This document shows, in pieces, positions 1 through 64,000 of a stretch of DNA of 64,000 nucleotides. Position 1 is the stretch's first letter; the number at the start of each line of letters is the position of its first letter. The notes beneath the pieces were generated by a model, which worked only from the letters and a program-made list of their open reading frames with translations, was not told where the DNA came from and did no database searches. This stretch comes from Caecibacteroides pullorum (lineage in GTDB: Bacteria > Bacteroidota > Bacteroidia > Bacteroidales > Bacteroidaceae), in NCBI RefSeq assembly GCF_019239235.1, contig NZ_JAAZTS010000002.1:124001-188000 (forward strand), given 5' to 3'. The position numbers and the translations under genes were made by a program.

Positions 1-2
1 TG

Positions 3-536
3 TGCATTGGGCGCCCTGCCGCGCAAGACACGACGGTGCTCATGGCCCTGCCTGCCGCCGATGTGCGCAAGGATAACCTGGGCATCGTGGGCGACTTCGT
101 CTTGGACGGCCGCCGCTATGGCAACGGCAAGCGGAAGGAGGGCTATGGCGCCCTGCTCGAAGGGAAGCTCTTTCTGGGCGTTTCGGCTTCGGACACGGTG
201 ATGAACTATTGCGCCTCGCGGCAAGGCTCCTTCTTCAGGCAATATGCGCTGGTGGCCGACGGAAAGATATGGCCCAACCGCCTGAAGGGAAAATCCCTGC
301 GGCGGGCGGTGGCGCGGAAGGCCGACGACGCCCGCGTCTATGTGGTGGTGAGCCGCCAGCGCGAGTCGCTCTACGACTTCTCGGAAGCCCTGGCCGACTA
401 TGGCATGCACGACGCCCTCTACCTGCCTGGCGGCGATGCCTATGCCTTCTGCAAGGTGGATGGTGATACCCTCTTTTTGGGCGTTTCGCAGGAGCATGTC
501 TATCCTAACACGAACTATCTGGTCTTCGGAAAATAA
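3..536 (+). CDS. C-terminal part of a possible phosphodiester-glycosidase-like (NAGPA-type) protein
   Basis: The frame is open to the left edge, so the gene begins outside the window and only about 177 codons are seen. The visible part ends with R-V-Y-V-V-V, then a helix leading into H-D-A-L-Y-L-P-G-G-D-A-Y. That resembles the end of the phosphodiester glycosidase (NAGPA) domain, where a glycine-rich L-D-G-G-like turn follows a helix. The match is by eye and remote. The gene is followed by an intergenic stretch of about 190 bases. It could equally be an uncharacterised Bacteroidetes family. Confidence 0.5.
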   Translation, partial: CIGRPAAQDTTVLMALPAADVRKDNLGIVGDFVLDGRRYGNGKRKEGYGALLEGKLFLGVSASDTVMNYCASRQGSFFRQYALVADGKIWPNRLKGKSLRRAVARKADDARVYVVVSRQRESLYDFSEALADYGMHDALYLPGGDAYAFCKVDGDTLFLGVSQEHVYPNTNYLVFGK

Positions 537-605
537 TATTTCGTACGGCCATCGCACTATTTCATACATTATTTGTTATACTTCATAACAGGCGACGTCT
601 GTCGG

Positions 606-637
606 CTTGCGGGCATGGGTGTTTTTGCCTATTTTTG
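606..637 (+). promoter_or_regulatory. Probable promoter of the 726 lipoprotein gene
   Basis: A -7 box TATTTTTG (630-637) fits the Bacteroidetes consensus TAnnTTTG. A CTTG (606-609) lies 20 bases upstream as a weak -33 box. It leaves a leader of roughly 80 bases before the ATG at 726. Confidence 0.4.
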
Positions 638-725
638 TCGTGCAGGTCGATGATGCAAGTCCGACGCCTGTTTCATAAAAAGGAAAACTGGACTGAATGT
701 ATAAACTATTAAAACTTTATTTGAG

Positions 726-1382
726 ATGAAAAGAAACTTTATTTGTCTGGCCGCTCTGTTGTTACTGATGTCGTGTGGTAGCAAGCAGGCCAAAAGCCCC
801 GACAAGGCAGAAGCCCCTATTGGAGCGAGCGATGCCGCCCAGGGTTACACCTACTCCAAAGTACTCGATAAGAAAATCCGCATCTTCGAGGAAGGTGCAC
901 GCGTCCTGTCGGCCACCGACCCGCAAGCCACGATGGCAGGCTATGTCGTGTTTCCGTCCGATTCGTCCAAGGCAGAAGTGTTCCTGCCACAGGAAACCGT
1001 CGTGTTGGACAAACGTGTCCGCCCTGATGGTACGGCCGTATGGAATGTGGAGGACGACGATACCTACATGCTGGAAAAGTGTGGTAACGAATGGTTGGTG
1101 AGTCGGGGTGGAAAGGTGTTGTATGCTTCGACCGGTTGTGAGAACCAGCTCAAGGCCGAGTTCGTGGGTGCGAAAGGAGAAAAACTTTCCGCCATCTTCT
1201 TCACCCAGGCAGGGGTGGCACAAATCCGCTACAACGGCATCGACTATCTGCTCCGCCAGTATGTCACCGCCTCGGGCTACGGCTATCGGAATCCGCTGGC
1301 CGACATCAGGGGGAAAGGACATCAGGTAACCCTCTCGCTCGCAGGAAATGACACGTCCATCGACTTTGTGGAGCAGAAATAA
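726..1382 (+). CDS. Hypothetical lipoprotein
   Basis: The 218-residue product starts with a lipoprotein signal: MKR, a hydrophobic run, then lipobox L-M-S-C with the acylated cysteine near residue 17, followed by a polar linker. The rest is a soluble, probably beta-rich domain I do not recognise. A lipoprotein in the envelope is the only safe statement. The next gene, also a lipoprotein, starts 40 bases downstream in the same direction, so the two may be co-transcribed. A long open frame on the opposite strand here is only a shadow. Confidence 0.75.
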   Translation: MKRNFICLAALLLLMSCGSKQAKSPDKAEAPIGASDAAQGYTYSKVLDKKIRIFEEGARVLSATDPQATMAGYVVFPSDSSKAEVFLPQETVVLDKRVRPDGTAVWNVEDDDTYMLEKCGNEWLVSRGGKVLYASTGCENQLKAEFVGAKGEKLSAIFFTQAGVAQIRYNGIDYLLRQYVTASGYGYRNPLADIRGKGHQVTLSLAGNDTSIDFVEQK

Positions 1383-1421
1383 GTGAATCGAAATAAGTAA
1401 GCTATATAGAAGATATAAACC

Positions 1422-2195
1422 ATGAAAAAATCAATGATGCTGGCCGTGGCTGCCTGCGTACTGGCTTCGTGCCACACGGCCACTCAAAAAGAAGAGAGAG
1501 AATTTGTAGGGAACTGGTTAGAGGTGATGCCTGTCAACTCCCAATTTACGCAGGGGGTGACGCTGAACGCCGACGGCACCGCTGCTTCCATCGGCATGGC
1601 TACGCTGAAGTATGAATCGTGGAGCCTGGCCGATGGCAAGCTGGTGCTCAACGGCAAGAGCATCGGCAATGGGCAGACGCTGGACTTTTCGGACACGCTG
1701 GACGTGGTGTCCCTCACGGCAGACTCCCTGAAGTTGGGCAAGAACGGTGCTTATCGCATCGATTACTATCGGGTGAAGGAAGTGCCTGTCTTGGGCAAGG
1801 ACAAGGCGTTGCTCGACTCCCTTCGGAAGGCGGAAGGTACGGGTCAGTTGCAGACGCGCGTCTATCGTGGCACGTTGCCAGCCGCTTCATGCCCGGGCAT
1901 CGTCTACGATATCACCCTCTACAACTACGAGCATAGCGGCGACGGCGTGTTCAGAGCGAGCCTCACCTACCTGGAGGCTGAGGACGGGAAGGACCAGACC
2001 TACGAGTTCTGCGGACGCCAGTACACCTTGCGTGGAAATGCCGTAGACAAGAACGCTACTGTCCTTCAGTTTGTGCCTTTCGACAAGGCTGAGGACACGA
2101 TGAACTTCTTGTTCGGAGGTGACAAACTGACCATGCTCGACCGCGAGTTGCGACCGATTGACTCGAATTTGAACTACACTCTGCAATTGCAATAG
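1422..2195 (+). CDS. Lipoprotein with lipocalin-like and NlpE-like domains
   Basis: 257 residues with a lipoprotein signal (lipobox L-A-S-C, cysteine near residue 16). Residues about 25-115 look like the small lipocalin-like domain common in Bacteroides lipoproteins (G-N-W start, then strands). Residues about 145-255 begin with [13 protein letters not shown], which resembles the opening of NlpE (G-x-L-P-C-A-D-C-x-G-I), the envelope copper/surface-stress lipoprotein. The first cysteine of the NlpE CxxC motif is replaced by alanine. Role in envelope sensing or ligand binding is inference. Confidence 0.7.
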
Positions 2196-2202
2196 ACTTT
2201 CG

Positions 2203-2233
2203 TTGGCTGGCTGCGGGCTTTTTCGTACTTTTG
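2203..2233 (+). promoter_or_regulatory. Promoter of fhs
   Basis: TTGG (2203-2206), a 19-base spacer, then TACTTTTG (2226-2233) match the Bacteroidetes -33/-7 arrangement. The predicted start codon at 2267 lies about 33 bases downstream. This favours that ATG over the in-frame ATG at 2231, which would overlap the -7 box. Confidence 0.65.
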
Positions 2234-2266
2234 CACTTTCATTTTTTAAATCATTTGAATACCTCT

Positions 2267-3937
2267 ATGAAGTCGGACATCGAAATAGCTCGCAGCATCG
2301 AGCTCAAGAAAATCAAGCAGGTGGCTGAGAGCGTCGGCATACCTCGCGAAGAAGTGGAAAACTATGGCCGCTACATCGCCAAAATTCCCATTCATCTCAT
2401 CGATGAAGAAAAAGTAAAGCAAAGCAATCTGATCCTGGTGACAGCCATCACGGCCACCAAGGCTGGTATTGGTAAGACGACCGTCTCCATCGGCTTGGCA
2501 TTGGGATTGAACAAGATAGGCAAGAAGGCCATTGTGGCCTTGCGCGAACCTTCTTTAGGTCCCTGCTTCGGCATGAAGGGTGGGGCGGCAGGCGGCGGCT
2601 ATGCGCAGGTACTGCCCATGGAGAAAATCAACCTGCACTTTACAGGCGACTTCCACGCCATCACCTCTGCCCATAACATGATTTCGGCCCTGCTCGACAA
2701 CTACCTTTACCAGCATCAGGCCGACGGCTTCGGGCTGAAGGAAATCATCTGGCGGCGTGTACTCGACGTGAACGACCGCTCCCTGCGCAGCATCGTGACC
2801 GGCTTGGGACCGAGCACCAACGGCGTGACACAGGAGTCGGGCTTCGACATCACGCCTGCTTCGGAAATCATGGCCATTCTCTGCCTGGCTAAGGATCAGG
2901 ACGACTTGCGCCGTCGCATCGAGAACATCATCCTCGGTTTCCGCTTCGACGGTACCCCCTTTACAGTGAAGGAATTGGGTGTGGCTGGAGCCATCACCGT
3001 CCTGCTGAAGGATGCCATCAACCCCAACCTGGTGCAAACCACGGAAGGCACGGCGGCATTCGTACATGGCGGTCCTTTCGCCAACATCGCCCATGGATGT
3101 AACTCCATTCTGGCTACGAAGATGGCGATGACCTTCGGCGACTATGTGGTGACGGAAGCTGGTTTCGGCGCCGATCTGGGTGCGGAAAAATTCTATAATA
3201 TCAAGTGCCGCAAGAGTGGCTTGCAACCCAAGCTGACCATCATTGTGGCTACGGCCCAAGGATTGAAGATGCATGGTGGCGTGAGCCTCGACCGCATCAA
3301 GGAGCCGAGCATGGAAGGGTTGAAGCAGGGCTTTGGCAACCTGGACAAACACGTGCGCAACCTGCGTTCCTTCGGACAGACCGTCGTGGTGGCCTTCAAT
3401 CGCTTTGCCAGCGATACGGATGAGGAGGTGGAAGCCATCCGCCGTCATTGCGAAGAGAAGCTGGGTGTGGGTTTCGCCATCAACAACGCCTTTGCAGAAG
3501 GAGGCGAAGGAGCCGTCGACCTGGCCCGTCTGGTGGTGGATACCATCGAACAACGGCCTTCCCAGCCGCTTGCCTTCACGTACGAAGAGACGGACAGCGT
3601 AGAGCGTAAGATCGAGAAAGTGGCCTGCAACCTCTATGGAGCGAGCGTGGTGACTTATAGTATTCATTCACGTAAAATGCTCAAACTCATTGAGCAGATG
3701 GGCATTACGCATTATCCGATTTGCATTGCCAAGACACAATATTCCTTCTCGGCCGATCCGAAGATTTATGGGGCGGTAGATAATTTTGAGTTCCACATCA
3801 AGGATATTGTCATCAACCATGGTGCCGAAATGATTGTGGCGATTGCGGGCGAAATCTTGCGTATGCCTGGCCTTCCCAAGGTGCCTCAGGCAGAACATAT
3901 CGATATCGTAAACGGGTTGATAGAAGGGCTGAGTTAA
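2267..3937 (+). CDS. fhs: Formate--tetrahydrofolate ligase
   Basis: Ligates formate to tetrahydrofolate using ATP, giving 10-formyl-THF for purine and one-carbon metabolism in the cytoplasm. The 556-residue length is right for the family. The P-loop reads K-A-G-I-G-K-T-T (the common form is AGEGKTT), followed by [18 protein letters not shown] and [10 protein letters not shown], both characteristic of the family. The start at 2267 was chosen from the promoter position. Downstream and convergent is glyA, which supplies the same folate pool. Confidence 0.96.
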
Positions 3938-3972
3938 TGGAAAATTGAAAATGGAGAATTGAGAATTCAATT
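3938..3972. repeat. AATTGA-type intergenic repeat
   Basis: A run of short degenerate units (GGAAAATTGAAAAT, GGAGAATTGAGAATT) directly after the fhs stop. The same units recur at 4030-4053, 6796-6830, 7196-7232, 7690-7795 and 12328-12398, always in gaps between housekeeping genes and never in the prophage. Confidence 0.7.
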
Positions 3973-3993
3973 AGCAATTCCTATATAGAAGAA

Positions 3994-4026
3994 AAGAGTG
4001 CGCCCCAAGGGATGCACTCTTTTTTT
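3994..4026 (+). terminator. Rho-independent terminator of fhs
   Basis: AAGAGTGC (3994-4001) pairs with GCACTCTT (4014-4021) and is followed by a run of T, matching a terminator in the rightward direction. It lies between the convergent fhs and glyA genes. Confidence 0.85.
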
Positions 4027-4053
4027 TGTCTTAATTTTCTATTCTCAATTTAC

Positions 4054-5334
4054 TCAATAAGCGAAGATCGGGTAGTTCTTCATTGTTTCATTGACGCGGG
4101 CGCGAACCTGTGCGATAACGGCTTCGTTGTCTACGTTGGAGAGCACAGTTTCGATCATTTCGGCAATTTCGAGCATCAGGTCTTCCTTGGCGCCACGAGT
4201 CGTGATGGCAGGCGTACCCAAGCGGATACCTGAAGTCTGGAAAGCTGAACGGCTGTCGAAAGGCACCATGTTCTTGTTGACGGTGATGTCGGCCGATACA
4301 AGGGCTTTCTCGGCTACTTTACCAGTCAGGTCGGGGTATTTCGTGCGAAGGTCGACGAGCATGGAGTGGTTGTCCGTACCGCCGCTCACGATGGAGAAGC
4401 CGCGGTCGATGAGCGCCTGTGCCAGCACGGCGGCGTTTTTCTGTACCTGTGCGGCATATTCCTTCCATTCGGGTTGGAGGATTTCGCCGAAGGCAACAGC
4501 CTTGGCAGCGATGACGTGCTCCAGTGGTCCGCCTTGAATGCCAGGGAATACGGCTGAGTCGAGCAGTTGTGACATCATCTTGATTTCGCCCTTCGGTGTC
4601 TTCTTGCCCCAGGGGTTGGGGAAGTCCTTGCCCATGAGGATGATACCGCCACGAGGGCCGCGGAGGGTCTTATGAGTGGTCGAGGTGACGATGTGGGCAT
4701 ACTTCACGGGGTTGTCCAGCAGGCCAGCGGCGATAAGGCCGGCGGGGTGTGCCATGTCGATCATCAGGATGGCGCCCACCTTGTCGGCTATTTCGCGCAT
4801 GCGGCGGTAATCCCATTCGCGTGAGTAGGCCGAGCCGCCTCCGATAATCATCTTGGGGTGTTCGCGCAGGGCGATTTCCTCCATCTGGTCATAATCCACG
4901 CGTCCTGTTTCCTGGTTCAGGTTGTATTCACAGGGGTGGTAGATGATGCCCGACGTGTTCACCAGTGAGCCGTGCGACAGGTGTCCGCCATGAGTCAGGT
5001 TCAGGCCCATGAACTTGTCGCCAGGGTTGAGCACGGCCAGGAAGACAGCTGCGTTGGCTTGTGCGCCCGAGTGGGGCTGTACGTTGGCCCATTCGGCTCC
5101 GAATATCTGTTTGATACGGTCGATGGCGATCTGTTCGCTCTGGTCCACCACTTCGCAACCGCCGTAGTAGCGCTTGCCTGGGTAGCCTTCGGCATACTTG
5201 TTGGTGAGGCAGGAGCCCATGGCCTGCATGACTTGGTCACTTACGAAGTTTTCTGATGCGATCAGTTCAATGCCTTTGAGCTGACGTTGGTGTTCTTTTT
5301 CGATGATGTCGAAAATTAAATCGTCTCTTTTCAT
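4054..5334 (-). CDS. glyA: Serine hydroxymethyltransferase
   Basis: PLP enzyme that converts serine and tetrahydrofolate to glycine and 5,10-methylene-THF. The 426-residue protein has the full family pattern: an N-terminal I-E-L-I-A-S-E-N-F, a substrate loop ending [14 protein letters not shown], and the PLP lysine in [14 protein letters not shown] near residue 230. Length is normal. A leftward -7 box (TACATTTG, complement of 5378-5385) lies about 45 bases upstream. Confidence 0.97.
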
Positions 5335-5416
5335 GTGTTTCTATAATAGATTAATAGTTCTTTCTTTAAGAAGTTTACAAATGTAAGCAAATAAATGAAT
5401 ATATGCGTCATTTTGT

Positions 5417-6196
5417 TTAAAAAAACACGCCAAACGAGAAACTGAGTACATTGTCTTTGCGGGTGAAGCGTATCTCTTTGTCAGGGATGTTTTCGCCGGG
5501 CGAAGGCTGGAGGTCGGGCATGTCGTAGGTGATTTTCTTAGAGATGTTGTGCAGGCCGATGTCGTAGCGGAAGTCGAAGAAGATGCGCGAAATGGTGACT
5601 GCTACGCCCACGGTCAGGCTGGCATTGAAGGGGTAAAGTTCTTCGCGGATGTTGTCCATGTTGAAGTTTTCGAAAGTGACTTTACTCTTTTTGTCCCAGA
5701 TGTAGCGCAGCTTCGGTCCTCCGAAGACGGCCAGGCTGTAGGGGCCGTCCTTGATGATGTTGTAGCCGTAGATGACAGGGATTTCGACACTGTGGATAGA
5801 CGAGGTGATGCTTCCCTGTTCGGGCAGGGTGCCTTCGGGAGCATTGTCTACGGGCAGCGGCTTGTCGAAGGTGATATTGCAACGGTTGATGGTGTAGGAC
5901 AATTCGGGCTGCAGGAAGTGGCGGTCGAAATTGATGCGCATGAACAGGGAGGCGAAGTAGCCTATCTTGTAGTTGTTCTGCACCTGTTCTACATGGGTTC
6001 CGTTGATGCTGAGGTCGGACACGAGGAACAGAGAGGCGGTAAATCCGCCCTTGGCACCAAAGTTGATGGACGTTTCCGTCTTTCGCTTTTTCTTGTCAGC
6101 CTGTGCGTCGGCATCGGGGTTGGCCGACGGTTGTCCGTACGCCAGTGTGGAAGCCGTCAGCAGGGCAAGCAAGAGGGAAGCTCTGTTTCTTTTCAT
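5417..6196 (-). CDS. PorT-like outer-membrane beta-barrel protein
   Basis: 259 residues beginning with a signal peptide (MKRNR, hydrophobic core, cleavage near A-Y-G-Q). The rest is alternating strands ending in V-L-S-F-S-F-G-V-F-F, a C-terminal aromatic typical of outer-membrane barrels. Size and pattern fit the outer-membrane beta-barrel families of Bacteroidetes (PorT-like). A short linker rich in D, K and T follows the signal. It is the last gene of a leftward group behind the flavin reductase. Specific function unknown. Confidence 0.75.
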   Translation of the reverse strand: MKRNRASLLLALLTASTLAYGQPSANPDADAQADKKKRKTETSINFGAKGGFTASLFLVSDLSINGTHVEQVQNNYKIGYFASLFMRINFDRHFLQPELSYTINRCNITFDKPLPVDNAPEGTLPEQGSITSSIHSVEIPVIYGYNIIKDGPYSLAVFGGPKLRYIWDKKSKVTFENFNMDNIREELYPFNASLTVGVAVTISRIFFDFRYDIGLHNISKKITYDMPDLQPSPGENIPDKEIRFTRKDNVLSFSFGVFF

Positions 6197-6220
6197 GTCG
6201 TTCCTTCGTTTGTCTGTTGT

Positions 6221-6790
6221 TTAACTTTTCTTCTTTTCGACGCTCCAGCCGAACTTGCCGATCTTGGGGCCCAGTTCGTAGTAGCCGCCGTGGACGTAGA
6301 CCAGCGGATTCGTCTCGGCCAGTTCCAGCTTGCCCGTGTCGGGGTTCAGGTGGCTGGTTTCGGCGCGTACGTTCACCACGTCGGCGATAAACATGTCGTG
6401 CGAGCCCAGCGACACGATTTCCTTGACGCGGCACTCGATGCAGAGGGGCGACTCTTCGATGAGCGGTGCCTGCACCACGGTGCAACGTCCGGGTGTCAGA
6501 TGCATTTCCTCGAACTTGTTGTAGTCGCGGCCCGAGCGTACGCCGCACCAGTCGGTGGCGCGTGCCATGTCCTTCGTGGTGAGGTTGATGACGAACTCCA
6601 TGTTGCGGCGGATGATGTCGTAAGAGTGGCGTTCGGGGCGGACGGAGATGTAGCACATGGGTGGGTTGGTGCAGAGGGTGCCTGTCCAGGCCACGGTGAG
6701 TATGTTGTATTCCTCGGGCGTGCTTCCGCAGCTCACCAGGACGGCGGGCAGGGGGTAGATGAGGGTGCCGGGTTTCCAGTCTTCTTTCAT
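6221..6790 (-). CDS. Flavin reductase family protein (flavoredoxin-like)
   Basis: 189 residues with the split-barrel FMN-binding pattern: P-L-P-A-V-L-V-S-C-G, then N-I-L-T-V-A-W-T-G-T-L-C-T-N-P-P-M-C-Y-I-S-V-R-P-E-R-H-S, as in flavoredoxin and flavin reductase-like proteins that bind FMN and reduce it or pass electrons. Electron partner unknown. The stop lies 25 bases from the next leftward gene, suggesting co-transcription. Confidence 0.88.
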   Translation of the reverse strand: MKEDWKPGTLIYPLPAVLVSCGSTPEEYNILTVAWTGTLCTNPPMCYISVRPERHSYDIIRRNMEFVINLTTKDMARATDWCGVRSGRDYNKFEEMHLTPGRCTVVQAPLIEESPLCIECRVKEIVSLGSHDMFIADVVNVRAETSHLNPDTGKLELAETNPLVYVHGGYYELGPKIGKFGWSVEKKKS

Positions 6791-6795
6791 TTCTT

Positions 6796-6830
6796 GAATG
6801 GAAAATTGATAATGGATAATGGATAATTAT
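6796..6830. repeat. AATTGA-type intergenic repeat
   Basis: Units of GGAAAATTGATAAT and GGATAAT between the flavin reductase start and the four-helix-bundle stop; same family as at 3938. Confidence 0.65.
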
Positions 6831-7207
6831 TTGTTGAGGCTGCTTTTGGTTGTTTTTACGATACTGATCAATAGTTTGAGAAGTTCTTCACAATCTTTGT
6901 TGATAGAGGCAAACTCGTGATCTTTCAAGTAATCGGTATCGTGTAGCAACGAAAGCCAGTAGGTCGTTTCGTTTGCTTCTTTCAAAGCAACATTCATCTT
7001 GTTCAGAAAATCGGCTTTGCTTTGTGCATGGGCCGATTCCTTAATCAGTGCGCCTATGGCCGTCCCGCTTCTCAACAACTGGTGGGCAATGGCGTATATC
7101 TTCTTGTTCTCGTCCAGATATTTGTACAAGTTGATGATACGGATGGAGAATTGATAACTCTTTTCCTCGACAACGTTGATTCTTTGTATTCTATCATCAT
7201 TATCCAT
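6827..7207 (-). CDS. Four-helix-bundle protein (S23 / TIGR02436-like)
   Basis: About 126 residues, nearly all helical. The pattern S-Y-Q-F-S-I-R-I-I-N-L-Y-K-Y-L, then L-L-R-S-G-T-A-I-G-A-L-I-K-E-S, then K-M-N-V-A-L-K-E-A-N-E-T-T-Y-W-L is that of the small four-helix-bundle family seen in 23S rRNA intervening sequences and as stand-alone genes. The same fold superfamily includes Avd of diversity-generating retroelements. The start at 7207 is chosen because the seven codons before it (from 7228) are made of intergenic repeat sequence. Cellular role unknown. Confidence 0.75.
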   Translation of the reverse strand: MDNDDRIQRINVVEEKSYQFSIRIINLYKYLDENKKIYAIAHQLLRSGTAIGALIKESAHAQSKADFLNKMNVALKEANETTYWLSLLHDTDYLKDHEFASINKDCEELLKLLISIVKTTKSSLNK

Positions 7208-7232
7208 TATCAATTCTCCATTCTCCATTGAT
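7196..7232. repeat. AATTGA-type intergenic repeat
   Basis: Inverted orientation of the repeat units (TTATCCATTATCAATTCTCC, ATTCTCCATT), overlapping the possible upstream start of the four-helix-bundle gene and ending at the pyrI stop. Confidence 0.65.
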
Positions 7233-7690
7233 TAGATGATTTCGATTTCTTCCCTCGTCTGCTCCTTCTCGCAATAGTGGCACTTGATGACGCAGCGTTC
7301 CTTGTCGATGACGTGGAAGCGGGTGGGCATGGGCTCGTTGTTGGTGATGCACTTGGGGTTGGCACACTTCACGATGCCACGCAGCTCGTCGGGCAACACC
7401 AGTTCGCGCTTCTCCACCACCTCGTAGTTGCGGATGATGTTCAGCTTCACGTTGGGCGCCACGACGGCGATGCGGTTGATTTCGTCGTCGCAGAAGAACT
7501 TGTCGGCAATCTTGATGATGCCCTTCTTGCCCAGCTTCTTGCTGTTGAGGTTGAAGCCGATGGTGATGTTGTTGTTCATGTGCTCCAGGCCCAGCAGCGA
7601 CACCACGGTAAACAGTTTTTCGGAGGGGATATGGTCGATGACGGTGCCGTTCTCCAGCGCGGCTACCTGCAATTCTTTCTTGTCGTTCAT
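7232..7690 (-). CDS. pyrI: Aspartate carbamoyltransferase regulatory subunit
   Basis: Regulatory chain of aspartate transcarbamoylase, binding nucleotide effectors and holding catalytic trimers together. The 152-residue length is that of PyrI. The N-terminal G-T-V-I-D-H-I-P effector-site motif is present. The C-terminal zinc site has C-A-N-P-K-C then C-H-Y-C (four cysteines). It follows pyrB in the same direction with an 80-base repeat-filled gap. Confidence 0.96.
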
Positions 7691-7795
7691 TTCTTTAATT
7701 GAAAATTGAAAATTGATAATTGATAATTTTTTGGGGGGACTGACAATGGAAATGATTCACTAATTTTCCATTATCCATTCTCCATTTTCAATTCA
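7690..7795. repeat. AATTGA-type repeat block between pyrB and pyrI
   Basis: Direct units (GAAAATTGATAATTGATAAT) at 7700-7730, then a G-rich bridge, then inverted units (TTTTCCATTATCCATTCTCC) at 7763-7795. The two halves can fold back on each other, so the pyrB-pyrI transcript would carry a large imperfect hairpin here. Same repeat family as elsewhere in the host part. Confidence 0.6.
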
Positions 7796-8709
7796 TCCAA
7801 AGTGATGCCCAGCACGTCGCAGAGGATGGCTTCGCGGGCGTAGAGGCCGTTCTGCGCCTGCTGGAAGTAGTAGGCCTTGGGGCTTTCGTCCACGTCGTAG
7901 GCAATCTCGTTCACGCGGGGCAGGGGGTGCAGGATGCGCAGGTTGGGGCGGGTGTGCTCCAGCATCTTGCGGCGCAGGATGTAGACGTTCTTCACGCGCT
8001 CGTACTCCATCAGGTCGGTGAAGCGTTCGCGCTGCACGCGCGTCATGTACAGGATGTCCGCTTCGGCGATGGTCTCCTCGGTGAAGTCCGTGTGCTCCAC
8101 GTAGCGGATGCCGTGCTCGCGGCAGTATATCTTATATTCTTCGGGCATCTTCAGTTCGTCGGGGGCGATGAAGTGGAAGGTGGGGTTGAAGTGGCGCATG
8201 GCCATCAGCAGCGAGTGGACGGTGCGTCCGTATTTCAGGTCGCCCACCAGGAAGATGTTCAGGTTCTCCAGCGTGCCCTGCGTCTTGTAGATGGAGTAGA
8301 GGTCGAGCATCGTCTGCGAGGGGTGCTGGTTGGCGCCGTCGCCGGCGTTGACGATGGGCACGTCGGTCACCTCGCTGGCATAGCGGGCGGCTCCCTCCAG
8401 GTAGTGGCGCATCACGATGATGTCGGCATAGTTGCTCACCATCTTGATGGTATCCTTCAGCGTCTCGCCCTTCGACGAGCTGGTAGCCTTGGGGTCGCTG
8501 AAGCCGATGACGCGTGCGCCCAGGCGGTTGGCCGCCGTCTCGAAGCTGAGGCGTGTGCGCGTCGAGGGTTCGAAAAATAAGGTTGCCACGACCTTTCCGT
8601 CCAGCAGGTGGCGGTTGGGACGTTCTTCAAACTGCTTCGCCATTTCCAGCATGTAGAGTATTTTTTCCTTGCTGTGCTCGGCGATGGTCACTAAACTTCT
8701 GTTTTCCAT
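7771..8709 (-). CDS. pyrB: Aspartate carbamoyltransferase catalytic subunit
   Basis: Condenses carbamoyl phosphate with aspartate, the committed step of pyrimidine synthesis. From the ATG at 8709 the protein has 312 residues, the usual length. It has the carbamoyl-phosphate loop [20 protein letters not shown] and the C-terminal H-P-L-P-R-V-N-E-I. An in-frame ATG at 8802 would add 31 residues unlike PyrB. It forms an operon with pyrI. Confidence 0.96.
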
Positions 8710-8906
8710 ATTGTTGTTGTTTCTTGTTAATTTTGAATAAGACAGGAGGCGGTTCGGGATAAAAATATCTGAAACGAGTTTCGATATTTGTTCTCCTCTC
8801 ACCTTTCACTGCCTTTCGAGTGTGTAAAGGTAGGCAAAAACTGCGGTAGTTGGAAGCTTGTGCCCCGTTTTTTTTCCGTCCGCCGCCATTTTTCCTCCCG
8901 TCCCTA

Positions 8907-8937
8907 CAAAGGTAGGCATCTCCCGCCGAAGCGCCAA
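8907..8937 (-). promoter_or_regulatory. Probable pyrBI promoter
   Basis: Read leftward: TTGG (complement of 8934-8937), a 19-base spacer, then TACCTTTG (complement of 8907-8914). The transcript would have a leader of about 190 bases before pyrB. No clear attenuator hairpin with a U-run was seen in it. Confidence 0.55.
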
Positions 8938-9256
8938 AAATAGAGCCTCGCCGGCGTCTGAAAAGGTGTTAACGAAGCCGTCCTGTTGTGTTAATAAAAC
9001 TAATGCATTGTTTCTCAGTCGGGAAAACGATGCTTTCGTGCGGGCGGGGCGGCGCGTTGTGGCGAGGCATCGAGCATCCTCTTTTCCGTCCGATTGTCAC
9101 ATTCGGGGAAAGGGTATGTCTGCTGAATCAGGATATGTGTCCGGAAAAGCAGGAAACTGTCTGCTTGTTCAGGAAACGGAGTGTCCGGCTGCTCGGGAAA
9201 ACAGGCTGTTTGTGCCTGCCGAATGCTGTGGGAAGATGGATTTTTATTCACATTCG
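8938..9256. other. Gene-free stretch with degenerate CGGAAAA-type motifs
   Basis: No convincing gene; the 144-codon rightward open frame from 8858 looks random. Loosely repeated short motifs of the form TTCGGGAAAA or TCCGGAAAA occur near 9013, 9105, 9140, 9168 and 9194 with uneven spacing. Confidence 0.5.
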
Positions 9257-9483
9257 TTAACTTACATAATTACAAATTACAATTACAGTTAGGTCAATAT
9301 CGTTTTTTGCTCGCTTCTCCCATGCCCCTTATATATATGTTTATTATATTATATATTATATATATAATTATAATATATATATAATATATAATATAATAAA
9401 TTTATAATATACTATTTAATCTGATGGATGCGGAAACTCACTTTCGTCTAACTGTAATTGTAATTTGTAATTGTGTAAGTTAA
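9257..9483. mobile_element. MITE-like element with 36-bp terminal inverted repeats
   Basis: The left arm 9257-9292 and right arm 9448-9483 are reverse complements over 36 bases with one mismatch. The centre is almost pure A/T with ATATAT runs near 9335-9415 that can also pair with themselves. There is no coding capacity. Both ends carry TTAA (9257-9260 and 9480-9483), possibly a duplicated target. It sits upstream of mrcA. Confidence 0.65.
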
Positions 9484-9559
9484 AAAGTGTTTATCAGAAG
9501 GACTGCCGGACAGACATGCGTTTTCGGCCTTGGAAAGCCGCCAAAAAGTGCAAACACTC

Positions 9560-9590
9560 TTGTGTAATTGCGCCGGAAGTTGTATCTTTG
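9560..9590 (+). promoter_or_regulatory. Promoter of mrcA
   Basis: TTGT (9560-9563), a 19-base spacer and TATCTTTG (9583-9590). The predicted start codon at 9628 lies about 37 bases downstream; the in-frame ATG at 9568 lies within the promoter and is rejected. Confidence 0.6.
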
Positions 9591-9627
9591 CACGTTATTA
9601 AATCAAAGTAAAAACGAAACGCTGAAC

Positions 9628-11958
9628 ATGATAAAGAAAGTCATCATAACCCTCTGGATACTGCTGGCCGTCATGCTGCTGGCATGCGTGCTGGTGTTCA
9701 CCTCCATCTCGAAAGGCTGGATAGGCTACATGCCGCCCGTCGAAGACCTGGAGAACCCTAACTACAAGTTTGCCACGCAGGTCTTCTCGGCCGACGGCAA
9801 GACGCTGGGCACCTATTCGTACAGCAAGGAAAACCGCGTCTACGTGGGCTATCAGGATCTGTCGCCCCACATCATCAACGCCCTCATCGCCACGGAAGAC
9901 GTGCGCTTTGCCGAGCATTCGGGCATCGACGTCAAGGCCCTGTTCCGTGCCGTGGTGAAGCGCGGCCTCCTCTTCCAGAAGAACGCCGGCGGCGGCAGCA
10001 CCATCACCCAGCAGCTGTCCAAACAGCTCTATTCGCCCAGTGCGGAGAGCACGTTGGAACGACTCTTCCAGAAGCCCATCGAGTGGGTCATCGCCGTCAA
10101 GCTGGAGCGCTACTACACGAAGGAGGAAATCCTGACGATGTACCTCAACAAGTTCGACTTCCTGAACAACGCCGTGGGCGTGAAGACCGCCGCCTATACC
10201 TACTTCAACTGCGACCCCAAGGACCTCAAGATTGAGGAGGCCGCCACGCTGGTGGGCATGTGCAAGAACCCCTCGCTCTTCAACCCCGTGCGCCGCAACG
10301 AGCGCACCCGCGGGCGCCGCAACGTGGTGCTCGACCAGATGCGCAAGGCCGGCTACCTGACCCGGGCGCAGTGCGACTCCCTGCAGGCCCTGCCCCTGAA
10401 GCTGAAGTACAACCGCGTGGACCACAAGGAAGGCCCCGCGCCCTACTTCCGCGAATACCTGCGCACGGTGCTGACGGCCAAGAAGCCCGACAAGTCCGAC
10501 TACCGCGGCTGGCAGATGCAGAAGTTCTACGAAGACTCGCTCGACTGGGAGACGAACCCCCTCTACGGCTGGTGCGAGAAGAACGCCCGCAAGGACGGCA
10601 AGAAGTACAACCTCTATACCGACGGACTGAAGATATACACCACCATCGACTCGCGCATGCAGCAGTATGCCGAGGAGGCCGTGACCGAGCACCTCAAGGA
10701 GTTGCAGGGCTACTTCTTCAAGGAGAAGAAAGGCCGCAAGAAGGCTCCCTACAGCTTCCGCCTGACGCAGGAGCAGGTCGATGAAATCCTGTTGCGCAAC
10801 ATCCGCCAGACCGACCGCTACCGCCTGATGAAGAAGGGCGGCGCTTCGGAGAAGGAAATCATGAAGGCCTTCAACACCCCGCAGGAGATGTCGGTCTTCA
10901 GCTGGGCGGGCGAAGTGGACACCGTGCTCACGCCGCTCGACTCCATCCGCTACTACAAGCACTTCCTGCGCGCCGGCTTCATGTCGATGAACCCCCGCAA
11001 CGGACACGTGCTGGCCTATGTGGGCGGCCCCAACTACCACTACTTCCAGTACGACATGGCCATGGTGGGCCGCCGTCAGATTGGTTCGACCATGAAGCCC
11101 TACGTCTACGCCCTGGCCATGGAGAACGGCTTCTCGCCCTGCGACGAGGCACGCCACGTGTCCTACACCCTGCTCGACGAGAACGGCATCCCCTGGACGC
11201 CCCGCAACGCCAACAACAAGCGCATCGGCGAGATGGTGACCCTGAAGTGGGGCCTGGCCAACTCCGACAACTGGATTACTGCCTACCTCATGAGCAAGCT
11301 CAACCCCTACGAACTGAAGCGCCTGGTGCAGACCTTCGGCGTGCGCAACCGCGAAATCGTGCCCAGCGTGTCGCTCTGCCTCGGCCCCTGTGAGATATCC
11401 GTCGCCGAGATGGTGAGCGCCTACACCGCCTTCCCCAACCGCGGCATCCGCGTGGCTCCGCTGCTCGTGACCCGCATCGAGGACAACGAGGGCAACGTGC
11501 TGGCCACCTTCTCGCCCGAGATGAACGAAGTCATCAGCACCTCCAGCGCCTACAAGATGCTCGTCATGCTGCGTGCCGTCATCAACGAAGGTACCGGCGG
11601 CCGTGTGCGCCGTCTGGGCGTCAAGGCCGACATGGGCGGCAAGACGGGTACCACCAACTACAACGCCGACGGCTGGTTCATGGGCTTCACCCCCTCGCTC
11701 GTATCGGGTTGCTGGGTGGGCGGCGAAGACCGCGACATCCACTTCGACACCATGCTCCACGGACAGGGAGCCTCCATGGCCCTGCCCATCTGGACGAAAT
11801 ACATGAACAAGGTCTATGCCGACAAGACGTTGGGTTACGACGAGACGGAGACCTTCCAACTGCCCGAGAACTACGATCCCTGCAAGGACAACGGCGAGGT
11901 GTACGAGGAGGTGGACGAACCGACGCCCGACATGGGGCTGGACGACCTGTTCAACTGA
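9628..11958 (+). CDS. mrcA: Class A penicillin-binding protein (PBP1A-like)
   Basis: Bifunctional peptidoglycan glycosyltransferase/transpeptidase on the outer face of the inner membrane. From 9628 it has 776 residues with an N-terminal membrane segment at about 5-27. The glycosyltransferase motifs are A-T-E-D-V-R-F-A-E-H (glutamate near 90) and G-G-S-T-I-T-Q-Q-L (near 122). The transpeptidase has S487-T-M-K, a later S-D-N and K672-T-G. All catalytic residues are present. folK follows after nine bases, so the two are probably translated from one message. Confidence 0.95.
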   Translation: MIKKVIITLWILLAVMLLACVLVFTSISKGWIGYMPPVEDLENPNYKFATQVFSADGKTLGTYSYSKENRVYVGYQDLSPHIINALIATEDVRFAEHSGIDVKALFRAVVKRGLLFQKNAGGGSTITQQLSKQLYSPSAESTLERLFQKPIEWVIAVKLERYYTKEEILTMYLNKFDFLNNAVGVKTAAYTYFNCDPKDLKIEEAATLVGMCKNPSLFNPVRRNERTRGRRNVVLDQMRKAGYLTRAQCDSLQALPLKLKYNRVDHKEGPAPYFREYLRTVLTAKKPDKSDYRGWQMQKFYEDSLDWETNPLYGWCEKNARKDGKKYNLYTDGLKIYTTIDSRMQQYAEEAVTEHLKELQGYFFKEKKGRKKAPYSFRLTQEQVDEILLRNIRQTDRYRLMKKGGASEKEIMKAFNTPQEMSVFSWAGEVDTVLTPLDSIRYYKHFLRAGFMSMNPRNGHVLAYVGGPNYHYFQYDMAMVGRRQIGSTMKPYVYALAMENGFSPCDEARHVSYTLLDENGIPWTPRNANNKRIGEMVTLKWGLANSDNWITAYLMSKLNPYELKRLVQTFGVRNREIVPSVSLCLGPCEISVAEMVSAYTAFPNRGIRVAPLLVTRIEDNEGNVLATFSPEMNEVISTSSAYKMLVMLRAVINEGTGGRVRRLGVKADMGGKTGTTNYNADGWFMGFTPSLVSGCWVGGEDRDIHFDTMLHGQGASMALPIWTKYMNKVYADKTLGYDETETFQLPENYDPCKDNGEVYEEVDEPTPDMGLDDLFN

Positions 11959-11967
11959 CGTGCCGCG

Positions 11968-12342
11968 ATGGAGTACCTGGTGAGCATCGGTAGCAACGAA
12001 GGCCGCCGTCAGAACATGCTTCTGGCGCGCAGGCGCTTGTCGGAACTCTTTGCCGACATCCGCTTCTCTTGCGAAGAAGAGACCGCTCCCTTGTACCTGC
12101 ATCGTCCCTGCCGGTTCTCCAACCAGGTGGCCTGCTTCCATTCCGACCTCTGCGCCGACGAGGTGCGTGCCTGCTTGAAAGCCATCGAGCGCGAGGCAGG
12201 CCGTATGCCCGAGGACAAGTCGCGCGAGATTGTGCGGCTGGACATCGACCTCCTGTCGTGCGACGGCCGTGTGCTGAAGCCTGCCGATATGGAGCGCGGC
12301 TACGTTCGCCAGGGGCTGAAAGAACTAATGAATAATGGATAG
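11968..12342 (+). CDS. folK: 2-amino-4-hydroxy-6-hydroxymethyldihydropteridine pyrophosphokinase
   Basis: 124 residues, shorter than the roughly 160 of E. coli HPPK. The family signature is present: Y-L-V-S-I-G-S-N-E-G-R-R-Q-N-M at the start, a central F-x-N-Q-V, and R-L-D-I-D-L-L near residue 90, whose aspartates bind Mg-ATP. The shortening removes part of the C-terminal region. Reaction: pyrophosphate transfer from ATP to the pterin in folate synthesis. The assignment is good, but whether the short form is active is not shown by sequence. Confidence 0.8.
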   Translation: MEYLVSIGSNEGRRQNMLLARRRLSELFADIRFSCEEETAPLYLHRPCRFSNQVACFHSDLCADEVRACLKAIEREAGRMPEDKSREIVRLDIDLLSCDGRVLKPADMERGYVRQGLKELMNNG

Positions 12343-12398
12343 TGGATAATTGGTTATGGATAATTTTCCATTTTCAATTCTCAATTTTCAATTCAAGA
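12328..12398. repeat. AATTGA-type repeat block
   Basis: Direct units (AATAATGGATAGTGGATAAT) then inverted units (TTTTCCATTTTCAATTCTCA), filling the folK-M16 gap and overlapping the last folK codons. The end of folK may have been altered by the repeat. Confidence 0.65.
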
Positions 12399-12399
12399 A

Positions 12400-13689
12400 A
12401 TGATAGACAGAACTCTCCAACCCGAAATAAAAAAGCCTGAACACCTGAAGGTGCAGGCGCCCGAACGAATAACACTGCCCAATGGCGTCGCCCTCAATGT
12501 GCTCAACGCAGGCGATAACGAGGTGGTGCGCATCGACATCCTGATGGCAGGCGGCCGTTGGCATCAGAGCCAACCCTTGCAGGCACTGTTCACCAACCGC
12601 ATGCTGCGCGAAGGCACACACCGCTATACTGCCGCCCAGATAGCCGAACGGCTGGATTACTATGGTGCGTGGCTCGACCTGTCGAGCGCATCGGAGCATG
12701 CCTTTGTCACCCTCTATTCGCTCAACAAATACCTGCCCCAGACGTTCGACGTGCTGGAGAGCCTGGTCAAGGAGCCGCTTTTCCCCGACGACGAGCTGGC
12801 CACGGTGGTGGAGAACAACGTCCAGCAGTTCAAGGTGAATATGCAGAAGGTGGACTTCCTGGCGCATCGCGGGTTGATGGAAAACCTCTATGGCGCAGGA
12901 CATCCCAGCGGTCGGATGGTGGGCGAAGCCGACTATCGCCGCATCACGTCCGACGTGTTGCGTGATTTCTACAACCGCCACTACCATGCGGCCAACTGCT
13001 CGATATACGTGGCCGGCAAGGTGACGGACGACTGCTTGCGGCGGTTGGAAACCTGCTTTGGGACGGGGCATTTCGGCGCTTCTGTCCGTCAGACCGAGCG
13101 CGTGCATTTTGAACCTACTCCCGCAGACGTCCGCCGTGTGTTCGTCGAGCGCCCCGATGCCATGCAGAGTGCCGTCAGGATGGGCATGCTGACCATTCCC
13201 TGCCACCATCCCGACTATCAGAAACTGCGTGTGTTGGTCACTGTCTTTGGAGGATACTTCGGCAGTCGCCTGATGTCGAACATCCGTGAGGAGAAAGGCT
13301 ACACCTATGGTATTTCCGCAGGACTTGTCTCCTGTCCGGGCAGCAGCGTGCTGTTCATCTCTTCCGAGACGGCCAACGAGTATGTGGAGCCCCTCATCGA
13401 CGAAGTATATCGCGAGATGGACCGCCTTTGCCATGAGCCTGTGGGCAACGAAGAACTCTCCATGGTGAAGAACTACATGCTGGGCGAGCTGTGCCGCAAC
13501 TACGAGTCGGCCTTCTCCCTGTCTGACGCCTGGATTTATCTTCAGACCTCCCGTCTGCCGGCTACTTACTTTGGAGAAGTGCAGGAAGCCATCAGTCAGG
13601 TGACGGCTGAGGAACTGCTTCATCTGGCACAAAAATATTTTTGCAAAGAGAATTTAAACGAAGTGGTATCGGGTAAAAAAATGTCCTAA
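12400..13689 (+). CDS. M16-family (insulinase-like) protein, probably non-catalytic
   Basis: 429 residues with the two-lobed M16 pattern: N-terminal R-I-D-I-L-M-A-G-G-R-W, a central L-M-E-N-L-Y-G-A-G-H-P, and the R/Y pair region G-G-Y-F-G-S-R-L-M-S-N-I-R-E-E-K-G-Y-T-Y near 295. At the position of the zinc motif HxxEH it reads L-F-T-N-R-M-L-R-E-G-T. Such subunits usually pair with an active M16 protein, as in mitochondrial processing peptidase; the partner is not in this window. Follows folK after the repeat block. Confidence 0.85.
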   Translation: MIDRTLQPEIKKPEHLKVQAPERITLPNGVALNVLNAGDNEVVRIDILMAGGRWHQSQPLQALFTNRMLREGTHRYTAAQIAERLDYYGAWLDLSSASEHAFVTLYSLNKYLPQTFDVLESLVKEPLFPDDELATVVENNVQQFKVNMQKVDFLAHRGLMENLYGAGHPSGRMVGEADYRRITSDVLRDFYNRHYHAANCSIYVAGKVTDDCLRRLETCFGTGHFGASVRQTERVHFEPTPADVRRVFVERPDAMQSAVRMGMLTIPCHHPDYQKLRVLVTVFGGYFGSRLMSNIREEKGYTYGISAGLVSCPGSSVLFISSETANEYVEPLIDEVYREMDRLCHEPVGNEELSMVKNYMLGELCRNYESAFSLSDAWIYLQTSRLPATYFGEVQEAISQVTAEELLHLAQKYFCKENLNEVVSGKKMS

Positions 13690-13703
13690 AAAGCAATAGG
13701 GCA

Positions 13704-13735
13704 TTTTCCGCTGTCGGGGATAAATTGTACCTTTG
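13704..13735 (+). promoter_or_regulatory. Probable promoter of the MORN gene
   Basis: TACCTTTG (13728-13735) is a good -7 box. The -33 position holds only TTTC (13705-13708), so this is weaker than the others. The start codon at 13772 follows by about 36 bases. Confidence 0.5.
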
Positions 13736-13771
13736 TGAGTTGAGTTGTATAAAAGTAAAGAGATTGTCAGC

Positions 13772-14938
13772 ATGAAAATAAACTGTCTATATATAGCACT
13801 TGTATGCGCCTGTCTCTCCCAAGGGGCTGTGGCGCAGAGCGAAGGAGGCTTCTTCAGCAAGTTGAAAGGATCGCTTTCTTCGGAAGTAAAGATCGGTACC
13901 TATACCTTCAAGGACGGCTCTGTCTACAATGGCGAGATGAAAGGCCGCAAGCCGAGTGGAAAAGGAAAAACCGTATTCAAGTCGGGCGATACCTACGAGG
14001 GTGAGTACGAGAAAGGCAAGCGTCAGGGATATGGCGTCTATACCTTCTCTGACGGCGAACGCTACGAAGGACAATGGTATCAGGACCAGCAGCATGGAAA
14101 GGGTATCTACTATTTCCTGAACAACAACCGCTATGAAGGCATGTGGTATCAGGACTTCCAAAGCGGCGAGGGCACCATGTACTACTACAACGGCGACGTC
14201 TACGAAGGAAACTGGCAGAACGACAAGCGCGAAGGACAAGGTTCCTACACGTGGAAAAACGGTTCGAAGTACACAGGTTCGTGGAAGAACGACAAGAAGA
14301 ACGGAACTGGAACCCTCGTATGGAACGACGGTAGCCGTTACGAAGGCCATTGGAAGGACGATTTCCGTAGTGGTGAAGGTACCTTCGAATATGCCAACGG
14401 CGATAAATATACGGGCGAATGGAAGGAAGACATGCAGCACGGAAAGGGTATCTATACCTTCCACACGGGCGACCGCTACGAAGGTTCCTACGTGCAGGGC
14501 GAGCGTACAGGCGAAGGCATCTACATCCATGCCAACGGCGACAAGTACGTGGGTGGTTTCATGAACGGCCGTCAGCATGGCAAGGGAACATTCACGTGGG
14601 CCAATGGTGCTGTCTACGACGGCGATTGGGCTGACAACGAACGAAACGGCTATGGTGTCTACAAGTGGAACAACGGCGACTCTTACGAGGGCGAATGGAA
14701 ACACAATCAATTTGACGGGCAAGGGAAGCTGAAGATGGCGGACGGAACACGCTACGAAGGCGGATTTGTCAACGGATTGGAGGAAGGAAAAGGCATTCAG
14801 ACGGACAAAGATGGAAATACGGCTGAAGGCGTCTTCAAGCAAGGCAAGAAAGACGGCCTCTTTGTAGAGAAAGACAAGAATGGTAAGTTGATCCGCCAGA
14901 TAACCTACAAGATGGGACGTATTGCTCCCAACAACTGA
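13772..14938 (+). CDS. Exported MORN-repeat protein
   Basis: 388 residues with a cleavable signal peptide (MKINC..., cleavage near A-V-A-Q). From about residue 45 there are around fourteen 23-residue MORN repeats, each with Y-E-G-x-W and a G-x-G-x-Y/F centre. The family forms rod-like beta structures and acts in lipid or protein binding; a role in the periplasm or at the cell surface is inference. The start at 13772 is preferred because 13745 adds a hydrophilic extension before the signal peptide. Confidence 0.88.
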   Translation: MKINCLYIALVCACLSQGAVAQSEGGFFSKLKGSLSSEVKIGTYTFKDGSVYNGEMKGRKPSGKGKTVFKSGDTYEGEYEKGKRQGYGVYTFSDGERYEGQWYQDQQHGKGIYYFLNNNRYEGMWYQDFQSGEGTMYYYNGDVYEGNWQNDKREGQGSYTWKNGSKYTGSWKNDKKNGTGTLVWNDGSRYEGHWKDDFRSGEGTFEYANGDKYTGEWKEDMQHGKGIYTFHTGDRYEGSYVQGERTGEGIYIHANGDKYVGGFMNGRQHGKGTFTWANGAVYDGDWADNERNGYGVYKWNNGDSYEGEWKHNQFDGQGKLKMADGTRYEGGFVNGLEEGKGIQTDKDGNTAEGVFKQGKKDGLFVEKDKNGKLIRQITYKMGRIAPNN

Positions 14939-14961
14939 TCCTTAACGATAAGACAAAATAG

Positions 14962-15003
14962 AAAGGGCTGCATCCATACGATAGAAGAAGGATGCAGCCC
15001 TTT
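14962..15003. terminator. Bidirectional terminator between the MORN gene and prs
   Basis: AAAGGGCTGCATCC (14962-14975) is the exact complement of GGATGCAGCCCTTT (14990-15003). T-rich sequence follows rightward and A-rich sequence precedes, fitting both convergent genes. Confidence 0.88.
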
Positions 15004-15028
15004 ATTATTGTTGACTGTTCGTATCAGT

Positions 15029-15967
15029 TTAGATCAGATATTGTGAGCTGATAGATTCGTTGTTCACTACTCGTCTGATGGTTTCGGCAAACATGTCGGC
15101 GATGCTGAGCTGTTTTACTTTCGCACATTTCTTGGAGTAGGGGATACTGTCGGTAAATACCATCTCTGTCAGACCAGACTCTTGTACGCGGAACGAAGCA
15201 GGATCGGACATTACGCAATGGCTGGCAATGGCACGTACGGACTTGGCGCCTGCGGCCAGCATGATGTCGGCTGCTTTGGTGATGGTGCCTGCCGTGTCCA
15301 CGATGTCGTCTACCAGGACAACGTTCTTGTCTTTTACGTCACCGATGATCTGCATGGAAGCAACCTCGTTGGCTTTCTCGCGCGACTTGTTGCAAAGTAC
15401 CAGGGGCACACCCAGGTATTTGGAGAACGTGCTGGCACGCTTCGAACCTCCTACGTCGGGCGTAGCAATAACCAAGTCTTCCAGCTTGAGCGACTGGATG
15501 TAGGGCAAGAATACGGCCGATGCATACAGGTGGTCTACAGGAATGTCGAAGAAACCTTGGATCTGGTCAGCATGCAGGTCCATCGTGATCAGACGGTCGA
15601 TACCGGCTACAGAGAGCAGGTCGGCTACCAGCTTGGCGCCGATGGAAACACGTGGCTTGTCTTTTCTGTCCTGACGGGCCCAGCCGAAGTAAGGCACAAC
15701 GGCATTGATGGTCTTGGCAGATGCGCGCTTGGCAGCGTCAATCATCAGCAACAGTTCCATCAGGTTGTCCGAGTTGGGGAAAGTGGACTGAACCAGAAAA
15801 ACATTTGCTCCGCGGATGGATTCCTCGTAAGAAACGGCGAACTCACCATCGGCAAAGTGGGTGATGTTCATTTGTCCCAGCGGGCAATTCAGGCTTGCGC
15901 AGATTTTCTCTGCAAGGTATCTCGAGTTTGTTCCTGAGAATACCAAAAAAGGTGCTTTTTCGCTCAT
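15029..15967 (-). CDS. prs: Ribose-phosphate pyrophosphokinase
   Basis: Makes PRPP from ribose 5-phosphate and ATP for nucleotide, histidine and tryptophan synthesis. 312 residues, normal length. The signature D-L-H-A-D-Q-I-Q-G-F-F-D-I-P lies near residue 130, the flexible-loop R-K-D-K-P-R is present, and the PRPP-binding loop is V-V-L-V-D-D-I-V-D-T-A-G-T near 218. Confidence 0.97.
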   Translation of the reverse strand: MSEKAPFLVFSGTNSRYLAEKICASLNCPLGQMNITHFADGEFAVSYEESIRGANVFLVQSTFPNSDNLMELLLMIDAAKRASAKTINAVVPYFGWARQDRKDKPRVSIGAKLVADLLSVAGIDRLITMDLHADQIQGFFDIPVDHLYASAVFLPYIQSLKLEDLVIATPDVGGSKRASTFSKYLGVPLVLCNKSREKANEVASMQIIGDVKDKNVVLVDDIVDTAGTITKAADIMLAAGAKSVRAIASHCVMSDPASFRVQESGLTEMVFTDSIPYSKKCAKVKQLSIADMFAETIRRVVNNESISSQYLI

Positions 15968-16008
15968 TGTATTATTAATAGAAGTTACCTATTTTTGTTA
16001 AACTTCTG

Positions 16009-16040
16009 CAAAGGTAGGTATTTCTTGCCGATTTCCCCAA
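16009..16040 (-). promoter_or_regulatory. Probable prs promoter
   Basis: Leftward -7 box TACCTTTG (complement of 16009-16016) with TTGG (complement of 16037-16040) 20 bases upstream. Start codon about 42 bases downstream. Confidence 0.55.
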
Positions 16041-16165
16041 GACTTCTGTTACAAAAATGTAATGTGCCTTTTTTCCTTCCGATTGTCTCGAAGGATGGCT
16101 ATTCCTTTGCCTGGCTTTGTGTAATGATAATAAACGTTTTTTCTTTGCTTTCCTGCAAGGTTATT

Positions 16166-19100
16166 ATGGATTTTATTCGTAGCTTTGTTTCTATGCAGAA
16201 AAGAATGTTCGGACGACATAGGAAACTATCGGTGTGGAGCTGTTTGCTTGTGATGTGTGGGGTAATGGCTTCGTGTACAGGCATGGCTCCGCGTGCAGAA
16301 GTGCATCGGGTAGACTCGCTGAACCAGGCTGCATACAGCTTTCGTTACAAGAACCTCGATTCGCTGTACGAGGCGGCAGAGCAGGCGTCGCAAAGTGTTC
16401 GCTTCTATCGGTCGGGCAAAGCCGAAGCTTGCAACAATCTGGCTTTTCATGCCTTCATGCAGATGGATTACGAGAAGGCAGAAGAATTGTATTTGTCCGT
16501 CCGCGACCAGACGCAGAACGAGCTGGAGCTGCTGGTGGCCGATATCGGCCTGATGAGGGTCTATCAGCGTACGGCCATGAACAAGGAATTCTATGATTAT
16601 CGCATCAGTGCCCTGCGTCGCCTGAACCGCATTGCCGAGGACGATGCGCTCTTTGCCGAAGGGCGTGGGCGCAAGCGGCTGGAATATGCCCGTGCGGAGT
16701 TCTACCTGGTGTCGGCTGTCTATTACTATTATCTGCAACAACGTTCCGAAGCGTTGGAATGCATCAGGCGTGTGCCCGAAGTGACCACTTTGGCGGCAGA
16801 CACCAGCCAATGGCTCCAATATCATTACCTCCGTGGCATGGCAGGACTTGTGGACGGCCAGACGATGGAGGAGCGAAGTTTGCGTGAGTTTGATGAATTG
16901 TATGCCACCTGGCTGGGTGCGTCGCATACAGATTATCTTTATTTTGAAGCGGCAGGCATTCAGGGGCTGGCAGGGCTGATGGCTTCGCCCGAGTCCTATG
17001 AACTCTTCCGCACCCATCGGGGGCATGCCTTGGAGAGGTTTGGGCTGCCTGTAGACACGCTTCTTCCCATGCGATTGGGACAGCTTGCTCTACAGAAGTT
17101 TGCTCAGTATGGTGATATTTACCAGCTTGCAGGCACTTACGTGTCGATAGGGTGCTATCTGAACGAACATGGACGCTACGAGGAGGCGTTGGATACGTTG
17201 CAGGTAGCGCTTGACTATGTGAACAGGCATCACCAGCGCTATTGTCATGCAGAAGATAGCCTTGATTTTCTGAAAATGTTCGACCGTCGTGATGCCATCC
17301 CTGTAGAGCAGGGCTGGATGAAGCATAAGCTGAAGACTGTACCCGAATGGATCTCGCGCATCCGCGAACAGCTCAGTGTGTCCTATGCCGGGCTGGGCAG
17401 GAAGGAATGTTCGGATTATAACCGAAACATTTATCTGGACATCTTGGACGATACCCGTCAGGACAAAGAATTGGAAAGCCGCTACGAGGCTTTGGAGAAA
17501 GGCGTGCGTCAGCTGAACTTGTGGTCGCTGGTGGTAGTGACAGGTATCATAGCCGTGCTTGTCTTCTTCTGGTTCTTCAATCGGCGTTCGAAGGCACGCA
17601 ACAAGGAACATCTACGACGATTGCAGCTCTTGCTGGATGTGGGCCAGAAGATAACCGCTTCTATCCCTACCGATGCCCAGGCAGAGGAGGAAGTGGCCGA
17701 TGCCATCTGTCGTGCCATAGCCGACGATGTAGAGAAGCTTTTTGGTACAAAAGATTTCTGTATCGAAGATCGCAGGTTGGCGTTTCCGCATCTGCAAATG
17801 GGGCGCGATCAGATGGCTGCATGGAAGATACTGAACCCCTATGTGCAATGGGCGTTGGAGAATGGTATGGCTACCATTACCTTGGGCGACGAACGGCGTA
17901 GGCTGGAGAAACAACGCTACGTCTACGAGCGGCACATAGCCGACAACAAGCGGCGCAATCTGGAGAAGAAAGCCTGCCTGGCCATTGTCAATGGCATTTA
18001 TCCTTATATAGACCGTTTGGCCAACGAGGCGGACAAGCTGACGCGCAAGGGTCTTGTCAGTCAGGTAGAAGTCCGAGCGGAGAAGTATCAGTACATGGAC
18101 GAACTGGTGACGACCATCAATGAATACAATGACATCCTGGCCCTGTGGATCAAGATGAAGCAGGGAGCGCTGAGCCTCCATGTGGAGAACTTCGAACTCA
18201 ACGACCTGTTTACGTTGTTGGGCAAAGGCAGACGTGTGTTCGAAATGCGCAGGCAGACGTTCGAGGTAGTGCCTACCGACGCTTGTGTGAAAGCCGATCG
18301 GGCACTGACCTTGTTTATGCTGAATACAATGGTAGAGAACGCACGCAAGTATACGCCGCAGGGAGGACACGTGAAAGTATATGCTGAAAGTTGTGGGGAT
18401 TATGTGGAAATCTCGGTGGAGGATACAGGGCGTGGATTGTCGAAGGAAGATGTCCTCTGTCTGACCGAAGAAAAAATCTACGATCCGAAAGCCATTGGTA
18501 TGAATGATGCCGACGACCGCGACGAGCTGAAGGAGAGCAAGGGCAGTGGTTTCGGATTGATGAACTGCAAGGGGATCATCGAAAAATATCGGAAAACGAA
18601 TGCGCTTTTCAGCGTGTGCAAGTTTGGTGTTGAGAGCGAGCTGGGCAAGGGAAGCCGTTTCTACTTCCGCCTGCCTGTAGGGGCGAGGAAGGCACTGGCA
18701 TTGCTTGTGATAGTGTTGTCAGCAGGGCTGGTATCGTGCGAGGGAGGAAATACGCAGGCAGGGACGAAGCAGGCGGTTGATTCATTGTCGGTCGTTGGGC
18801 AGGACTCTCTGTCGCAAATCGAGGATGGGGCCTACGACGAGCTGTTACTGTGGGCGTCAGACTATGCCAATGCGGCCTACTATAGCAACATCGACCGCCA
18901 ATACGAGCAGACGTTGGCGTATGTCGATTCCGCCATGTGGTGCCTGAACGAGCATGCCGACAGATATGGCGATGGGCGTGTCGACGCGCCGATGACATTG
19001 GAGGGCGAGGGCAGTGCGGCAGAGTTGCAATGGTGGAATGCCTGGTTTGATACGGACTACCATGTGATATTGGACATTCGCAACGAGGCGGCGGTGGCCT

Positions 19101-20572
19101 TTATGGCGTTGAAGCGCTGGGATGCCTATCGGTATAACAACGATGCCTATACTGCCCTCTACAAATTGCTGGGTGAGGACCAGTCGCTGGAAGACTATTG
19201 CCGCCAGTTGGAGCGATCGGCCAGCAACCGCATGGTAGGCATTTGGCTGACGGTCTTTCTTTTCTTCGTTTTGGCGTTGGGGTATTATTTCCTTTACTTC
19301 CGCAAGCGGTTGGTCGATCGTTGGAACTTGGAGCAGGTGCTCGAGATAGACAGCCTGGTGTTCAAAGCCTCGCGCATGACTCCTCGTGAGGCAGGAAGCG
19401 AGGAAGAAGGCTTGGAGTTGATTCCCCAGCGGATTGTGGATGAAACTTTTCATGCCGTCAACGAACTTGTCGGCATCGACCGTTTGGGCATTGCGATCTA
19501 TAATGAAGATGCGCGTCATTGGGATTATGCATGTAGCCCTCGTGGGGCAAGAGGCGACGAAAGCATAGAGATACGACTGATAAAACAGTGCTTTGAGGAG
19601 CAGAAAACACTGTTTTCCTCAAGCACACAAATGCTGCCGCTGATGGTGGAGGCAGGAGGGGCCAAGCGCTGTATCGGCGTTCTGCATTTGGAGCGCAGGC
19701 AGGGCATGGAGCAGGAAAGCGACCAATTGCTGCTGGAACTGATGGCGCGCTATTTGTCCATCGTGCTTTTCAATGCAGTGGTAAAATTGGCTACCAAATA
19801 CCGCGATATCGAGCTGGCGGAGGACGAGGCGCGGAGAGCTTCCTATGAAGACAGCCAGCTGCATGTGCAAAATATGGTGCTGGACAACTGCCTGTCTACC
19901 ATCAAGCACGAGACGCTCTACTATCCGAATAGGATAAAACAGTTGGTCGGAAGGCTCCGTTCGCAGACCTTGGATGCAGCTAGCGAAGAAGAAACCGTCA
20001 AAGATATCAAGGAATTGGTCGAATACTATCGAGGCATATTTACGTTGCTCAGTTCCTGCGCTTCGCGCCAGTTGGAAGAGGTGACTTTCCGACGGATGGT
20101 CATCCCTGTGGCAGAACTTCTAAAGTCGGCTGAAAAATACTTTCGTAAGGCAGTGAAAGATAGTCGGGCTTCAGTCACGCTGACCATAGAGGGCGAGGCA
20201 GAAGGGCAGGTAGTGGGCGATGTCCATCAGTTGCATTTTCTGTTCGAAAACCTGATAGACGAAGCATTGTCAGTGCCTGCGAGTGGAGAATTGCGTCTTC
20301 AGGCAAGTGCGGATGGCAAGTTTGTCCGCTTCTGCTTTACAGATACCCGACGTGGGAAGACGCAGGACGAATTGAACCATTTGTTCTATCCGAACCTGGA
20401 GCGGATGACTTCTGGCAAGGATGGGCGCTTGCAAGGGACGGAATACCTGATATGCAAGCAGATTGTTCGCGACCATGACGAATATGCAGGGCGGCGTGGC
20501 TGTCGCATCAATGCGGAGCCTGCCCGAGATGGTCGGGGATTTACGCTCTATTTTACAGTACCTTGCAAATAG
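16166..20572 (+). CDS. Tandem two-module sensor histidine kinase with TPR-like sensor
   Basis: About 1468 residues from ATG 16166 (frame open to 15995; 16193 also possible). Order: N-terminal hydrophobic segment ending in a lipobox-like M-A-S-C; a helical TPR-like periplasmic domain; a membrane segment near 455; coiled region; an ATPase with N box N-T-M-V-E-N-A-R-K-Y and G boxes D-T-G-R-G-L and G-S-G-F-G-L. A second hydrophobic segment with a cysteine (V-S-C) then opens another module: helical sensor, membrane segment near 1030, GAF-like domain, H box S-T-I-K-H-E-T, and a degenerate ATPase. Resembles Bacteroides DUF5112/DUF5113 kinases from memory. Regulator follows. Confidence 0.8.
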   Translation: MDFIRSFVSMQKRMFGRHRKLSVWSCLLVMCGVMASCTGMAPRAEVHRVDSLNQAAYSFRYKNLDSLYEAAEQASQSVRFYRSGKAEACNNLAFHAFMQMDYEKAEELYLSVRDQTQNELELLVADIGLMRVYQRTAMNKEFYDYRISALRRLNRIAEDDALFAEGRGRKRLEYARAEFYLVSAVYYYYLQQRSEALECIRRVPEVTTLAADTSQWLQYHYLRGMAGLVDGQTMEERSLREFDELYATWLGASHTDYLYFEAAGIQGLAGLMASPESYELFRTHRGHALERFGLPVDTLLPMRLGQLALQKFAQYGDIYQLAGTYVSIGCYLNEHGRYEEALDTLQVALDYVNRHHQRYCHAEDSLDFLKMFDRRDAIPVEQGWMKHKLKTVPEWISRIREQLSVSYAGLGRKECSDYNRNIYLDILDDTRQDKELESRYEALEKGVRQLNLWSLVVVTGIIAVLVFFWFFNRRSKARNKEHLRRLQLLLDVGQKITASIPTDAQAEEEVADAICRAIADDVEKLFGTKDFCIEDRRLAFPHLQMGRDQMAAWKILNPYVQWALENGMATITLGDERRRLEKQRYVYERHIADNKRRNLEKKACLAIVNGIYPYIDRLANEADKLTRKGLVSQVEVRAEKYQYMDELVTTINEYNDILALWIKMKQGALSLHVENFELNDLFTLLGKGRRVFEMRRQTFEVVPTDACVKADRALTLFMLNTMVENARKYTPQGGHVKVYAESCGDYVEISVEDTGRGLSKEDVLCLTEEKIYDPKAIGMNDADDRDELKESKGSGFGLMNCKGIIEKYRKTNALFSVCKFGVESELGKGSRFYFRLPVGARKALALLVIVLSAGLVSCEGGNTQAGTKQAVDSLSVVGQDSLSQIEDGAYDELLLWASDYANAAYYSNIDRQYEQTLAYVDSAMWCLNEHADRYGDGRVDAPMTLEGEGSAAELQWWNAWFDTDYHVILDIRNEAAVAFMALKRWDAYRYNNDAYTALYKLLGEDQSLEDYCRQLERSASNRMVGIWLTVFLFFVLALGYYFLYFRKRLVDRWNLEQVLEIDSLVFKASRMTPREAGSEEEGLELIPQRIVDETFHAVNELVGIDRLGIAIYNEDARHWDYACSPRGARGDESIEIRLIKQCFEEQKTLFSSSTQMLPLMVEAGGAKRCIGVLHLERRQGMEQESDQLLLELMARYLSIVLFNAVVKLATKYRDIELAEDEARRASYEDSQLHVQNMVLDNCLSTIKHETLYYPNRIKQLVGRLRSQTLDAASEEETVKDIKELVEYYRGIFTLLSSCASRQLEEVTFRRMVIPVAELLKSAEKYFRKAVKDSRASVTLTIEGEAEGQVVGDVHQLHFLFENLIDEALSVPASGELRLQASADGKFVRFCFTDTRRGKTQDELNHLFYPNLERMTSGKDGRLQGTEYLICKQIVRDHDEYAGRRGCRINAEPARDGRGFTLYFTVPCK

Positions 20573-20611
20573 GAAAAAGAAAATAAGGAATTTATAAAAA
20601 CGATAGATACG

Positions 20612-21331
20612 ATGAAATATAAAGTAATCATAGTAGAAGATGTAAAATTGGAGTTGAAGGGAACGGAAGAAATTTTCCGCCATGAGATTCCTGATGCGGA
20701 GGTGATCGGCACCGCCATGACAGAACAGGAATTTTGGCCGCTGATGGAAAAGGAACTGCCCGATCTGGTATTGCTCGATTTGGGGCTGGGAGGTTCCACA
20801 ACAATCGGGGTTGATATCTGTCGAAACATCTTTCGCAAGTATCCGGGCGTGCATGTATTGATATTCACAGGTGAAATCTTGAATGAAAAGTTGTGGGTGG
20901 ATGTACTGGATGCAGGAGCCGATGGAATCATCCTGAAGACTGGCGAACTGCTGACAAAAACAGACGTGCAGGCGGTAATGGACGGTAAGAAACTGGTTTT
21001 CAATTATCCCATTCTGGAGAAGATCGTAGAGCGATTCCGCCGTTCGGTACTGAACGAGGCCAAACGTCAGGAGGCCATCATCAGCTACGACATTGACGAG
21101 TATGACGAACGTTTTTTGCGACATCTGGCATTAGGCTACACAAAAGAGATGATTGCCAATCTGAAGGGAATGCCGTTTGGCGTGAAGTCGTTGGAGAAGC
21201 GTCAGAACGATTTGGTAGGTCGCCTTTTCCCACACAACGAAGGAGGGAGCGTGAATGCTACCCGTCTGGTTGTACGTGCCTTGGAGTTGAGGATACTTGA
21301 TATAGACAATTTGGAAGCGGATGAAGAGTAA
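20612..21331 (+). CDS. Response regulator with C-terminal helix-turn-helix
   Basis: 239 residues. The receiver domain has acidic E9-D10, phosphoacceptor D56 in L-V-L-L-D-L-G-L, and a conserved K in G-I-I-L-K. The C-terminal part (D-E-R-F-L-R-H-L-A-L-G-Y-T-K-E-M-I-A then V-K-S-L-E-K-R) resembles a LuxR/NarL-type DNA-binding domain. It lies 39 bases after the large kinase and is its likely partner. Targets unknown; the overlapping downstream membrane gene may be one. Confidence 0.88.
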   Translation: MKYKVIIVEDVKLELKGTEEIFRHEIPDAEVIGTAMTEQEFWPLMEKELPDLVLLDLGLGGSTTIGVDICRNIFRKYPGVHVLIFTGEILNEKLWVDVLDAGADGIILKTGELLTKTDVQAVMDGKKLVFNYPILEKIVERFRRSVLNEAKRQEAIISYDIDEYDERFLRHLALGYTKEMIANLKGMPFGVKSLEKRQNDLVGRLFPHNEGGSVNATRLVVRALELRILDIDNLEADEE

Positions 21332-22115
21332 GCGATACATCTGGCACCCAGCTACCGTATTCTTTCTGTTGGCATGTCTGGTCGTGTTTTTGTCATGGAT
21401 TTCAGAAGTCTATGGCATGAACATTGTGCGCTCAGAAACGGGAGAGGTCATTCGTGTCCGAAGTCTGCTGAGTCCCGAAGGTTTGCGCTGGCTTTTGCGC
21501 CATGTCGTAGAGAATTATGTGGAGTTCAGGGCATTGGGACCAGTCCTGCTGGTTGTGGCTGGCGTAAGTGTATGCTTGCATTCAGGTTTGGCGGATGCGT
21601 GTATGCGGAAATGGGGATGGTCTTATTGCCATCGGACAAGCGAATGCCGCCAATTGTCACGCAAAGAGCGGAGGGCTCTACAGAATTCCATCTTGGTAGG
21701 GATTGTCTATTGGATCATTGTATTGTTTGCAACCTTCTCTCCGTGGGCGGTATTGCGTGGCATTGATGGGGGATTGGTTCGTTCCCCCTTTGTAGATGGC
21801 TTTTCGTTCTTGTTTGCAATGGGAGCGGTATTGATGGGGACGTGTTATGGCTTTATCAGCGGCCGTTATCGGCGTGACTATGATGTCGTGAATGGGATGT
21901 TGTACCTGTCTCGATTCATGGTTCTCTATCTGGTCGTCTGCTTTTTCGCCTCTCAGATGTTCGCTTGCTTGGATTATTCTCGTTTGGATACTTGTATCAG
22001 CGGATGGATACTGGCCAACTGGGGGTGGCAAGGACAGCAGATTGTGTCCTTTTTGATACAATATATCCCCTTATTGGTTGTCTGCTGGTACTATTTCAGC
22101 AGGGACAAACAATGA
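21321..22115 (+). CDS. AbgT-like membrane protein, half length
   Basis: 264 residues, about six membrane segments. The N-terminal half reads V-F-F-L-L-A-C-L-V, S-W-I-S-E, I-R-V-R-S-L-L-S-P-E-G-L-R-W-L-L and F-R-A-L-G-P-V-L-L-V-V-A-G-V, closely resembling the start of AbgT-family (p-aminobenzoyl-glutamate or drug exporter) proteins. Those are about twice this length and the C-terminal half does not match. It overlaps the response-regulator stop by 11 bases, so it is co-transcribed. Transport activity is doubtful; a receptor-like role is possible. Confidence 0.65.
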   Translation: MKSKRYIWHPATVFFLLACLVVFLSWISEVYGMNIVRSETGEVIRVRSLLSPEGLRWLLRHVVENYVEFRALGPVLLVVAGVSVCLHSGLADACMRKWGWSYCHRTSECRQLSRKERRALQNSILVGIVYWIIVLFATFSPWAVLRGIDGGLVRSPFVDGFSFLFAMGAVLMGTCYGFISGRYRRDYDVVNGMLYLSRFMVLYLVVCFFASQMFACLDYSRLDTCISGWILANWGWQGQQIVSFLIQYIPLLVVCWYYFSRDKQ

Positions 22116-22150
22116 ATTTTATGTTTTCTCTGAAGTTTTACTCCTATTTT

Positions 22151-22181
22151 TTTGCAGTTTCGACAAAAAGAACTACCTTTG
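22151..22181 (+). promoter_or_regulatory. Promoter of tRNA-Arg
   Basis: TTTG (22151-22154), a 19-base spacer and TACCTTTG (22174-22181): a near-perfect Bacteroidetes promoter about 17 bases before the tRNA. Confidence 0.8.
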
Positions 22182-22197
22182 CACCGCAATTAAGGCT

Positions 22198-22271
<74 letters not shown>

Positions 22272-22278
22272 CAAAGAA

Positions 22279-22327
22279 GGAAGTTCTTAAAAGTGTTGAT
22301 TATCATGCTTTTATGCTTCCTTTTTTT
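22279..22327 (+). terminator. Possible terminator after tRNA-Arg
   Basis: GGAAG...AAAAG (22279-22293) can pair with CTTTT...CTTCC (22308-22320), followed by seven T. The stem is interrupted. It ends transcription before the integrase. Confidence 0.45.
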
Positions 22328-22368
22328 CGTTCTATATTCCTACCGCCTGATTAAAAAAAAGATTTTTA

Positions 22369-22408
22369 TGTCCATTTTTGGACACAATCACTTGTCTAAA
22401 ACTTGTCT
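22369..22408. promoter_or_regulatory. Dyad and direct repeats just before the integrase
   Basis: TGTCCA/TGGACA with a 4-base centre (22369-22384), then ACTTGTCT twice with a 3-base gap (22390-22397, 22401-22408), ending 14 bases before the integrase start. The arrangement resembles operator or integrase arm-type sites; which one is not shown. Confidence 0.4.
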
Positions 22409-22422
22409 TTCTTTTAATCGTC

Positions 22423-23670
22423 ATGGCAACTCTCAAACTTTCTATATTAAAATATAAGGTGCTTAAGAATGGTAAGCATAAAATACGTGTTGCTGTATGC
22501 CATCATCAAGACACGTGTTATATACCAACAAAGATTGAGCTTGACTCTACATCCCAATTCAAGAACGGCCAAGTTGTAAAAAGGCCAGATGCTGCTGTTC
22601 TCAATACTAAATTGAGGAACCTACTAAACTCTTATCAAGAAAAGCTTGACAAGATAGAGAACATTTCCATTTATGACTGCAAGCAGTTAAGGCAATTACT
22701 ATTGAATTCAACAACGGCTAAAGAGGAAGCTACCTTTCAAGCAGTGTGCCGAAAATATATCTCTGAGCTGGAAGAGGAGGGTAGGAATAGTTACGCCACT
22801 CTGCTGGAAAGAAACAGCCGGTATTTTACAGAGTTCACCAAAGGGGACATTCTTCTTTCAGATATAACACCTGTCCTAATTGAGGGGTATTCCAGGTTTC
22901 TGAAGGTCAAGAAGGGAGTAGGGGACACTACCCTTGGGATGATGATGTCCAGAACACGAACCATCATCAACAGAGGCGTGAAGCAGCAATTAGTAAAGTA
23001 CGACGTCCATCCATTCCTGAATTATTCTATCTCGGCACCCAACATTCGGGAAGTGGATTTGCCCATTGAGGTATTCAACAAAATACGTCTGGCCCATCCG
23101 AAAGAGAAAAAGCTTCGGGTGGCGCACGACTTGTTCTGTCTCTCTTTCTACCTCGGAGGGATAAACCTCATAGATCTACTGCAAATCAATTTCAAGAACG
23201 TGGAAGTACTGGAGTACATCAGAACAAAATCACGGAACACAACGCATGGCACAAGGACAATCAGCTTCAGCATTCCTTCACAGGCAAGAGATATCATAAA
23301 TCTGTGGATGAACAAAAACACCGGAAGGCTCGACTTTGGGTATAAATTCTCATATCCAAACTTCTCACGGTACTTAACTCGTTCACTTGCTTCTTTGGCC
23401 AAGGAGTTGGGGATTACTGAGAAGGTTGTCTATTACTCGGCCAGAAAGTCTTTCGCCCAGTACGCCTCGGAAATAGGCATCCCTGACGGGATAATAGACT
23501 ACTGCTTGGGCCACTCGGACAAATCCAAAGGGGTGATAAGGTATTACACCAAAGTCCGGCAGAAACAGGCGGACATGGCCATTGCTCGTGTGATAGATTA
23601 CGTGAACAACCCTGAGAAGTATAAGGAATATATTGAACTGAGGTCTGATATTATGCTGATGAGAGGATAA
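22423..23670 (+). CDS. Tyrosine-type phage integrase
   Basis: 415 residues from ATG 22423 (the upstream ATG at 22378 lies in the dyad region). The N-terminal arm-binding and SAM-like domains precede a catalytic domain with S-A-R341-K-S-F-A, L-G-H364-S-D and R-Y-Y375-T-K-V. At the place of the first catalytic arginine the protein reads F-Y-L-G-G-I-N-L-I-D-L, with glycine; this is seen in some Bacteroidetes integrases as far as I recall. It acts on the adjacent tRNA-Arg. Confidence 0.93.
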   Translation: MATLKLSILKYKVLKNGKHKIRVAVCHHQDTCYIPTKIELDSTSQFKNGQVVKRPDAAVLNTKLRNLLNSYQEKLDKIENISIYDCKQLRQLLLNSTTAKEEATFQAVCRKYISELEEEGRNSYATLLERNSRYFTEFTKGDILLSDITPVLIEGYSRFLKVKKGVGDTTLGMMMSRTRTIINRGVKQQLVKYDVHPFLNYSISAPNIREVDLPIEVFNKIRLAHPKEKKLRVAHDLFCLSFYLGGINLIDLLQINFKNVEVLEYIRTKSRNTTHGTRTISFSIPSQARDIINLWMNKNTGRLDFGYKFSYPNFSRYLTRSLASLAKELGITEKVVYYSARKSFAQYASEIGIPDGIIDYCLGHSDKSKGVIRYYTKVRQKQADMAIARVIDYVNNPEKYKEYIELRSDIMLMRG

Positions 23671-23738
23671 TTTGTCCGACACTTCTTTACTTGTTTTGTG
23701 TATGCGGCAATGAAGCCGCTACATAAAATCAATATAAG

Positions 23739-23963
23739 ATGCAACAAATTATCAAAAATTGTCCATGCTCATTGCAAGTATGGATTGGAGCAGGTGAACC
23801 TGTTCTGGAAGAGGATGGTCTTTACTTCTCCCGCAAGGATGAAGTAAGGGAGTATTTAAACAGGAAACTCCAAAAGTTCAAAGGTGAGATGGTGGAGTGC
23901 TACGTTTATCAATTCTACAATGGTAAACCGCGTGAGATACCAGTGTGCTTTAGGGTGAAGTAG
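23739..23963 (+). CDS. Small hypothetical protein
   Basis: 74 residues, no signal or membrane segment, with a basic-acidic helix (R-K-D-E-V-R-E-Y-L-N-R-K-L-Q-K-F) between beta-rich ends. Same direction as the integrase and 68 bases after it. It could be an excisionase-like or regulatory protein by position, but no helix-turn-helix is evident. Confidence 0.55.
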   Translation: MQQIIKNCPCSLQVWIGAGEPVLEEDGLYFSRKDEVREYLNRKLQKFKGEMVECYVYQFYNGKPREIPVCFRVK

Positions 23964-23980
23964 ACTGAGATTAAAATGAA

Positions 23981-24010
23981 ATCCCCGACTACCATTAAGC
24001 AGCCGGGGAT
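23981..24010. terminator. Terminator between the integrase side and the lysis cassette
   Basis: ATCCCCG (23981-23987) pairs with CGGGGAT (24004-24010). T-rich sequence follows in the leftward direction, so it would end the long leftward phage transcript; it may also serve the rightward gene. Confidence 0.65.
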
Positions 24011-24059
24011 ACATTTGTTAGTTTTTAGCCATAACCTCTGTTATTGCACGACGAAGATA

Positions 24060-24572
24060 CTACTTTTTTCGAGACTTGTATATCATCCAGCCGACAATTA
24101 TCAGAGCAAAAGCGATGATAATCCCGAATGCCCATCCGCCCAGCTCCAGCTTCATCTGTTGCCAGCGGGTGAGCTCCTTCTCTACCGGATACGGTACCTT
24201 CACCTCCTTGGTAACCGTCACCTCTTTAGACGGAAGGTAGATGGTATCCTGTTGCGTCCGCATCTTCGCCAGTAGATTGCCGAGGCTGTCAATAGCCAGC
24301 TGGGCCTGTGCATTCTTGCTGTTGGCGATATCAAGCCAAGACAGGACTACCTTTCCATTCTCATCACACTCCAGTAGTGCCCGAATAGTAGCGCTGTCAG
24401 GTGGCAACTGAACTTCAACCAGCTTCTCTACGACTATACTATCTACGCTACTTTCGACTGGTACGTATTTCACGCTCCGACATGAACATATTGTTGACAT
24501 CAGAAATATGATGCACACCCATTTTCGTGAACTTACGAAAATGTTCCTGAATGTATTTAGTCCCCGTATCAT
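24060..24572 (-). CDS. Probable unimolecular spanin (u-spanin)
   Basis: About 170 residues. An N-terminal signal ends in a lipobox-like I-C-S-C; a periplasmic stretch with predicted helix follows; one membrane segment (G-W-A-F-G-I-I-I-A-F-A-L-I-I-V-G-W) sits at the very C-terminus before K-S-R-K-K. Outer-membrane lipid anchor plus C-terminal inner-membrane anchor is the topology of u-spanins such as T1 gp11, which fuse the two membranes at lysis. ATG 24572 overlaps the amidase stop (ATGA); a start at 24590 is also possible. Confidence 0.7.
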   Translation of the reverse strand: MIRGLNTFRNIFVSSRKWVCIIFLMSTICSCRSVKYVPVESSVDSIVVEKLVEVQLPPDSATIRALLECDENGKVVLSWLDIANSKNAQAQLAIDSLGNLLAKMRTQQDTIYLPSKEVTVTKEVKVPYPVEKELTRWQQMKLELGGWAFGIIIAFALIIVGWMIYKSRKK

Positions 24573-25141
24573 ACGCTCAAGTATTCGCATATCCCATCGA
24601 CATGCAATTCGACAATAGCCTTCTTTCCTTCCTCGGAAAGCAGGTAGTCCACATCATCCTTGTTGTCCTGAAAAAGGTTTTCAGTGAGTACTGCCGGGCA
24701 CTTGGTGTGCTTGAGTATGTACAGGTGCCCTTCCTTGTCAGGATCACCGTCTGTCTCGTCCTTGCGCAATTTGAAGCCTTCCCGTTCGGCTGCATTATAC
24801 AGGCAGGTTGCCAGCTTGTCCGCTTTTGTCTGTCTGACACTGGTCCACGCCTCCCAGCCTCGGGCACTCATCCACTCCGCTCCACTTCCTGCAGCATTGC
24901 AGTGGATAGAAACAAGGATGGCTTCACTGGCCTTGTATTCGTTCACCCGCTTGCACCGCTCGGCCAGCGGCACATCTACTTCTTCTCGCACGATACGTTC
25001 CGCATCGAGGCCACGCTTGCGGAGTTCATGCACTACACGTTCTGCAATTTCACGGGTATAGGCATATTCCATCAGCCTACCGTCCGGTGAACGCTTTCCG
25101 GCGGTATTACTCCCGTGACCGTTATCAATCAGTATTTTCAT
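24569..25141 (-). CDS. N-acetylmuramoyl-L-alanine amidase (endolysin)
   Basis: 190 residues, Amidase_3 family: zinc ligands H9 (N-G-H-G), E25 and H80 (S-I-H-C-N-A), with catalytic E154 (V-L-T-E-N). No signal peptide, so it needs the holin to cross the inner membrane. It cleaves the amide between MurNAc and L-Ala. Between holin and spanin genes in a standard lysis order. Confidence 0.92.
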   Translation of the reverse strand: MKILIDNGHGSNTAGKRSPDGRLMEYAYTREIAERVVHELRKRGLDAERIVREEVDVPLAERCKRVNEYKASEAILVSIHCNAAGSGAEWMSARGWEAWTSVRQTKADKLATCLYNAAEREGFKLRKDETDGDPDKEGHLYILKHTKCPAVLTENLFQDNKDDVDYLLSEEGKKAIVELHVDGICEYLSV

Positions 25142-25211
25142 AATTCATTTCTTTTAGTTAATTTTGCAGCGATATACTCTCCCTAGATCCGGATGAGTAT
25201 GCTTCCAAGCT

Positions 25212-25239
25212 AAGGGATTATCCGCAAGGATAGTCCCTT
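25212..25239. promoter_or_regulatory. Strong hairpin between holin and amidase genes
   Basis: AAGGGATTATCC (25212-25223) pairs with GGATAGTCCCTT (25228-25239), one T-G pair, loop GCAA. It touches the holin stop codon. In the rightward direction a T-rich run follows, but all genes here read leftward. It may therefore tune holin-to-amidase expression or block antisense transcripts. Confidence 0.5.
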
Positions 25240-25679
25240 TATTTTTTCTCCTCCTTAATCATCTTGATTATTTTCTCGGCATCCTCGGTCGTGAGGCACT
25301 TCACTATCTTGGCAGCCACATCAGCCACTTCAGCTGCATGACTACGTTTCCGGCGTAGATTCTCGACCACAGAAAAGCCTTCGACAAATAAGACACCTGC
25401 AGTGCCGATGATGGCACCGTAAGGCAGATTGTACCAAGGGAAGCACAGCCCAAGGATGTCAATTAACACGAAGATGATTATCAGCCTGAAGTAATCAACA
25501 ATCTTCACGCCAGTCTTGCGAAGTGGCTTGCTGCGGATTTTTTCCTTGTTGGCTCTGGCAGCATCTATACCTGTCCACATGTCCATCAAACATGCAATAC
25601 AGATTAGCATGGAACAGATAAAAATGATGGTAACACCTCCTCGGATATCTTGTACGATAAATTTCAAGTACTCTTCCAT
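25239..25679 (-). CDS. Phage holin family protein
   Basis: 146 residues with about three to four membrane segments (F-I-C-S-M-L-I-C-I-A-C-L-M-D near 20-35, I-I-I-F-V-L-I-D-I-L-G near 68-80, and one near 88-105) and a charged C-terminal tail. This is the pattern of Bacteroides-phage holins that sit before an amidase. It would form the inner-membrane lesion that times lysis. Confidence 0.8.
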   Translation of the reverse strand: MEEYLKFIVQDIRGGVTIIFICSMLICIACLMDMWTGIDAARANKEKIRSKPLRKTGVKIVDYFRLIIIFVLIDILGLCFPWYNLPYGAIIGTAGVLFVEGFSVVENLRRKRSHAAEVADVAAKIVKCLTTEDAEKIIKMIKEEKK

Positions 25680-25680
25680 G

Positions 25681-26190
25681 TTATAATGAAATTAATAGTG
25701 CCACATATGTAGCCAATAAGGCCGTTATCTCTACCCAGAACATTGGCTTCGTCATAAGGAATGCCGAAACCGCATTCCCTTTCCAATGCTTCTTCATCGC
25801 CCAGACCGTATTAGCCAGATAAACCGCCCATACCAACAGCATCCACGGGCAGGTTAATCCGACCCACACTTGTGAGAACAGAATGCAGAGAATGGCGCCT
25901 GTAATATGTATCGGCCGGTCAATTCCCTCCCTGAAATTGGGAGCGATGCCAATCAACAGCATACCCAGGCAGGCTAAGAAGGCCGTGAACTGGTAGCAGT
26001 CAGGGGTTGCCTCCAGAATGGCCGGCATCAGCAGACCGGCAGTCAACCACATAGTCGCTCCGAACCACATTTTATGCTCCAGCTTGTAGAAGGTTGCACT
26101 GATGGAGGCTGGTACACCTCCGAATTTGATGCACACCGCAGCCGTATAGGCTGCAATGCACAAGGCGGATAAGATAATCAACGTCGTCAT
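25681..26190 (-). CDS. Small integral membrane protein of the lysis region
   Basis: 169 residues, about five membrane segments, few charged loops. No family recognised. It is two bases from the holin gene and overlaps the previous gene by four bases (ATGA), so it is translationally coupled. It may be a second holin, an antiholin or a membrane-modifying lysogenic protein; the sequence does not decide. Confidence 0.7.
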   Translation of the reverse strand: MTTLIILSALCIAAYTAAVCIKFGGVPASISATFYKLEHKMWFGATMWLTAGLLMPAILEATPDCYQFTAFLACLGMLLIGIAPNFREGIDRPIHITGAILCILFSQVWVGLTCPWMLLVWAVYLANTVWAMKKHWKGNAVSAFLMTKPMFWVEITALLATYVALLISL

Positions 26191-26969
26191 GATTCCTTTG
26201 TTTGAAGATTTAGCTTCTCGGGATACCCCGTCGTATAATCGTAGCTCTCTATTTCCTCTATTGTATTCAGCTTCGATACTTCATCCTTATGTTGTGCGGT
26301 GGTGTTGTAGCACTCCAATGCATACAGCTCAAGCGCGGAAAGCATCTGTATTGCTGTGTCGCATGGAATGGTGTAGCTGTTTCCTGAGAACCACAGCGTA
26401 GTGGTTTCGTGTCCGGCGGATTTCTCTATCTGTGTAGAGTTCATAAGACCGACACGTGTAGACTTGTCAAGCCATACGGTATCTCCATCGAGGACAAACG
26501 AATTTACATTATCCGACTTGTCGTACGCCTCAATCTCAGCCAGTACCTTGGCCTTCACCTCGTCCACACGGTTCTTATACGTGCCGTCCAGACAGCCGCG
26601 TATCCAGTCCACGAGGATGTCGTAGTCTTTTACTGAGGCATCTTCGGAATTAATTCGCCTCTTCCGCTCGATTTCTTCGGACAATGCTGTGTAATCCTGC
26701 GATTTCATCAGCCCGTAAGCATTCATCACTCCCGCCACTACGGCCTTATCGAGGCTGTACGGCTTCTGCACCCGCACGGAGAAGGCTTCGGTCACGTCCT
26801 GCTCCGAACCATCTTCGTTAACACTCTTCACGGCCTTATGTCCAATGAACACAGTCACGTATCTACCCTCGTCCATGGATTGGATTTTTCCGTCTTTCCA
26901 AACGGTTTTGCTGCTGTTGTAGTCTTCTTCCATAGTGGAAGGCACTACCTGATAATTGATTGATTTCAT
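26187..26969 (-). CDS. Tail-fibre-associated protein with DUF4376-like region
   Basis: 260 residues. The N-terminal 85 residues are beta-rich. The region from about 135 to 240 has the composition and pattern of DUF4376 (helical, with V-R-x-x-R-x-x-x-L-A-E-I-E and a middle W-F-S-G-N-S-Y-T-I-P), a domain found next to phage tail-fibre genes. Overlaps the reverse-transcriptase stop by four bases, so it belongs to the same transcript as the retroelement. Confidence 0.65.
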   Translation of the reverse strand: MKSINYQVVPSTMEEDYNSSKTVWKDGKIQSMDEGRYVTVFIGHKAVKSVNEDGSEQDVTEAFSVRVQKPYSLDKAVVAGVMNAYGLMKSQDYTALSEEIERKRRINSEDASVKDYDILVDWIRGCLDGTYKNRVDEVKAKVLAEIEAYDKSDNVNSFVLDGDTVWLDKSTRVGLMNSTQIEKSAGHETTTLWFSGNSYTIPCDTAIQMLSALELYALECYNTTAQHKDEVSKLNTIEEIESYDYTTGYPEKLNLQTKES

Positions 26970-28324
26970 ACTTCAATATACGTTAATTGGTTTGTTGAGT
27001 TCTTGAAGATATACCCGCACTGGTTTTCGATTTCCACCTCTTCCAGCGGAAGGACGGCTTGTTTGCCGTACGCTCGTTCGCAAGCCTGTATGAACTGAAT
27101 AATACCTTGGTAATTGCCGTGAAATTCACGGGCAAGGATTTTTCCGGTTTTCTCGCCTTCTACTACTTCTTCGATGCCGACAAGGCACTTGATCCAGTTG
27201 GCTTCACGCTGCGAATTGTACCTTAGCTCGTAGTCATAGATTGTGATTGACATGCCTAACAGGTCTTTGATTTCGACATGTCTGGCATCCATCTTACGGT
27301 CTATCCGTATCTTCTGTGTCAATGCGGGTAACTTCATCTTGTTTTCTATGTATCGCATCAGCGCATAGTTGTCGGCGTGCTTCATCAGGCCATAATAGGA
27401 TGCCCACGACTTGTCTGAACGGCATTTCCTCGCTCGTCGCAGGGTAGCTTTCCGCACAGATACGTAGCCTTTGTCGTGTCCGCAAACTACCCTGCCTTGG
27501 TTCCGATGAAAAACGTACCCGCAGAAGTCGCACGGATTGGACAAAGGTCGCACTTGTGCACTTCCCCTCTTGGCACGCATTCCCAATCTGTACCACCACC
27601 AGTTCCTGATGCGCCACTTGGCGGCTTGCGCCTCTTCTTTCATGGCGAACGGGAGGAAGTTGTCGTCGGCATAGCGGACGCTTACAGGCGATATCGACTT
27701 CACGAAATAGTCGAACTCGAGCATGACGATGTGGTGGACGAAGGGGCTGGTCGGTGTTCCGATGGGGAGTTTCCCTTTTACGAAACACACATCGACGGCA
27801 TAGTCAACCAGCCAAGAGTCGGCCACCATTTGCTTCAACGCTCTTCGGAATACCTTAGGAGTAATATGCTCGTAGCATTTCCGCTGGTCGATAACGAGGC
27901 AGTAATGAAGGTCTCTTCGGTCGTAATAGATATGCTTCAGCCGGTGGACGACGGAACGCGAGTGTCTCTTCGACGTAATCCCGCATGTGGGTTTGCAGTT
28001 CAGGCCGTTCAGGTTGTCTTTCCGGGAATAGTGTGGCTCCAACAGGTTCAGCAAAAGGTGCTGGTAGATGCGTGTCTCCAGCGACGGGCTAAGGATGTTA
28101 CGCACCTTGCCGTTGTTGTTGACCTTCACGATGCTCCGGTAGGACAGGCGTTCTTTCCAGCTTCCGTCCTTCAGCGCAAGGAACAGGCTTATGCAGCGGT
28201 TGTCGAAGTCTTTTTTGAAGGCTTTGACATCGCGCTTGGAGCCGTGTTTGCGGAAGGCTCTGTAGGCTGCCGACTGCATATCGCTGATGCTTAGGTTAAT
28301 ATTTATGTTATCAATTCTCTTCAT
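26966..28324 (-). CDS. Reverse transcriptase of a diversity-generating retroelement
   Basis: 452 residues from ATG 28324 (28348 also possible). RT fingers/palm motifs are clear: L-V-I-D-Q-R-K-C-Y-E (motif 3, aspartate near 146), P-I-G-T-P-T-S-P (motif 4, 187-194), and V-R-Y-A-D-D-N (catalytic Y-A-D-D at 218-221). The C-terminal part has C-D-F-C...C-G and many basic residues. Most DGR enzymes have SQ where this has SP. The template and variable repeats lie directly upstream. It copies the template RNA with errors at adenines. Confidence 0.9.
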   Translation of the reverse strand: MKRIDNININLSISDMQSAAYRAFRKHGSKRDVKAFKKDFDNRCISLFLALKDGSWKERLSYRSIVKVNNNGKVRNILSPSLETRIYQHLLLNLLEPHYSRKDNLNGLNCKPTCGITSKRHSRSVVHRLKHIYYDRRDLHYCLVIDQRKCYEHITPKVFRRALKQMVADSWLVDYAVDVCFVKGKLPIGTPTSPFVHHIVMLEFDYFVKSISPVSVRYADDNFLPFAMKEEAQAAKWRIRNWWWYRLGMRAKRGSAQVRPLSNPCDFCGYVFHRNQGRVVCGHDKGYVSVRKATLRRARKCRSDKSWASYYGLMKHADNYALMRYIENKMKLPALTQKIRIDRKMDARHVEIKDLLGMSITIYDYELRYNSQREANWIKCLVGIEEVVEGEKTGKILAREFHGNYQGIIQFIQACERAYGKQAVLPLEEVEIENQCGYIFKNSTNQLTYIEV

Positions 28325-28330
28325 ATTGTT

Positions 28331-28347
28331 TGCAAGCCGGGCTTGCA
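28331..28347. promoter_or_regulatory. Palindrome at the RT start
   Basis: TGCAAGCCGGGCTTGCA is a perfect dyad with a one-base centre, seven bases before ATG 28324. It would form a hairpin in the leader if translation starts there; it overlaps the alternative start at 28348. Confidence 0.5.
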
Positions 28348-28455
28348 TGACAGTGTGGGTACCACCGTCACCCGCACTCCTTACTGCGGGCTTGTCTTAT
28401 ATATTCGTCATTCCAAGACACGGCGAAGCGGTTCTCGAAGTTTTATTGTTCCTGT

Positions 28456-28584
28456 TTGGGCAGACCCGCCATTGTTGCGATTGGCATTCGTAACGGCATT
28501 ATTCGCAGTGAAGGTACGAGGCGAGCAAGTGCTGCTGAACGCATTACCGCGAGAACGGCAGGCCGTCCGCTTCACCGTTTTTTC
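28456..28584 (-). repeat. DGR template repeat (TR)
   Basis: Non-coding copy aligned without gaps to the end of the target gene at an offset of 255 bases. Identity is exact over 28456-28471 (the IMH-like end) and over several blocks such as 28547-28564. In sense orientation it is rich in AAT, AAC and ACT codons. Within 28456-28507 all seven differences from the variable repeat fall at T on this strand, that is adenine in sense. The homology fades beyond about 28570. Confidence 0.9.
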
Positions 28585-28654
28585 AACCCTCCTTTCCCGT
28601 TTCGGAGGTCTCGGTCCTCATGCCGGACTTGACGGGAGACGAAAGGATTTCTGC

Positions 28655-28688
28655 GGGGCTTGCAGCCCCTTTATTCCGCTTGCAGCGG
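28655..28688. promoter_or_regulatory. Two tandem hairpins just after the variable repeat
   Basis: GGGGCT-TGC-AGCCCC (28655-28669) and CCGCT-TGC-AGCGG (28676-28688), with the same loop, lie 8 and 27 bases past the target stop codon in sense direction. Hairpins or cruciforms just beyond the variable repeat are known to aid target recognition in DGRs such as BPP-1. They may instead act as terminators. Confidence 0.6.
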
Positions 28689-28695
28689 GCTGCGC

Positions 28696-30768
28696 CTACT
28701 CAATCAAGGCTTGGGCAGACCCGCCAGTGGCGCGATAGGCAGCCGTAACGGCATGATTCGCAAGCAAGTAACGAGGCGAGCAATTGCTGTAGTTCGCAGC
28801 ACCGCGAGAACGGCAGGCCAAACGCACACGCTGGTTAAGTGTCGTACTCCAATAGTTGTTGTCCCATACATACAGACATTCCCCGGTGGATATGCTTCCG
28901 CCTTTCTCGATTTTCCATGGTGCATAAGGCAACCTGCGAAGAGCGTAACCGTCACCAAGATTGGTTCCCTCGCCTATCATCAGGTATTGGCTTTCAAAGT
29001 CAAAGACACCAAGTTCAGTTTTGGACGAACTTTTTTCGGTGTGCCATTGCAGCTGGTCGGGTTGCAGATAAAACTTGACAGGATTGCCCGTACTTGCACT
29101 GGTAGGATAAAGGCAGGTACCAACCTGCTCATAACCGCCGCCACAATACATGAATATGTCTCCTGAAAGATTTACTCCGGAATAGAGCGACATGCGCAGG
29201 TTGACTTCTACATCCCAGCTTTGTTCAGTGCCATCGGAAGTATAGGCCGTAAAGGTCTGTGACATGACTTTATATACACGCACATTCATGCTGGCCGTAC
29301 CGTCCGTACCGGGAACACTGACATAACGGTACTTGTATCCGTAAAACTCAAATTCAGTGTCTTCTGGAACGCCTGTCTCCACGGCAAAGCTGAAGGCCAT
29401 CTGGCTTTCCATGCAGGCTTCTTTGGGGTATTCCGAATTTATCAAATTATAGAAGTGAGTACGGTTACCGGTTGCGTTGTAATAGATATCTTTCTGGTCG
29501 CTCCATTTTGCGTACGTCCATGTTTCTGTACCGTTTTTTTTGAACCTGACACCACCGTTTACCAGCCAATTCTCTTCATTGGCACAAGAGTCGTTGGACG
29601 ATATCCCGCTGCCGAACATGTTGGCGTTATGCAGGTATTTGGTGCCGTAAAGCACCTCAAGCTCCGTAATTAACGTGTTCAAGGCATGATAGCCGCCTTC
29701 TGCAAACGGATAAGGGGCGTTGGCGTCCGCATTGTTCGAGCGGGCGTAGGTCATGTTGTTAATCTGTTGCATGTCGTTGACACGAGGATAGGTCTTTTCC
29801 TGGTCGTAGAACATGGTACACAGGTTGTTCTGGCCTTTTCCTGACTGGCAGTTGCCTTCACCCTTATACAGATACAGGAAGTTTCGTGTCTTCTTGTTCA
29901 CCGTACATGCCGGGCCGGGGCCGATGGCGGTCGGTACAAGAGGGTACTTGCTCACGTCAATTCCGTCCCACACAACTGGATTGGTGAATATGCCTTTCCA
30001 TGCCTTGCCGCTCTCGCCGATTACGTTGTCAAGCAGATACACGGTGTCAGTACGGGCAATACCGATGGTGTATTTGGTCTCGGTGGTTTCCCACGGGCGG
30101 AGCACGCGAACTTCGGTACCCTCCGAGTTGTAGAGCTTGGCCATGCCGTGCTCATTGTAGAACGCCTCGGCATCGAACGCACCGGCATCGCAGTATTTCT
30201 GCTGCTGCGCTTCGTCCAGATACAGCTCGACGTCGCACTCCGCACGCTGCGCCTCGGTAATGCCGACGGTCGGCGCAAAGCTGCCGTCCGCAAACCGCAG
30301 CAGGTTGTTGCGCATCAGCTTGCCGACAGGCTTCGTGGTCTGACGGGTGTTGTCGGTGGTATCAAGCAGATAGAAGTCGTACTTCATCAGGATGTCTTTT
30401 GTCCCTCGGAAGAAAGACACGCTTTCAGGTGCCAGCTCGTCGGGGTCCCAGCCGGCAACGGCATAAGGTGACTGGGACAGCTTCAACTGCTCCACATCTT
30501 CGGATAGCCCTTCAAGGCTCTGCTTCGTTGCATAGGTACCAGCCGCCTCGGTCTTGGTGAGCTGGTCGGCGGTTGCCTGTGTGATTGCTTCTTCCACTTC
30601 TGTTTTGGTCGCAAGGCCGCTGATGTCGGGAATGTCGGACTTCTTGGCGAACTTGTCTGTTTTTACCTTCTTGTTGTTTCCTCCGCTATCCACAACAGGG
30701 ATATATTCTTGTCCGCTTACTTCACTCAGTTCGGACATCTGGCTGATTTTCTGTCCTTGTATATCCAT
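28696..30768 (-). CDS. DGR target: variable tail/receptor-binding protein
   Basis: 690 residues. The N-terminal 100 residues include a helical stretch of phage tail-attachment type (D-I-S-G-L-A-T-K-T-E-V-E-E-A-I-T). The middle is beta-rich. The last 150 residues end in a C-type-lectin-like variable region: W-K-I-E-K-G-G-S-I-S-T-G, Y-V-W-D-N-N-Y-W-S, R-V-R-L-A-C-R-S-R-G, then the diversified residues. It is placed at the end of the tail genes, so a role in host-receptor binding is the natural inference. Diversification would change host range. Confidence 0.88.
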   Translation of the reverse strand: MDIQGQKISQMSELSEVSGQEYIPVVDSGGNNKKVKTDKFAKKSDIPDISGLATKTEVEEAITQATADQLTKTEAAGTYATKQSLEGLSEDVEQLKLSQSPYAVAGWDPDELAPESVSFFRGTKDILMKYDFYLLDTTDNTRQTTKPVGKLMRNNLLRFADGSFAPTVGITEAQRAECDVELYLDEAQQQKYCDAGAFDAEAFYNEHGMAKLYNSEGTEVRVLRPWETTETKYTIGIARTDTVYLLDNVIGESGKAWKGIFTNPVVWDGIDVSKYPLVPTAIGPGPACTVNKKTRNFLYLYKGEGNCQSGKGQNNLCTMFYDQEKTYPRVNDMQQINNMTYARSNNADANAPYPFAEGGYHALNTLITELEVLYGTKYLHNANMFGSGISSNDSCANEENWLVNGGVRFKKNGTETWTYAKWSDQKDIYYNATGNRTHFYNLINSEYPKEACMESQMAFSFAVETGVPEDTEFEFYGYKYRYVSVPGTDGTASMNVRVYKVMSQTFTAYTSDGTEQSWDVEVNLRMSLYSGVNLSGDIFMYCGGGYEQVGTCLYPTSASTGNPVKFYLQPDQLQWHTEKSSSKTELGVFDFESQYLMIGEGTNLGDGYALRRLPYAPWKIEKGGSISTGECLYVWDNNYWSTTLNQRVRLACRSRGAANYSNCSPRYLLANHAVTAAYRATGGSAQALIE
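28711..28828 (-). repeat. DGR variable repeat (VR)
   Basis: The 3' end of the target gene. It starts (sense 3' side) with the 16-base block shared with the template (28711-28726). Codon changes relative to the template near that end are AAT to CAT, GCT, TAT and ACT, and AAC to GCC, all adenine-directed. Farther away the changes are mixed. It is nine bases from the stop codon's side of the gene end. Confidence 0.9.
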
Positions 30769-30773
30769 ATACG

Positions 30774-31013
30774 CTAAAAATTATAATATGATTTCAACTT
30801 ACTTTCAATGCTCTCTTCCAACTGGATATATTGTTGGTTTTCTCCCATCAATATTCCTCCATTCTCTAGAAGGATAGCATTATATATACCTTCAACAGGA
30901 AATGGGTCTGATGCTTCTCCATGGCGCAAATTTCCAATCCGAGGAATCCTCTCAGCACCCAACCTGACTTGTTCCAGTTTTACTTGTTCGATACCAATCA
31001 GGTCCATGGTCAT
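30774..31013 (-). CDS. Small phage protein, tail region
   Basis: 79 residues from ATG 31013, which overlaps the stop of the preceding gene (ATGA). Contains I-G-I-E-Q-V-K-L-E-Q-V-R-L-G and a helical C-terminus. No family recognised. Five bases before the DGR target gene and in the same transcript. Confidence 0.65.
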   Translation of the reverse strand: MTMDLIGIEQVKLEQVRLGAERIPRIGNLRHGEASDPFPVEGIYNAILLENGGILMGENQQYIQLEESIESKLKSYYNF

Positions 31014-31303
31014 TCCCCCGAAACTATGTATGCGTTTATCACTTCGCACAAGCTGACGATTTCTACCGTGACACCTGAAGGAATGTCTATTTGGAATATC
31101 ATATTCCTTGATGCTTCGTAACTTGTCCAGTTTCTCACGGGTACTGGGTTCATACCGTCGATGTATGCGTACACGGTAAGCTGGCCGATATTATTCTCGG
31201 CTTTGTATTCTCTCTCCAGCTGGACAACCGTTGTCCCGGCAGATACAAAACTGGCCTTGTATTTGCTGCCTTCCTGCGTGAAATTTAATTTTTGATTTGC
31301 CAT
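31010..31303 (-). CDS. Small phage protein, tail region
   Basis: 97 residues, predicted mostly beta (alternating hydrophobic residues with Y-V-Y-A-Y-I-D-G), resembling a small Ig-like or jelly-roll accessory domain. No signal peptide. Function not recognised; probably a fibre accessory. Confidence 0.65.
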   Translation of the reverse strand: MANQKLNFTQEGSKYKASFVSAGTTVVQLEREYKAENNIGQLTVYAYIDGMNPVPVRNWTSYEASRNMIFQIDIPSGVTVEIVSLCEVINAYIVSGE

Positions 31304-31542
31304 AACTATAACATTTTTGTTGATTATATTTTAATAAATAACCCAACTTCGAAAATTATTCGGTATTGACCTACTGACAATACAATGATCATCCGTGCAA
31401 GTTGCGATGCAGGTTATTGGAACTAAGATGTTGAAGATTTAGCTTCCTGCCTTCAAGTGATTCAGGTGTTCCATTATGGGTTATTGCCCATTGAACCTAA
31501 ATATCATTACCTATTCATATCTTTCGCATTTCTTACTGTATA
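31304..31542. other. Gene-free gap between tail-fibre genes
   Basis: About 240 AT-rich bases without a convincing gene, promoter or terminator. It marks the lower boundary of the AT-rich fibre block. Confidence 0.5.
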
Positions 31543-32745
31543 TTAATTTCCTATATCGTATATAGCTACTTTTCTTATAGAATCCGTGCCGTTTCCTAAA
31601 ATATACATTTCTTCGGATTCACTATCTAAAACAGAAGTATATGGAAACGAACCTTCTATTTTACACTTAAGAATATTAAAATCACAATTAACTGTAGATC
31701 TATAAGCAGTAGATATTATATTGTTTTCAAATTTAACGCCATTTTTAGATGTGCCATAACAATAAAAATTTGAATCAGGATATAAAAAATTACCTGTAAT
31801 ATCTCCCATAACATGATTATGGCTTTCTTGCTCCCAATTTTGTATTCCTACTTGTAATCGCGCATTATTTAATAACAAATTATTTTTAACAAGTCCGCAA
31901 ATATTACTTATTAAGAAAGAACCCCCTTCGACTTTATTATTCCTTATGTCAGCAAAAGTAGAACTATAGCAAAAAATAAAAGTACTTGCACTATTTATAA
32001 TATTATTTACAATACAAAAGGATGTAATTGGAAGTATTCCTTTTATAACTAAAAGAACACAACCTTCTTTGTTACCAGGTTGAAATGAGTTAAAACTTGT
32101 CGGTATATTTACTGTATTATTTTTTGCAAATCCTAATACAGAGGCATCTTGCGAATTTTGAAGGTCACTTGTACTTTTAGATAAAGCATATGAAAATAAA
32201 TAAAAATAAACATGATCGGCCGATGTATCTGTTGAAGGGCTCCTAGAATCTACTATATTGTGCACTGTCTGACAATATACAGCCATTAATACATTCTTAA
32301 AATCAAAATTAGCTTCATTATTATACTCATCAACCATTTTATATATGTATCCCTTACAATTATCATCTACGGGATAATTAGTATCATTATCAAAACAATA
32401 ATATATTGTCCAAGCATCTAATTTTGAATTATTAAAATAGCTGTCATCTTTATTTTTTGATGCTTTAGCTAAAGCATCGAATGAATTTGTGCTATTTGCT
32501 GTAACAGTCAAATCAAATCTATGATTTGCTGATTTAACTCTAGGAATTTCAGCATATAGACCTATTGAAACATTTTTAATTATTGTTTCATAATCTGTTA
32601 TTTTATATTTTTGACCGGGTACTAAACCCGAAGAATCCTTGAGTGCTTTCAATTCAGAGTATGTTATCTCTATTGGTTCAACAACAGAAGAACCTCCCAA
32701 ATTATAAACTTGGCCGTTTACAGATACTTTTTTAATTATTTCCAT
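31543..32745 (-). CDS. Possible tail-fibre protein with beta-helix-like repeats
   Basis: 400 residues from ATG 32745. The N-terminus (V-S-V-N-G-Q-V-Y-N-L-G-G) is followed by a T-Y-S-E-L-K-A-L segment and K-I-T-D-Y-E-T common in Bacteroides phage fibres. From about residue 200 there are irregular N-rich turns (I-V-N-N-I-I-N-S, I-R-N-N-K-V-E, F-E-N-N-I-I-S) like a right-handed beta helix. Very AT-rich compared with flanking tail genes, suggesting separate acquisition. Confidence 0.65.
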   Translation of the reverse strand: MEIIKKVSVNGQVYNLGGSSVVEPIEITYSELKALKDSSGLVPGQKYKITDYETIIKNVSIGLYAEIPRVKSANHRFDLTVTANSTNSFDALAKASKNKDDSYFNNSKLDAWTIYYCFDNDTNYPVDDNCKGYIYKMVDEYNNEANFDFKNVLMAVYCQTVHNIVDSRSPSTDTSADHVYFYLFSYALSKSTSDLQNSQDASVLGFAKNNTVNIPTSFNSFQPGNKEGCVLLVIKGILPITSFCIVNNIINSASTFIFCYSSTFADIRNNKVEGGSFLISNICGLVKNNLLLNNARLQVGIQNWEQESHNHVMGDITGNFLYPDSNFYCYGTSKNGVKFENNIISTAYRSTVNCDFNILKCKIEGSFPYTSVLDSESEEMYILGNGTDSIRKVAIYDIGN

Positions 32746-32758
32746 AATCTTATTTTTA

Positions 32759-34681
32759 TTAATTAGTAAATTCAAAAATCAACGTATCTTCTTCAACCCT
32801 AGTTTCATTATCTGTTATAACAAGAGTTCCATCAGTTACATTTGCATCAATCAAACTAGTAAATACAAGTCTATCTCCAACAACATGAACTTTAGTTCCT
32901 GTATAAATGTTAGAAAGCAACGCTGTTATCTCATCTACGGTTGTTTCGACAGTATTAATCCTGTCATTCAAGCTGTCTATTTTTGCAGATAACGGTATCA
33001 ATGCGTTAGACACAATCTCTTCTACTTGTTCTTTTGAGATAGAAGCTTGCAGGCCAGGAATTTTGACTGATCCATCTTCAAATACTGATACCGCGTTTTT
33101 CCGATTTGTATCCGATGTTCCAATTCCTATACTAAATACAATCTTCTTGCCATCTATTTCAGACAAATTAAATTTGCCGAACGCCGTTTCATAATTATTT
33201 GATATAGAAAGATTATAACCGTGAGCGAAAGAGTAGTTACCTGAATGCACTATACAATTCGCGCCACCAACATGGACGGCATAAAGCAAACTAGCTACTT
33301 TATTTCCGATGCCTTCAACATGAGGAGCATAAATCTTACTGTCCTGCCCATGCCCGGGTATCATATCGCCGGCAACATTATTATAACCTTCGACATGTCC
33401 GGCTTTATCACATACAACGTTATTTATTCCTTCCGCATGTGTGCTTAATCCTAAAGCTCCGTGAAAAATATAATTCCCTAACTTTTCAGAATCGAGTTGA
33501 AAATAGTAACTTCCATCTTCACCGTAAGGATAAACCTGAGTCGTAAAGTTTCCTAGAAAATCTCTAATTTTCTCTACGTCGTTCAGAATTACAGAACTTT
33601 CCTCTCCAACATCCCAATCTGCTTCTGTAGATCCTTCTACGTGTGAACTAGGACCTATCCCAATAGTGTAAATTCCTTCTACATGCGCTTGTGAGGCCAT
33701 AGCCCAAGTTTCTCTTCCTTCAGCATGAGCATCAGCCGCGTATACCGATGTTTTATAACCTTCTGCATGTGCTCGTGGACCTGCGGCTGTTGTTTCCCGT
33801 CCTTCCGCATGAGCATACGGTCCGTCTGCTTTATTGTTAATATAGTCATTAAAATATTCCGCGCCCGGATAATTTGGATTACCTTTGCCGACACCATTTC
33901 CACTTCCACTTATCTCTCCCCAAACAGCTTTCCCATCTTTTATATCATATAGTTGGTAAAACTTATATCCTTTTTCAGATATTGTATCCGGAACTCTGCA
34001 AAGCTGGCCAACAAAAAACATATAAAGATTATTATCGCTGTCTGTCCATGTCAATGTAGCATCTGTAGGAATGCTGTCGATTGTAGGAACTGTGTACTCC
34101 AAATGATGGTGTCCTACTACGTTTCCTACAAATACCCCTTCTACTTCTTCTTTTGTAAGTACGAAAGAATCATTAACGGCCTGCCCTGTCGATATATAAT
34201 CTCCTGTTAAATCATCCCAAACCCACCATATCATATCTCGTATAATAGGGCTTCTTCCTCGGGCTGAGATACCTGTGTCTATGTATTCCTTATTTACTGC
34301 ATCCCATATCAGCCATGTATAATTTTCAGAAACCTTGCAAGGATGCGTTTTAAGCTCTTCTGCTATAGTAACTGCTGGCTCTTGTAGCTTAGAAACAGTT
34401 ATCAACATAGCCCATTCGTCGTTATCAGAATAACGGTATTCAATACCGTTATCTCCCAAGCGCAATTGAACTGATCCGGCGGATACTCCTGTTGATACTC
34501 CTCCAATGTACCAAATACCTTCTTTTATCTCCGGTTTTATGTGGTCTGTAAGTATTGTTCTTAACAAAGAAATAGTTATTGAAGCATCAGAACCCGTTCC
34601 GCCCTTCGACATCAAAACCCTATCATTGTCTGAAACGCTAGAGTAAGGCTGAAAATCCTTTATATCTAATAATTTTTCCAT
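32759..34681 (-). CDS. Tail-fibre protein with YadA-head-like repeats
   Basis: 640 residues. Starts with a short tail-attachment segment (D-N-D-R-V-L-M-S-K-G-G-T-G). Around residues 285-350 there is a run of repeats H-A-E-G-x-x-T-x-A-x-G-x-x-A, the YadA head pattern that folds as a trimeric left-handed beta roll. A coiled-coil with E-E-I-V, L-I-P-L-S-A-K-I-D-S-L-N-D-R-I follows near 560. A trimeric fibre for host contact is inferred. Confidence 0.8.
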   Translation of the reverse strand: MEKLLDIKDFQPYSSVSDNDRVLMSKGGTGSDASITISLLRTILTDHIKPEIKEGIWYIGGVSTGVSAGSVQLRLGDNGIEYRYSDNDEWAMLITVSKLQEPAVTIAEELKTHPCKVSENYTWLIWDAVNKEYIDTGISARGRSPIIRDMIWWVWDDLTGDYISTGQAVNDSFVLTKEEVEGVFVGNVVGHHHLEYTVPTIDSIPTDATLTWTDSDNNLYMFFVGQLCRVPDTISEKGYKFYQLYDIKDGKAVWGEISGSGNGVGKGNPNYPGAEYFNDYINNKADGPYAHAEGRETTAAGPRAHAEGYKTSVYAADAHAEGRETWAMASQAHVEGIYTIGIGPSSHVEGSTEADWDVGEESSVILNDVEKIRDFLGNFTTQVYPYGEDGSYYFQLDSEKLGNYIFHGALGLSTHAEGINNVVCDKAGHVEGYNNVAGDMIPGHGQDSKIYAPHVEGIGNKVASLLYAVHVGGANCIVHSGNYSFAHGYNLSISNNYETAFGKFNLSEIDGKKIVFSIGIGTSDTNRKNAVSVFEDGSVKIPGLQASISKEQVEEIVSNALIPLSAKIDSLNDRINTVETTVDEITALLSNIYTGTKVHVVGDRLVFTSLIDANVTDGTLVITDNETRVEEDTLIFEFTN

Positions 34682-34682
34682 A

Positions 34683-37600
34683 TCAAATAGAGTCTAACCA
34701 TTCTGTAAATCCTGAAATTGTTTCTGCGCCGCCGAATTTATACAAACTTCCATTTATCGATATTACAAATAAACCATCATCTGCTACAATAAGCGTATCA
34801 TCTAAACTCAGCGTTTTCAAATATCCATTTAATGGAGGAAGCTTATAATATCTGTCAGTATAAATCAAAGCCGAAGATTTAGATCCTGTTGCCGCACCGA
34901 GAACTTGGATGTCTATATAACCATCAAAATCATTTATTGTAAAAATTGGATTACCATTATTATGAATAATAATGTTACCATCAATTCTAACCTGTGTTAG
35001 ATCAGCACGATTAAATGAACCACCTTCTGCTGAAAGATCTTTAATTTTTACATTACCTTCCGCATCAATATACAATTTATCATTAGGAGTATTTATTGAT
35101 TTCTTGAGAGTAATGTTTTCAAATGTTCCCTCTTTAAATGTTCCGCCTGTCGCAGTTAAGTCTTTAACAGATGTATTTCCGTCCTTATCAATATTGAAAG
35201 TACCATTTTTGCTAGAAATACTAGCGACAGTAACATTTTCAAAAGCTCCGCTTGTTGCATTAACTTCTCCTTTGATATGTGCATTTGTCTGCCATGTTTC
35301 GCCCTTCTCGTTTACCCTGAAAGGAGCATTATCTAAATCTGTGCTGCCTATAGCTAATCTTGTCTTATCGCCTTCAAGTGTACCTGATAATACTGTAGTA
35401 GGATTTCCATCGCTGTCGTATATTACGAGTTCGTTACTTTGCAAGAACTTAATCTTTGCATTTTTCGCAAGTAGGAACGAAAGGAATAACGAAGCAACAT
35501 TCTGGCTCGTTTGTTCCCAGTATGTAGTATCCCTGTATGTAATCGTTGTAGAAGAAATATGTGTCTTTTTGCAAATATAGGCTTCCCACCCAGTATCAAG
35601 CGTATTATTTTGAACAAGTGCAATGTCTAGGAATCGTATAGGCACGTCTTCCAATCCAGTATCATTTCGGTATTCTTTTCCAACAACCCATTCTGATACC
35701 CTTGTTGAACACCCGGATACCCCGGGACTACCGTCATCTCCAGGTTTTCCTGGATCTCCATCCTGTCCGTCCGAAAGTACGAAAACCGTTTCAGCATCAA
35801 GCATCTGCTCACCTTGATACAGATAGAACCTGATTGAATCCTTAATATTGGAGCAAGAGATATTGGAACGGTACTCGTAAACCGTCTCAACGCCTCCGTC
35901 AATACTGAATTTCATCGTCAATCCTTCCGGAAGTGTCTGGAGAAACGAAGCATTTTGGCCAGCCACCTTTTTGATGTGACAGGATATGTAGGCCGTCGAT
36001 AAGCTACCATCCTTTTCTATCTTTATACATTGTACGGATGGGAACAGGTCGTATATCACGGCATCCTCTCCTCCGCTGAACTTCGCCAGTATCAGCGTTG
36101 CAGACTTTATGTAAAGCGTATCCTTATATCGGTATGTGGCGTTCACACTGATCTGAATACGGTCTGTGGTAGATACTGATACTGATTGTACGGTCACCAC
36201 ATTCCCGGATGAGGTTGCTGTCACACCCTCGGGAACGTCCAGCGTCACACCTTCCACAGCTATTTCATCATTGCCGGAATAGGCACGGACGGTCGTAGAG
36301 AATGGCAGTCCTCCGGTAACGTTCCCAGATGAATCTACAGTCAGGACACCCATCTCGTTATCCAGATCTATCAGTACCGGGGTGATACCGTCTTTGACGA
36401 ACGTAAGCGTATAGGTCTGCCTGAATTCCGCATTCCCTTCGCAGTTTACAACGATGTCTACGTATGCATAGTTCGTGTCAGTCACTCCTGTTATATATAC
36501 CACACCATCCTGTTGCACGCAGGTGCATCCGTGTGGTTCTACATCGACCAGGAATTTTCCGTTCCCGAACGTTTCACTGTAGTACAGTTCCTCTTTACCT
36601 CTGAATGCCTGTATACGGGTCTTTAGTCTATAATTCGAAACGACAACATCGCTTTCCCCGGAATATACGTCACTTTCCCCAGAGTACACGTCGCTTAGTT
36701 CCAAGAATCCTGTAATTACATTCCCATTTTCGTCCAGTGTCACTATACCGGAATATTCCGACAGGACCACTCCGTATGCCGATTCGCCACGAAGATTTTC
36801 TTCCTGTTCCGGGGTAAACTGTATCTGCACTCCGGTAAAATAGTTGTTTTCGCTGTAGGTACCATAACCGCTCATTTCCATACCTCCGATGACAAGTCCG
36901 TCTAGAAGTCCGTCCTGCATGGATATATTCTTCGTAGGGTTGATGGCCCAGGTAGTCACATCCTTCAGTCTCCGTGTATAGTATCGTGTCTCGTAGGTAA
37001 TTGATTGTCTGGTTTTGTCTGTCGGGTTTCCATATGCAAAGAAATTCATACCTTGAATAGGGTGAACGGATGTTCCCTGTTGTAGTGAGTACCTAAACCG
37101 GTAAGTTCCGGCTACATTTTCAAGGATCTCAATCGGCATGAAATAGGATGTAGAGAAACCGGAATACGACCAGAACCCGTTGGCATCCTCTTTGTCCTCT
37201 GTCGCATTTTCTCCTATAATGTTGTGAAACGTACCACGGCAAAAGTCATTCACATGTGGAGTTCCCCACTGGCCTTCCAGCAGTTCCAACTCTGCTATCA
37301 TTTGTTCCGTATCTACGGACTTGATTGTGCCATAGGCAAAGCTGTTTGCCTTGTCGCCGGAAATCACATCGATGCAGTTAAAGGTTATCTGTGGTACAGT
37401 CAACGAGTCACGTAGTTTCAACGAACGCATTTCACCGTCTCCATATTGGTCTATTCGTGCCCCAGAACCACCAACCATGCCTGTTGTGAACTGCCCGAAG
37501 TCTGCACCTCCCAGGAAACGTTGGAGGAAAGTTGTCGAATCGGTCTTATCCTTCCTTAAAAATGTCGCAATAGATTTCAATGCGGAGAATACATTGCTGT

Positions 37601-39203
37601 CACTGGCTGGTGTGGAATCATTTGTTCTTATAACATATATTGAGCTTCCGCTTCCAGTGAACGTTTGCCCCTTGTATGTCAGCGTTCCTACACTTTCTTC
37701 CAATGACCCGATGCGTGAATATGCAGCACTTTCTCCTATCGTGTATGTGGGCGTGTCCCAAGGGATGTCGAGGTTAAACTCCCAGCCGATTACACGAGAA
37801 ACCCTACCATCCACAAAGAATCCTTCGTTTATGAGGTTTATCCGCTGGCCAACATCAAATGTACGGTTAACCTTATCCTCATAAACCCAGGTTGAATATA
37901 GCGGTACTGTGAATGTACTGTCATCAACCATCATCTTGTCAAGCCGCTTTTGTCCTTCCTGCATCAGCTCTTGTTCGGCTTCTGGCATTAACTTGTCTGA
38001 TACGAAAGAAGTATCATATCCGTATAGGACATATTTATCACCGTCCTGAGGCTTAATTATGTCATCTGGCAGAGGTCGTCCGTAATCTTCGTTTCGTATT
38101 ATCTCCCATTGATATGGATCATCACCGTTAGGATTGAATATTACTTCAAAGTCCATACCATTCATAAGTCCACTTTCAAAGATTACATGCAGTGTTTGGC
38201 CTTCTATAATGTATTCCTTCGAGAACTCAAGTTCTGTATCCCGATAACGGTAGAAAGTGGCCTCCGACATACTTCCATCTTCATTCTCGACCGTACTATT
38301 ATAGGATGTAACTTCAGAAATCGTTCCTATTCTTTTAGGGTAGATGTCGTCTATTATAAGAACCTCTTCAATTGCTTCCTCCTGACTCATCCCAGGATAC
38401 GCATCAAGATACGGCACTCCTTCAGGAAGCATCAGCCTCCTTTGTACCACGCCGTTCACGACCACCTGTTCGTTTACAGGGCGATAATTCACAGGAATAT
38501 TCCTTTCTCCTCCGAATACATATAGCCTTGTTGCAAATGTACCGGAACTTTCACTCCTTTGCATGTCGGATGCTTCCTTATACAGTTCTATCTTTACAGC
38601 ATCACCGAACTCGCATCTTCCGAAGCGGATAACGTTCTCTGTCACCCACCACTCACATTCAAGTGCTTCGGCCATCATGGTAAGTGCATCGAGCATGTTT
38701 GTATTCGAGTAGGTGAGTGCTACTGCTTTGTCGGGAACAGTATCATCTACTGCAAATGTGAAATCAGTTCCCCTGAATGTATATCCAAGTTCCTTGAGGT
38801 TTCTTAGGAAAATGCCCATGTGTACAGATAGCGAAGCTGTCAACGACCATCCCGCTTCCTGCCCGTGTCCTTCAGGAATGTATTTGAATATCTTGTTTTT
38901 CCACTTCATGTAATACGCTTCCATCTTAAGCTGATAATCATATCCACCTGTGGAGATATTCGGAACTGGGCTCTGCGTGTCAGTGACTTCGTATACTTTG
39001 GATAATCGTCCTCCTAATGAATCGTCAAGTACTCCTGCGAGGTCTGTATAATCACCTATACAGAAACGGATTGGTTCAGGCGTAGAAAAGCAGAGGATAA
39101 TGTAGTCCTCCTTCATCAGAGTAAACTTTCCCTTGGCCCCTTTATTGATAGGGGTGGTAAATCTTAATTGGCCAGATATGTCTTTGATGTCAATGGTTGT
39201 CAT
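34683..39203 (-). CDS. Large tail protein (tail-tip / minor structural)
   Basis: 1506 residues. The N-terminal 500 residues fit a tail-hub/endopeptidase-type minor structural protein. Two identical V-Y-S-G-E-S-D units stand in tandem near 845. Ig-like modules follow. A short collagen-like stretch (G-Q-D-G-D-P-G-K-P-G-D-D-G) lies near 1140. C-terminal repeats of the form G-T-F-x-x-x-T-V/L, F-N-I-D-K-D-G-N-T-S-V-K-D-L resemble fibre-shaft repeats. It starts the tail operon behind the dyad promoter at 39239. Confidence 0.82.
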   Translation of the reverse strand: MTTIDIKDISGQLRFTTPINKGAKGKFTLMKEDYIILCFSTPEPIRFCIGDYTDLAGVLDDSLGGRLSKVYEVTDTQSPVPNISTGGYDYQLKMEAYYMKWKNKIFKYIPEGHGQEAGWSLTASLSVHMGIFLRNLKELGYTFRGTDFTFAVDDTVPDKAVALTYSNTNMLDALTMMAEALECEWWVTENVIRFGRCEFGDAVKIELYKEASDMQRSESSGTFATRLYVFGGERNIPVNYRPVNEQVVVNGVVQRRLMLPEGVPYLDAYPGMSQEEAIEEVLIIDDIYPKRIGTISEVTSYNSTVENEDGSMSEATFYRYRDTELEFSKEYIIEGQTLHVIFESGLMNGMDFEVIFNPNGDDPYQWEIIRNEDYGRPLPDDIIKPQDGDKYVLYGYDTSFVSDKLMPEAEQELMQEGQKRLDKMMVDDSTFTVPLYSTWVYEDKVNRTFDVGQRINLINEGFFVDGRVSRVIGWEFNLDIPWDTPTYTIGESAAYSRIGSLEESVGTLTYKGQTFTGSGSSIYVIRTNDSTPASDSNVFSALKSIATFLRKDKTDSTTFLQRFLGGADFGQFTTGMVGGSGARIDQYGDGEMRSLKLRDSLTVPQITFNCIDVISGDKANSFAYGTIKSVDTEQMIAELELLEGQWGTPHVNDFCRGTFHNIIGENATEDKEDANGFWSYSGFSTSYFMPIEILENVAGTYRFRYSLQQGTSVHPIQGMNFFAYGNPTDKTRQSITYETRYYTRRLKDVTTWAINPTKNISMQDGLLDGLVIGGMEMSGYGTYSENNYFTGVQIQFTPEQEENLRGESAYGVVLSEYSGIVTLDENGNVITGFLELSDVYSGESDVYSGESDVVVSNYRLKTRIQAFRGKEELYYSETFGNGKFLVDVEPHGCTCVQQDGVVYITGVTDTNYAYVDIVVNCEGNAEFRQTYTLTFVKDGITPVLIDLDNEMGVLTVDSSGNVTGGLPFSTTVRAYSGNDEIAVEGVTLDVPEGVTATSSGNVVTVQSVSVSTTDRIQISVNATYRYKDTLYIKSATLILAKFSGGEDAVIYDLFPSVQCIKIEKDGSLSTAYISCHIKKVAGQNASFLQTLPEGLTMKFSIDGGVETVYEYRSNISCSNIKDSIRFYLYQGEQMLDAETVFVLSDGQDGDPGKPGDDGSPGVSGCSTRVSEWVVGKEYRNDTGLEDVPIRFLDIALVQNNTLDTGWEAYICKKTHISSTTITYRDTTYWEQTSQNVASLFLSFLLAKNAKIKFLQSNELVIYDSDGNPTTVLSGTLEGDKTRLAIGSTDLDNAPFRVNEKGETWQTNAHIKGEVNATSGAFENVTVASISSKNGTFNIDKDGNTSVKDLTATGGTFKEGTFENITLKKSINTPNDKLYIDAEGNVKIKDLSAEGGSFNRADLTQVRIDGNIIIHNNGNPIFTINDFDGYIDIQVLGAATGSKSSALIYTDRYYKLPPLNGYLKTLSLDDTLIVADDGLFVISINGSLYKFGGAETISGFTEWLDSI

Positions 39204-39226
39204 TGTTTGGTTTCGTACACCTTCAT
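39200..39226 (-). CDS. Eight-codon leader ORF before the tail protein
   Basis: ATG at 39226 opens an eight-residue frame, MKVYETKQ, whose TGA overlaps the ATG of the 1506-residue gene. A similar leader beginning MKEY precedes the portal gene. The arrangement suggests translational coupling; it is too short to be sure it is translated. Confidence 0.4.
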   Translation of the reverse strand: MKVYETKQ

Positions 39227-39238
39227 ACGATGTTTTTA

Positions 39239-39271
39239 CAAAAATACTAATAATGTTTGAAAATCAAACAT
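39239..39271 (-). promoter_or_regulatory. Tail-operon promoter with dyad operator
   Basis: Leftward -7 TATTTTTG (complement of 39239-39246), 18-base spacer, -33 TTTG (complement of 39265-39268). A perfect dyad ATGTTTG-AAAAT-CAAACAT (39253-39271) covers the -33 and spacer. One of four such promoters. Confidence 0.75.
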
Positions 39272-39272
39272 T

Positions 39273-39692
39273 TTATTGCAAATTCCTATTTTCTGGATTG
39301 GGCTCTTCCAATTTCAAAGTAAATTTCCCGATACCTTGCATGAACTGACTGAACTGACTGCATGATTTGTATATCATTCGATATACTAAATCTTTCTGAT
39401 ATGAGGTTTTTATTTCCAATGAACCTTTTTTCAGTTCTTCGCAGAAAGAGAGGTATCTTTCAAAAAACAGTTCTTTGGTAGGAGCTGTCAGATGAATTTC
39501 CAACGACAAACTTCTTTCGTCTACTTTTGCATTATCTGTTATGACCTTTTTCCCATGTTCAAGTCTTGATGAGTTTTCTATATACTCTTTATTGGGCGCA
39601 GGAGTCATCAGTGCAGATAGTGATGTATCAGTCATGCTTATTCCCCATGTGTCATAAGCATCTATTCCGTTAATATAAAGCTCTCCTTTCAT
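39273..39692 (-). CDS. Distal-tail-like small protein
   Basis: 139 residues, starting M-K-G-E-L-Y-I-N-G-I-D-A-Y-D-T-W-G-I. A short beta-strand start then helix, in the position (between tape measure and the large tail protein) where the distal tail protein usually lies. No signature motif beyond position and fold impression. Confidence 0.65.
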   Translation of the reverse strand: MKGELYINGIDAYDTWGISMTDTSLSALMTPAPNKEYIENSSRLEHGKKVITDNAKVDERSLSLEIHLTAPTKELFFERYLSFCEELKKGSLEIKTSYQKDLVYRMIYKSCSQFSQFMQGIGKFTLKLEEPNPENRNLQ

Positions 39693-39713
39693 AATAATAC
39701 TTTTGCGGTTACG

Positions 39714-42700
39714 TTATAAAGCATTCTTTAAGTTAGCATTAATGTCATCAAGTTTTTTACCAAATCCATCAAGTATCTTTTTTGCGAAAGTGGAAATGTC
39801 TTCCAAGTGTCCGTTAGATAAAATCATCAAGTTCTTAATTTCAAGAAGTGTTGCGTCGCTACTTTGTGCAGAGACACTTATGGATTGAAGAGATGATATG
39901 TTTTGTAGTATTTGCAGACCGACTTCATACAGCGCTGTAAATCTCCCGTTCAGCTCTTCGCCTGTATCTTGAGACATGGTTTCAAACCCTTTGGATGTAG
40001 CCTCCTGCTGGAACTTTGACCATCCAAATTGTTCGGCTAGCTTGTCCCTATCCTTAATCATAGCACTGATAAGTTCTTTATATTGTTCACGAAGTTTCTT
40101 CATCTCGTCACTGTCAATATTCTCACTGTCCCCGTACATATCCCATGTACTGATTAGATTCTGAATCTGGCTTTGGTACTTTGATTGTATGAATCCTCGT
40201 ATGATTGATTCTTTCAATTTCTCCTCGAAATTATTACACATGTCCTCGTATGAAGTTGCCATGTCGGAAAGCTGAGAAGTGAAATCATCCCTCATTGATT
40301 CAAAAGTTATGTTGGAGAATGTTTCTGCTATTTCTTCAACCACTTCTTCCTCTTCCTTAATGAATCGGTCAGCCCATGCGTATTGTTTTTCGAGACTGTC
40401 CATTACCCCCTCAACCATTCCAGCCAGTGCGTCTCCCTCTTCAGCTGAAATGATGCCGTCCTTGAACATTTCAGCCATTTGTTCCCTCAATGAATCGATG
40501 AAAGGGGTAAGATCCATAGAAAGAGCTTCCAGTACCATGCTTTTGATGATACCGTTGATGAAGTCCTTTGCCGAATCCGCTTTTTTTTCAGCACCGGACC
40601 ATACGTTTATTAAAGCGTTAGCCAAATTACTAATTTGAGTCTGGGTGTTCTGCCCGAAGATGGCATCCAGTTGAGCCTTCTTATTCTCTTCTATTTGATT
40701 GTTTACTTCCTCCAGCTGTTCCTCCCACTCATTCACAAGCGAAGAATCGCCACGCTCACCAAGAGCTTTCTCCGCTTCCAGCCTTTCCAGTATGAGGTCA
40801 CGCTGCTGCTGGAGGATTTCATTCTGCTGCCGTAGAAGCTCCGCTTTATTCGAGGAATAGGCTTCCGATACTGAATCTGATAGTCTGTCGTAGGCATCCT
40901 GCAAGGCTTCCAGTCCCTCGATGTCCGATTCTTTGAACAACTCTTCAGCCCAGCTGTACTTGTCCGACAGCTCCTTGTTCAGGTTGTTTACAATCTGCTC
41001 GATGGATAATTGTTCGTCAGCCGTGACAACTCCGTCCTTCCATGCCTCGATAAGTTTCTCACGGATATTCTCTATCACCGGGGAAGCGTCTGCCTTCATG
41101 GATTCCGTCACCATGTTCTGAACCATGCTTTCAACGAAATCCTTGGACATTTCCTGTATGCTTCCACCGTTGCCTAAAGCTTCGGTATAGGCAGATACGA
41201 AGTTCGCGATGGCCGACTGGATGTCTTCACCGAAGATGGCGTCCTTCATGGCCTCTTTGTTGTCTTCTATCTGAGTGTTTATGTCCTCAAGCTGTTCCTT
41301 TAGCTCATCAGAGGACATACCTGCGTCTATGCGTTCTTGTATCAATCGTGCCTGCTCCCTTAAGTTTTCATTTTGCTGCTGCAGTATTCTAACAGATTCG
41401 TTTGAGTAGGCTTTAGAAACCTGTTTAGAAAGTTTTTCATAAGCTTTTTGTAATTCATCTAAACCCTCGATAGAACTTGAAACATCTCCAGAACCGCTAG
41501 ATTCTCCGGGAGTAAAACCTTGGCTCGCTGCCCATTTATCCCATTCTTCCGCAGCATCCGAAGCACCAGCAAAAACTGCTCCTAAGCCGTTATATATATC
41601 GGCCATTATGTTGGCCAGCTCCTTTTGCGTGTCCTCAACGGAATCCAGCCCGTACGCGGCACGCATACGCTCCTTGAATGTTTCGAGATAGGTTTGCACA
41701 TACAATTCCTGAATCATTTGCTTACCTAGTTCATCTATAACTCCTGAACCAACCTCACGGAATTGTTCCCAAGCATCAGTTCCATTTCTGACTGAATCGA
41801 AAATGATATCTGTGATGTCTGAGCCCAGGCTTCCGAATGTTGAAGCAAGCATTTCGTCGATTATTGATATATTTTCATCATAAGCATTTTTTAAATCAAT
41901 AACATTTTGTATCTGTTTCCTTTGCTCGTCCGATATCTGAGTATTGGTTTCGAGAAAAGCTTCTGCGGCTTCTACATTAAATGTTCCATCATCGTTCCAA
42001 AGCTCGGGCGCAAGATCTTTCAAAGCCGTGTATTCGTCCTTCTTTCCCCAAAAGTTTGCCCATCCGGATCTATCCTTTGTTTTTACGGCCATCGCCTGCA
42101 AGTCGGTATACCCCTTCTCATAAGCCTCCATTAATGCTTTAGTTTCCTCACTAATTTTTTTCCCAAATCCGAAAGAACCGAAAATTGGCGCAAATATGGC
42201 TGCACCTAGATTCTTATACTCTTCTTCAATTTCAAAATCCGAAGTTCTTTGAAGTTCTTCATTATACTTCTCGAGAGCTTCCTGAGCGAGCTCATAAGCG
42301 TCTCTTGCCTTTTCTATACTGGATGTTCCAAAAATCGAATCATAGTCTTCGTCTTTAAGAGAAAGAGAGATTTTTTCAATCTCACGCAGGAAATCTATCC
42401 TGTTCTGTTCATATTCATAAGCTTCTGATTGCAGCTGGGCCATTGAAGCTACTGTTTGAGTTATCATGTTAGATGCACCTCCTACAATAGCTCCTATCCA
42501 ACCGCCACTTTGAGCACCTTGCCCTGCCGCCTGCAAATTCTGCGAAAATGCACTGAACTGGTCGGAGAACTCTTTGAACTTCGCGTCTCCTGTTGCTTCC
42601 GCCAATATGGATACTTGCTCAGCCAGAAAACCTACTGCATCAGAAGCCTCAAGTGCTCCATCTTTAAGATAAGAAACGCCTTTACCATACTCTGCTTCAG

Positions 42701-45488
42701 ATTGACTTTGAAGAAGCTTTTTCTTTTCTTCATTGGTCTCTTCGATTGCTCTTTTTGCAAGTTCGGATGATTCCTTAATCTTTCTGAAGCCCTTAACTAT
42801 TCCATCAAACGGATAATCTGTTCTCTTGTCGAGCTCGTCCTGTTTTTCTATGAGAGCGTCATATATTTCTTTGATGGATTCAGCGTCTCCCTTGAGCGCT
42901 TCCAACTGATCTTCCGTAAATCCAAGCGGCTTCTCAATGCTTATACCAGATAAGTATTCGACAAGTGTTTTCGCCTCTGCTATTACTTTCTTGAGTGATG
43001 CTTTTGTCATTGAAGAGGAATCCGAAAACAAACGTGCGAATATGCCGGAATCGTTGACAAGAGCCTTGGACTCTTCATCCGTTATTTCTTTCACGGCCTT
43101 GGCGGCCTTCTCCTTGGCAACCTTGATGGCACGGTCAATATTGGCAGAATTTTCTTCTGTGCGTTGTGTCTCCAGATACGTTATGTCTTCATTCAGTTGT
43201 TTCTCGATAGCCTCTCTTTGAGCGGCGTAATCCTGATATTTCTCCAGCATTGATTGTAGTTTCTGCTGTTCTTCTTCAACGAGGCCAGATAACCCTTCTT
43301 TACGTTTTTCGTCAGCAAGAGTTTTCATTTGCTTCACTTCATCAGTCTCTCCATATTTAGCCTTCGCCTTATTGTAAGCGTCAATTTCTTTCTGATAGTC
43401 CAGCTCGATTTGCTTTCTTTTCTTCTCGGAGCCTTCCTGCATCAGATTGATTTCATCTTGCTGGTTTTGGAAACGAAGCTGGAGAAGTGCTTCGGCAAGT
43501 TGCTCTTGTTCTTTCTTTTCTTCTTCAGCTCTTTTTTTGGCATCATTAATGGCCTTGTCGGATGTTATTCCTCCAAGTGATTCGTATTTCTTCTTTTTAT
43601 CATCATAGTCTGTTTTCGCATCTTCATATTGTTTTGAGGTGAAAGCTTTCTTGTCATTTTCAATCTCTTCAAGCTTCTTTTTAGCCTCCTCCCATGCTTT
43701 CTTGGCAGCGTCGTAATCTTTCTGGTAATTAGTTTGATTTTCCTTTGCGTCAATGCGAGACTGCTTTGTTGATTTTGCAGTATCAATCAACGTCTTAATG
43801 TCTTTTACCTCAAATAACGCTTCGTCAGATAAAGAGCCTTTTACATCAATAGGAAGGCGCATTTTTATTTTCCCATTTTCACCTTTCCCCTTTATTCGCT
43901 TTTCGAGTTCTGATATATATCGGTCAAACTCGTTAATATCAATATCTTTTAAACTGGAAATAAATTGTTCGGAAATTCCTTTCCCTTTATCCTGTAATAA
44001 TATATCGCGTTCAGCACGAAGTTCTTTTAGTTTCTTCACATAACCATCAACTCCCTGCTGACCAGAAAGTGATTTCAGGAGATTTTCATAATATGCAATT
44101 TCACTTTCAATATTAGCAAAATCCTGTTTCTGTTTTTCTCCAGCCTGCCTTGCGTCTTCTTCAGAAATTTTTTGTTTGAGTTTTAGTATGTCAGCAAGTT
44201 TGATAGTCTCTATGTCATATTGTGCAAATATCTTCGGATATTCTTTCCGTAACTCCGCAAGGCTTTGTCCTCTTTGTAAGTCGGATAAGGCAATGTCTCT
44301 CGAACTTTCAATAAGAGCATCAATCTTTCTTTTATGATCTTCTGCTTCCTTTTGTGCTTCCTGCTGCCTCTCATTCAACCTTTTCTGCGCTTTTTCGGCT
44401 TCAGTGGAACTATCATGAAAATTCCATATAGCGGCTGCCACTCCTGCGACTGCAGCTGCAACGGCTACATAAGGATTTGCAAGCATAGTTGCATTCAGTA
44501 GCATCTGTGCCTTTTGTGTCGCAACAAGCCATCCGTAATGGATTACTTCTTTTGTAGTTAAAGCAGCAATCCCTGTTGCTTGCAATGACTGCAAAGCGGT
44601 TACAGTCATAACAGCTACTTTGTACGTACCATAAACTGCGACAAGACTTGCAATAACAGTTCCAACTTTCTCGTAATTCTCAATTAAAGAAGAAACTCCG
44701 CTAAGAGCCTCATTGATAACTCCCTCGTTGGCCTTACCGATTTCATTGAACATCGTTTCAATGGAATCTTCAATGTTGGATATTTGCCCAGCGATGGTTT
44801 TAGATTGTGCCTCCATCAGGCCACCGAACTTACCGCCTTCATTGGTGAGTTTTTCAATGACTTCCTGTACTTCTGGGAAGCCTACTTTTCCAGCTTCCAC
44901 CAATCCTTTCACTTCATTCTCGGCAACACCGAATTTGTCGGCCAGCATTTCAATCATAGGAATACCACGACTGGTGAACTGGTTGAAATCTTCTGTGTAC
45001 AGACGGCCCTGAGCACGGGTCGTACCATACAAATACACTAAATCGCCGAGTGGAATGCTAAGACCGGCGGCAATATCACCAAGCCTGATAAGAGTTTCGT
45101 TGACACGTTCCGCTTCAATTCCGTATGCAAGGAGTTGTTTGGCGCCACCGGCCACGTCCTGCAAACTGAACGGAGTTGTTGCGGCTGTCCGTATCATTTG
45201 CTCCATAAGCTTTTCAGCTTGCTCTTTGCTACCAAGCATGGTAGTAAAAGCAACTTCAAGTTTCTGGAACTCTCCACGGATTTGTGCAGCCTTCGATATG
45301 AATTCTTTGGCCGAAAAACCGACACCGATTGCCGCCGCAGACCTTGCAAGGCGATTAAACAAATCTTCGATGTTTCCACCTTCTTTTTCTACGGTTCTTG
45401 AAACAGACTTGACGCCATTTTCTGTTTCTTGTAGTTTACGAAGTAAATTGGTGTTATCACCAGTGATGTCAAAATGCAATCCTGCCAT
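39714..45488 (-). CDS. Tail tape measure protein
   Basis: 1924 residues from ATG 45488 (a frame from 45560 adds 24 unlikely residues). The N-terminus has the tape-measure domain (F-I-S-K-A-A-Q-I-R, L-E-V-A-F-T-T-M-L-G-S-K-E-Q-A, T-T-P-F-S-L-Q-D-V-A-G-G-A-K-Q-L-L-A-Y-G). Hydrophobic segments follow near 330-380, then long coiled coil. The C-terminal third carries two copies of a roughly 190-residue module. Length sets tail length. Confidence 0.92.
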   Translation of the reverse strand: MAGLHFDITGDNTNLLRKLQETENGVKSVSRTVEKEGGNIEDLFNRLARSAAAIGVGFSAKEFISKAAQIRGEFQKLEVAFTTMLGSKEQAEKLMEQMIRTAATTPFSLQDVAGGAKQLLAYGIEAERVNETLIRLGDIAAGLSIPLGDLVYLYGTTRAQGRLYTEDFNQFTSRGIPMIEMLADKFGVAENEVKGLVEAGKVGFPEVQEVIEKLTNEGGKFGGLMEAQSKTIAGQISNIEDSIETMFNEIGKANEGVINEALSGVSSLIENYEKVGTVIASLVAVYGTYKVAVMTVTALQSLQATGIAALTTKEVIHYGWLVATQKAQMLLNATMLANPYVAVAAAVAGVAAAIWNFHDSSTEAEKAQKRLNERQQEAQKEAEDHKRKIDALIESSRDIALSDLQRGQSLAELRKEYPKIFAQYDIETIKLADILKLKQKISEEDARQAGEKQKQDFANIESEIAYYENLLKSLSGQQGVDGYVKKLKELRAERDILLQDKGKGISEQFISSLKDIDINEFDRYISELEKRIKGKGENGKIKMRLPIDVKGSLSDEALFEVKDIKTLIDTAKSTKQSRIDAKENQTNYQKDYDAAKKAWEEAKKKLEEIENDKKAFTSKQYEDAKTDYDDKKKKYESLGGITSDKAINDAKKRAEEEKKEQEQLAEALLQLRFQNQQDEINLMQEGSEKKRKQIELDYQKEIDAYNKAKAKYGETDEVKQMKTLADEKRKEGLSGLVEEEQQKLQSMLEKYQDYAAQREAIEKQLNEDITYLETQRTEENSANIDRAIKVAKEKAAKAVKEITDEESKALVNDSGIFARLFSDSSSMTKASLKKVIAEAKTLVEYLSGISIEKPLGFTEDQLEALKGDAESIKEIYDALIEKQDELDKRTDYPFDGIVKGFRKIKESSELAKRAIEETNEEKKKLLQSQSEAEYGKGVSYLKDGALEASDAVGFLAEQVSILAEATGDAKFKEFSDQFSAFSQNLQAAGQGAQSGGWIGAIVGGASNMITQTVASMAQLQSEAYEYEQNRIDFLREIEKISLSLKDEDYDSIFGTSSIEKARDAYELAQEALEKYNEELQRTSDFEIEEEYKNLGAAIFAPIFGSFGFGKKISEETKALMEAYEKGYTDLQAMAVKTKDRSGWANFWGKKDEYTALKDLAPELWNDDGTFNVEAAEAFLETNTQISDEQRKQIQNVIDLKNAYDENISIIDEMLASTFGSLGSDITDIIFDSVRNGTDAWEQFREVGSGVIDELGKQMIQELYVQTYLETFKERMRAAYGLDSVEDTQKELANIMADIYNGLGAVFAGASDAAEEWDKWAASQGFTPGESSGSGDVSSSIEGLDELQKAYEKLSKQVSKAYSNESVRILQQQNENLREQARLIQERIDAGMSSDELKEQLEDINTQIEDNKEAMKDAIFGEDIQSAIANFVSAYTEALGNGGSIQEMSKDFVESMVQNMVTESMKADASPVIENIREKLIEAWKDGVVTADEQLSIEQIVNNLNKELSDKYSWAEELFKESDIEGLEALQDAYDRLSDSVSEAYSSNKAELLRQQNEILQQQRDLILERLEAEKALGERGDSSLVNEWEEQLEEVNNQIEENKKAQLDAIFGQNTQTQISNLANALINVWSGAEKKADSAKDFINGIIKSMVLEALSMDLTPFIDSLREQMAEMFKDGIISAEEGDALAGMVEGVMDSLEKQYAWADRFIKEEEEVVEEIAETFSNITFESMRDDFTSQLSDMATSYEDMCNNFEEKLKESIIRGFIQSKYQSQIQNLISTWDMYGDSENIDSDEMKKLREQYKELISAMIKDRDKLAEQFGWSKFQQEATSKGFETMSQDTGEELNGRFTALYEVGLQILQNISSLQSISVSAQSSDATLLEIKNLMILSNGHLEDISTFAKKILDGFGKKLDDINANLKNAL
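40340..41470 (-). repeat. Tandem module duplication inside the tape measure gene
   Basis: Two related modules of about 183-190 residues: the first from about 41470 to 40921 (begins E-G-L-D-E-L-Q-K-A-Y-E-K-L), the second from about 40920 to 40340 (begins E-G-L-E-A-L-Q-D-A-Y-D-R-L). Each ends with Y-x-W-A. Boundaries are approximate, read at protein level; a partial third copy may follow. Confidence 0.7.
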
Positions 45489-45608
45489 AGTCTTTTCGTC
45501 CTTAGATGAGCGGCGTACAACATCATACGCTTCTGCAAAGTTAGAAAAAATGTGATACATCCAATAAAAACGCTATAAGATAATTTTCTGATATTCTTGA
45601 TATTTTAA

Positions 45609-45640
45609 TTTGGTTGCCAATATTATATATAATATCTTTG
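45609..45640 (+). promoter_or_regulatory. Promoter of the rightward cargo genes
   Basis: TTTG (45609-45612), 20-base spacer, TATCTTTG (45633-45640), 29 bases before the ATG at 45670. It lacks the phage dyad, so these genes can be expressed in the lysogen independently of the virion operons. Confidence 0.75.
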
Positions 45641-45669
45641 CATTGTTATACTATAACAGATAACATAAT

Positions 45670-46770
45670 ATGGACTTCAAGGACGCAATACTGCAATTAT
45701 CAGATAAGATATCAAAGCAAATAGACGGAATATCAACAGAGGAAGCTACAAAGACGGCATTTATCATGCCGATGATTTCTGCCCTTGGATATGACGTATT
45801 CAATCCGTTCGAGGTAATGCCGGAGATGGACTGCGACCTTGCCAAAAGAGGTGAGAAGATAGACTATGCCATCATAAAAGAGGAACAACCAGTCATTCTT
45901 ATCGAGTGTAAACATTGTAAACAGAATCTAAGTCTGCACAACACACAGCTTGCCAGATATTATGTCGCATCGAATGCTCGTTTTGGTATATTGACAAACG
46001 GAATAGAATATCGTTTTTACGCAGATCTTCATAAAGTGAATGTCATGGATGAAAAGCCATTCTTGATTGTGAATATGTTGAACCTGTCAGATGAAGATAT
46101 AGAGCAGCTTAAAAGGTTCCATAAGTCGTATTTCGATGAAAGGGAAATACTAAGTACGGCACAGGAATTGCAGATAACCATCCAACTAAAAAAACTTCTT
46201 GAACAGAATTTAAAGCAACCGGGCGATGAGTTTACAAGATATTTTGTACGGGCGTTGAATGACGGCAAATCAAGTACGAAACAGATTGAACAATACCGTC
46301 CAATCATCAAAAAGTCAATCGCCTCCGTCATCGGGGACATGATTGCAGACAGGCTGACCACAGCCATACAGATAGGAGAATGTCAGTCGGAAACGCAGCC
46401 GTCCGCCGACGGAATTGTGGCCACGGATGAAAAACGGTGTGTTACAACTACGAAAGAAGAAATTGACGCATACCACATCATCAAGGATATATTAAAACAA
46501 TATGTGGATGAATCACGTATCAGATACATTGATTTCAAGAATTACTTTGCCATTAATCTGGATGGGTATTATCGCAGATGGATATGTCGGTTGTCATTAG
46601 AAAACAATAATAAACGTATAGGCGTCCCGATTAACGGTTATGGTAGTTGCGAGTGGATTAAACTTGAAAGCATTGAGGATATCCGTAAATATCAAGACAA
46701 GCTAAAGATGGGACTTGATGTGGCACTGGCGGCATATGAAAATGATAGGAACAGAAATAATATTAAATAA
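45670..46770 (+). CDS. HsdR-N-like PD-(D/E)xK protein (prophage cargo)
   Basis: 366 residues. Residues 20-110 match the N-terminal nuclease domain of type I restriction R subunits: F-I-M-P-M-I-S-A-L-G-Y-D-V-F-N-P, then K-I-D-Y-A-I (aspartate near 65) and V-I-L-I-E-C-K-H (E-x-K near 79-81). No helicase motor follows. The C-terminal 130 residues are unassigned. It is inserted against the direction of the tail genes with its own promoter. A role in excluding other phages or plasmids is inference. Confidence 0.8.
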   Translation: MDFKDAILQLSDKISKQIDGISTEEATKTAFIMPMISALGYDVFNPFEVMPEMDCDLAKRGEKIDYAIIKEEQPVILIECKHCKQNLSLHNTQLARYYVASNARFGILTNGIEYRFYADLHKVNVMDEKPFLIVNMLNLSDEDIEQLKRFHKSYFDEREILSTAQELQITIQLKKLLEQNLKQPGDEFTRYFVRALNDGKSSTKQIEQYRPIIKKSIASVIGDMIADRLTTAIQIGECQSETQPSADGIVATDEKRCVTTTKEEIDAYHIIKDILKQYVDESRIRYIDFKNYFAINLDGYYRRWICRLSLENNNKRIGVPINGYGSCEWIKLESIEDIRKYQDKLKMGLDVALAAYENDRNRNNIK

Positions 46771-46780
46771 TATTCTAACT

Positions 46781-47104
46781 ATGAAGATGATTTTACTTAT
46801 TCTAATTGTGATTGTTCTATCAATGTCTGGATGCACTCACAAATCAGACATACGTAATACAAAGTGGCAGTCTATTGATTCTTTAAATATGATTGAATTC
46901 AGAGACTCAACATGTTTATTTGTGGACATATCAAAATACACAGGAAACAAGGATTCGATTTGGGCCAAATACACAAACGTACAAGATACGATTACTTTGA
47001 TTCCACTACAAGAACATATCACGTTTAATACTCGTTTTCTTGTAACTGATAGTGGTTTGGTGAATCTTAAAAAACATATAGTCGTTGCTAAGGAAATCAA
47101 GTGA
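46781..47104 (+). CDS. Small prophage lipoprotein
   Basis: 107 residues with a lipoprotein signal (hydrophobic core and S-M-S-G-C, cysteine near 18). The mature part is short and beta-like. Follows the HsdR-N-like gene by 10 bases in the same direction. Phage lipoproteins of this kind can block receptors against superinfection; there is no direct evidence here. Confidence 0.72.
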   Translation: MKMILLILIVIVLSMSGCTHKSDIRNTKWQSIDSLNMIEFRDSTCLFVDISKYTGNKDSIWAKYTNVQDTITLIPLQEHITFNTRFLVTDSGLVNLKKHIVVAKEIK

Positions 47105-47130
47105 CTAAAAATGTTCTGTTTTTAATATTT

Positions 47131-47167
47131 ATCGGGGACTCCAAAAGTGCTTCCCCCGATATTTTTT
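47131..47167. terminator. Terminator of the cargo operon
   Basis: ATCGGGG (47131-47137) pairs with CCCCGAT (47154-47160), followed by a T run (47162-47168). It stops rightward transcription before the convergent tail genes. Confidence 0.8.
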
Positions 47168-47186
47168 TGCCTTGTATGTTCTACTT

Positions 47187-47912
47187 TTAAGATTTTTCCT
47201 TAAGCAAGCCAAGTATCAAGTCCCTGTTCTTGGGATCATCCGCATTGATAATTTCCAGATTGTCCGTAATGCCAAGCTTCTTCCTTTCTTCGGGTGACAA
47301 GTAAACAGAGGTGATGGAGTCGGCCATCAGCATCTGAAGGTTGGCATAACTAATGCCCCATACTACGTATTCCATACTCCAGCCATATCGCTGACAAGCC
47401 CAGTCGATAATGGTTCCGTATGTACTCTTTCCACAGAAAGAGAGGTTGCCTGTGTTCTTCTTTATAGCCATAATACGGTTTCGCTCAGCATGTTCTTTAT
47501 CCAGTCCAAGGTGAACGATATATTCAGATACATTCTCATGGCTGAATGTCATGACAAGAAGCTGCGCAAGCTCTTCATCATTAAGTTTCTTGCGGAACAA
47601 ATCGGCACGTTTGCTTACCTTGCCTTCGTTCTGGATGTCGCATTTGCGTTTCAGGCTATGATAAGCCAGTATTCTGCACACAAGCTCTTTCTTTTCGGTG
47701 GCCAGCCTGTACGCTTCAAGATACGGATTGGATGATAGGATCTGTTTGTTTACTCCGAGGCCATTCGTGAGGCGTGAAAGGAGATATCTCTTTCCAAGGG
47801 TTGGAGGGTACAGATAGAAACGTCTTCTGCCGATGAGGAAACTTACAGGCTTTTCCATGATGGTATCGGCGATATTCATTTCAATGGTTTCTTTGTAATC
47901 CATATCTTTCAT
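47187..47912 (-). CDS. Probable tail assembly (chaperone-like) protein
   Basis: 241 residues from ATG 47912 (47903 also possible). Mostly helical, acidic and basic. It lies between the major tail protein and tape measure genes, the usual place of tail-assembly chaperones. No slippery-frameshift pair was identified. Position-based call. Confidence 0.6.
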   Translation of the reverse strand: MKDMDYKETIEMNIADTIMEKPVSFLIGRRRFYLYPPTLGKRYLLSRLTNGLGVNKQILSSNPYLEAYRLATEKKELVCRILAYHSLKRKCDIQNEGKVSKRADLFRKKLNDEELAQLLVMTFSHENVSEYIVHLGLDKEHAERNRIMAIKKNTGNLSFCGKSTYGTIIDWACQRYGWSMEYVVWGISYANLQMLMADSITSVYLSPEERKKLGITDNLEIINADDPKNRDLILGLLKEKS

Positions 47913-48007
47913 ATGATGGTATAAAAAAACACGTGGGTACAAAGCCCCCACGCTCGGCAAATTCGTTGATTATACGGTTTTTATACTGTCAACTGTGTGT
48001 AATTCAG

Positions 48008-48469
48008 TTACTCAGCTACAATCTTTTGGATCTTTACAGCATCGCCAGTTTTCGGTTTAAGCACATCAAATGTGTAAACCTTTACAAGTCCGTTTTCTGC
48101 GTCGTACGTCTTTTGTACATTCACAGATGATCTGTCTATCAGAACCCCCAAAGCTTCTGGATTTTCTGGAGTTACACGTACTGAATATTCATCTTCAACA
48201 ACACCTTCTGAATCGGTGATAGGGTCAGTACGTTCTGGAACTTGTCGCACATTGAAAGCAAGCTGATAAGTGTTTTTCTTGTACTTGACAGCTTCATTCT
48301 CGCCACCTTCAATTTTTGCTTCTATTTTGTCTCCTTGTGTAGTGGTGAGCTGTGTCGTTCCTTCTACAGGAGTAGCAAATACTTCCCATGATGCCTCTGG
48401 CTCTTGTCCCAATTTCTTTACTTCAATCTTGGGTTGTCCCCATGATACTGTTACGGTATTTTCTGCCAT
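48008..48469 (-). CDS. Major tail tube protein
   Basis: 153 residues, beta-rich (V-T-V-S-W-G-Q-P-K-I-E-V-K-K-L, T-Q-L-T-T-T-Q-G-D-K-I-E-A-K-I-E-G-G-E), no signal peptide. Position between connector genes and tape measure and the tail-tube-like fold support the call. Confidence 0.8.
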   Translation of the reverse strand: MAENTVTVSWGQPKIEVKKLGQEPEASWEVFATPVEGTTQLTTTQGDKIEAKIEGGENEAVKYKKNTYQLAFNVRQVPERTDPITDSEGVVEDEYSVRVTPENPEALGVLIDRSSVNVQKTYDAENGLVKVYTFDVLKPKTGDAVKIQKIVAE

Positions 48470-48473
48470 AGTG

Positions 48474-48872
48474 TTATTCGTTTACTTGTTTATACAATAA
48501 TTTGTTGTTGATGAAGTGTTCGTCTTTCCCGTTGACGGGCATCACACGCTGCTTGTCGAGCGTAAAGCGGAAACCGGCCCCACGCCCAACTTCCAGAACA
48601 TCAATCGCAGTTCTACAAAGTTCACGACACCGAGGATCGTTCATCTCAGCCTGTCCGTCACGGATATTGTCTTTTACATAGATGTTCACATTCACGAAAG
48701 CCTCCTGTATTTGGCCGCTTCCGTTGTCAAGGATGGATATGACTATATCTTCCTTGTCAGATCCTGATGGTCTTTTTGAAGCCTTACAGAGCTTTCCTGT
48801 CACGGCACGCTCCAAAGCAGAACCTTTGATGTGATTGTAAATATCATCTTTGATGTCAATATCCGATTTCAT
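48474..48872 (-). CDS. Tail terminator/completion-like protein
   Basis: 132 residues: N-terminal helix (D-I-Y-N-H-I-K-G-S-A-L-E-R-A-V-T), then alternate strands with V-N-V-N-I-Y-V-K-D. Position after the HK97-gp10-like gene fits the tail completion protein. Confidence 0.65.
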   Translation of the reverse strand: MKSDIDIKDDIYNHIKGSALERAVTGKLCKASKRPSGSDKEDIVISILDNGSGQIQEAFVNVNIYVKDNIRDGQAEMNDPRCRELCRTAIDVLEVGRGAGFRFTLDKQRVMPVNGKDEHFINNKLLYKQVNE

Positions 48873-49330
48873 GAAGCTATCTGCGATTTAAGTTTCTGCA
48901 TCATACTTGGCAACTGCTGTCGTGCGAACAGTTCGGCGGACGCAAGCACAACCTTGTTGTCCATTGCTTCCACGTATTCGGCATAGTTCATACCGGCTAC
49001 CACGACAAGCGCATATCCGCTACGGTATTTTCTGGCGATTTCTTCAGCAAGCGTCTTTCCTGTTTCAGGCCCTTCGGAACCGTTCTTTACAACGGTGAAA
49101 TCTGAATACTTGATTATTTCCCCTCCGGAAGCAATGACATAGCCGATGGAGCTTCTCAGATTTCCTGTACGGTCTATCCAGCTTTCTTCTGGCGACCTGT
49201 CGCGTGCTTCGATGACGCATTTCTCGCCAAGATATGATAGGGCACGTAGCGTTAATCTATTTACCCTATCCATCTCTTTGAGGATGGCGTCATGGATGGC
49301 CGATTCAGATGTAACCAGTTTTATACCCAT
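48869..49330 (-). CDS. HK97 gp10-like head-tail protein
   Basis: 153 residues. Pattern resembles gp10-like phage proteins: helical N-terminus (E-M-D-R-V-N-R-L-T-L-R-A-L), D-R-S-P-E-E-S-W-I-D-R-T-G-N-L-R-S-S-I, then Y-A-E-Y-V-E. The N-terminal ends overlap the adjacent genes on both sides by a few bases, typical for this module. Confidence 0.85.
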   Translation of the reverse strand: MGIKLVTSESAIHDAILKEMDRVNRLTLRALSYLGEKCVIEARDRSPEESWIDRTGNLRSSIGYVIASGGEIIKYSDFTVVKNGSEGPETGKTLAEEIARKYRSGYALVVVAGMNYAEYVEAMDNKVVLASAELFARQQLPSMMQKLKSQIAS

Positions 49331-49650
49331 ATCCTTGCGTTCAGTTGGTCTCTTTGAAAACCAAGTACCTTGGCTTCTACGAGGATGCTTCCGTCTTTTC
49401 GAGAAACACGAACCTGTTCATCTTTTTTAAAATCCTTGCAATCCCTGTCCATGTAGATGATGTACCGATAGACAGAAGTTGTTCCGTCATCAAAAACTCT
49501 GACCTCAGCCTTTCCTCCGTTCGGCTCGCACCTGCAAGGTATTTCACCTGCAAACGATGTCTCGCCGGGGTGGAAATCACCGTTTTCGTCTTCACGTCCT
49601 TCTGTGGTTATTTGGTAGGATAACGTGTGAGGTCTGAATGATACAATCAT
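49321..49650 (-). CDS. Head-tail adaptor (closure) protein
   Basis: 109 residues, beta-rich, with F-A-G-E-I-P-C-R-C-E-P-N-G-G and R-D-C-K-D-F-K-K-D-E-Q-V-R-V-S, like SPP1 gp16-type head-tail adaptors. Position between gp10-like and connector genes. Confidence 0.75.
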   Translation of the reverse strand: MIVSFRPHTLSYQITTEGREDENGDFHPGETSFAGEIPCRCEPNGGKAEVRVFDDGTTSVYRYIIYMDRDCKDFKKDEQVRVSRKDGSILVEAKVLGFQRDQLNARIWV

Positions 49651-49652
49651 GG

Positions 49653-49976
49653 CTAATAGTTTACGATGGTTACGGTAGGCTCCTTTTCATCAGTCACTTC
49701 ATCTTCCCCAATGGAGGTGTAGATGGAATTTGCAATCTTTAGAATGGAAGTCTTGTCTGACTGGCTGATTGATACTCCGCCCTCCGAAATGTTGGGCGAA
49801 GTAACCAATCCAACCAAGCAATCCGCAACGCATCCACGAAAATCCTTTCCACGGGCTGTTTCAGGGTCAAATTCGTCGTCCTTGTTCAGGCCACGCACAA
49901 TGAGTTTGTTTTCCAGATACCCGGTTGGTAGGGGATAGTGTATTTCGTCACGGAGTGCTTCGAGGATTGTTTTCAT
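49653..49976 (-). CDS. Head-tail connector protein
   Basis: 107 residues, N-terminal helices (T-I-L-E-A-L-R-D-E-I-H-Y-P-L-P-T-G-Y-L) as in gp6-like/SPP1 gp15 connectors. Four bases from the capsid gene. Call rests on position and helical pattern. Confidence 0.65.
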   Translation of the reverse strand: MKTILEALRDEIHYPLPTGYLENKLIVRGLNKDDEFDPETARGKDFRGCVADCLVGLVTSPNISEGGVSISQSDKTSILKIANSIYTSIGEDEVTDEKEPTVTIVNY

Positions 49977-49979
49977 ACC

Positions 49980-51287
49980 TTATTCAGCTACATAAGACTC
50001 AACGGCCTCTTTCAGTTTGTTTTCTTTGGCCTCGCTCAACTTGTTTACGGCTGCAATCAGATCCTCGTCAGATGTATTGGCATCAAAACTGGAGCCGGCA
50101 ATCTTATTCAGTTCGGCTACAAAGTTTGCTTTGGTGTAAGTCTTTCCCCAGATGGTTATCTTCTCATCGGAAGCGTCACTCTCTTCTGCGGACGTGTCCA
50201 CTTCCTGAGCTTCTGAGATATCGAGCACATAGATTTGGTCAACATCCTCGATGATGGGAGCCACGAATGCTTGGCCTCCTGTAATCTCCCGTAACGGGTT
50301 AGTCAAGGAGTACTTGGAAATGAGCTTGAACCCATCCACTTCCTGATAGTCCACATTCTTCACAGGGTTCGTCTTTTCAGCCAAGCGGCCATACACCAGT
50401 GTACCTACCACTTCGTTGCAGATGAAGACAAGGCGGTTGGCATTCCAAGGCTTCATGGAAACCTTCTTTCCGTCTTTTTCGAAGATGACGGAGCGGTCAA
50501 TTACCTTGAACGAAATGCCGTTGTTGTCGTCGGCAAATGCTTCGTTGAACTTCGTGGCGGTAGGCGTGGGAAGGATAGTGTCCTTGGTGAAGGACTGCCC
50601 GTTATAGTTAGCCACAAGTTCCTTGGCCTCCTTCGTCTGGCGCAACTTGTTGTAAGTCGATTTGGCAATACAAATTTGGATGATGGAATTTCCGTCTGCA
50701 TCTGCCTTGTTGATGACACGCTTGATGTCCTCCAACGAAGGAAGTCCTTTGGTGGTTGCACCGAACGTGTTTGCGGCGAGATAGTTGAAGTTCAGTCGGA
50801 GCAATGCGTTCGGAGTGTCTTCGTCCTTGATGGCCACATAGCCGTTGGAAAGTGCAAACAGGAAGTTGTACTCGTTTCTTTCGTCAATACCTACTGAGCA
50901 GGCAACAGCGTCGTCAGATAACTTTTTCACAATCTTCTGAGCGTTACCGCCCTGCGCTTCCATCACATTGATGTTGTTGATGTCAGACTCCTTCAGGATT
51001 TTCGACATGCCGATTTTCGGCAACTTGCCGTTGGCCGAAGCGATGCTGTCACGGCTCTTAACGGGAAGTTCAGAGTCAACAGCTACAAAGTCGGCTGCCA
51101 CATAAGTGGTATTTACCGACGTGCTTTCCCATTTGTTGTCAGGAGAATACTCCTGTCTCAACATGGCATTTTCTCCCTTATGGAGATAGGTAAGGTTCTT
51201 GTTGCGCTTACCGTTAACTTTCTCAATCAGTCGCTGGAGTTTCGGGAAAAACTTGGCGACATATTTTGCAAACAATGATTCATTCAT
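49980..51287 (-). CDS. Major capsid protein
   Basis: 435 residues. N-terminal coiled stretch, then strongly conserved-looking core with E-S-T-S-V-N-T-T-Y-V-A-A-D-F-V-A-V-D-S-E-L-P and F-I-C-N-E-V-V-G-T-L-V-Y-G-R-L-A-E-K. The C-terminal 80 residues are acidic and helical. HK97-fold or E-like family, judged by size and position with decoration protein upstream. Confidence 0.85.
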   Translation of the reverse strand: MNESLFAKYVAKFFPKLQRLIEKVNGKRNKNLTYLHKGENAMLRQEYSPDNKWESTSVNTTYVAADFVAVDSELPVKSRDSIASANGKLPKIGMSKILKESDINNINVMEAQGGNAQKIVKKLSDDAVACSVGIDERNEYNFLFALSNGYVAIKDEDTPNALLRLNFNYLAANTFGATTKGLPSLEDIKRVINKADADGNSIIQICIAKSTYNKLRQTKEAKELVANYNGQSFTKDTILPTPTATKFNEAFADDNNGISFKVIDRSVIFEKDGKKVSMKPWNANRLVFICNEVVGTLVYGRLAEKTNPVKNVDYQEVDGFKLISKYSLTNPLREITGGQAFVAPIIEDVDQIYVLDISEAQEVDTSAEESDASDEKITIWGKTYTKANFVAELNKIAGSSFDANTSDEDLIAAVNKLSEAKENKLKEAVESYVAE

Positions 51288-51302
51288 ACGTTACCTCCTT
51301 TT

Positions 51303-51698
51303 TTAGTCGTGTTCAAACACAAGTGTTGGTACAGCGGCCTTCAACGCTGCCTTGATGCTATCCAGCGGATAGGGGCTTGCCTTGTCGTTCACTACACCTG
51401 TGTGCATGATGGACACGAACGGTTCTTTTACAGATTTGGTGGCCACACATACGCCTACATACTCGTGACTGCCGGGAAGGCTGTCGTATGCGTCCCCTCC
51501 AGAGTTCAGCGGCATCGGCTTGTAAGTGTCACTTGCCGTGTCGCGGATAATGACATGACCGGCTCTGATGTATTCTCCTTTAAAGCTGCTTACGTCCAAA
51601 ACTTTTCCGCCTTTTACACCAGCGATGTATTTGCGGATTACAATCGGGTCGTTACCGAAACCGAAGGATTCAATGGTACCTACATCTACTGCTCCCAT
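51303..51698 (-). CDS. Head decoration-like protein
   Basis: 131 residues, between scaffold and capsid genes. Beta-rich, with V-I-R-K-Y-I-A-G-V-K-G-G-K-V-L-D-V-S and G-S-H-E-Y-V-G-V-C-V-A. Position is that of lambda gpD-type decoration proteins. Confidence 0.7.
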   Translation of the reverse strand: MGAVDVGTIESFGFGNDPIVIRKYIAGVKGGKVLDVSSFKGEYIRAGHVIIRDTASDTYKPMPLNSGGDAYDSLPGSHEYVGVCVATKSVKEPFVSIMHTGVVNDKASPYPLDSIKAALKAAVPTLVFEHD

Positions 51699-51719
51699 TT
51701 TCTTACTTTTTTTTAAGTT

Positions 51720-52430
51720 TTACAAATCGGCCAAAGCGTCGATTTCAGCGTCGCTTAACGGCTCTTCTTTTTGCTTTACACCTCCTGCGCCCGGCGGATT
51801 CCCAAGTGTGGAAAGTCCTGCATTGGCACGTTCTTGGTTGTAAGCTTTCAAATCCGCTTCAACTTCGGAAATGAATTCGTCAAACTCGTCGTCGTTTTCA
51901 AACTTCATCTTTGAGAAGCTTTTCAACGTGCGGGTTCCGAATGCTCCTGTGTCCTTCAATACGGCTTCCAGCTTGGCTTTCTGCTCGGAGATTTTCTTTT
52001 CTCCTTCCAGTGCGGTAATCTTTCCTGTAAGCGTTTCAATGGTTTTCACCATGTCTTTTGCCCATTCTGGAGCATCGTCGTCATTCTTTCCTTTGTTCTG
52101 TGGATTCTTTTTTGAACCAGTCTGACGTTGCTGTTTTTGTCCCGATGTGTCGTCATCGTCGTCATCATCGGCATCGTCATCTGGATCAGGGTGATTTTTC
52201 TTCCATTCGTCAAGCAAACGGTTGGCTTGCGACTGGCCGAAAGTGAGGTAGGGGAGAACCGCTTCAATCTGTTCATCAATCTCTGCGTTTACATCCTCTT
52301 CGGAGGCATCTTCTTCGGATTTCAGGTTATCGGCAATCTTGGCGGCAATACCCTGAAGCTCCTTCTTGTTGAACCCTAACGCCTTCGCTTTAAGTTTCAA
52401 CCTTACAAAAACTTGCTGCTTTCTGTTCAT
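51720..52430 (-). CDS. Scaffold-like capsid assembly protein
   Basis: 236 residues from ATG 52430 (the 52475 start lies in the leader). Acidic, with a run of D residues (D-D-D-D-D-D-D-T-S near 95), a long coiled coil (E-K-K-I-S-E-Q-K-A-K-L-E-A), and a basic/helical C-terminus. This is the typical composition of a phage scaffold. No protease domain seen. Confidence 0.8.
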   Translation of the reverse strand: MNRKQQVFVRLKLKAKALGFNKKELQGIAAKIADNLKSEEDASEEDVNAEIDEQIEAVLPYLTFGQSQANRLLDEWKKNHPDPDDDADDDDDDDTSGQKQQRQTGSKKNPQNKGKNDDDAPEWAKDMVKTIETLTGKITALEGEKKISEQKAKLEAVLKDTGAFGTRTLKSFSKMKFENDDEFDEFISEVEADLKAYNQERANAGLSTLGNPPGAGGVKQKEEPLSDAEIDALADL

Positions 52431-52455
52431 TGTTACTAATTTTGGTTTTATGAAA

Positions 52456-52488
52456 ATAGCCTGCGAGCAGTACATGCAAGCAGGCTAT
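52456..52488. promoter_or_regulatory. Hairpin in the leader of the capsid operon
   Basis: ATAGCCTGC (52456-52464) pairs with GCAGGCTAT (52480-52488). In leftward sense a short T-run follows. It lies about 70 bases after the promoter and 25 bases before the scaffold start, so it acts as a leader structure or weak attenuator. Confidence 0.55.
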
Positions 52489-52560
52489 CATAGGACACAC
52501 TTTTGTAGCAATGAAAGTCTTTACGACAAGTCCTGTAACATGTAGCTTCACATGCTGGGA

Positions 52561-52594
52561 CAAAGATAAACAAAAGTGTTTGAAAAACAAATAT
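52561..52594 (-). promoter_or_regulatory. Capsid-operon promoter with dyad operator
   Basis: Leftward -7 TATCTTTG (complement of 52561-52568), 19-base spacer, -33 TTTG (complement of 52588-52591). Dyad GTGTTTG-AAAAA-CAAATAT (52576-52594), imperfect. One of four such promoters. Confidence 0.72.
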
Positions 52595-52632
52595 TTTTAT
52601 TGAAAAAATAATGGACGCTATGGTTGTATCAT

Positions 52633-53064
52633 TTATTCACGAAGGTATCGGTATGCCGAAATGTATTTGTTCAATCTGACTATATCGTTTTCTGTAACCT
52701 GCGCAAGCCTTGTTATGTCGAGATTATCTTCAAGGTCGTGGATTTTGACTTGTCGCCCTATAGGATTAAGGCGTGACCGTTTTATAAATTCATCGTAGCT
52801 CTCGTCTTCGTTGCGTGTCACAGATAGTACGGCGTCAACAATGGTACGTGGAAATCCTTTGGCAAGCAAATCGGATGCAGAGGTTTCACTGTCTTCGATT
52901 ACATCGTGCAACAAGGCAACAATTTTTTCTTCATCTGTCAGACAGCGGTTTGCCACACGTATCGGGTGGAAAATGTAGGGTGCGCCAGCCTTGTCGGTCT
53001 GCCCTTCATGTGCCTTGGTTGCAATGGTGAGGGCAATGTCAAGCAGTTCATTAGTATTTGTCAT
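52633..53064 (-). CDS. HD-domain (p)ppGpp hydrolase-like protein (MESH1-like)
   Basis: 143 residues from ATG 53064 (53094 gives 10 more). The RelA/SpoT hydrolase pattern is clear: A-T-K-A-H-E-G-Q-T-D-K-A-G-A-P-Y-I-F-H-P-I-R-V-A, then L-L-H-D-V-I-E-D, then K-I-H-D-L-E-D-N-L-D. Small alarmone hydrolases remove the 3' pyrophosphate of (p)ppGpp. Some act as antidotes to RelA-like toxins (toxSAS). It is one small gene away from a head protein with a RelA-like tail. Confidence 0.85.
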   Translation of the reverse strand: MTNTNELLDIALTIATKAHEGQTDKAGAPYIFHPIRVANRCLTDEEKIVALLHDVIEDSETSASDLLAKGFPRTIVDAVLSVTRNEDESYDEFIKRSRLNPIGRQVKIHDLEDNLDITRLAQVTENDIVRLNKYISAYRYLRE

Positions 53065-53278
53065 ATTCTTCCTTTCCAATTTCTTCTCCTCCAAGTATGA
53101 TATTTCCTACAGCTTCATACGATTGGCTGACTTCCACTTCTTTTCGTCCACGATGTTTGAGGAAAGTAGTAGTGTGGCCGTCGGAAGCGGACAGCCTGAT
53201 ACAGGCTTCTTCAAAGTCATCTTTGATATAGACCATATCACCATTATTCAACTTTTCAAATAGAATTCTTTGGTTCAT
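53051..53278 (-). CDS. Small hypothetical protein between RelA-like and HD genes
   Basis: 75 residues: V-Y-I-K-D-D-F-E-E-A-C-I-R-L-S-A-S-D-G-H and a C-terminal charged tail. Beta-rich. Overlaps the HD gene start by 14 bases and lies 24 bases after the head protein gene. No family recognised. It may be part of the same unit. Confidence 0.65.
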   Translation of the reverse strand: MNQRILFEKLNNGDMVYIKDDFEEACIRLSASDGHTTTFLKHRGRKEVEVSQSYEAVGNIILGGEEIGKEEYDKY

Positions 53279-53302
53279 AATTGTATGTAAAGATAGTGAT
53301 TT

Positions 53303-54922
53303 TTATTGGAAATGACTATAATATTCAGCCGATTTTTTGGCTATTTCTATGGCTTTTGGGTTGGATTTGTCCATCATTCTCCATTCCTCATAATATTTGT
53401 GCCCGAGCCCGCCTTCAAGTCCTGTTTCCTTGTGGATTTCGTTCCATCTGTTCTCTCCAAGTATGCGTTTGGCTTCTTCCGGCAGTTCTTTTGCATAAAT
53501 CATCCGGTCTGTGTTTACCTGTATCTCAGCGGTCAATTCATTAGAGGTACGGATATTGACAATGTTCCCACTATATCCCATAAAAGATTCAGGCTTTTGC
53601 CGTTTCAGTCTGATAAAAGATGGTAGGTTGTTCAGTTCTTTTAGGATACTTTCGATTTCGGATTTCGGAGCAATAATGGTAGTCCTGACAGCATCTTTTA
53701 TATCGTATGGAGTCACATGTTCGGTATTGACCTTTCTCGTTATGGACGACTTGCTTTTATAATTGACAGGTGTAACATAACCACTATATCGGGAAGCTAT
53801 TCCCTCGGCAAGCGACTGCACTTCATTTCCAACATCGGATGCACGTTGCATCACTTCAGATACGGATTTTTCAGTCGATATGTTTTGGAATATTTCTTTG
53901 TTGTCTTTCAGGAAATAGGGCAAAGTTCCATTGGCGTTTGCTTTTTCTATCCTGACTGAATTCTCGAGAACCCATTTCTTAAATTGGTCAGGAACATCCC
54001 TTACGCTGTTTACACTATCCGTTGACGCTTCGCTTCTTCCGTCCCAGCTCCAGAACTCTTCTTCTGTTTTGAGGATGGGTATTTTATAGCAACGGCAAAG
54101 CGGGTGCCAGCCTGTCCACACAAAATCTTTCGGGTATTTCCCTGCCAGCGTGTCGCAAATGTCGGTGAACGGCTTTCCGTTCAAGGTATGATTTCCGCTC
54201 AATTTGATTTCATAGCCAACCACAAAATCCATCTGTTCCCAACGCTTGTTTTCGGCGGCCCGGTAAGCCATGTTGATTTCAGATGCGGCCAGACGGATAG
54301 AACGGTACTCGCAGTCCATCGCCTTGCTTGCAATACCGAACTTCTCTTTATAGTCCTTTTGTAGTTGCGGGAAGTCTTGCAGATATTTTGATATACGTTT
54401 ACTCAGCGTGACGGCACTCATTCCTTTCTCTATGGCGCAGGATATGGCATCCTCCAGCTCTTTCTTGTAAACGGAAGACTGGCTCCACAATTTGTCTGAA
54501 ACGTTAAACCCTTTATCCTTCCGGTTTTGGAAAGCTTCCAGTGCATCAGAATTTGTTTGATACAGGACTTTGTACTTTTCCTTGTCAACCACCGCTTCGT
54601 ATGCTTTCAGTACGTTGTTTGCCAACAGATCCTGCACCTCGTTGCTGTTCTTCCATTCGTCACCGGTTCCACGGTAAATGACGGCACCTATATCCTCGAC
54701 AAACCGTTTCTGTATTTCGGCCATCTTCTTTTGTGTCTCTGGGTAATGCGAGAAACTGAAAGGCTCTTCAACGGCATCATCAATGCCAAGGTTCTCAACC
54801 AGCTTTGCCGCTTCCAGATTCAGTGTCTCGTAAACAGACTGGATGAGCGAGACATATCCGGCCAACCGTTTGCTCAGTTCGCCGTACTTGTTCTTTTGGT
54901 TGGGAGTTTTGGGCTTTGTCAT
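53303..54922 (-). CDS. Minor head (MuF/SPP1 gp7-like) protein with C-terminal RelA-like domain
   Basis: 539 residues. Residues 1-300 fit a phage head-morphogenesis protein: helical N-terminus and a C-x-C (C-R-C-Y) region with H-P-L-C-R-C near 280. From about 370 to 530 there is a RelA/SpoT-like synthetase pattern: Y-K-S-K-S-S-I-T-R-K, D-A-V-R-T-T-I, Y-S-G-N-I-V, A-E-I-Q-V-N-T, and H-K-Y-Y-E-E-W-R. This matches polymorphic-toxin versions such as those in phage PBECR-type tails. It may synthesise alarmones or modify tRNA. Confidence 0.82.
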   Translation of the reverse strand: MTKPKTPNQKNKYGELSKRLAGYVSLIQSVYETLNLEAAKLVENLGIDDAVEEPFSFSHYPETQKKMAEIQKRFVEDIGAVIYRGTGDEWKNSNEVQDLLANNVLKAYEAVVDKEKYKVLYQTNSDALEAFQNRKDKGFNVSDKLWSQSSVYKKELEDAISCAIEKGMSAVTLSKRISKYLQDFPQLQKDYKEKFGIASKAMDCEYRSIRLAASEINMAYRAAENKRWEQMDFVVGYEIKLSGNHTLNGKPFTDICDTLAGKYPKDFVWTGWHPLCRCYKIPILKTEEEFWSWDGRSEASTDSVNSVRDVPDQFKKWVLENSVRIEKANANGTLPYFLKDNKEIFQNISTEKSVSEVMQRASDVGNEVQSLAEGIASRYSGYVTPVNYKSKSSITRKVNTEHVTPYDIKDAVRTTIIAPKSEIESILKELNNLPSFIRLKRQKPESFMGYSGNIVNIRTSNELTAEIQVNTDRMIYAKELPEEAKRILGENRWNEIHKETGLEGGLGHKYYEEWRMMDKSNPKAIEIAKKSAEYYSHFQ

Positions 54923-55095
54923 CGTTTCTTCTCAAATCTGTCACATACATCCCTGTTCAGGAACATGCTCCGTTTCTGAAAGGGGCATTTACACATGAAG
55001 TATTCACCTTTCAGGTTCTTTTCGTGGTAATCGTATGCGTGACGGCAGTCACGGCATCGGTAATTTGTTTGACTTACTACATTCTTTTTGGCCAT
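54919..55095 (-). CDS. Small four-cysteine zinc-ribbon-like protein
   Basis: 58 residues, basic, with C-R-D-C-R-H-A-Y, C-K-C-P-F and V-C-D near the end. The paired cysteines suggest a zinc knuckle or ribbon. It overlaps the head-protein start (ATGA) and lies two bases after the portal stop, so it is coupled to both. Function unknown. Confidence 0.75.
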   Translation of the reverse strand: MAKKNVVSQTNYRCRDCRHAYDYHEKNLKGEYFMCKCPFQKRSMFLNRDVCDRFEKKR

Positions 55096-55096
55096 A

Positions 55097-56500
55097 TCAA
55101 AGAGCTGTTTCAGTGAGCGCGTTTGTCATTCTTGCCTGCAAAGCCATTTCGTCCTCTTTCTGGATCTGCTTCAAAGTCTTTTCAGCATCATTGGAGTAAC
55201 CGGCCATTTTAATGGATTCAAGCTGGCTGAAAATGGCCTTTCCTCCATTCCCTTTCTGCAATCGGGTAATCATGGCCGTTTCGTCATTCTGTATGAATGG
55301 CGTGATGACGTGTTCAACCTCGACATTATCTACTTCTTTTGCCCAAGAAGTATTCATCATTTTCAGGAACTGCTTGATGACACTGCATTCACGCTCAAAG
55401 AACTCAATCCACGGGCCGCTTTCGTCACCTACTTTCAGATGCGCGTCGGTCAGTAGCATTTGCCTTGCGTCATAACCGATGCTTCCAAGTGATTTCATGT
55501 TCTCAAATGAAACATCAGGCATCTGCGACTGCATGAAGAACAACTTAAGCAATGTGTCCACATGATATTTCAACGCCTCGATAGCTTGGCTCCATGAGAC
55601 GTAAGCAATATCCCCTCCGTTCTTAAGCTGATAAACCCTTCGGCTTTCTCCCTTGTTTTCACTTCCAGTCAAATCTCCAACTACCTTCAGTATGGGCGAT
55701 GAATTGTAGGCTATCACATCGCTGTTTCGGGACAATGTATATTCTATTTCCTCCCGGATGTGCGAAAGTCCGTGGTAGATAGGCTCCGGCCTACAAGCGT
55801 ACGCACCGGGTATCTTGAGCAGGCTGACAGGTTCGGACATGACAAGTTCCCAGCCGTTTCCTGCCTGTTTCCACAGGTAGTGTTGATTGGCAGTGTAGGT
55901 TTCAAAGTAGATTATTTCCACATCCTTCACCTTCTTCTTGTATTGGAAGGACATGGCCAGCATATCGCCAAGTTCATCAATCAGCGGATAGAGCAATACT
56001 CCATCCATAGGGGAATATGTCTTGCACTTCAGCTTGTAATCGCTTTCAAAACCATACAAAGTATTCTTTTTCTGAACGACATACCAGATAGTGAATATCT
56101 CGCAGGATGCAAAGTAAGCCACGCCACGTTTGATGTTTTCGGAGTCAATGCGTGCGTATTTGTAGATAGCCTCGATAGCCTTGGCGATTTGCTGTCTGAT
56201 CTCATTTCCTTCAGTGTTGTGGTAGATGCGTTTCACCGGGATGGCGTACATGAACTCAGTAATTCGTTTGGTAAGAAGCTTTTCAAGTCCAACGTAAATG
56301 CGGGAGGCTATTTCGATAACCCCGTCAGAACGTTCCTTGTCCTTTCGGTTGCAATGGTCTTGAACAATCTTATGCTTGGTAGGTTCATAGTCGTTTATCA
56401 ACTTGTCCCATTCGGGTATGTCAATGCTCTTCTCCTTGAGGTCATTGATGATGTCCGTTACGTTTCTTGACGGGTCGAGTATTGCGGTTATTTCGTCCAT
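55097..56500 (-). CDS. Portal protein
   Basis: 467 residues from ATG 56500, chosen because the promoter's start point (about 56536) rules out the frame from 56572. The helical-beta mix with Y-A-C-R-P-E-P-I-Y-H-G-L-S-H-I-R-E-E-I-E-Y-T-L-S-R-N-S-D-V and L-L-T-D-A-H-L-K-V fits SPP1/HK97-type portals. It lies between terminase and head genes. DNA passage through the capsid vertex. Confidence 0.85.
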   Translation of the reverse strand: MDEITAILDPSRNVTDIINDLKEKSIDIPEWDKLINDYEPTKHKIVQDHCNRKDKERSDGVIEIASRIYVGLEKLLTKRITEFMYAIPVKRIYHNTEGNEIRQQIAKAIEAIYKYARIDSENIKRGVAYFASCEIFTIWYVVQKKNTLYGFESDYKLKCKTYSPMDGVLLYPLIDELGDMLAMSFQYKKKVKDVEIIYFETYTANQHYLWKQAGNGWELVMSEPVSLLKIPGAYACRPEPIYHGLSHIREEIEYTLSRNSDVIAYNSSPILKVVGDLTGSENKGESRRVYQLKNGGDIAYVSWSQAIEALKYHVDTLLKLFFMQSQMPDVSFENMKSLGSIGYDARQMLLTDAHLKVGDESGPWIEFFERECSVIKQFLKMMNTSWAKEVDNVEVEHVITPFIQNDETAMITRLQKGNGGKAIFSQLESIKMAGYSNDAEKTLKQIQKEDEMALQARMTNALTETAL

Positions 56501-56523
56501 AAGCGTGCTCCGTACTCCTTCAT
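56488..56523 (-). CDS. Eleven-codon leader ORF before the portal gene
   Basis: ATG 56523 opens MKEYGARLWTK, whose TAA lies just inside the portal coding start in another frame. The MK-x-Y start is shared with the leader before the tail protein at 39226. Suggests translational coupling; not proven to be translated. Confidence 0.35.
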   Translation of the reverse strand: MKEYGARLWTK

Positions 56524-56542
56524 ACGGTGATTGGTTATTGTG

Positions 56543-56576
56543 CAAAGTTAACAATAAATGTTTGTTTTTCAATCAT
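56543..56576 (-). promoter_or_regulatory. Portal-operon promoter with dyad operator
   Basis: Leftward -7 TAACTTTG (complement of 56543-56550), 19-base spacer, -33 ATTG (complement of 56570-56573). Dyad ATGTTTG-TTTTT-CAATCAT (56558-56576). One of four such promoters. Confidence 0.7.
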
Positions 56577-56738
56577 ATTTGTTGGATAATTGTAGTTGAT
56601 AAGATATTTGGTGGTCGAAATTGATTAAAATATCTCTTTTTATGTTTATTTTTGGTTGAAAATTTAAGGTTGCAATAACATATTACTTTTTTGAGATCAC
56701 ATGCTTTAAATTTGATGTAATATTTTAATAGCATTATT

Positions 56739-57599
56739 ATGGAAAAGAATAAGCGACGTAAAGATAGTCAAGAATTGCCTGATATTAATAATGAATTATC
56801 TGATCATACTAAATATGCATGGTTAAAAAATATATTAAGGAAAATATTTACGATTCAAACAATTGGATTAATTGTAGCAATAATTGCAACTATAATTTCT
56901 TATGTGCAATACCGGAATGAAAAGATGCAAGTTGAAGCCTTGAAATTAGAAAAGTTGAATGATGATAAAATTAAATATCATGATGACTTAGTTTTACGTT
57001 TAGGTGGATATGAGCTAAAGAATAATGAGACTTATGATATAGATGTGATATATTCTAACAAGGATGCAGGATATGCACTTACGTTGCAATTGTATAATGG
57101 AGGAAAATTGAATGCAAATAATATTCTGATCAGATTTGATGGCAAAAGGAAAAGTTATATTATGAAAGGATATCGCTCTAAGAATGAATTTGACTTTGAG
57201 AAATCTGGTGGTGGCGAATTTATGGTTGAGTATTTATATCCACAAGAAGTGGCAACTTATGGAATTATTTATTTCCCTAATAATGTAAGTCAAGGAGATG
57301 AAGATAATTGTAGGTTTGTGTGTAGTTGCGATGATAAGGCGAATCCTTATGTCGTATATTTGAATATGAGATTATTTCAGTTCGATTCTATTGAAGAGTA
57401 TATTTCATACATTAATTTGAAGTCTGGGTCAAAAGAAATTGCTGAAAGATATTGGTTGGATGAAAATAAATTTCTTCTTCATTGTGTATCGAAGCTCGGA
57501 GAAGATAAAACAGTTCAATTGGATGGTACTGTATATAAGATAATTAAGAATAACGGGATTTTACAATTACAGAGTATTTCTGATAAAAATCTTAAGTAG
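56739..57599 (+). CDS. Single-pass membrane protein, prophage cargo
   Basis: 286 residues: a charged N-terminus (35 residues), one membrane segment (T-I-G-L-I-V-A-I-I-A-T-I-I-S-Y-V) near 42-60, a coiled stretch, then a beta-rich domain. Very AT-rich and opposite in direction to flanking genes. Its function is not recognised; superinfection exclusion is one idea for such genes. Confidence 0.75.
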   Translation: MEKNKRRKDSQELPDINNELSDHTKYAWLKNILRKIFTIQTIGLIVAIIATIISYVQYRNEKMQVEALKLEKLNDDKIKYHDDLVLRLGGYELKNNETYDIDVIYSNKDAGYALTLQLYNGGKLNANNILIRFDGKRKSYIMKGYRSKNEFDFEKSGGGEFMVEYLYPQEVATYGIIYFPNNVSQGDEDNCRFVCSCDDKANPYVVYLNMRLFQFDSIEEYISYINLKSGSKEIAERYWLDENKFLLHCVSKLGEDKTVQLDGTVYKIIKNNGILQLQSISDKNLK

Positions 57600-57701
57600 T
57601 TGATTTAGGATAGTAGAATCTTAAGTGATATCTGTATAACACTTGTGTGGTCTTTGCTTTGTCTCTGCAAAATGGGATATAATTTATAACAGTATATCAA
57701 A

Positions 57702-58274
57702 TCAAAACAATGGCTGATACATACGTCTAGTATCAGACATTATGTCTCCGTTTGTTTGATTGGAAAAGCCATTATTTAGATAGAATTTATTTGTACGTGG
57801 ATTATTTAGTGAATCCACGGTGATAAATTGGCATCCAGAAATGTCATACTTGGAAAAGGTATAAATTACAAATTCAACGATTTGGCGGCCTACACCTTTG
57901 CTTTGGTAGTCTTCGCGAACTCCTAAATGTCCTATATTTACGGCTGGAAACGATGTCTGATTTTCAAAGGTCTCTGCATACTCATCGTTTAAAATCTCTT
58001 TCATTTCATTAATGAAATCATCCTTATCGTCCAATTGTCCGATGACTACGGAGTCGTTAGCAAGCGTAAATAATGCTATTATTTCATTGGTGGTGGAAAG
58101 TTTGGCACAATATGCAGACAAATATTTGTACTTGACACATTGTTCAAGTTCGTTGTGGAAAAAGCTATCTAACTTTTCAGTTCCGCAAGAAAATGAAGAC
58201 AATTGCCTGTAATCATCGTCAGACAACTTTTCAATAATAATATTAATATCCGAGGATGGGGTTTTTTCCTCCAT
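57702..58274 (-). CDS. GNAT-family acetyltransferase, toxin-like
   Basis: 190 residues. TacT-like features: S-C-G-T-E-K-L-D-S-F-F near 30, I-G-H-L-G-V-R-E-D-Y-Q-S-K-G-V-G-R-Q-I-V (acetyl-CoA loop Q/RxxGxG/A), and Y-L-N-N-G-F at the end. TacT-type toxins acetylate aminoacyl-tRNA. It overlaps the stop of the small upstream gene by 32 bases, suggesting a toxin-antitoxin pair, though the partner is not a known antitoxin family. Confidence 0.75.
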   Translation of the reverse strand: MEEKTPSSDINIIIEKLSDDDYRQLSSFSCGTEKLDSFFHNELEQCVKYKYLSAYCAKLSTTNEIIALFTLANDSVVIGQLDDKDDFINEMKEILNDEYAETFENQTSFPAVNIGHLGVREDYQSKGVGRQIVEFVIYTFSKYDISGCQFITVDSLNNPRTNKFYLNNGFSNQTNGDIMSDTRRMYQPLF

Positions 58275-58440
58275 TGTTGGTTATGATACGTTTGGCGGTT
58301 CTTTCGATTTGTATCTTCCTTTGAGACAAAGCGCGACTTTCATCGGCACTCAGTTTTCCAAGCATCCGATTCATTACCGACCGACGAAATGAAACTATTT
58401 CGTCACGGCTCATTTTAGGATTTGGGTTTGAATTAATCAT
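58243..58440 (-). CDS. Small basic partner of the GNAT gene
   Basis: 65 residues from ATG 58440 (the promoter rules out 58458). Helical, basic, N-P-K-M-S-R-D-E-I-V-S-F-R-R-S-V-M-N-R-M-L-G-K-L-S-A-D-E. No ribbon-helix-helix pattern evident. As the first gene of the pair with a dyad in its promoter, antitoxin/autoregulator is the likely job. Confidence 0.65.
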   Translation of the reverse strand: MINSNPNPKMSRDEIVSFRRSVMNRMLGKLSADESRALSQRKIQIERTAKRIITNNGGKNPILGY

Positions 58441-58460
58441 AAGATAGCTCTTTCTCAATG

Positions 58461-58489
58461 CAAAGATACTAAAATTTTTTTAGTACAAT
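58461..58489 (-). promoter_or_regulatory. Promoter of the GNAT pair with dyad
   Basis: Leftward -7 TATCTTTG (complement of 58461-58468) and -33 ATTG (complement of 58486-58489), spacer 17. The dyad TACTAAAA-TTT-TTTTAGTA (58467-58485) fills the spacer, a likely autoregulatory operator. It differs from the four virion-operon dyads. Confidence 0.6.
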
Positions 58490-58638
58490 AATATTAATCA
58501 GCGTAAAATGGATTTTTAAGGTTGTTTATTATGAAATTTAATTGTCATTCATAATTCGTGATAAATTCTGAATCCGTTTTTATCATCAATTTTTAATTTT
58601 CAGATATTGTGCAAATCTTGTAACCTGAATGGATAATA

Positions 58639-61086
58639 TCACAGAAAATCCCTTAGAATTTCTTCTTCGCTCATCACTTTTCCTTCTGCATGGTGATAAT
58701 CTATGGAATAGCATAGCAGATCCACAAACTCATCGTGGGGCTTTGCCGGAAAACCGCATACTTCGTCCACGAACAGGTCGTTCCAGTCGCCGTCCACAAG
58801 CCACACCCGCCCGCTTTCCACATACGGTGACGAGGCGTTGAGCCTGGTTTCCTTGCTGTCTTTCGGGGAAGGGGTGGAAGTAACGTTGAGATTGGTGCTT
58901 TCATATAACTGGTCGATTACCGAAAGTCCGTTCGCTTTTGGCTCGATGCGCACGCTGCTTCCCCTGCCGTACCCATTGTCACGCACGTATGAGGGCAGGA
59001 AGCGGCACAGTTCGGGGAACTTCATGTTCACCTTCTTGGCGCAGACAATGTAGATGTTGTTGTCAATCATGCAGGAGCCGAGAATACCCGTCGGGTCGTT
59101 CGACGTTTTTTCGGTATATGCGGTATCCACAAAGAATGTGACGGGTTCGCCTTGACGTTTCTTGTTGAACTCGAATAAAGAAATATGCCTGAACCATTGT
59201 TCCTTGATGATGTTTCCTCCCTCGATGGTGGGGTGCTGCTGGTAGAGCGCTGAGAAGAATCGCGGTGAGCGGTTTCGTGCGTCAAGAAGCCGTTCCAGTG
59301 AATGACGGCCGGGCCACAAGGCTTCACCTACTTTGCGGGGATCGAAATCGTTGCCGTCGTCAAGACTTTCCCGGATGGCAGGTATGGAAAGTACAGTCCA
59401 TTTGTCCGGCTCTTTTTTCAGAATGCGCCCGGCAAGGTCGTCTTCATGCCAGCGGGTCATAATGAACAACTGGTTGCTCGCATTATGCAGACGGGTAAGC
59501 AACACCGAAGTGTACCAGTCCCATACCCGTTCGCGGCTGACGGGGGAATAGGCCGTCATGGCATCCTTTATAGGGTCGTCTATGATTGCGATGTCAACCG
59601 GTGTACCTGTGAGCGAGCCTCCTACGCCTACAGCCTTGTAAAACCCCTTGTGACCCACCGTCTCGAATATGTCCACATTGCGCAGATATCCTCTTACGTC
59701 TGTCCGGACATTGGAGCCGTTCAGGTAGGTGTCGGGGAAGATGCTCTGGTACTCCGGGCTGTCGATGACGCGCTGTATGGATCGTGAGAATTGTTCGGCA
59801 AGGTTGGCGCTATATGACGTTCCCACTATCTTCAGGTTGGGGTTATAGCCCAGCGCGTATGCGGGGAAACTCCGGGATATTATCTCGCTGTTGTGGGTCG
59901 GTCTTAATTCTTTCCCCGCAAGATAATATCCGCCCTCTACCTGTATGCAGTTTACAATACATTCGCCATATGGAACTATAGATTTGATAAAATGTTTCTT
60001 CTTATCAGACCTGTCTTTGGTTTGTTTATTCTGCAATCGTTCAGCCTTACGTGGGAGCAAAAAGACTGCATCGTCTTTATCAGGATTGAAGCAAATGCGA
60101 TATTTCTTTGAAACGATATGCCCTTCGAGCGTTGCATTCCCTTGATGCATTCTCGGTTTATATCCCAATCCTCTTACAAGCTCACAGATGTCATTGGCAA
60201 GTGCTTCATTTGTTTGAATAATCTCACAGTTGCCTCGCTTGTCGCAATATCCGTCAGTATCCATGAGCCCCTGCAATAATGATATGCGTTGCCTTATATC
60301 AGCATACAGATATTCAGGAGGTATATGCTTGTTCCCTAAAACGCCAATTTGTCTTAACTTCGTATTATTCAGCTCGTCAAATGTTATATAAGCGACATTT
60401 CCTTTGACACTTACTATCTTCCCGCTATATTGAGACAAAAAGAATTTGCAGTCATCCACTGACTTGCATATCTGCTTATGTCTCGACGCTCCGTCCCCGA
60501 GCCACAATCCGAGCAAATAAGGAGGCGTCGGCAATTTCTTGTTCTCGCATACAAGAGGACTTGCAGCTTTGAGATAAGGGCTTCTGTCTTTTATCTTAAT
60601 CGCTATCTCTTGTGTCTCGATTTGCGGATAATACACAGAATCATGGCTTGAATTAGGAATATAGCATCCCCATTCATGCTGATTAGCTGCAATGATTGGA
60701 TTACCGTCCGCAAACCTTACTTTGCTGCATTTACACGGATAATGGCACGTGACAGCCTCTATTCTGACCTTTTCTCCGTTCGGTGCAAATACATAATCCC
60801 CAACGCATAATAAACCATGCTCAACCCATCCACGGTTTGCGGTCAGTATCGGCGTTTTTATATCTAATGCCTTTCCGTGCTGGGGAGGCATGAATACCAT
60901 CAGATTCTTTATCCTGCCGTCGAGTATCATCTGGCAATGGTCGGCAATGGCTTTGTGGAACCACTGGCTGACGTAAGACGGGTTGATATACGGAATGAAT
61001 TTATAGAACATACCGGGAGCGTCTTTCTTCAGCAGCAGACGTTCCAGTTCCAACTTCCTTTTTACCTGTGCGTCGGTCAGCCTCAT
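58639..61086 (-). CDS. Large terminase subunit interrupted by an intein
   Basis: 815 residues: an ATPase/nuclease motor of 488 residues plus a 327-residue intein at residues 73-399. After splicing the Walker A reads P-P-Q-H-G-K-S. Walker B is I-A-I-I-D-D-P; the coupling motif is F-I-M-T-R-W-H-E-D-D. The nuclease aspartates lie in F-F-V-D-T-A-Y and in D-Y-H-H near the end. It packages DNA into the capsid with the small subunit. Splicing is needed because the intein breaks the P-loop. Confidence 0.95.
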   Translation of the reverse strand: MRLTDAQVKRKLELERLLLKKDAPGMFYKFIPYINPSYVSQWFHKAIADHCQMILDGRIKNLMVFMPPQHGKALDIKTPILTANRGWVEHGLLCVGDYVFAPNGEKVRIEAVTCHYPCKCSKVRFADGNPIIAANQHEWGCYIPNSSHDSVYYPQIETQEIAIKIKDRSPYLKAASPLVCENKKLPTPPYLLGLWLGDGASRHKQICKSVDDCKFFLSQYSGKIVSVKGNVAYITFDELNNTKLRQIGVLGNKHIPPEYLYADIRQRISLLQGLMDTDGYCDKRGNCEIIQTNEALANDICELVRGLGYKPRMHQGNATLEGHIVSKKYRICFNPDKDDAVFLLPRKAERLQNKQTKDRSDKKKHFIKSIVPYGECIVNCIQVEGGYYLAGKELRPTHNSEIISRSFPAYALGYNPNLKIVGTSYSANLAEQFSRSIQRVIDSPEYQSIFPDTYLNGSNVRTDVRGYLRNVDIFETVGHKGFYKAVGVGGSLTGTPVDIAIIDDPIKDAMTAYSPVSRERVWDWYTSVLLTRLHNASNQLFIMTRWHEDDLAGRILKKEPDKWTVLSIPAIRESLDDGNDFDPRKVGEALWPGRHSLERLLDARNRSPRFFSALYQQHPTIEGGNIIKEQWFRHISLFEFNKKRQGEPVTFFVDTAYTEKTSNDPTGILGSCMIDNNIYIVCAKKVNMKFPELCRFLPSYVRDNGYGRGSSVRIEPKANGLSVIDQLYESTNLNVTSTPSPKDSKETRLNASSPYVESGRVWLVDGDWNDLFVDEVCGFPAKPHDEFVDLLCYSIDYHHAEGKVMSEEEILRDFL
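59890..60870 (-). other. Intein in TerL (class-3-like, with LAGLIDADG endonuclease)
   Basis: 327 residues starting A-L-D-I-K-T and ending P-T-H-N, followed by Ser. Class 3 signature: W two residues after the block-B His (H-E-W), C in block F (V-N-C-I-Q-V), and T before the final H-N. Ala at position 1 rules out the standard class 1 start. LAGLIDADG motifs are L-L-G-L-W-L-G-D-G and L-L-Q-G-L-M-D-T-D-G, both intact, so the endonuclease may be active. Confidence 0.92.
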
Positions 61087-61460
61087 TGTTCGTCACGCAG
61101 TCTTTCCAGCCGTTCCAGTTCGTCGATGATTTCTTCACGGGACATCTCCGTCCGTACTTCCTTGACGGATATGCTTTGTTCGGCCTTCTCTACATAACCT
61201 CGCTTCTTGCCCTTCGTTTTCAGGTAGAAGATTATGGCGGTCAGATCTCCCTTGTCTATGGCGTTGTATAGTTTGGACTCTACGTGGTCTATGGTTTCTT
61301 CCTCAATTTCGTCTGCCTTTTCCCTGAACTTCGGGTCGTTCTCCCTCCACTTGTAATAACAGGACCTTGTGATGCCGACTTGCTGGCAGGCAAACGAGAC
61401 AATCCCGTGGCTGTCACGGAAATGGCTTAAAAACTGCTTTTGTTTTTCTTTCTTTGTCAT
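61083..61460 (-). CDS. Small terminase subunit
   Basis: 125 residues: helix-turn-helix near 22-40 (S-F-A-C-Q-Q-V-G-I-T-R-S-C-Y-Y-K-W-R), then helices, then a coiled C-terminus. Overlaps TerL by four bases (ATGA). Recognises the packaging site. First gene of the operon behind the dyad promoter. Confidence 0.88.
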   Translation of the reverse strand: MTKKEKQKQFLSHFRDSHGIVSFACQQVGITRSCYYKWRENDPKFREKADEIEEETIDHVESKLYNAIDKGDLTAIIFYLKTKGKKRGYVEKAEQSISVKEVRTEMSREEIIDELERLERLRDEQ

Positions 61461-61500
61461 ATTCCACCTGTTTTTGTCTTATGATATCTTTCTTGAACTA

Positions 61501-61533
61501 CAAAGGTAAGAAAAATGTTTGAAAAACAATCAT
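61501..61533 (-). promoter_or_regulatory. Terminase-operon promoter with dyad operator
   Basis: Leftward -7 TACCTTTG (complement of 61501-61508), 18-base spacer, -33 ATTG (complement of 61527-61530). Dyad ATGTTTG-AAAAA-CAATCAT (61515-61533). A divergent TAACTTTG at 61562-61569 serves the rightward gene. Confidence 0.72.
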
Positions 61534-61586
61534 TTTTAGATGTTCCACTACTATAATTTTGTAACTTTGTGCATGAAACATCAACG

Positions 61587-61862
61587 ATGTTGGTTTACGA
61601 AGACAAACAATTGTATGGTATGGAAAAGTATGGAACACAGGAAGGGGAGGCTTTCAGAATAAAGGCTTACGGACTCCAGGAACTGGGGATGCTATATTTC
61701 CCGAACAGCACGCCCAGGGCGGCAAGTTCGCAATTGAAGAAGTGGATTAACAATAATGGCAAGCTGCTGGCCCGCATGATGGAAGCCGGATATTACAACG
61801 GGCAGAAAATTCTTACACCGAAGCAGGTGAGAATTATAGTGGAGCACTTGGACCCTCCATGA
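61587..61862 (+). CDS. DUF4248-like small protein
   Basis: 91 residues from ATG 61587; a GTG at 61569 overlaps the -7 box and is rejected. Pattern F-R-I-K-A-Y-G-L-Q-E-L-G-M-L-Y-F-P then S-S-Q-L-K-K-W-I-N resembles DUF4248 of Bacteroides phages and elements. A short HTH-like core is possible. Divergent from the terminase operon; may be a regulator. Confidence 0.75.
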   Translation: MLVYEDKQLYGMEKYGTQEGEAFRIKAYGLQELGMLYFPNSTPRAASSQLKKWINNNGKLLARMMEAGYYNGQKILTPKQVRIIVEHLDPP

Positions 61863-61870
61863 GGGAAATG

Positions 61871-61908
61871 AAGCCGGAGTATGCAAGTCAATATACATAC
61901 TCCGGCTT
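61871..61908. terminator. Bidirectional terminator
   Basis: AAGCCGGAGTATG (61871-61883) is exactly complementary to CATACTCCGGCTT (61896-61908). Between the convergent DUF4248-like gene and the early leftward genes. Confidence 0.85.
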
Positions 61909-61916
61909 TCGATTGT

Positions 61917-62096
61917 TCATTCCGCCTCTTTTCGTTTTTCGCAGGTGTTCTCCTCCTTTTTATCCGACGCGGTTGACAGCCTTCCTTCTTCAAATGCGAT
62001 TTCCGCCGCTTCGTTGGCCCGCATCAGCGGTACCATCCATTTTCCGCCCACGGTCACCTTGTGGCGCGCGATGTACTTTTTTGCTTCTTTGCTCAT
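61917..62096 (-). CDS. Small basic protein
   Basis: 59 residues: MSKEAKKYIARHKVTV, then G-G-K-W-M-V-P-L-M-R-A-N-E-A-A-E-I-A-F-E-E-G-R. Last gene of the leftward early operon, 12 bases after its neighbour. No family recognised; real coding is supported by spacing and codon pattern. Confidence 0.68.
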   Translation of the reverse strand: MSKEAKKYIARHKVTVGGKWMVPLMRANEAAEIAFEEGRLSTASDKKEENTCEKRKEAE

Positions 62097-62108
62097 GATT
62101 TATAATTT

Positions 62109-62333
62109 TTAGAGTTGTTTTTCGCTCTCTTCCGCCAGCGCGTCAAGCAGGCGGCTGTATTGGCCAAGTGCCAGCAGCGGGCTTGCCGACCTTTCGCTGT
62201 ATGTCCCGCACTCGCCCATGCGGAGGGCGGCTTCTGCAAAGGCATCGCACAGGAGCGCCTTCCATTCTTCCGTATTCTCACGGATGTCCCCGATGATGCG
62301 GGCGGCTTCGTCCGTTATCTCAATTTTCCGCAT
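62109..62333 (-). CDS. Small hypothetical protein
   Basis: 74 residues, helical, acidic: M-R-K-I-E-I-T-D-E-A-A-R-I-I-G-D-I-R-E-N. Four bases after the preceding stop. No family recognised. Confidence 0.65.
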   Translation of the reverse strand: MRKIEITDEAARIIGDIRENTEEWKALLCDAFAEAALRMGECGTYSERSASPLLALGQYSRLLDALAEESEKQL

Positions 62334-62337
62334 ATTC

Positions 62338-62610
62338 TCAGATATCCTTGAAGTTCAGACTGTCCATCTGGGACGAGATGCTGTCCGATACGGATTCAAG
62401 TATGAGCTTTTCGCACGCAATGCTGCCGTTCGCAAACGCGTCGTTGGTAGCGTCGTCCCTCGAATATCCGTATTTGTTGCGCCAGTTGTAGAATGCCTGT
62501 TCCGCGTCGAGAAAGGCAGCATATACCATCAGGATTTCCCTGGTCTTTTCACTGATTTCTGCCACGCTCATGGCGTCGGCGGTTCTGTGTCCGATTACTT
62601 TTTCATTCAT
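62338..62610 (-). CDS. Small hypothetical protein
   Basis: 90 residues, helical: E-K-T-R-E-I-L-M-V-Y-A-A-F-L-D-A-E-Q-A-F-Y-N-W-R-N-K-Y-G-Y-S. Overlaps the next gene's stop by eight bases. Early-operon gene of unknown job. Confidence 0.68.
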   Translation of the reverse strand: MNEKVIGHRTADAMSVAEISEKTREILMVYAAFLDAEQAFYNWRNKYGYSRDDATNDAFANGSIACEKLILESVSDSISSQMDSLNFKDI

Positions 62611-62779
62611 AAAACAAATTCAATTTGCGGCAGGCGGCATACGCTATCGCCAAGCCTATGATGTTACTTATGCAATATTCACTCTCGGTGCCCAGCAGCA
62701 GGACAATGCCCGCAACCAGCGCAAATACGGTCACCATCGTCTTGGGCGAATGGCATGGCCGATGCTTGTCTCTGTTCAT
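62603..62779 (-). CDS. Small membrane protein
   Basis: 58 residues with two hydrophobic stretches: T-V-F-A-L-V-A-G-I-V-L-L-L-G and I-I-G-L-A-I-A-Y-A-A. The ATG overlaps the antirepressor stop (ATGA) and its own stop overlaps the next start. Tight packing supports coding. Function unknown. Confidence 0.7.
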   Translation of the reverse strand: MNRDKHRPCHSPKTMVTVFALVAGIVLLLGTESEYCISNIIGLAIAYAACRKLNLFYE

Positions 62780-63564
62780 GGCCGTACCTCCTGCAAGGTT
62801 TCAAACAATTGGTGCAGGAACAGCCTTCCGGTTTCCGTCCACGTGGTGATGGTGTTGGTTCCCTGCGACCCGTCGGAACGGGTGAATGCCGTTGTCCGTG
62901 GACGGGTATATCCCTTGCCGCAATGTGTGGCCGTCAGCATCCACTGGCCGGACTGGTAGAACATGACTCCCTTTTCCTTCAGCTTCTTGTGCAGCTGCTC
63001 CGCGGTCTTCATGTCCAGTTCCTTGGCCATCTGCGTGGAGGTGTAGGTGTGGGCCGACTGGAGTACGTCGTCCACATACTTCACTTTCGGAGCCTGCTGC
63101 CTGATTTCGTTGGATAGGTAGTTGTTCTGCTGCTCCAGCATGGCTTTCTCCTGCCTTGCCTGTTCAAGGCGGTTGCTCAGCACTTGCATGGCGTAGGCTA
63201 TCGCCTCGTCGTCGTTGCTTACGGTGGCTACGCTGGTGCGCAAAAGCTCCTTGATGCGGTCGTTGCACCATATTGCAAAAGCTGGGCTTAGCCAACGGGC
63301 GAACTCCAAGGCTACGTCTTCGTGCATCCATGTGCCTGGGTTGTTACCACCTTTAGTAACTATCACTAAATCAGCCAAAGCAATATTTCTTGCTTTGCTT
63401 AATTCATTAATGTAATCTTTTGCATACTGATTGCTCAGCCAAAACTGAGGTCTTTTCTCATTCCCAAACGGTTTTGCCATCTGCGTAGCATTTACCATCA
63501 CATTTTCGCCGCTGATAAACGAAATTTGACTACCTTTGTAGTCGTAAACTACTGGATTATTCAT
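62776..63564 (-). CDS. KilA-N domain antirepressor
   Basis: 262 residues from ATG 63564 (63609 lies in a hairpin). N-terminal KilA-N: V-N-A-T-Q-M-A-K-P-F-G, W-M-H-E-D-V-A-L-E-F-A-R-W-L-S-P. Coiled linker, then phage antirepressor KilAC: Y-T-S-T-Q-M-A-K-E-L-D-M-K-T-A-E-Q-L-H-K-K-L. Binds DNA or the repressor during induction. Confidence 0.92.
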   Translation of the reverse strand: MNNPVVYDYKGSQISFISGENVMVNATQMAKPFGNEKRPQFWLSNQYAKDYINELSKARNIALADLVIVTKGGNNPGTWMHEDVALEFARWLSPAFAIWCNDRIKELLRTSVATVSNDDEAIAYAMQVLSNRLEQARQEKAMLEQQNNYLSNEIRQQAPKVKYVDDVLQSAHTYTSTQMAKELDMKTAEQLHKKLKEKGVMFYQSGQWMLTATHCGKGYTRPRTTAFTRSDGSQGTNTITTWTETGRLFLHQLFETLQEVRP

Positions 63565-63582
63565 AATATTTGGTTGTTTATG

Positions 63583-63609
63583 GTGTGCGGTAGTGCGAGT
63601 ACCGCACAC
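63583..63609. promoter_or_regulatory. Perfect hairpin in the antirepressor leader
   Basis: GTGTGCGGTA (63583-63592) pairs with TACCGCACAC (63600-63609), loop GTGCGAG. It lies 19 bases before the antirepressor start. No T-run in leftward sense, so it is more likely an operator or an RNA control element than a terminator. Confidence 0.55.
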
Positions 63610-63684
63610 ATTGTTTATATTCGGTTTATTTATATCCTGCCTGCTTCTGACGGGTAAATGGCTTTCTTACGGTTGTTTGCCCGA

Positions 63685-63969
63685 TTAATCTCCGCAATAT
63701 TGCGCTCCCATATATCCTCTGCTGTTCACGTTGTAGCAATCGTTCCACGTGATATTGGTTTCGTTGGATGTTGTTCGCCGAACGGGCTTCTGTGATGCAA
63801 GGAGTAGTCTGATTTTGGCTTCGCGCTCTTCCTTGAACTTGATTTCATCCTTGGCCCATTCCCATGCCATTCTAAGACATTCACCGAATGTTCTTCCCAT
63901 TCTCGCATTGCTCTTATAAAATCTGTGAGCACTTCTCATGATTTCCGATTTATTGTACTTTGTTGCCAT
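63685..63969 (-). CDS. Small early phage protein
   Basis: 94 residues: N-K-S-E-I-M-R-S-A-H-R-F-Y-K-S-N and F-G-E-C-L-R-M-A-W-E-W-A-K, a helical pattern found in small proteins of Bacteroides phages as far as I recall. C-terminal half is N/T/Y-rich. Function unknown. Confidence 0.72.
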   Translation of the reverse strand: MATKYNKSEIMRSAHRFYKSNARMGRTFGECLRMAWEWAKDEIKFKEEREAKIRLLLASQKPVRRTTSNETNITWNDCYNVNSRGYMGAQYCGD

Positions 63970-64000
63970 AGTTCTTTATATTTAGTTGTTATTACTTCTT

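Follow-up and report, generated by a model that had tools for sequence, protein, structure and literature searches.

In the window, the whole 64,000-nucleotide stretch of Caecibacteroides pullorum DNA analysed here, a phage diversity-generating retroelement (DGR) carries a template repeat (TR) that appears, with a probability of roughly 0.6, to have been overwritten in part with the sort of sequence that the element itself generates, an adenine-mutagenised tract having been copied into the TR interior by homology. Sequence comparison with close relatives shows that the TR, and not the variable repeat (VR), is the changed copy, that its alteration forms one compact tract, and that the VR has the ordinary adenine-only pattern in both of the zones described below. 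The template change is probably real and unusual, although the element itself is of a known kind; the overwriting reading is drawn from one instance.

On the minus strand of the window, read 5' to 3', a target gene with the VR at its 3' end is followed by the TR and then by the gene for the reverse transcriptase (RT; Table 1). The element is a DGR in a phage or prophage, as the initial annotation had correctly recognised together with its orientation. The VR lies within a coding gene, at its 3' end; the TR is near the RT, at the same location as the TRs of the related loci L009 and L026 and the annotated TR of the phage csAssE-Sib. The RT beside the TR belongs to the DGR lineage, as judged from its RVT_1 match and from the 35 distinct TR/VR pairs found near its relatives (L009-L052). 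The cassette sits in a tailed-phage prophage with capsid, portal and tape measure genes (PHROGs) and an integrase at a tRNA-Arg gene. Elsewhere in the window, the terminase large subunit reading frame (815 aa, 58639-61086) has internal homing-endonuclease/LAGLIDADG matches, suggesting an intein. The two hairpins downstream of the VR (28655-28688) stand in tandem and both have GCA loops.

Table 1. Coordinates of the DGR cassette and of the neighbouring integrase in the window.
Feature	Position	Strand	Basis or remark
Phage integrase	22378..23670	+	beside tRNA-Arg (22198-22272)
RT, DGR-type, 460 aa, intact, YADD	26966..28348	-	Pfam RVT_1 3.2e-12; PHROG 1423 reverse transcriptase 2.3e-36
Putative IMH* of the TR, corresponding to the IMH of the VR	about 28454-28471	-	inferred by position from csAssE-Sib
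TR, 109 nt	28456..28564	-	between target gene and RT; repeat search, ungapped alignment
Altered TR tract	28508..28539	-	7 changes found only in the window
Second hairpin downstream of VR, 6-bp stem	28655..28669	-	fold prediction; whole-stretch z = -1.55
Hairpin just downstream of VR, 5-bp stem	28676..28688	-	fold of whole stretch z = -1.55, weak
Target gene, 690 aa receptor-binding-type protein, VR in C terminus	28696..30768	-	homology to csAssE-Sib target
Putative IMH, VR 3' end	28709..28726	-	inferred from position relative to the csAssE-Sib IMH/IMH* annotation
VR, 109 nt	28711..28819	-	repeat pair with TR; 13/15 mismatches to L009 TR at A

The RT reading frame is intact, and the codons changed only in the window comprise 32 silent and 10 replacement differences. 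The intact RT and the VRs that differ among the three close phages are indirect signs, read from sequence, that the DGR may be active. A PDB sequence search with the RT gave one match, 8ub7 ('Reverse transcriptase', E = 9.4e-6), which we take to be the RT of Bordetella phage BPP-1. RT relatives were found at 35 loci in viral contigs and 9 in genome contigs, most with a TR/VR pair nearby. The window RT has the motif GTPTSP at the position where DGR RTs usually have GxxxSQ, and SQ was absent from this motif in all 11 RTs aligned (11 of the RTs found, with L019 excluded). The aligned RTs outline a clade with GTP-x-S-P/S in place of GxxxSQ that spans viral and bacterial contigs. In the excluded locus the RT-matching stretch has 19 stops in one frame and the RT looks broken; its TR/VR pair nonetheless has 14 of 15 mismatches at TR adenines. 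The csAssE-Sib report describes a GxxxSP RT motif and notes that an RT of this type goes unrecognised by myDGR, a tool for finding DGRs (PMC11054128), and DGRs with GTP-x-S-P/S RTs may be undercounted.

The target protein is 52% identical to that of csAssE-Sib across 597 aligned positions, and the latter is described, in part of the same report, as a C-type-lectin-like receptor-binding protein (PMC11054128). Pfam, PHROGs, NCBIfam and PADLOC gave the target no family name at the limits used, with one match below the cut-off at 0.072. Two predicted structures of the target are of low confidence across the VR part; Foldseek with the target models returned no match at E <= 0.001, and VIA-align reached a best Z of 3.1 with a model that is poor in the VR part.

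Aligned at an offset of 255, the TR and VR need no gaps, and they form a repeat pair with 83% identity. The initial annotation had divided this alignment into a zone near the initiation end (28456-28507), with seven mismatches all at sense-strand TR adenines, and a far zone (28508-28567), with 15 mismatches of which six were at A, and we reproduced both the offset and these counts. The copies stop matching above 28564, so that the mismatches at 28565-28567 fall outside the repeat. The whole repeat has 19 mismatches, 12 at TR A and seven not, and all seven non-A mismatches lie within 28508-28539. Non-A sites are mismatched at 0 of 37 positions in the near zone versus 7 of 50 in the far zone (Fisher p = 0.019). 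The far zone nonetheless keeps an adenine bias, with 5 of 7 A sites mismatched against 7 of 50 non-A sites (p = 0.003). Of its 12 mismatches inside the repeat, A is confined to the TR at five and to the VR at another five, and neither copy has A at the remaining two. Such a mixture of TR-A and VR-A mismatches is what is expected of two copies of one template that were independently adenine-mutagenised. In nearly all published DGRs, at least 75% of TR/VR mismatches are at TR adenines (PMC8144416); the share in the present pair (12/19, 63%) lies under this level, whereas against the TR of L009 or L026 it is 13/15.

The closest relatives tell which copy changed. L026, from a Bacteroides MAG, and L009, from IMG/VR, have RTs 96% and 92% identical to that of the window and carry the same cassette, but without the altered tract. 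From the TR and VR alone, ahead of any relative, the ancestral tract had been inferred as AAC AAC AGC AAT ... AAC TTA AAT. The L009 TR reads AAC AAC AGC AAT ... AAC TTG AAT, so that the inferred ancestor was right at all six A sites and wrong on TTA. L026 agrees with L009 at all seven changed sites, and the more distant csAssE-Sib TR has A at all six adenine sites. Among the 31 other distinct TRs of the family, these six sites are A in 28, 29, 31, 29, 26 and 30. Measured against the L009 TR, the window VR has 15 mismatches, 13 of them at A; at the remaining two (28554 and 28552) the window TR, window VR and L026 TR share the base and L009 is the odd one. The L026 TR likewise gives 15 mismatches with 13 at A, and the other two (28537 and 28473) are its own differences.

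These comparisons overturn the proposal that the VR combines a recent adenine-directed patch with an older, mixed zone, since the VR is adenine-only in both zones against the L009 and L026 TRs. By contrast, the accompanying suggestion of a template that has since changed is borne out by the seven localised TR changes found only in the window. Partial retrohoming, in which a short cDNA would have rewritten only the 3' part of the VR and left an older 5' part, had been offered as the explanation. Partial cDNA integration is plausible in DGRs, and the 3' zone is indeed adenine-only. Because the VR is adenine-only in both zones, a short cDNA is unnecessary: the anomaly is a localised TR change, which largely refutes partial retrohoming and leaves it extremely improbable. 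Moreover, other pairs show few non-A mismatches whatever the internal distance, at no more than 0.65% of sites in bins of 20-99 nt (34 family and 140 other pairs, selected for A bias), and VR mutation follows no simple trend with distance from the initiation end in 174 pairs. A second template matching the far zone had been named as the finding that would count against partial retrohoming, but the genome itself holds only these two copies; its other nine matches at E up to 10 are 14-23 bases long.

The TR alteration is compact and of adenine type. Six of the seven changes replace conserved adenines of AAY codons, and the seventh is G to C at 28510. All seven fall in a 32-bp tract, whereas changes unique to the window number zero in the other 77 TR bases and zero in the 146-bp VR-TR spacer. 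The RT-side spacer and RT gene differ from those of L009 and L026 by 7 to 13%. Once the seven changes are excluded, the L009 and L026 TRs each differ from the window TR at 2 of 109 bases, and their own TR/VR mismatches are at TR adenines in 17/18 and 15/16 cases, respectively. Unaltered adenines flank the tract on both sides, the TR 3' (initiation) end is intact, and the new TR base is absent from the VR at every one of the seven sites. Random placement of seven changes was as compact in 3 of 200,000 trials over 255 bp and in 388 of 200,000 over the 109-bp TR alone. Six of seven changes at A has p = 0.003 given 11 adenines among the 32 tract bases, and p = 0.006 against the TR-TR baseline, in which 99 of 303 differences involve A; these single-test p-values are modest and mutually non-independent. 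The fraction of tract adenines changed, 6/11, resembles that seen in VRs, where 665 of 1383 adenines are changed in the pairs of relatives.

Ordinary point mutations kept in the TR could also have produced these changes, perhaps under selection to fix or narrow receptor-binding residues, with adenine changes favoured as they alter the diversification programme. Consistent with this, TRs do differ between phages, and VRs follow the TR changes in the examples viewed; moreover, one of the seven changes is G to C and several other family TRs lack conserved adenines. We consider the explanation unlikely, because TR adenines are normally conserved, with A involved in 99 of 303 differences between nearest-neighbour TRs (window excluded), because seven changes in 32 bp stand next to none in the adjoining 223 bp, and because the VR lacks the new TR base at all seven sites, unlike what stepwise older changes would leave.

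Nor do the TR/VR pairs of relatives resemble that of the window. In 51 such pairs, a set restricted to those with 60% or more of their mismatches at TR-A and with the window and identical pairs excluded from totals, TR adenines account for 665 of 696 mismatches, and 4 of 696 have A only in the VR, versus 5 of 19 in the window. All 35 distinct pairs of relatives, kept at 60% or more TR-A, reach 75%. A further scan of 155 loci required TR-A and VR-A mismatches together to make up at least 75%, and 38 of these loci gave no new pair. With the limit at 70%, a wide scan of 236 loci detected a pair in 162; its 187 pairs comprise 174 clean ones (at most one VR-A and at least 75% TR-A), five VR-VR-like ones and eight remaining ones. 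The low VR-A total of the 174 clean pairs is partly by construction, since they were selected in this way. In 9 of the 187 pairs, namely the window and eight VR-VR pairs, A is confined to the VR copy at three or more sites; among the other remaining pairs, such sites number two in L037, one in L107, none in L116 and two in L159. The number of internal non-A mismatches is 0 in 136 of the clean pairs, 1 in 28, 2 in nine and 3 in one, and seven in the window, a comparison that is again partly by construction given the choice of pairs for A bias.

Several loci were considered as second cases and rejected. L112, L150, L152, L161 and L163 compare one VR with another, a separate adenine-rich TR having been seen for each, and L145, L165 and L213 were assigned to the same VR-VR class by script sorting alone. 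L186 and L187, weak candidates, have AA changes that already occur in their own VRs and are mixed with non-A changes. Against L175, their TRs show double changes, AAC to TTC and AA to GG, that also occur in their VRs, possibly older template rewrites that have since spread to the VR. In L147/L154, six of six differences involve A, but the changes lie mostly toward the 3' end of the repeat, and the pair was left uncounted.

An assembly or consensus artefact, in which the TR took up reads of a VR variant because the culture was mixed or the sequence came from a metagenome bin, would draw on the long identical runs common to TR and VR and on the frequent mixture of VRs within a population. Against it, the VR present in the assembly represents another allele, and L026, itself from a metagenome bin, has a TR without the altered tract; we also reason that a graph assembler should prefer the TR path, which every genome carries, over a VR variant in the minority. 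We therefore find an artefact improbable. Mosaic import of the tract from the TR of another phage that legitimately carries these codons would be expected to give the same product, and phages do recombine. A donor with the altered tract was found neither in the genome itself nor in the viral collection nor in 399 family genomes: for a degenerate pattern taken from within the tract and its 3' edge, L009 was the sole match among viral contigs, and the window's two copies were the sole matches among the family genomes (1/399). Any donor without the adenines but otherwise matching would itself be VR-like, and this origin seems very improbable.

The one tract change at G and some results from other TRs weigh against the overwriting reading. 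The nearest-neighbour TR pairs (54 pairs of at least 88% identity among 139 distinct TRs, ends untrimmed) have no excess of AA double changes (3/540 versus 40/5166 without the window, p = 0.79), and we therefore make no claim that TR self-mutagenesis is common. The TRs of L046, L047, L050, L021 and L016 also lack some adenines of conserved columns; L050 lacks them at 7 of 21 columns versus 5 of 21 for the window. Since those viewed are without the TR/VR signature of the window, adenine loss has other routes. The L046 TR is without a mid-TR run of AAY codons that is present in the L044 TR, and the differences between these two are not adenine-only.

The preferred reading, overwriting of the TR by an adenine-mutagenised copy, suggests the following sequence of events. 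The VR lacks the new bases of the TR, which makes the TR change younger than the last VR rewriting over that stretch. About 32 bases at 28508-28539 would have been copied, presumably in a single event, after the VR was last rewritten from the intact template there; the donor may have been a VR allele or free mutagenised cDNA. Canonical DGR homing starts at the IMH side, and IMH-primed homing into the TR does not fit a TR whose 3' initiation end is unaltered. Rather, homology on either side of the tract would fit short-tract conversion from VR to TR or annealing of a cDNA strand. PMC12875486 argues that cDNA gains access to its targets through pairing with DNA that replication leaves single-stranded, and the TR would offer the same homology as the target for such base pairing. 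As a consequence of the alteration, the tract has gone from 11 adenines to five, and the loss of six mutable adenines narrows its diversification 4^6 = 4096-fold. One AAC codon has become TTC and can no longer be diversified, and four other AAY codons are left with a single adenine.

Among known systems, the crAss-like csAssE-Sib (PMC11054128; OR575929.1) is alike in its order of target, VR, TR and RT, in the identity of its RT (55%) and target (52%) and in its GxxxSP motif, and 85 of its 109 TR bases are as in the L009 TR. Unlike the window, its TR keeps the adenines at the six sites and its host element is a crAss-like phage, not a tRNA-Arg prophage. The DGR of Bordetella phage BPP-1 is likewise described, in parts of PMC3240598 and PMC12875486, as using mutagenic retrohoming with adenine-specific errors and unidirectional transfer from TR to VR. 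It differs in that its TR is stated, in a passage of PMC3240598, to be unchanged, and its RT is only distantly related to that of the window. The hankyphage DGR (BK010646.1) also resides in a Bacteroides prophage and has adenine-specific VR changes, but the parts of PMC6199706 that treat it report TRs without substitutions across hosts. In 15 hand-picked hankyphage and related loci, the TR is identical in nine; three have 4 or 5 scattered changes, one each at A, and the rest are two loci with 2 TR changes and one distant locus. In hankyphage jmh47_hp (PV107406.1), two template-repeat annotations fall under one match, which suggests that its VR resembles the TR closely enough to have been labelled a TR as well.

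PMC10907252 also describes the TR as unaltered, and a self-mutated template would depart from the constancy described in these accounts (PMC3240598, PMC10907252, PMC6199706). Literature searches covering the main texts of journal papers, largely open-access ones, turned up no account of an adenine-type tract within a TR, and none of the titles listed dealt with template mutation in DGRs. According to PMC6642488, substitutions other than A-to-N occur in 46.3% of its TR-VR pairs and are described there as arising in the passage from TR to VR.

A template bearing the adenine-type mutations of its own machine would show leaky protection, a limited lifetime of diversity and a route of template evolution. 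We put forward tentatively, and with more doubt than belief, that DGRs do not pass information in one direction only and that mutagenised cDNA made by the RT can anneal with internal parts of the DGR's own template and rewrite them, thereby getting past the IMH/IMH* barrier. If this were true, template write-back would act as a ratchet that erodes, or records, diversification, and some of the reported 'non-adenine substitutions' between TR and VR would be adenine mutagenesis on the TR side, with the signature of A in the VR opposite a non-A base in the TR. This signature may explain some of the 'non-A' outliers, and counting it offers a survey test: between two VRs such sites are ordinary, whereas between a TR and its VR they would mark a damaged or rewritten template.
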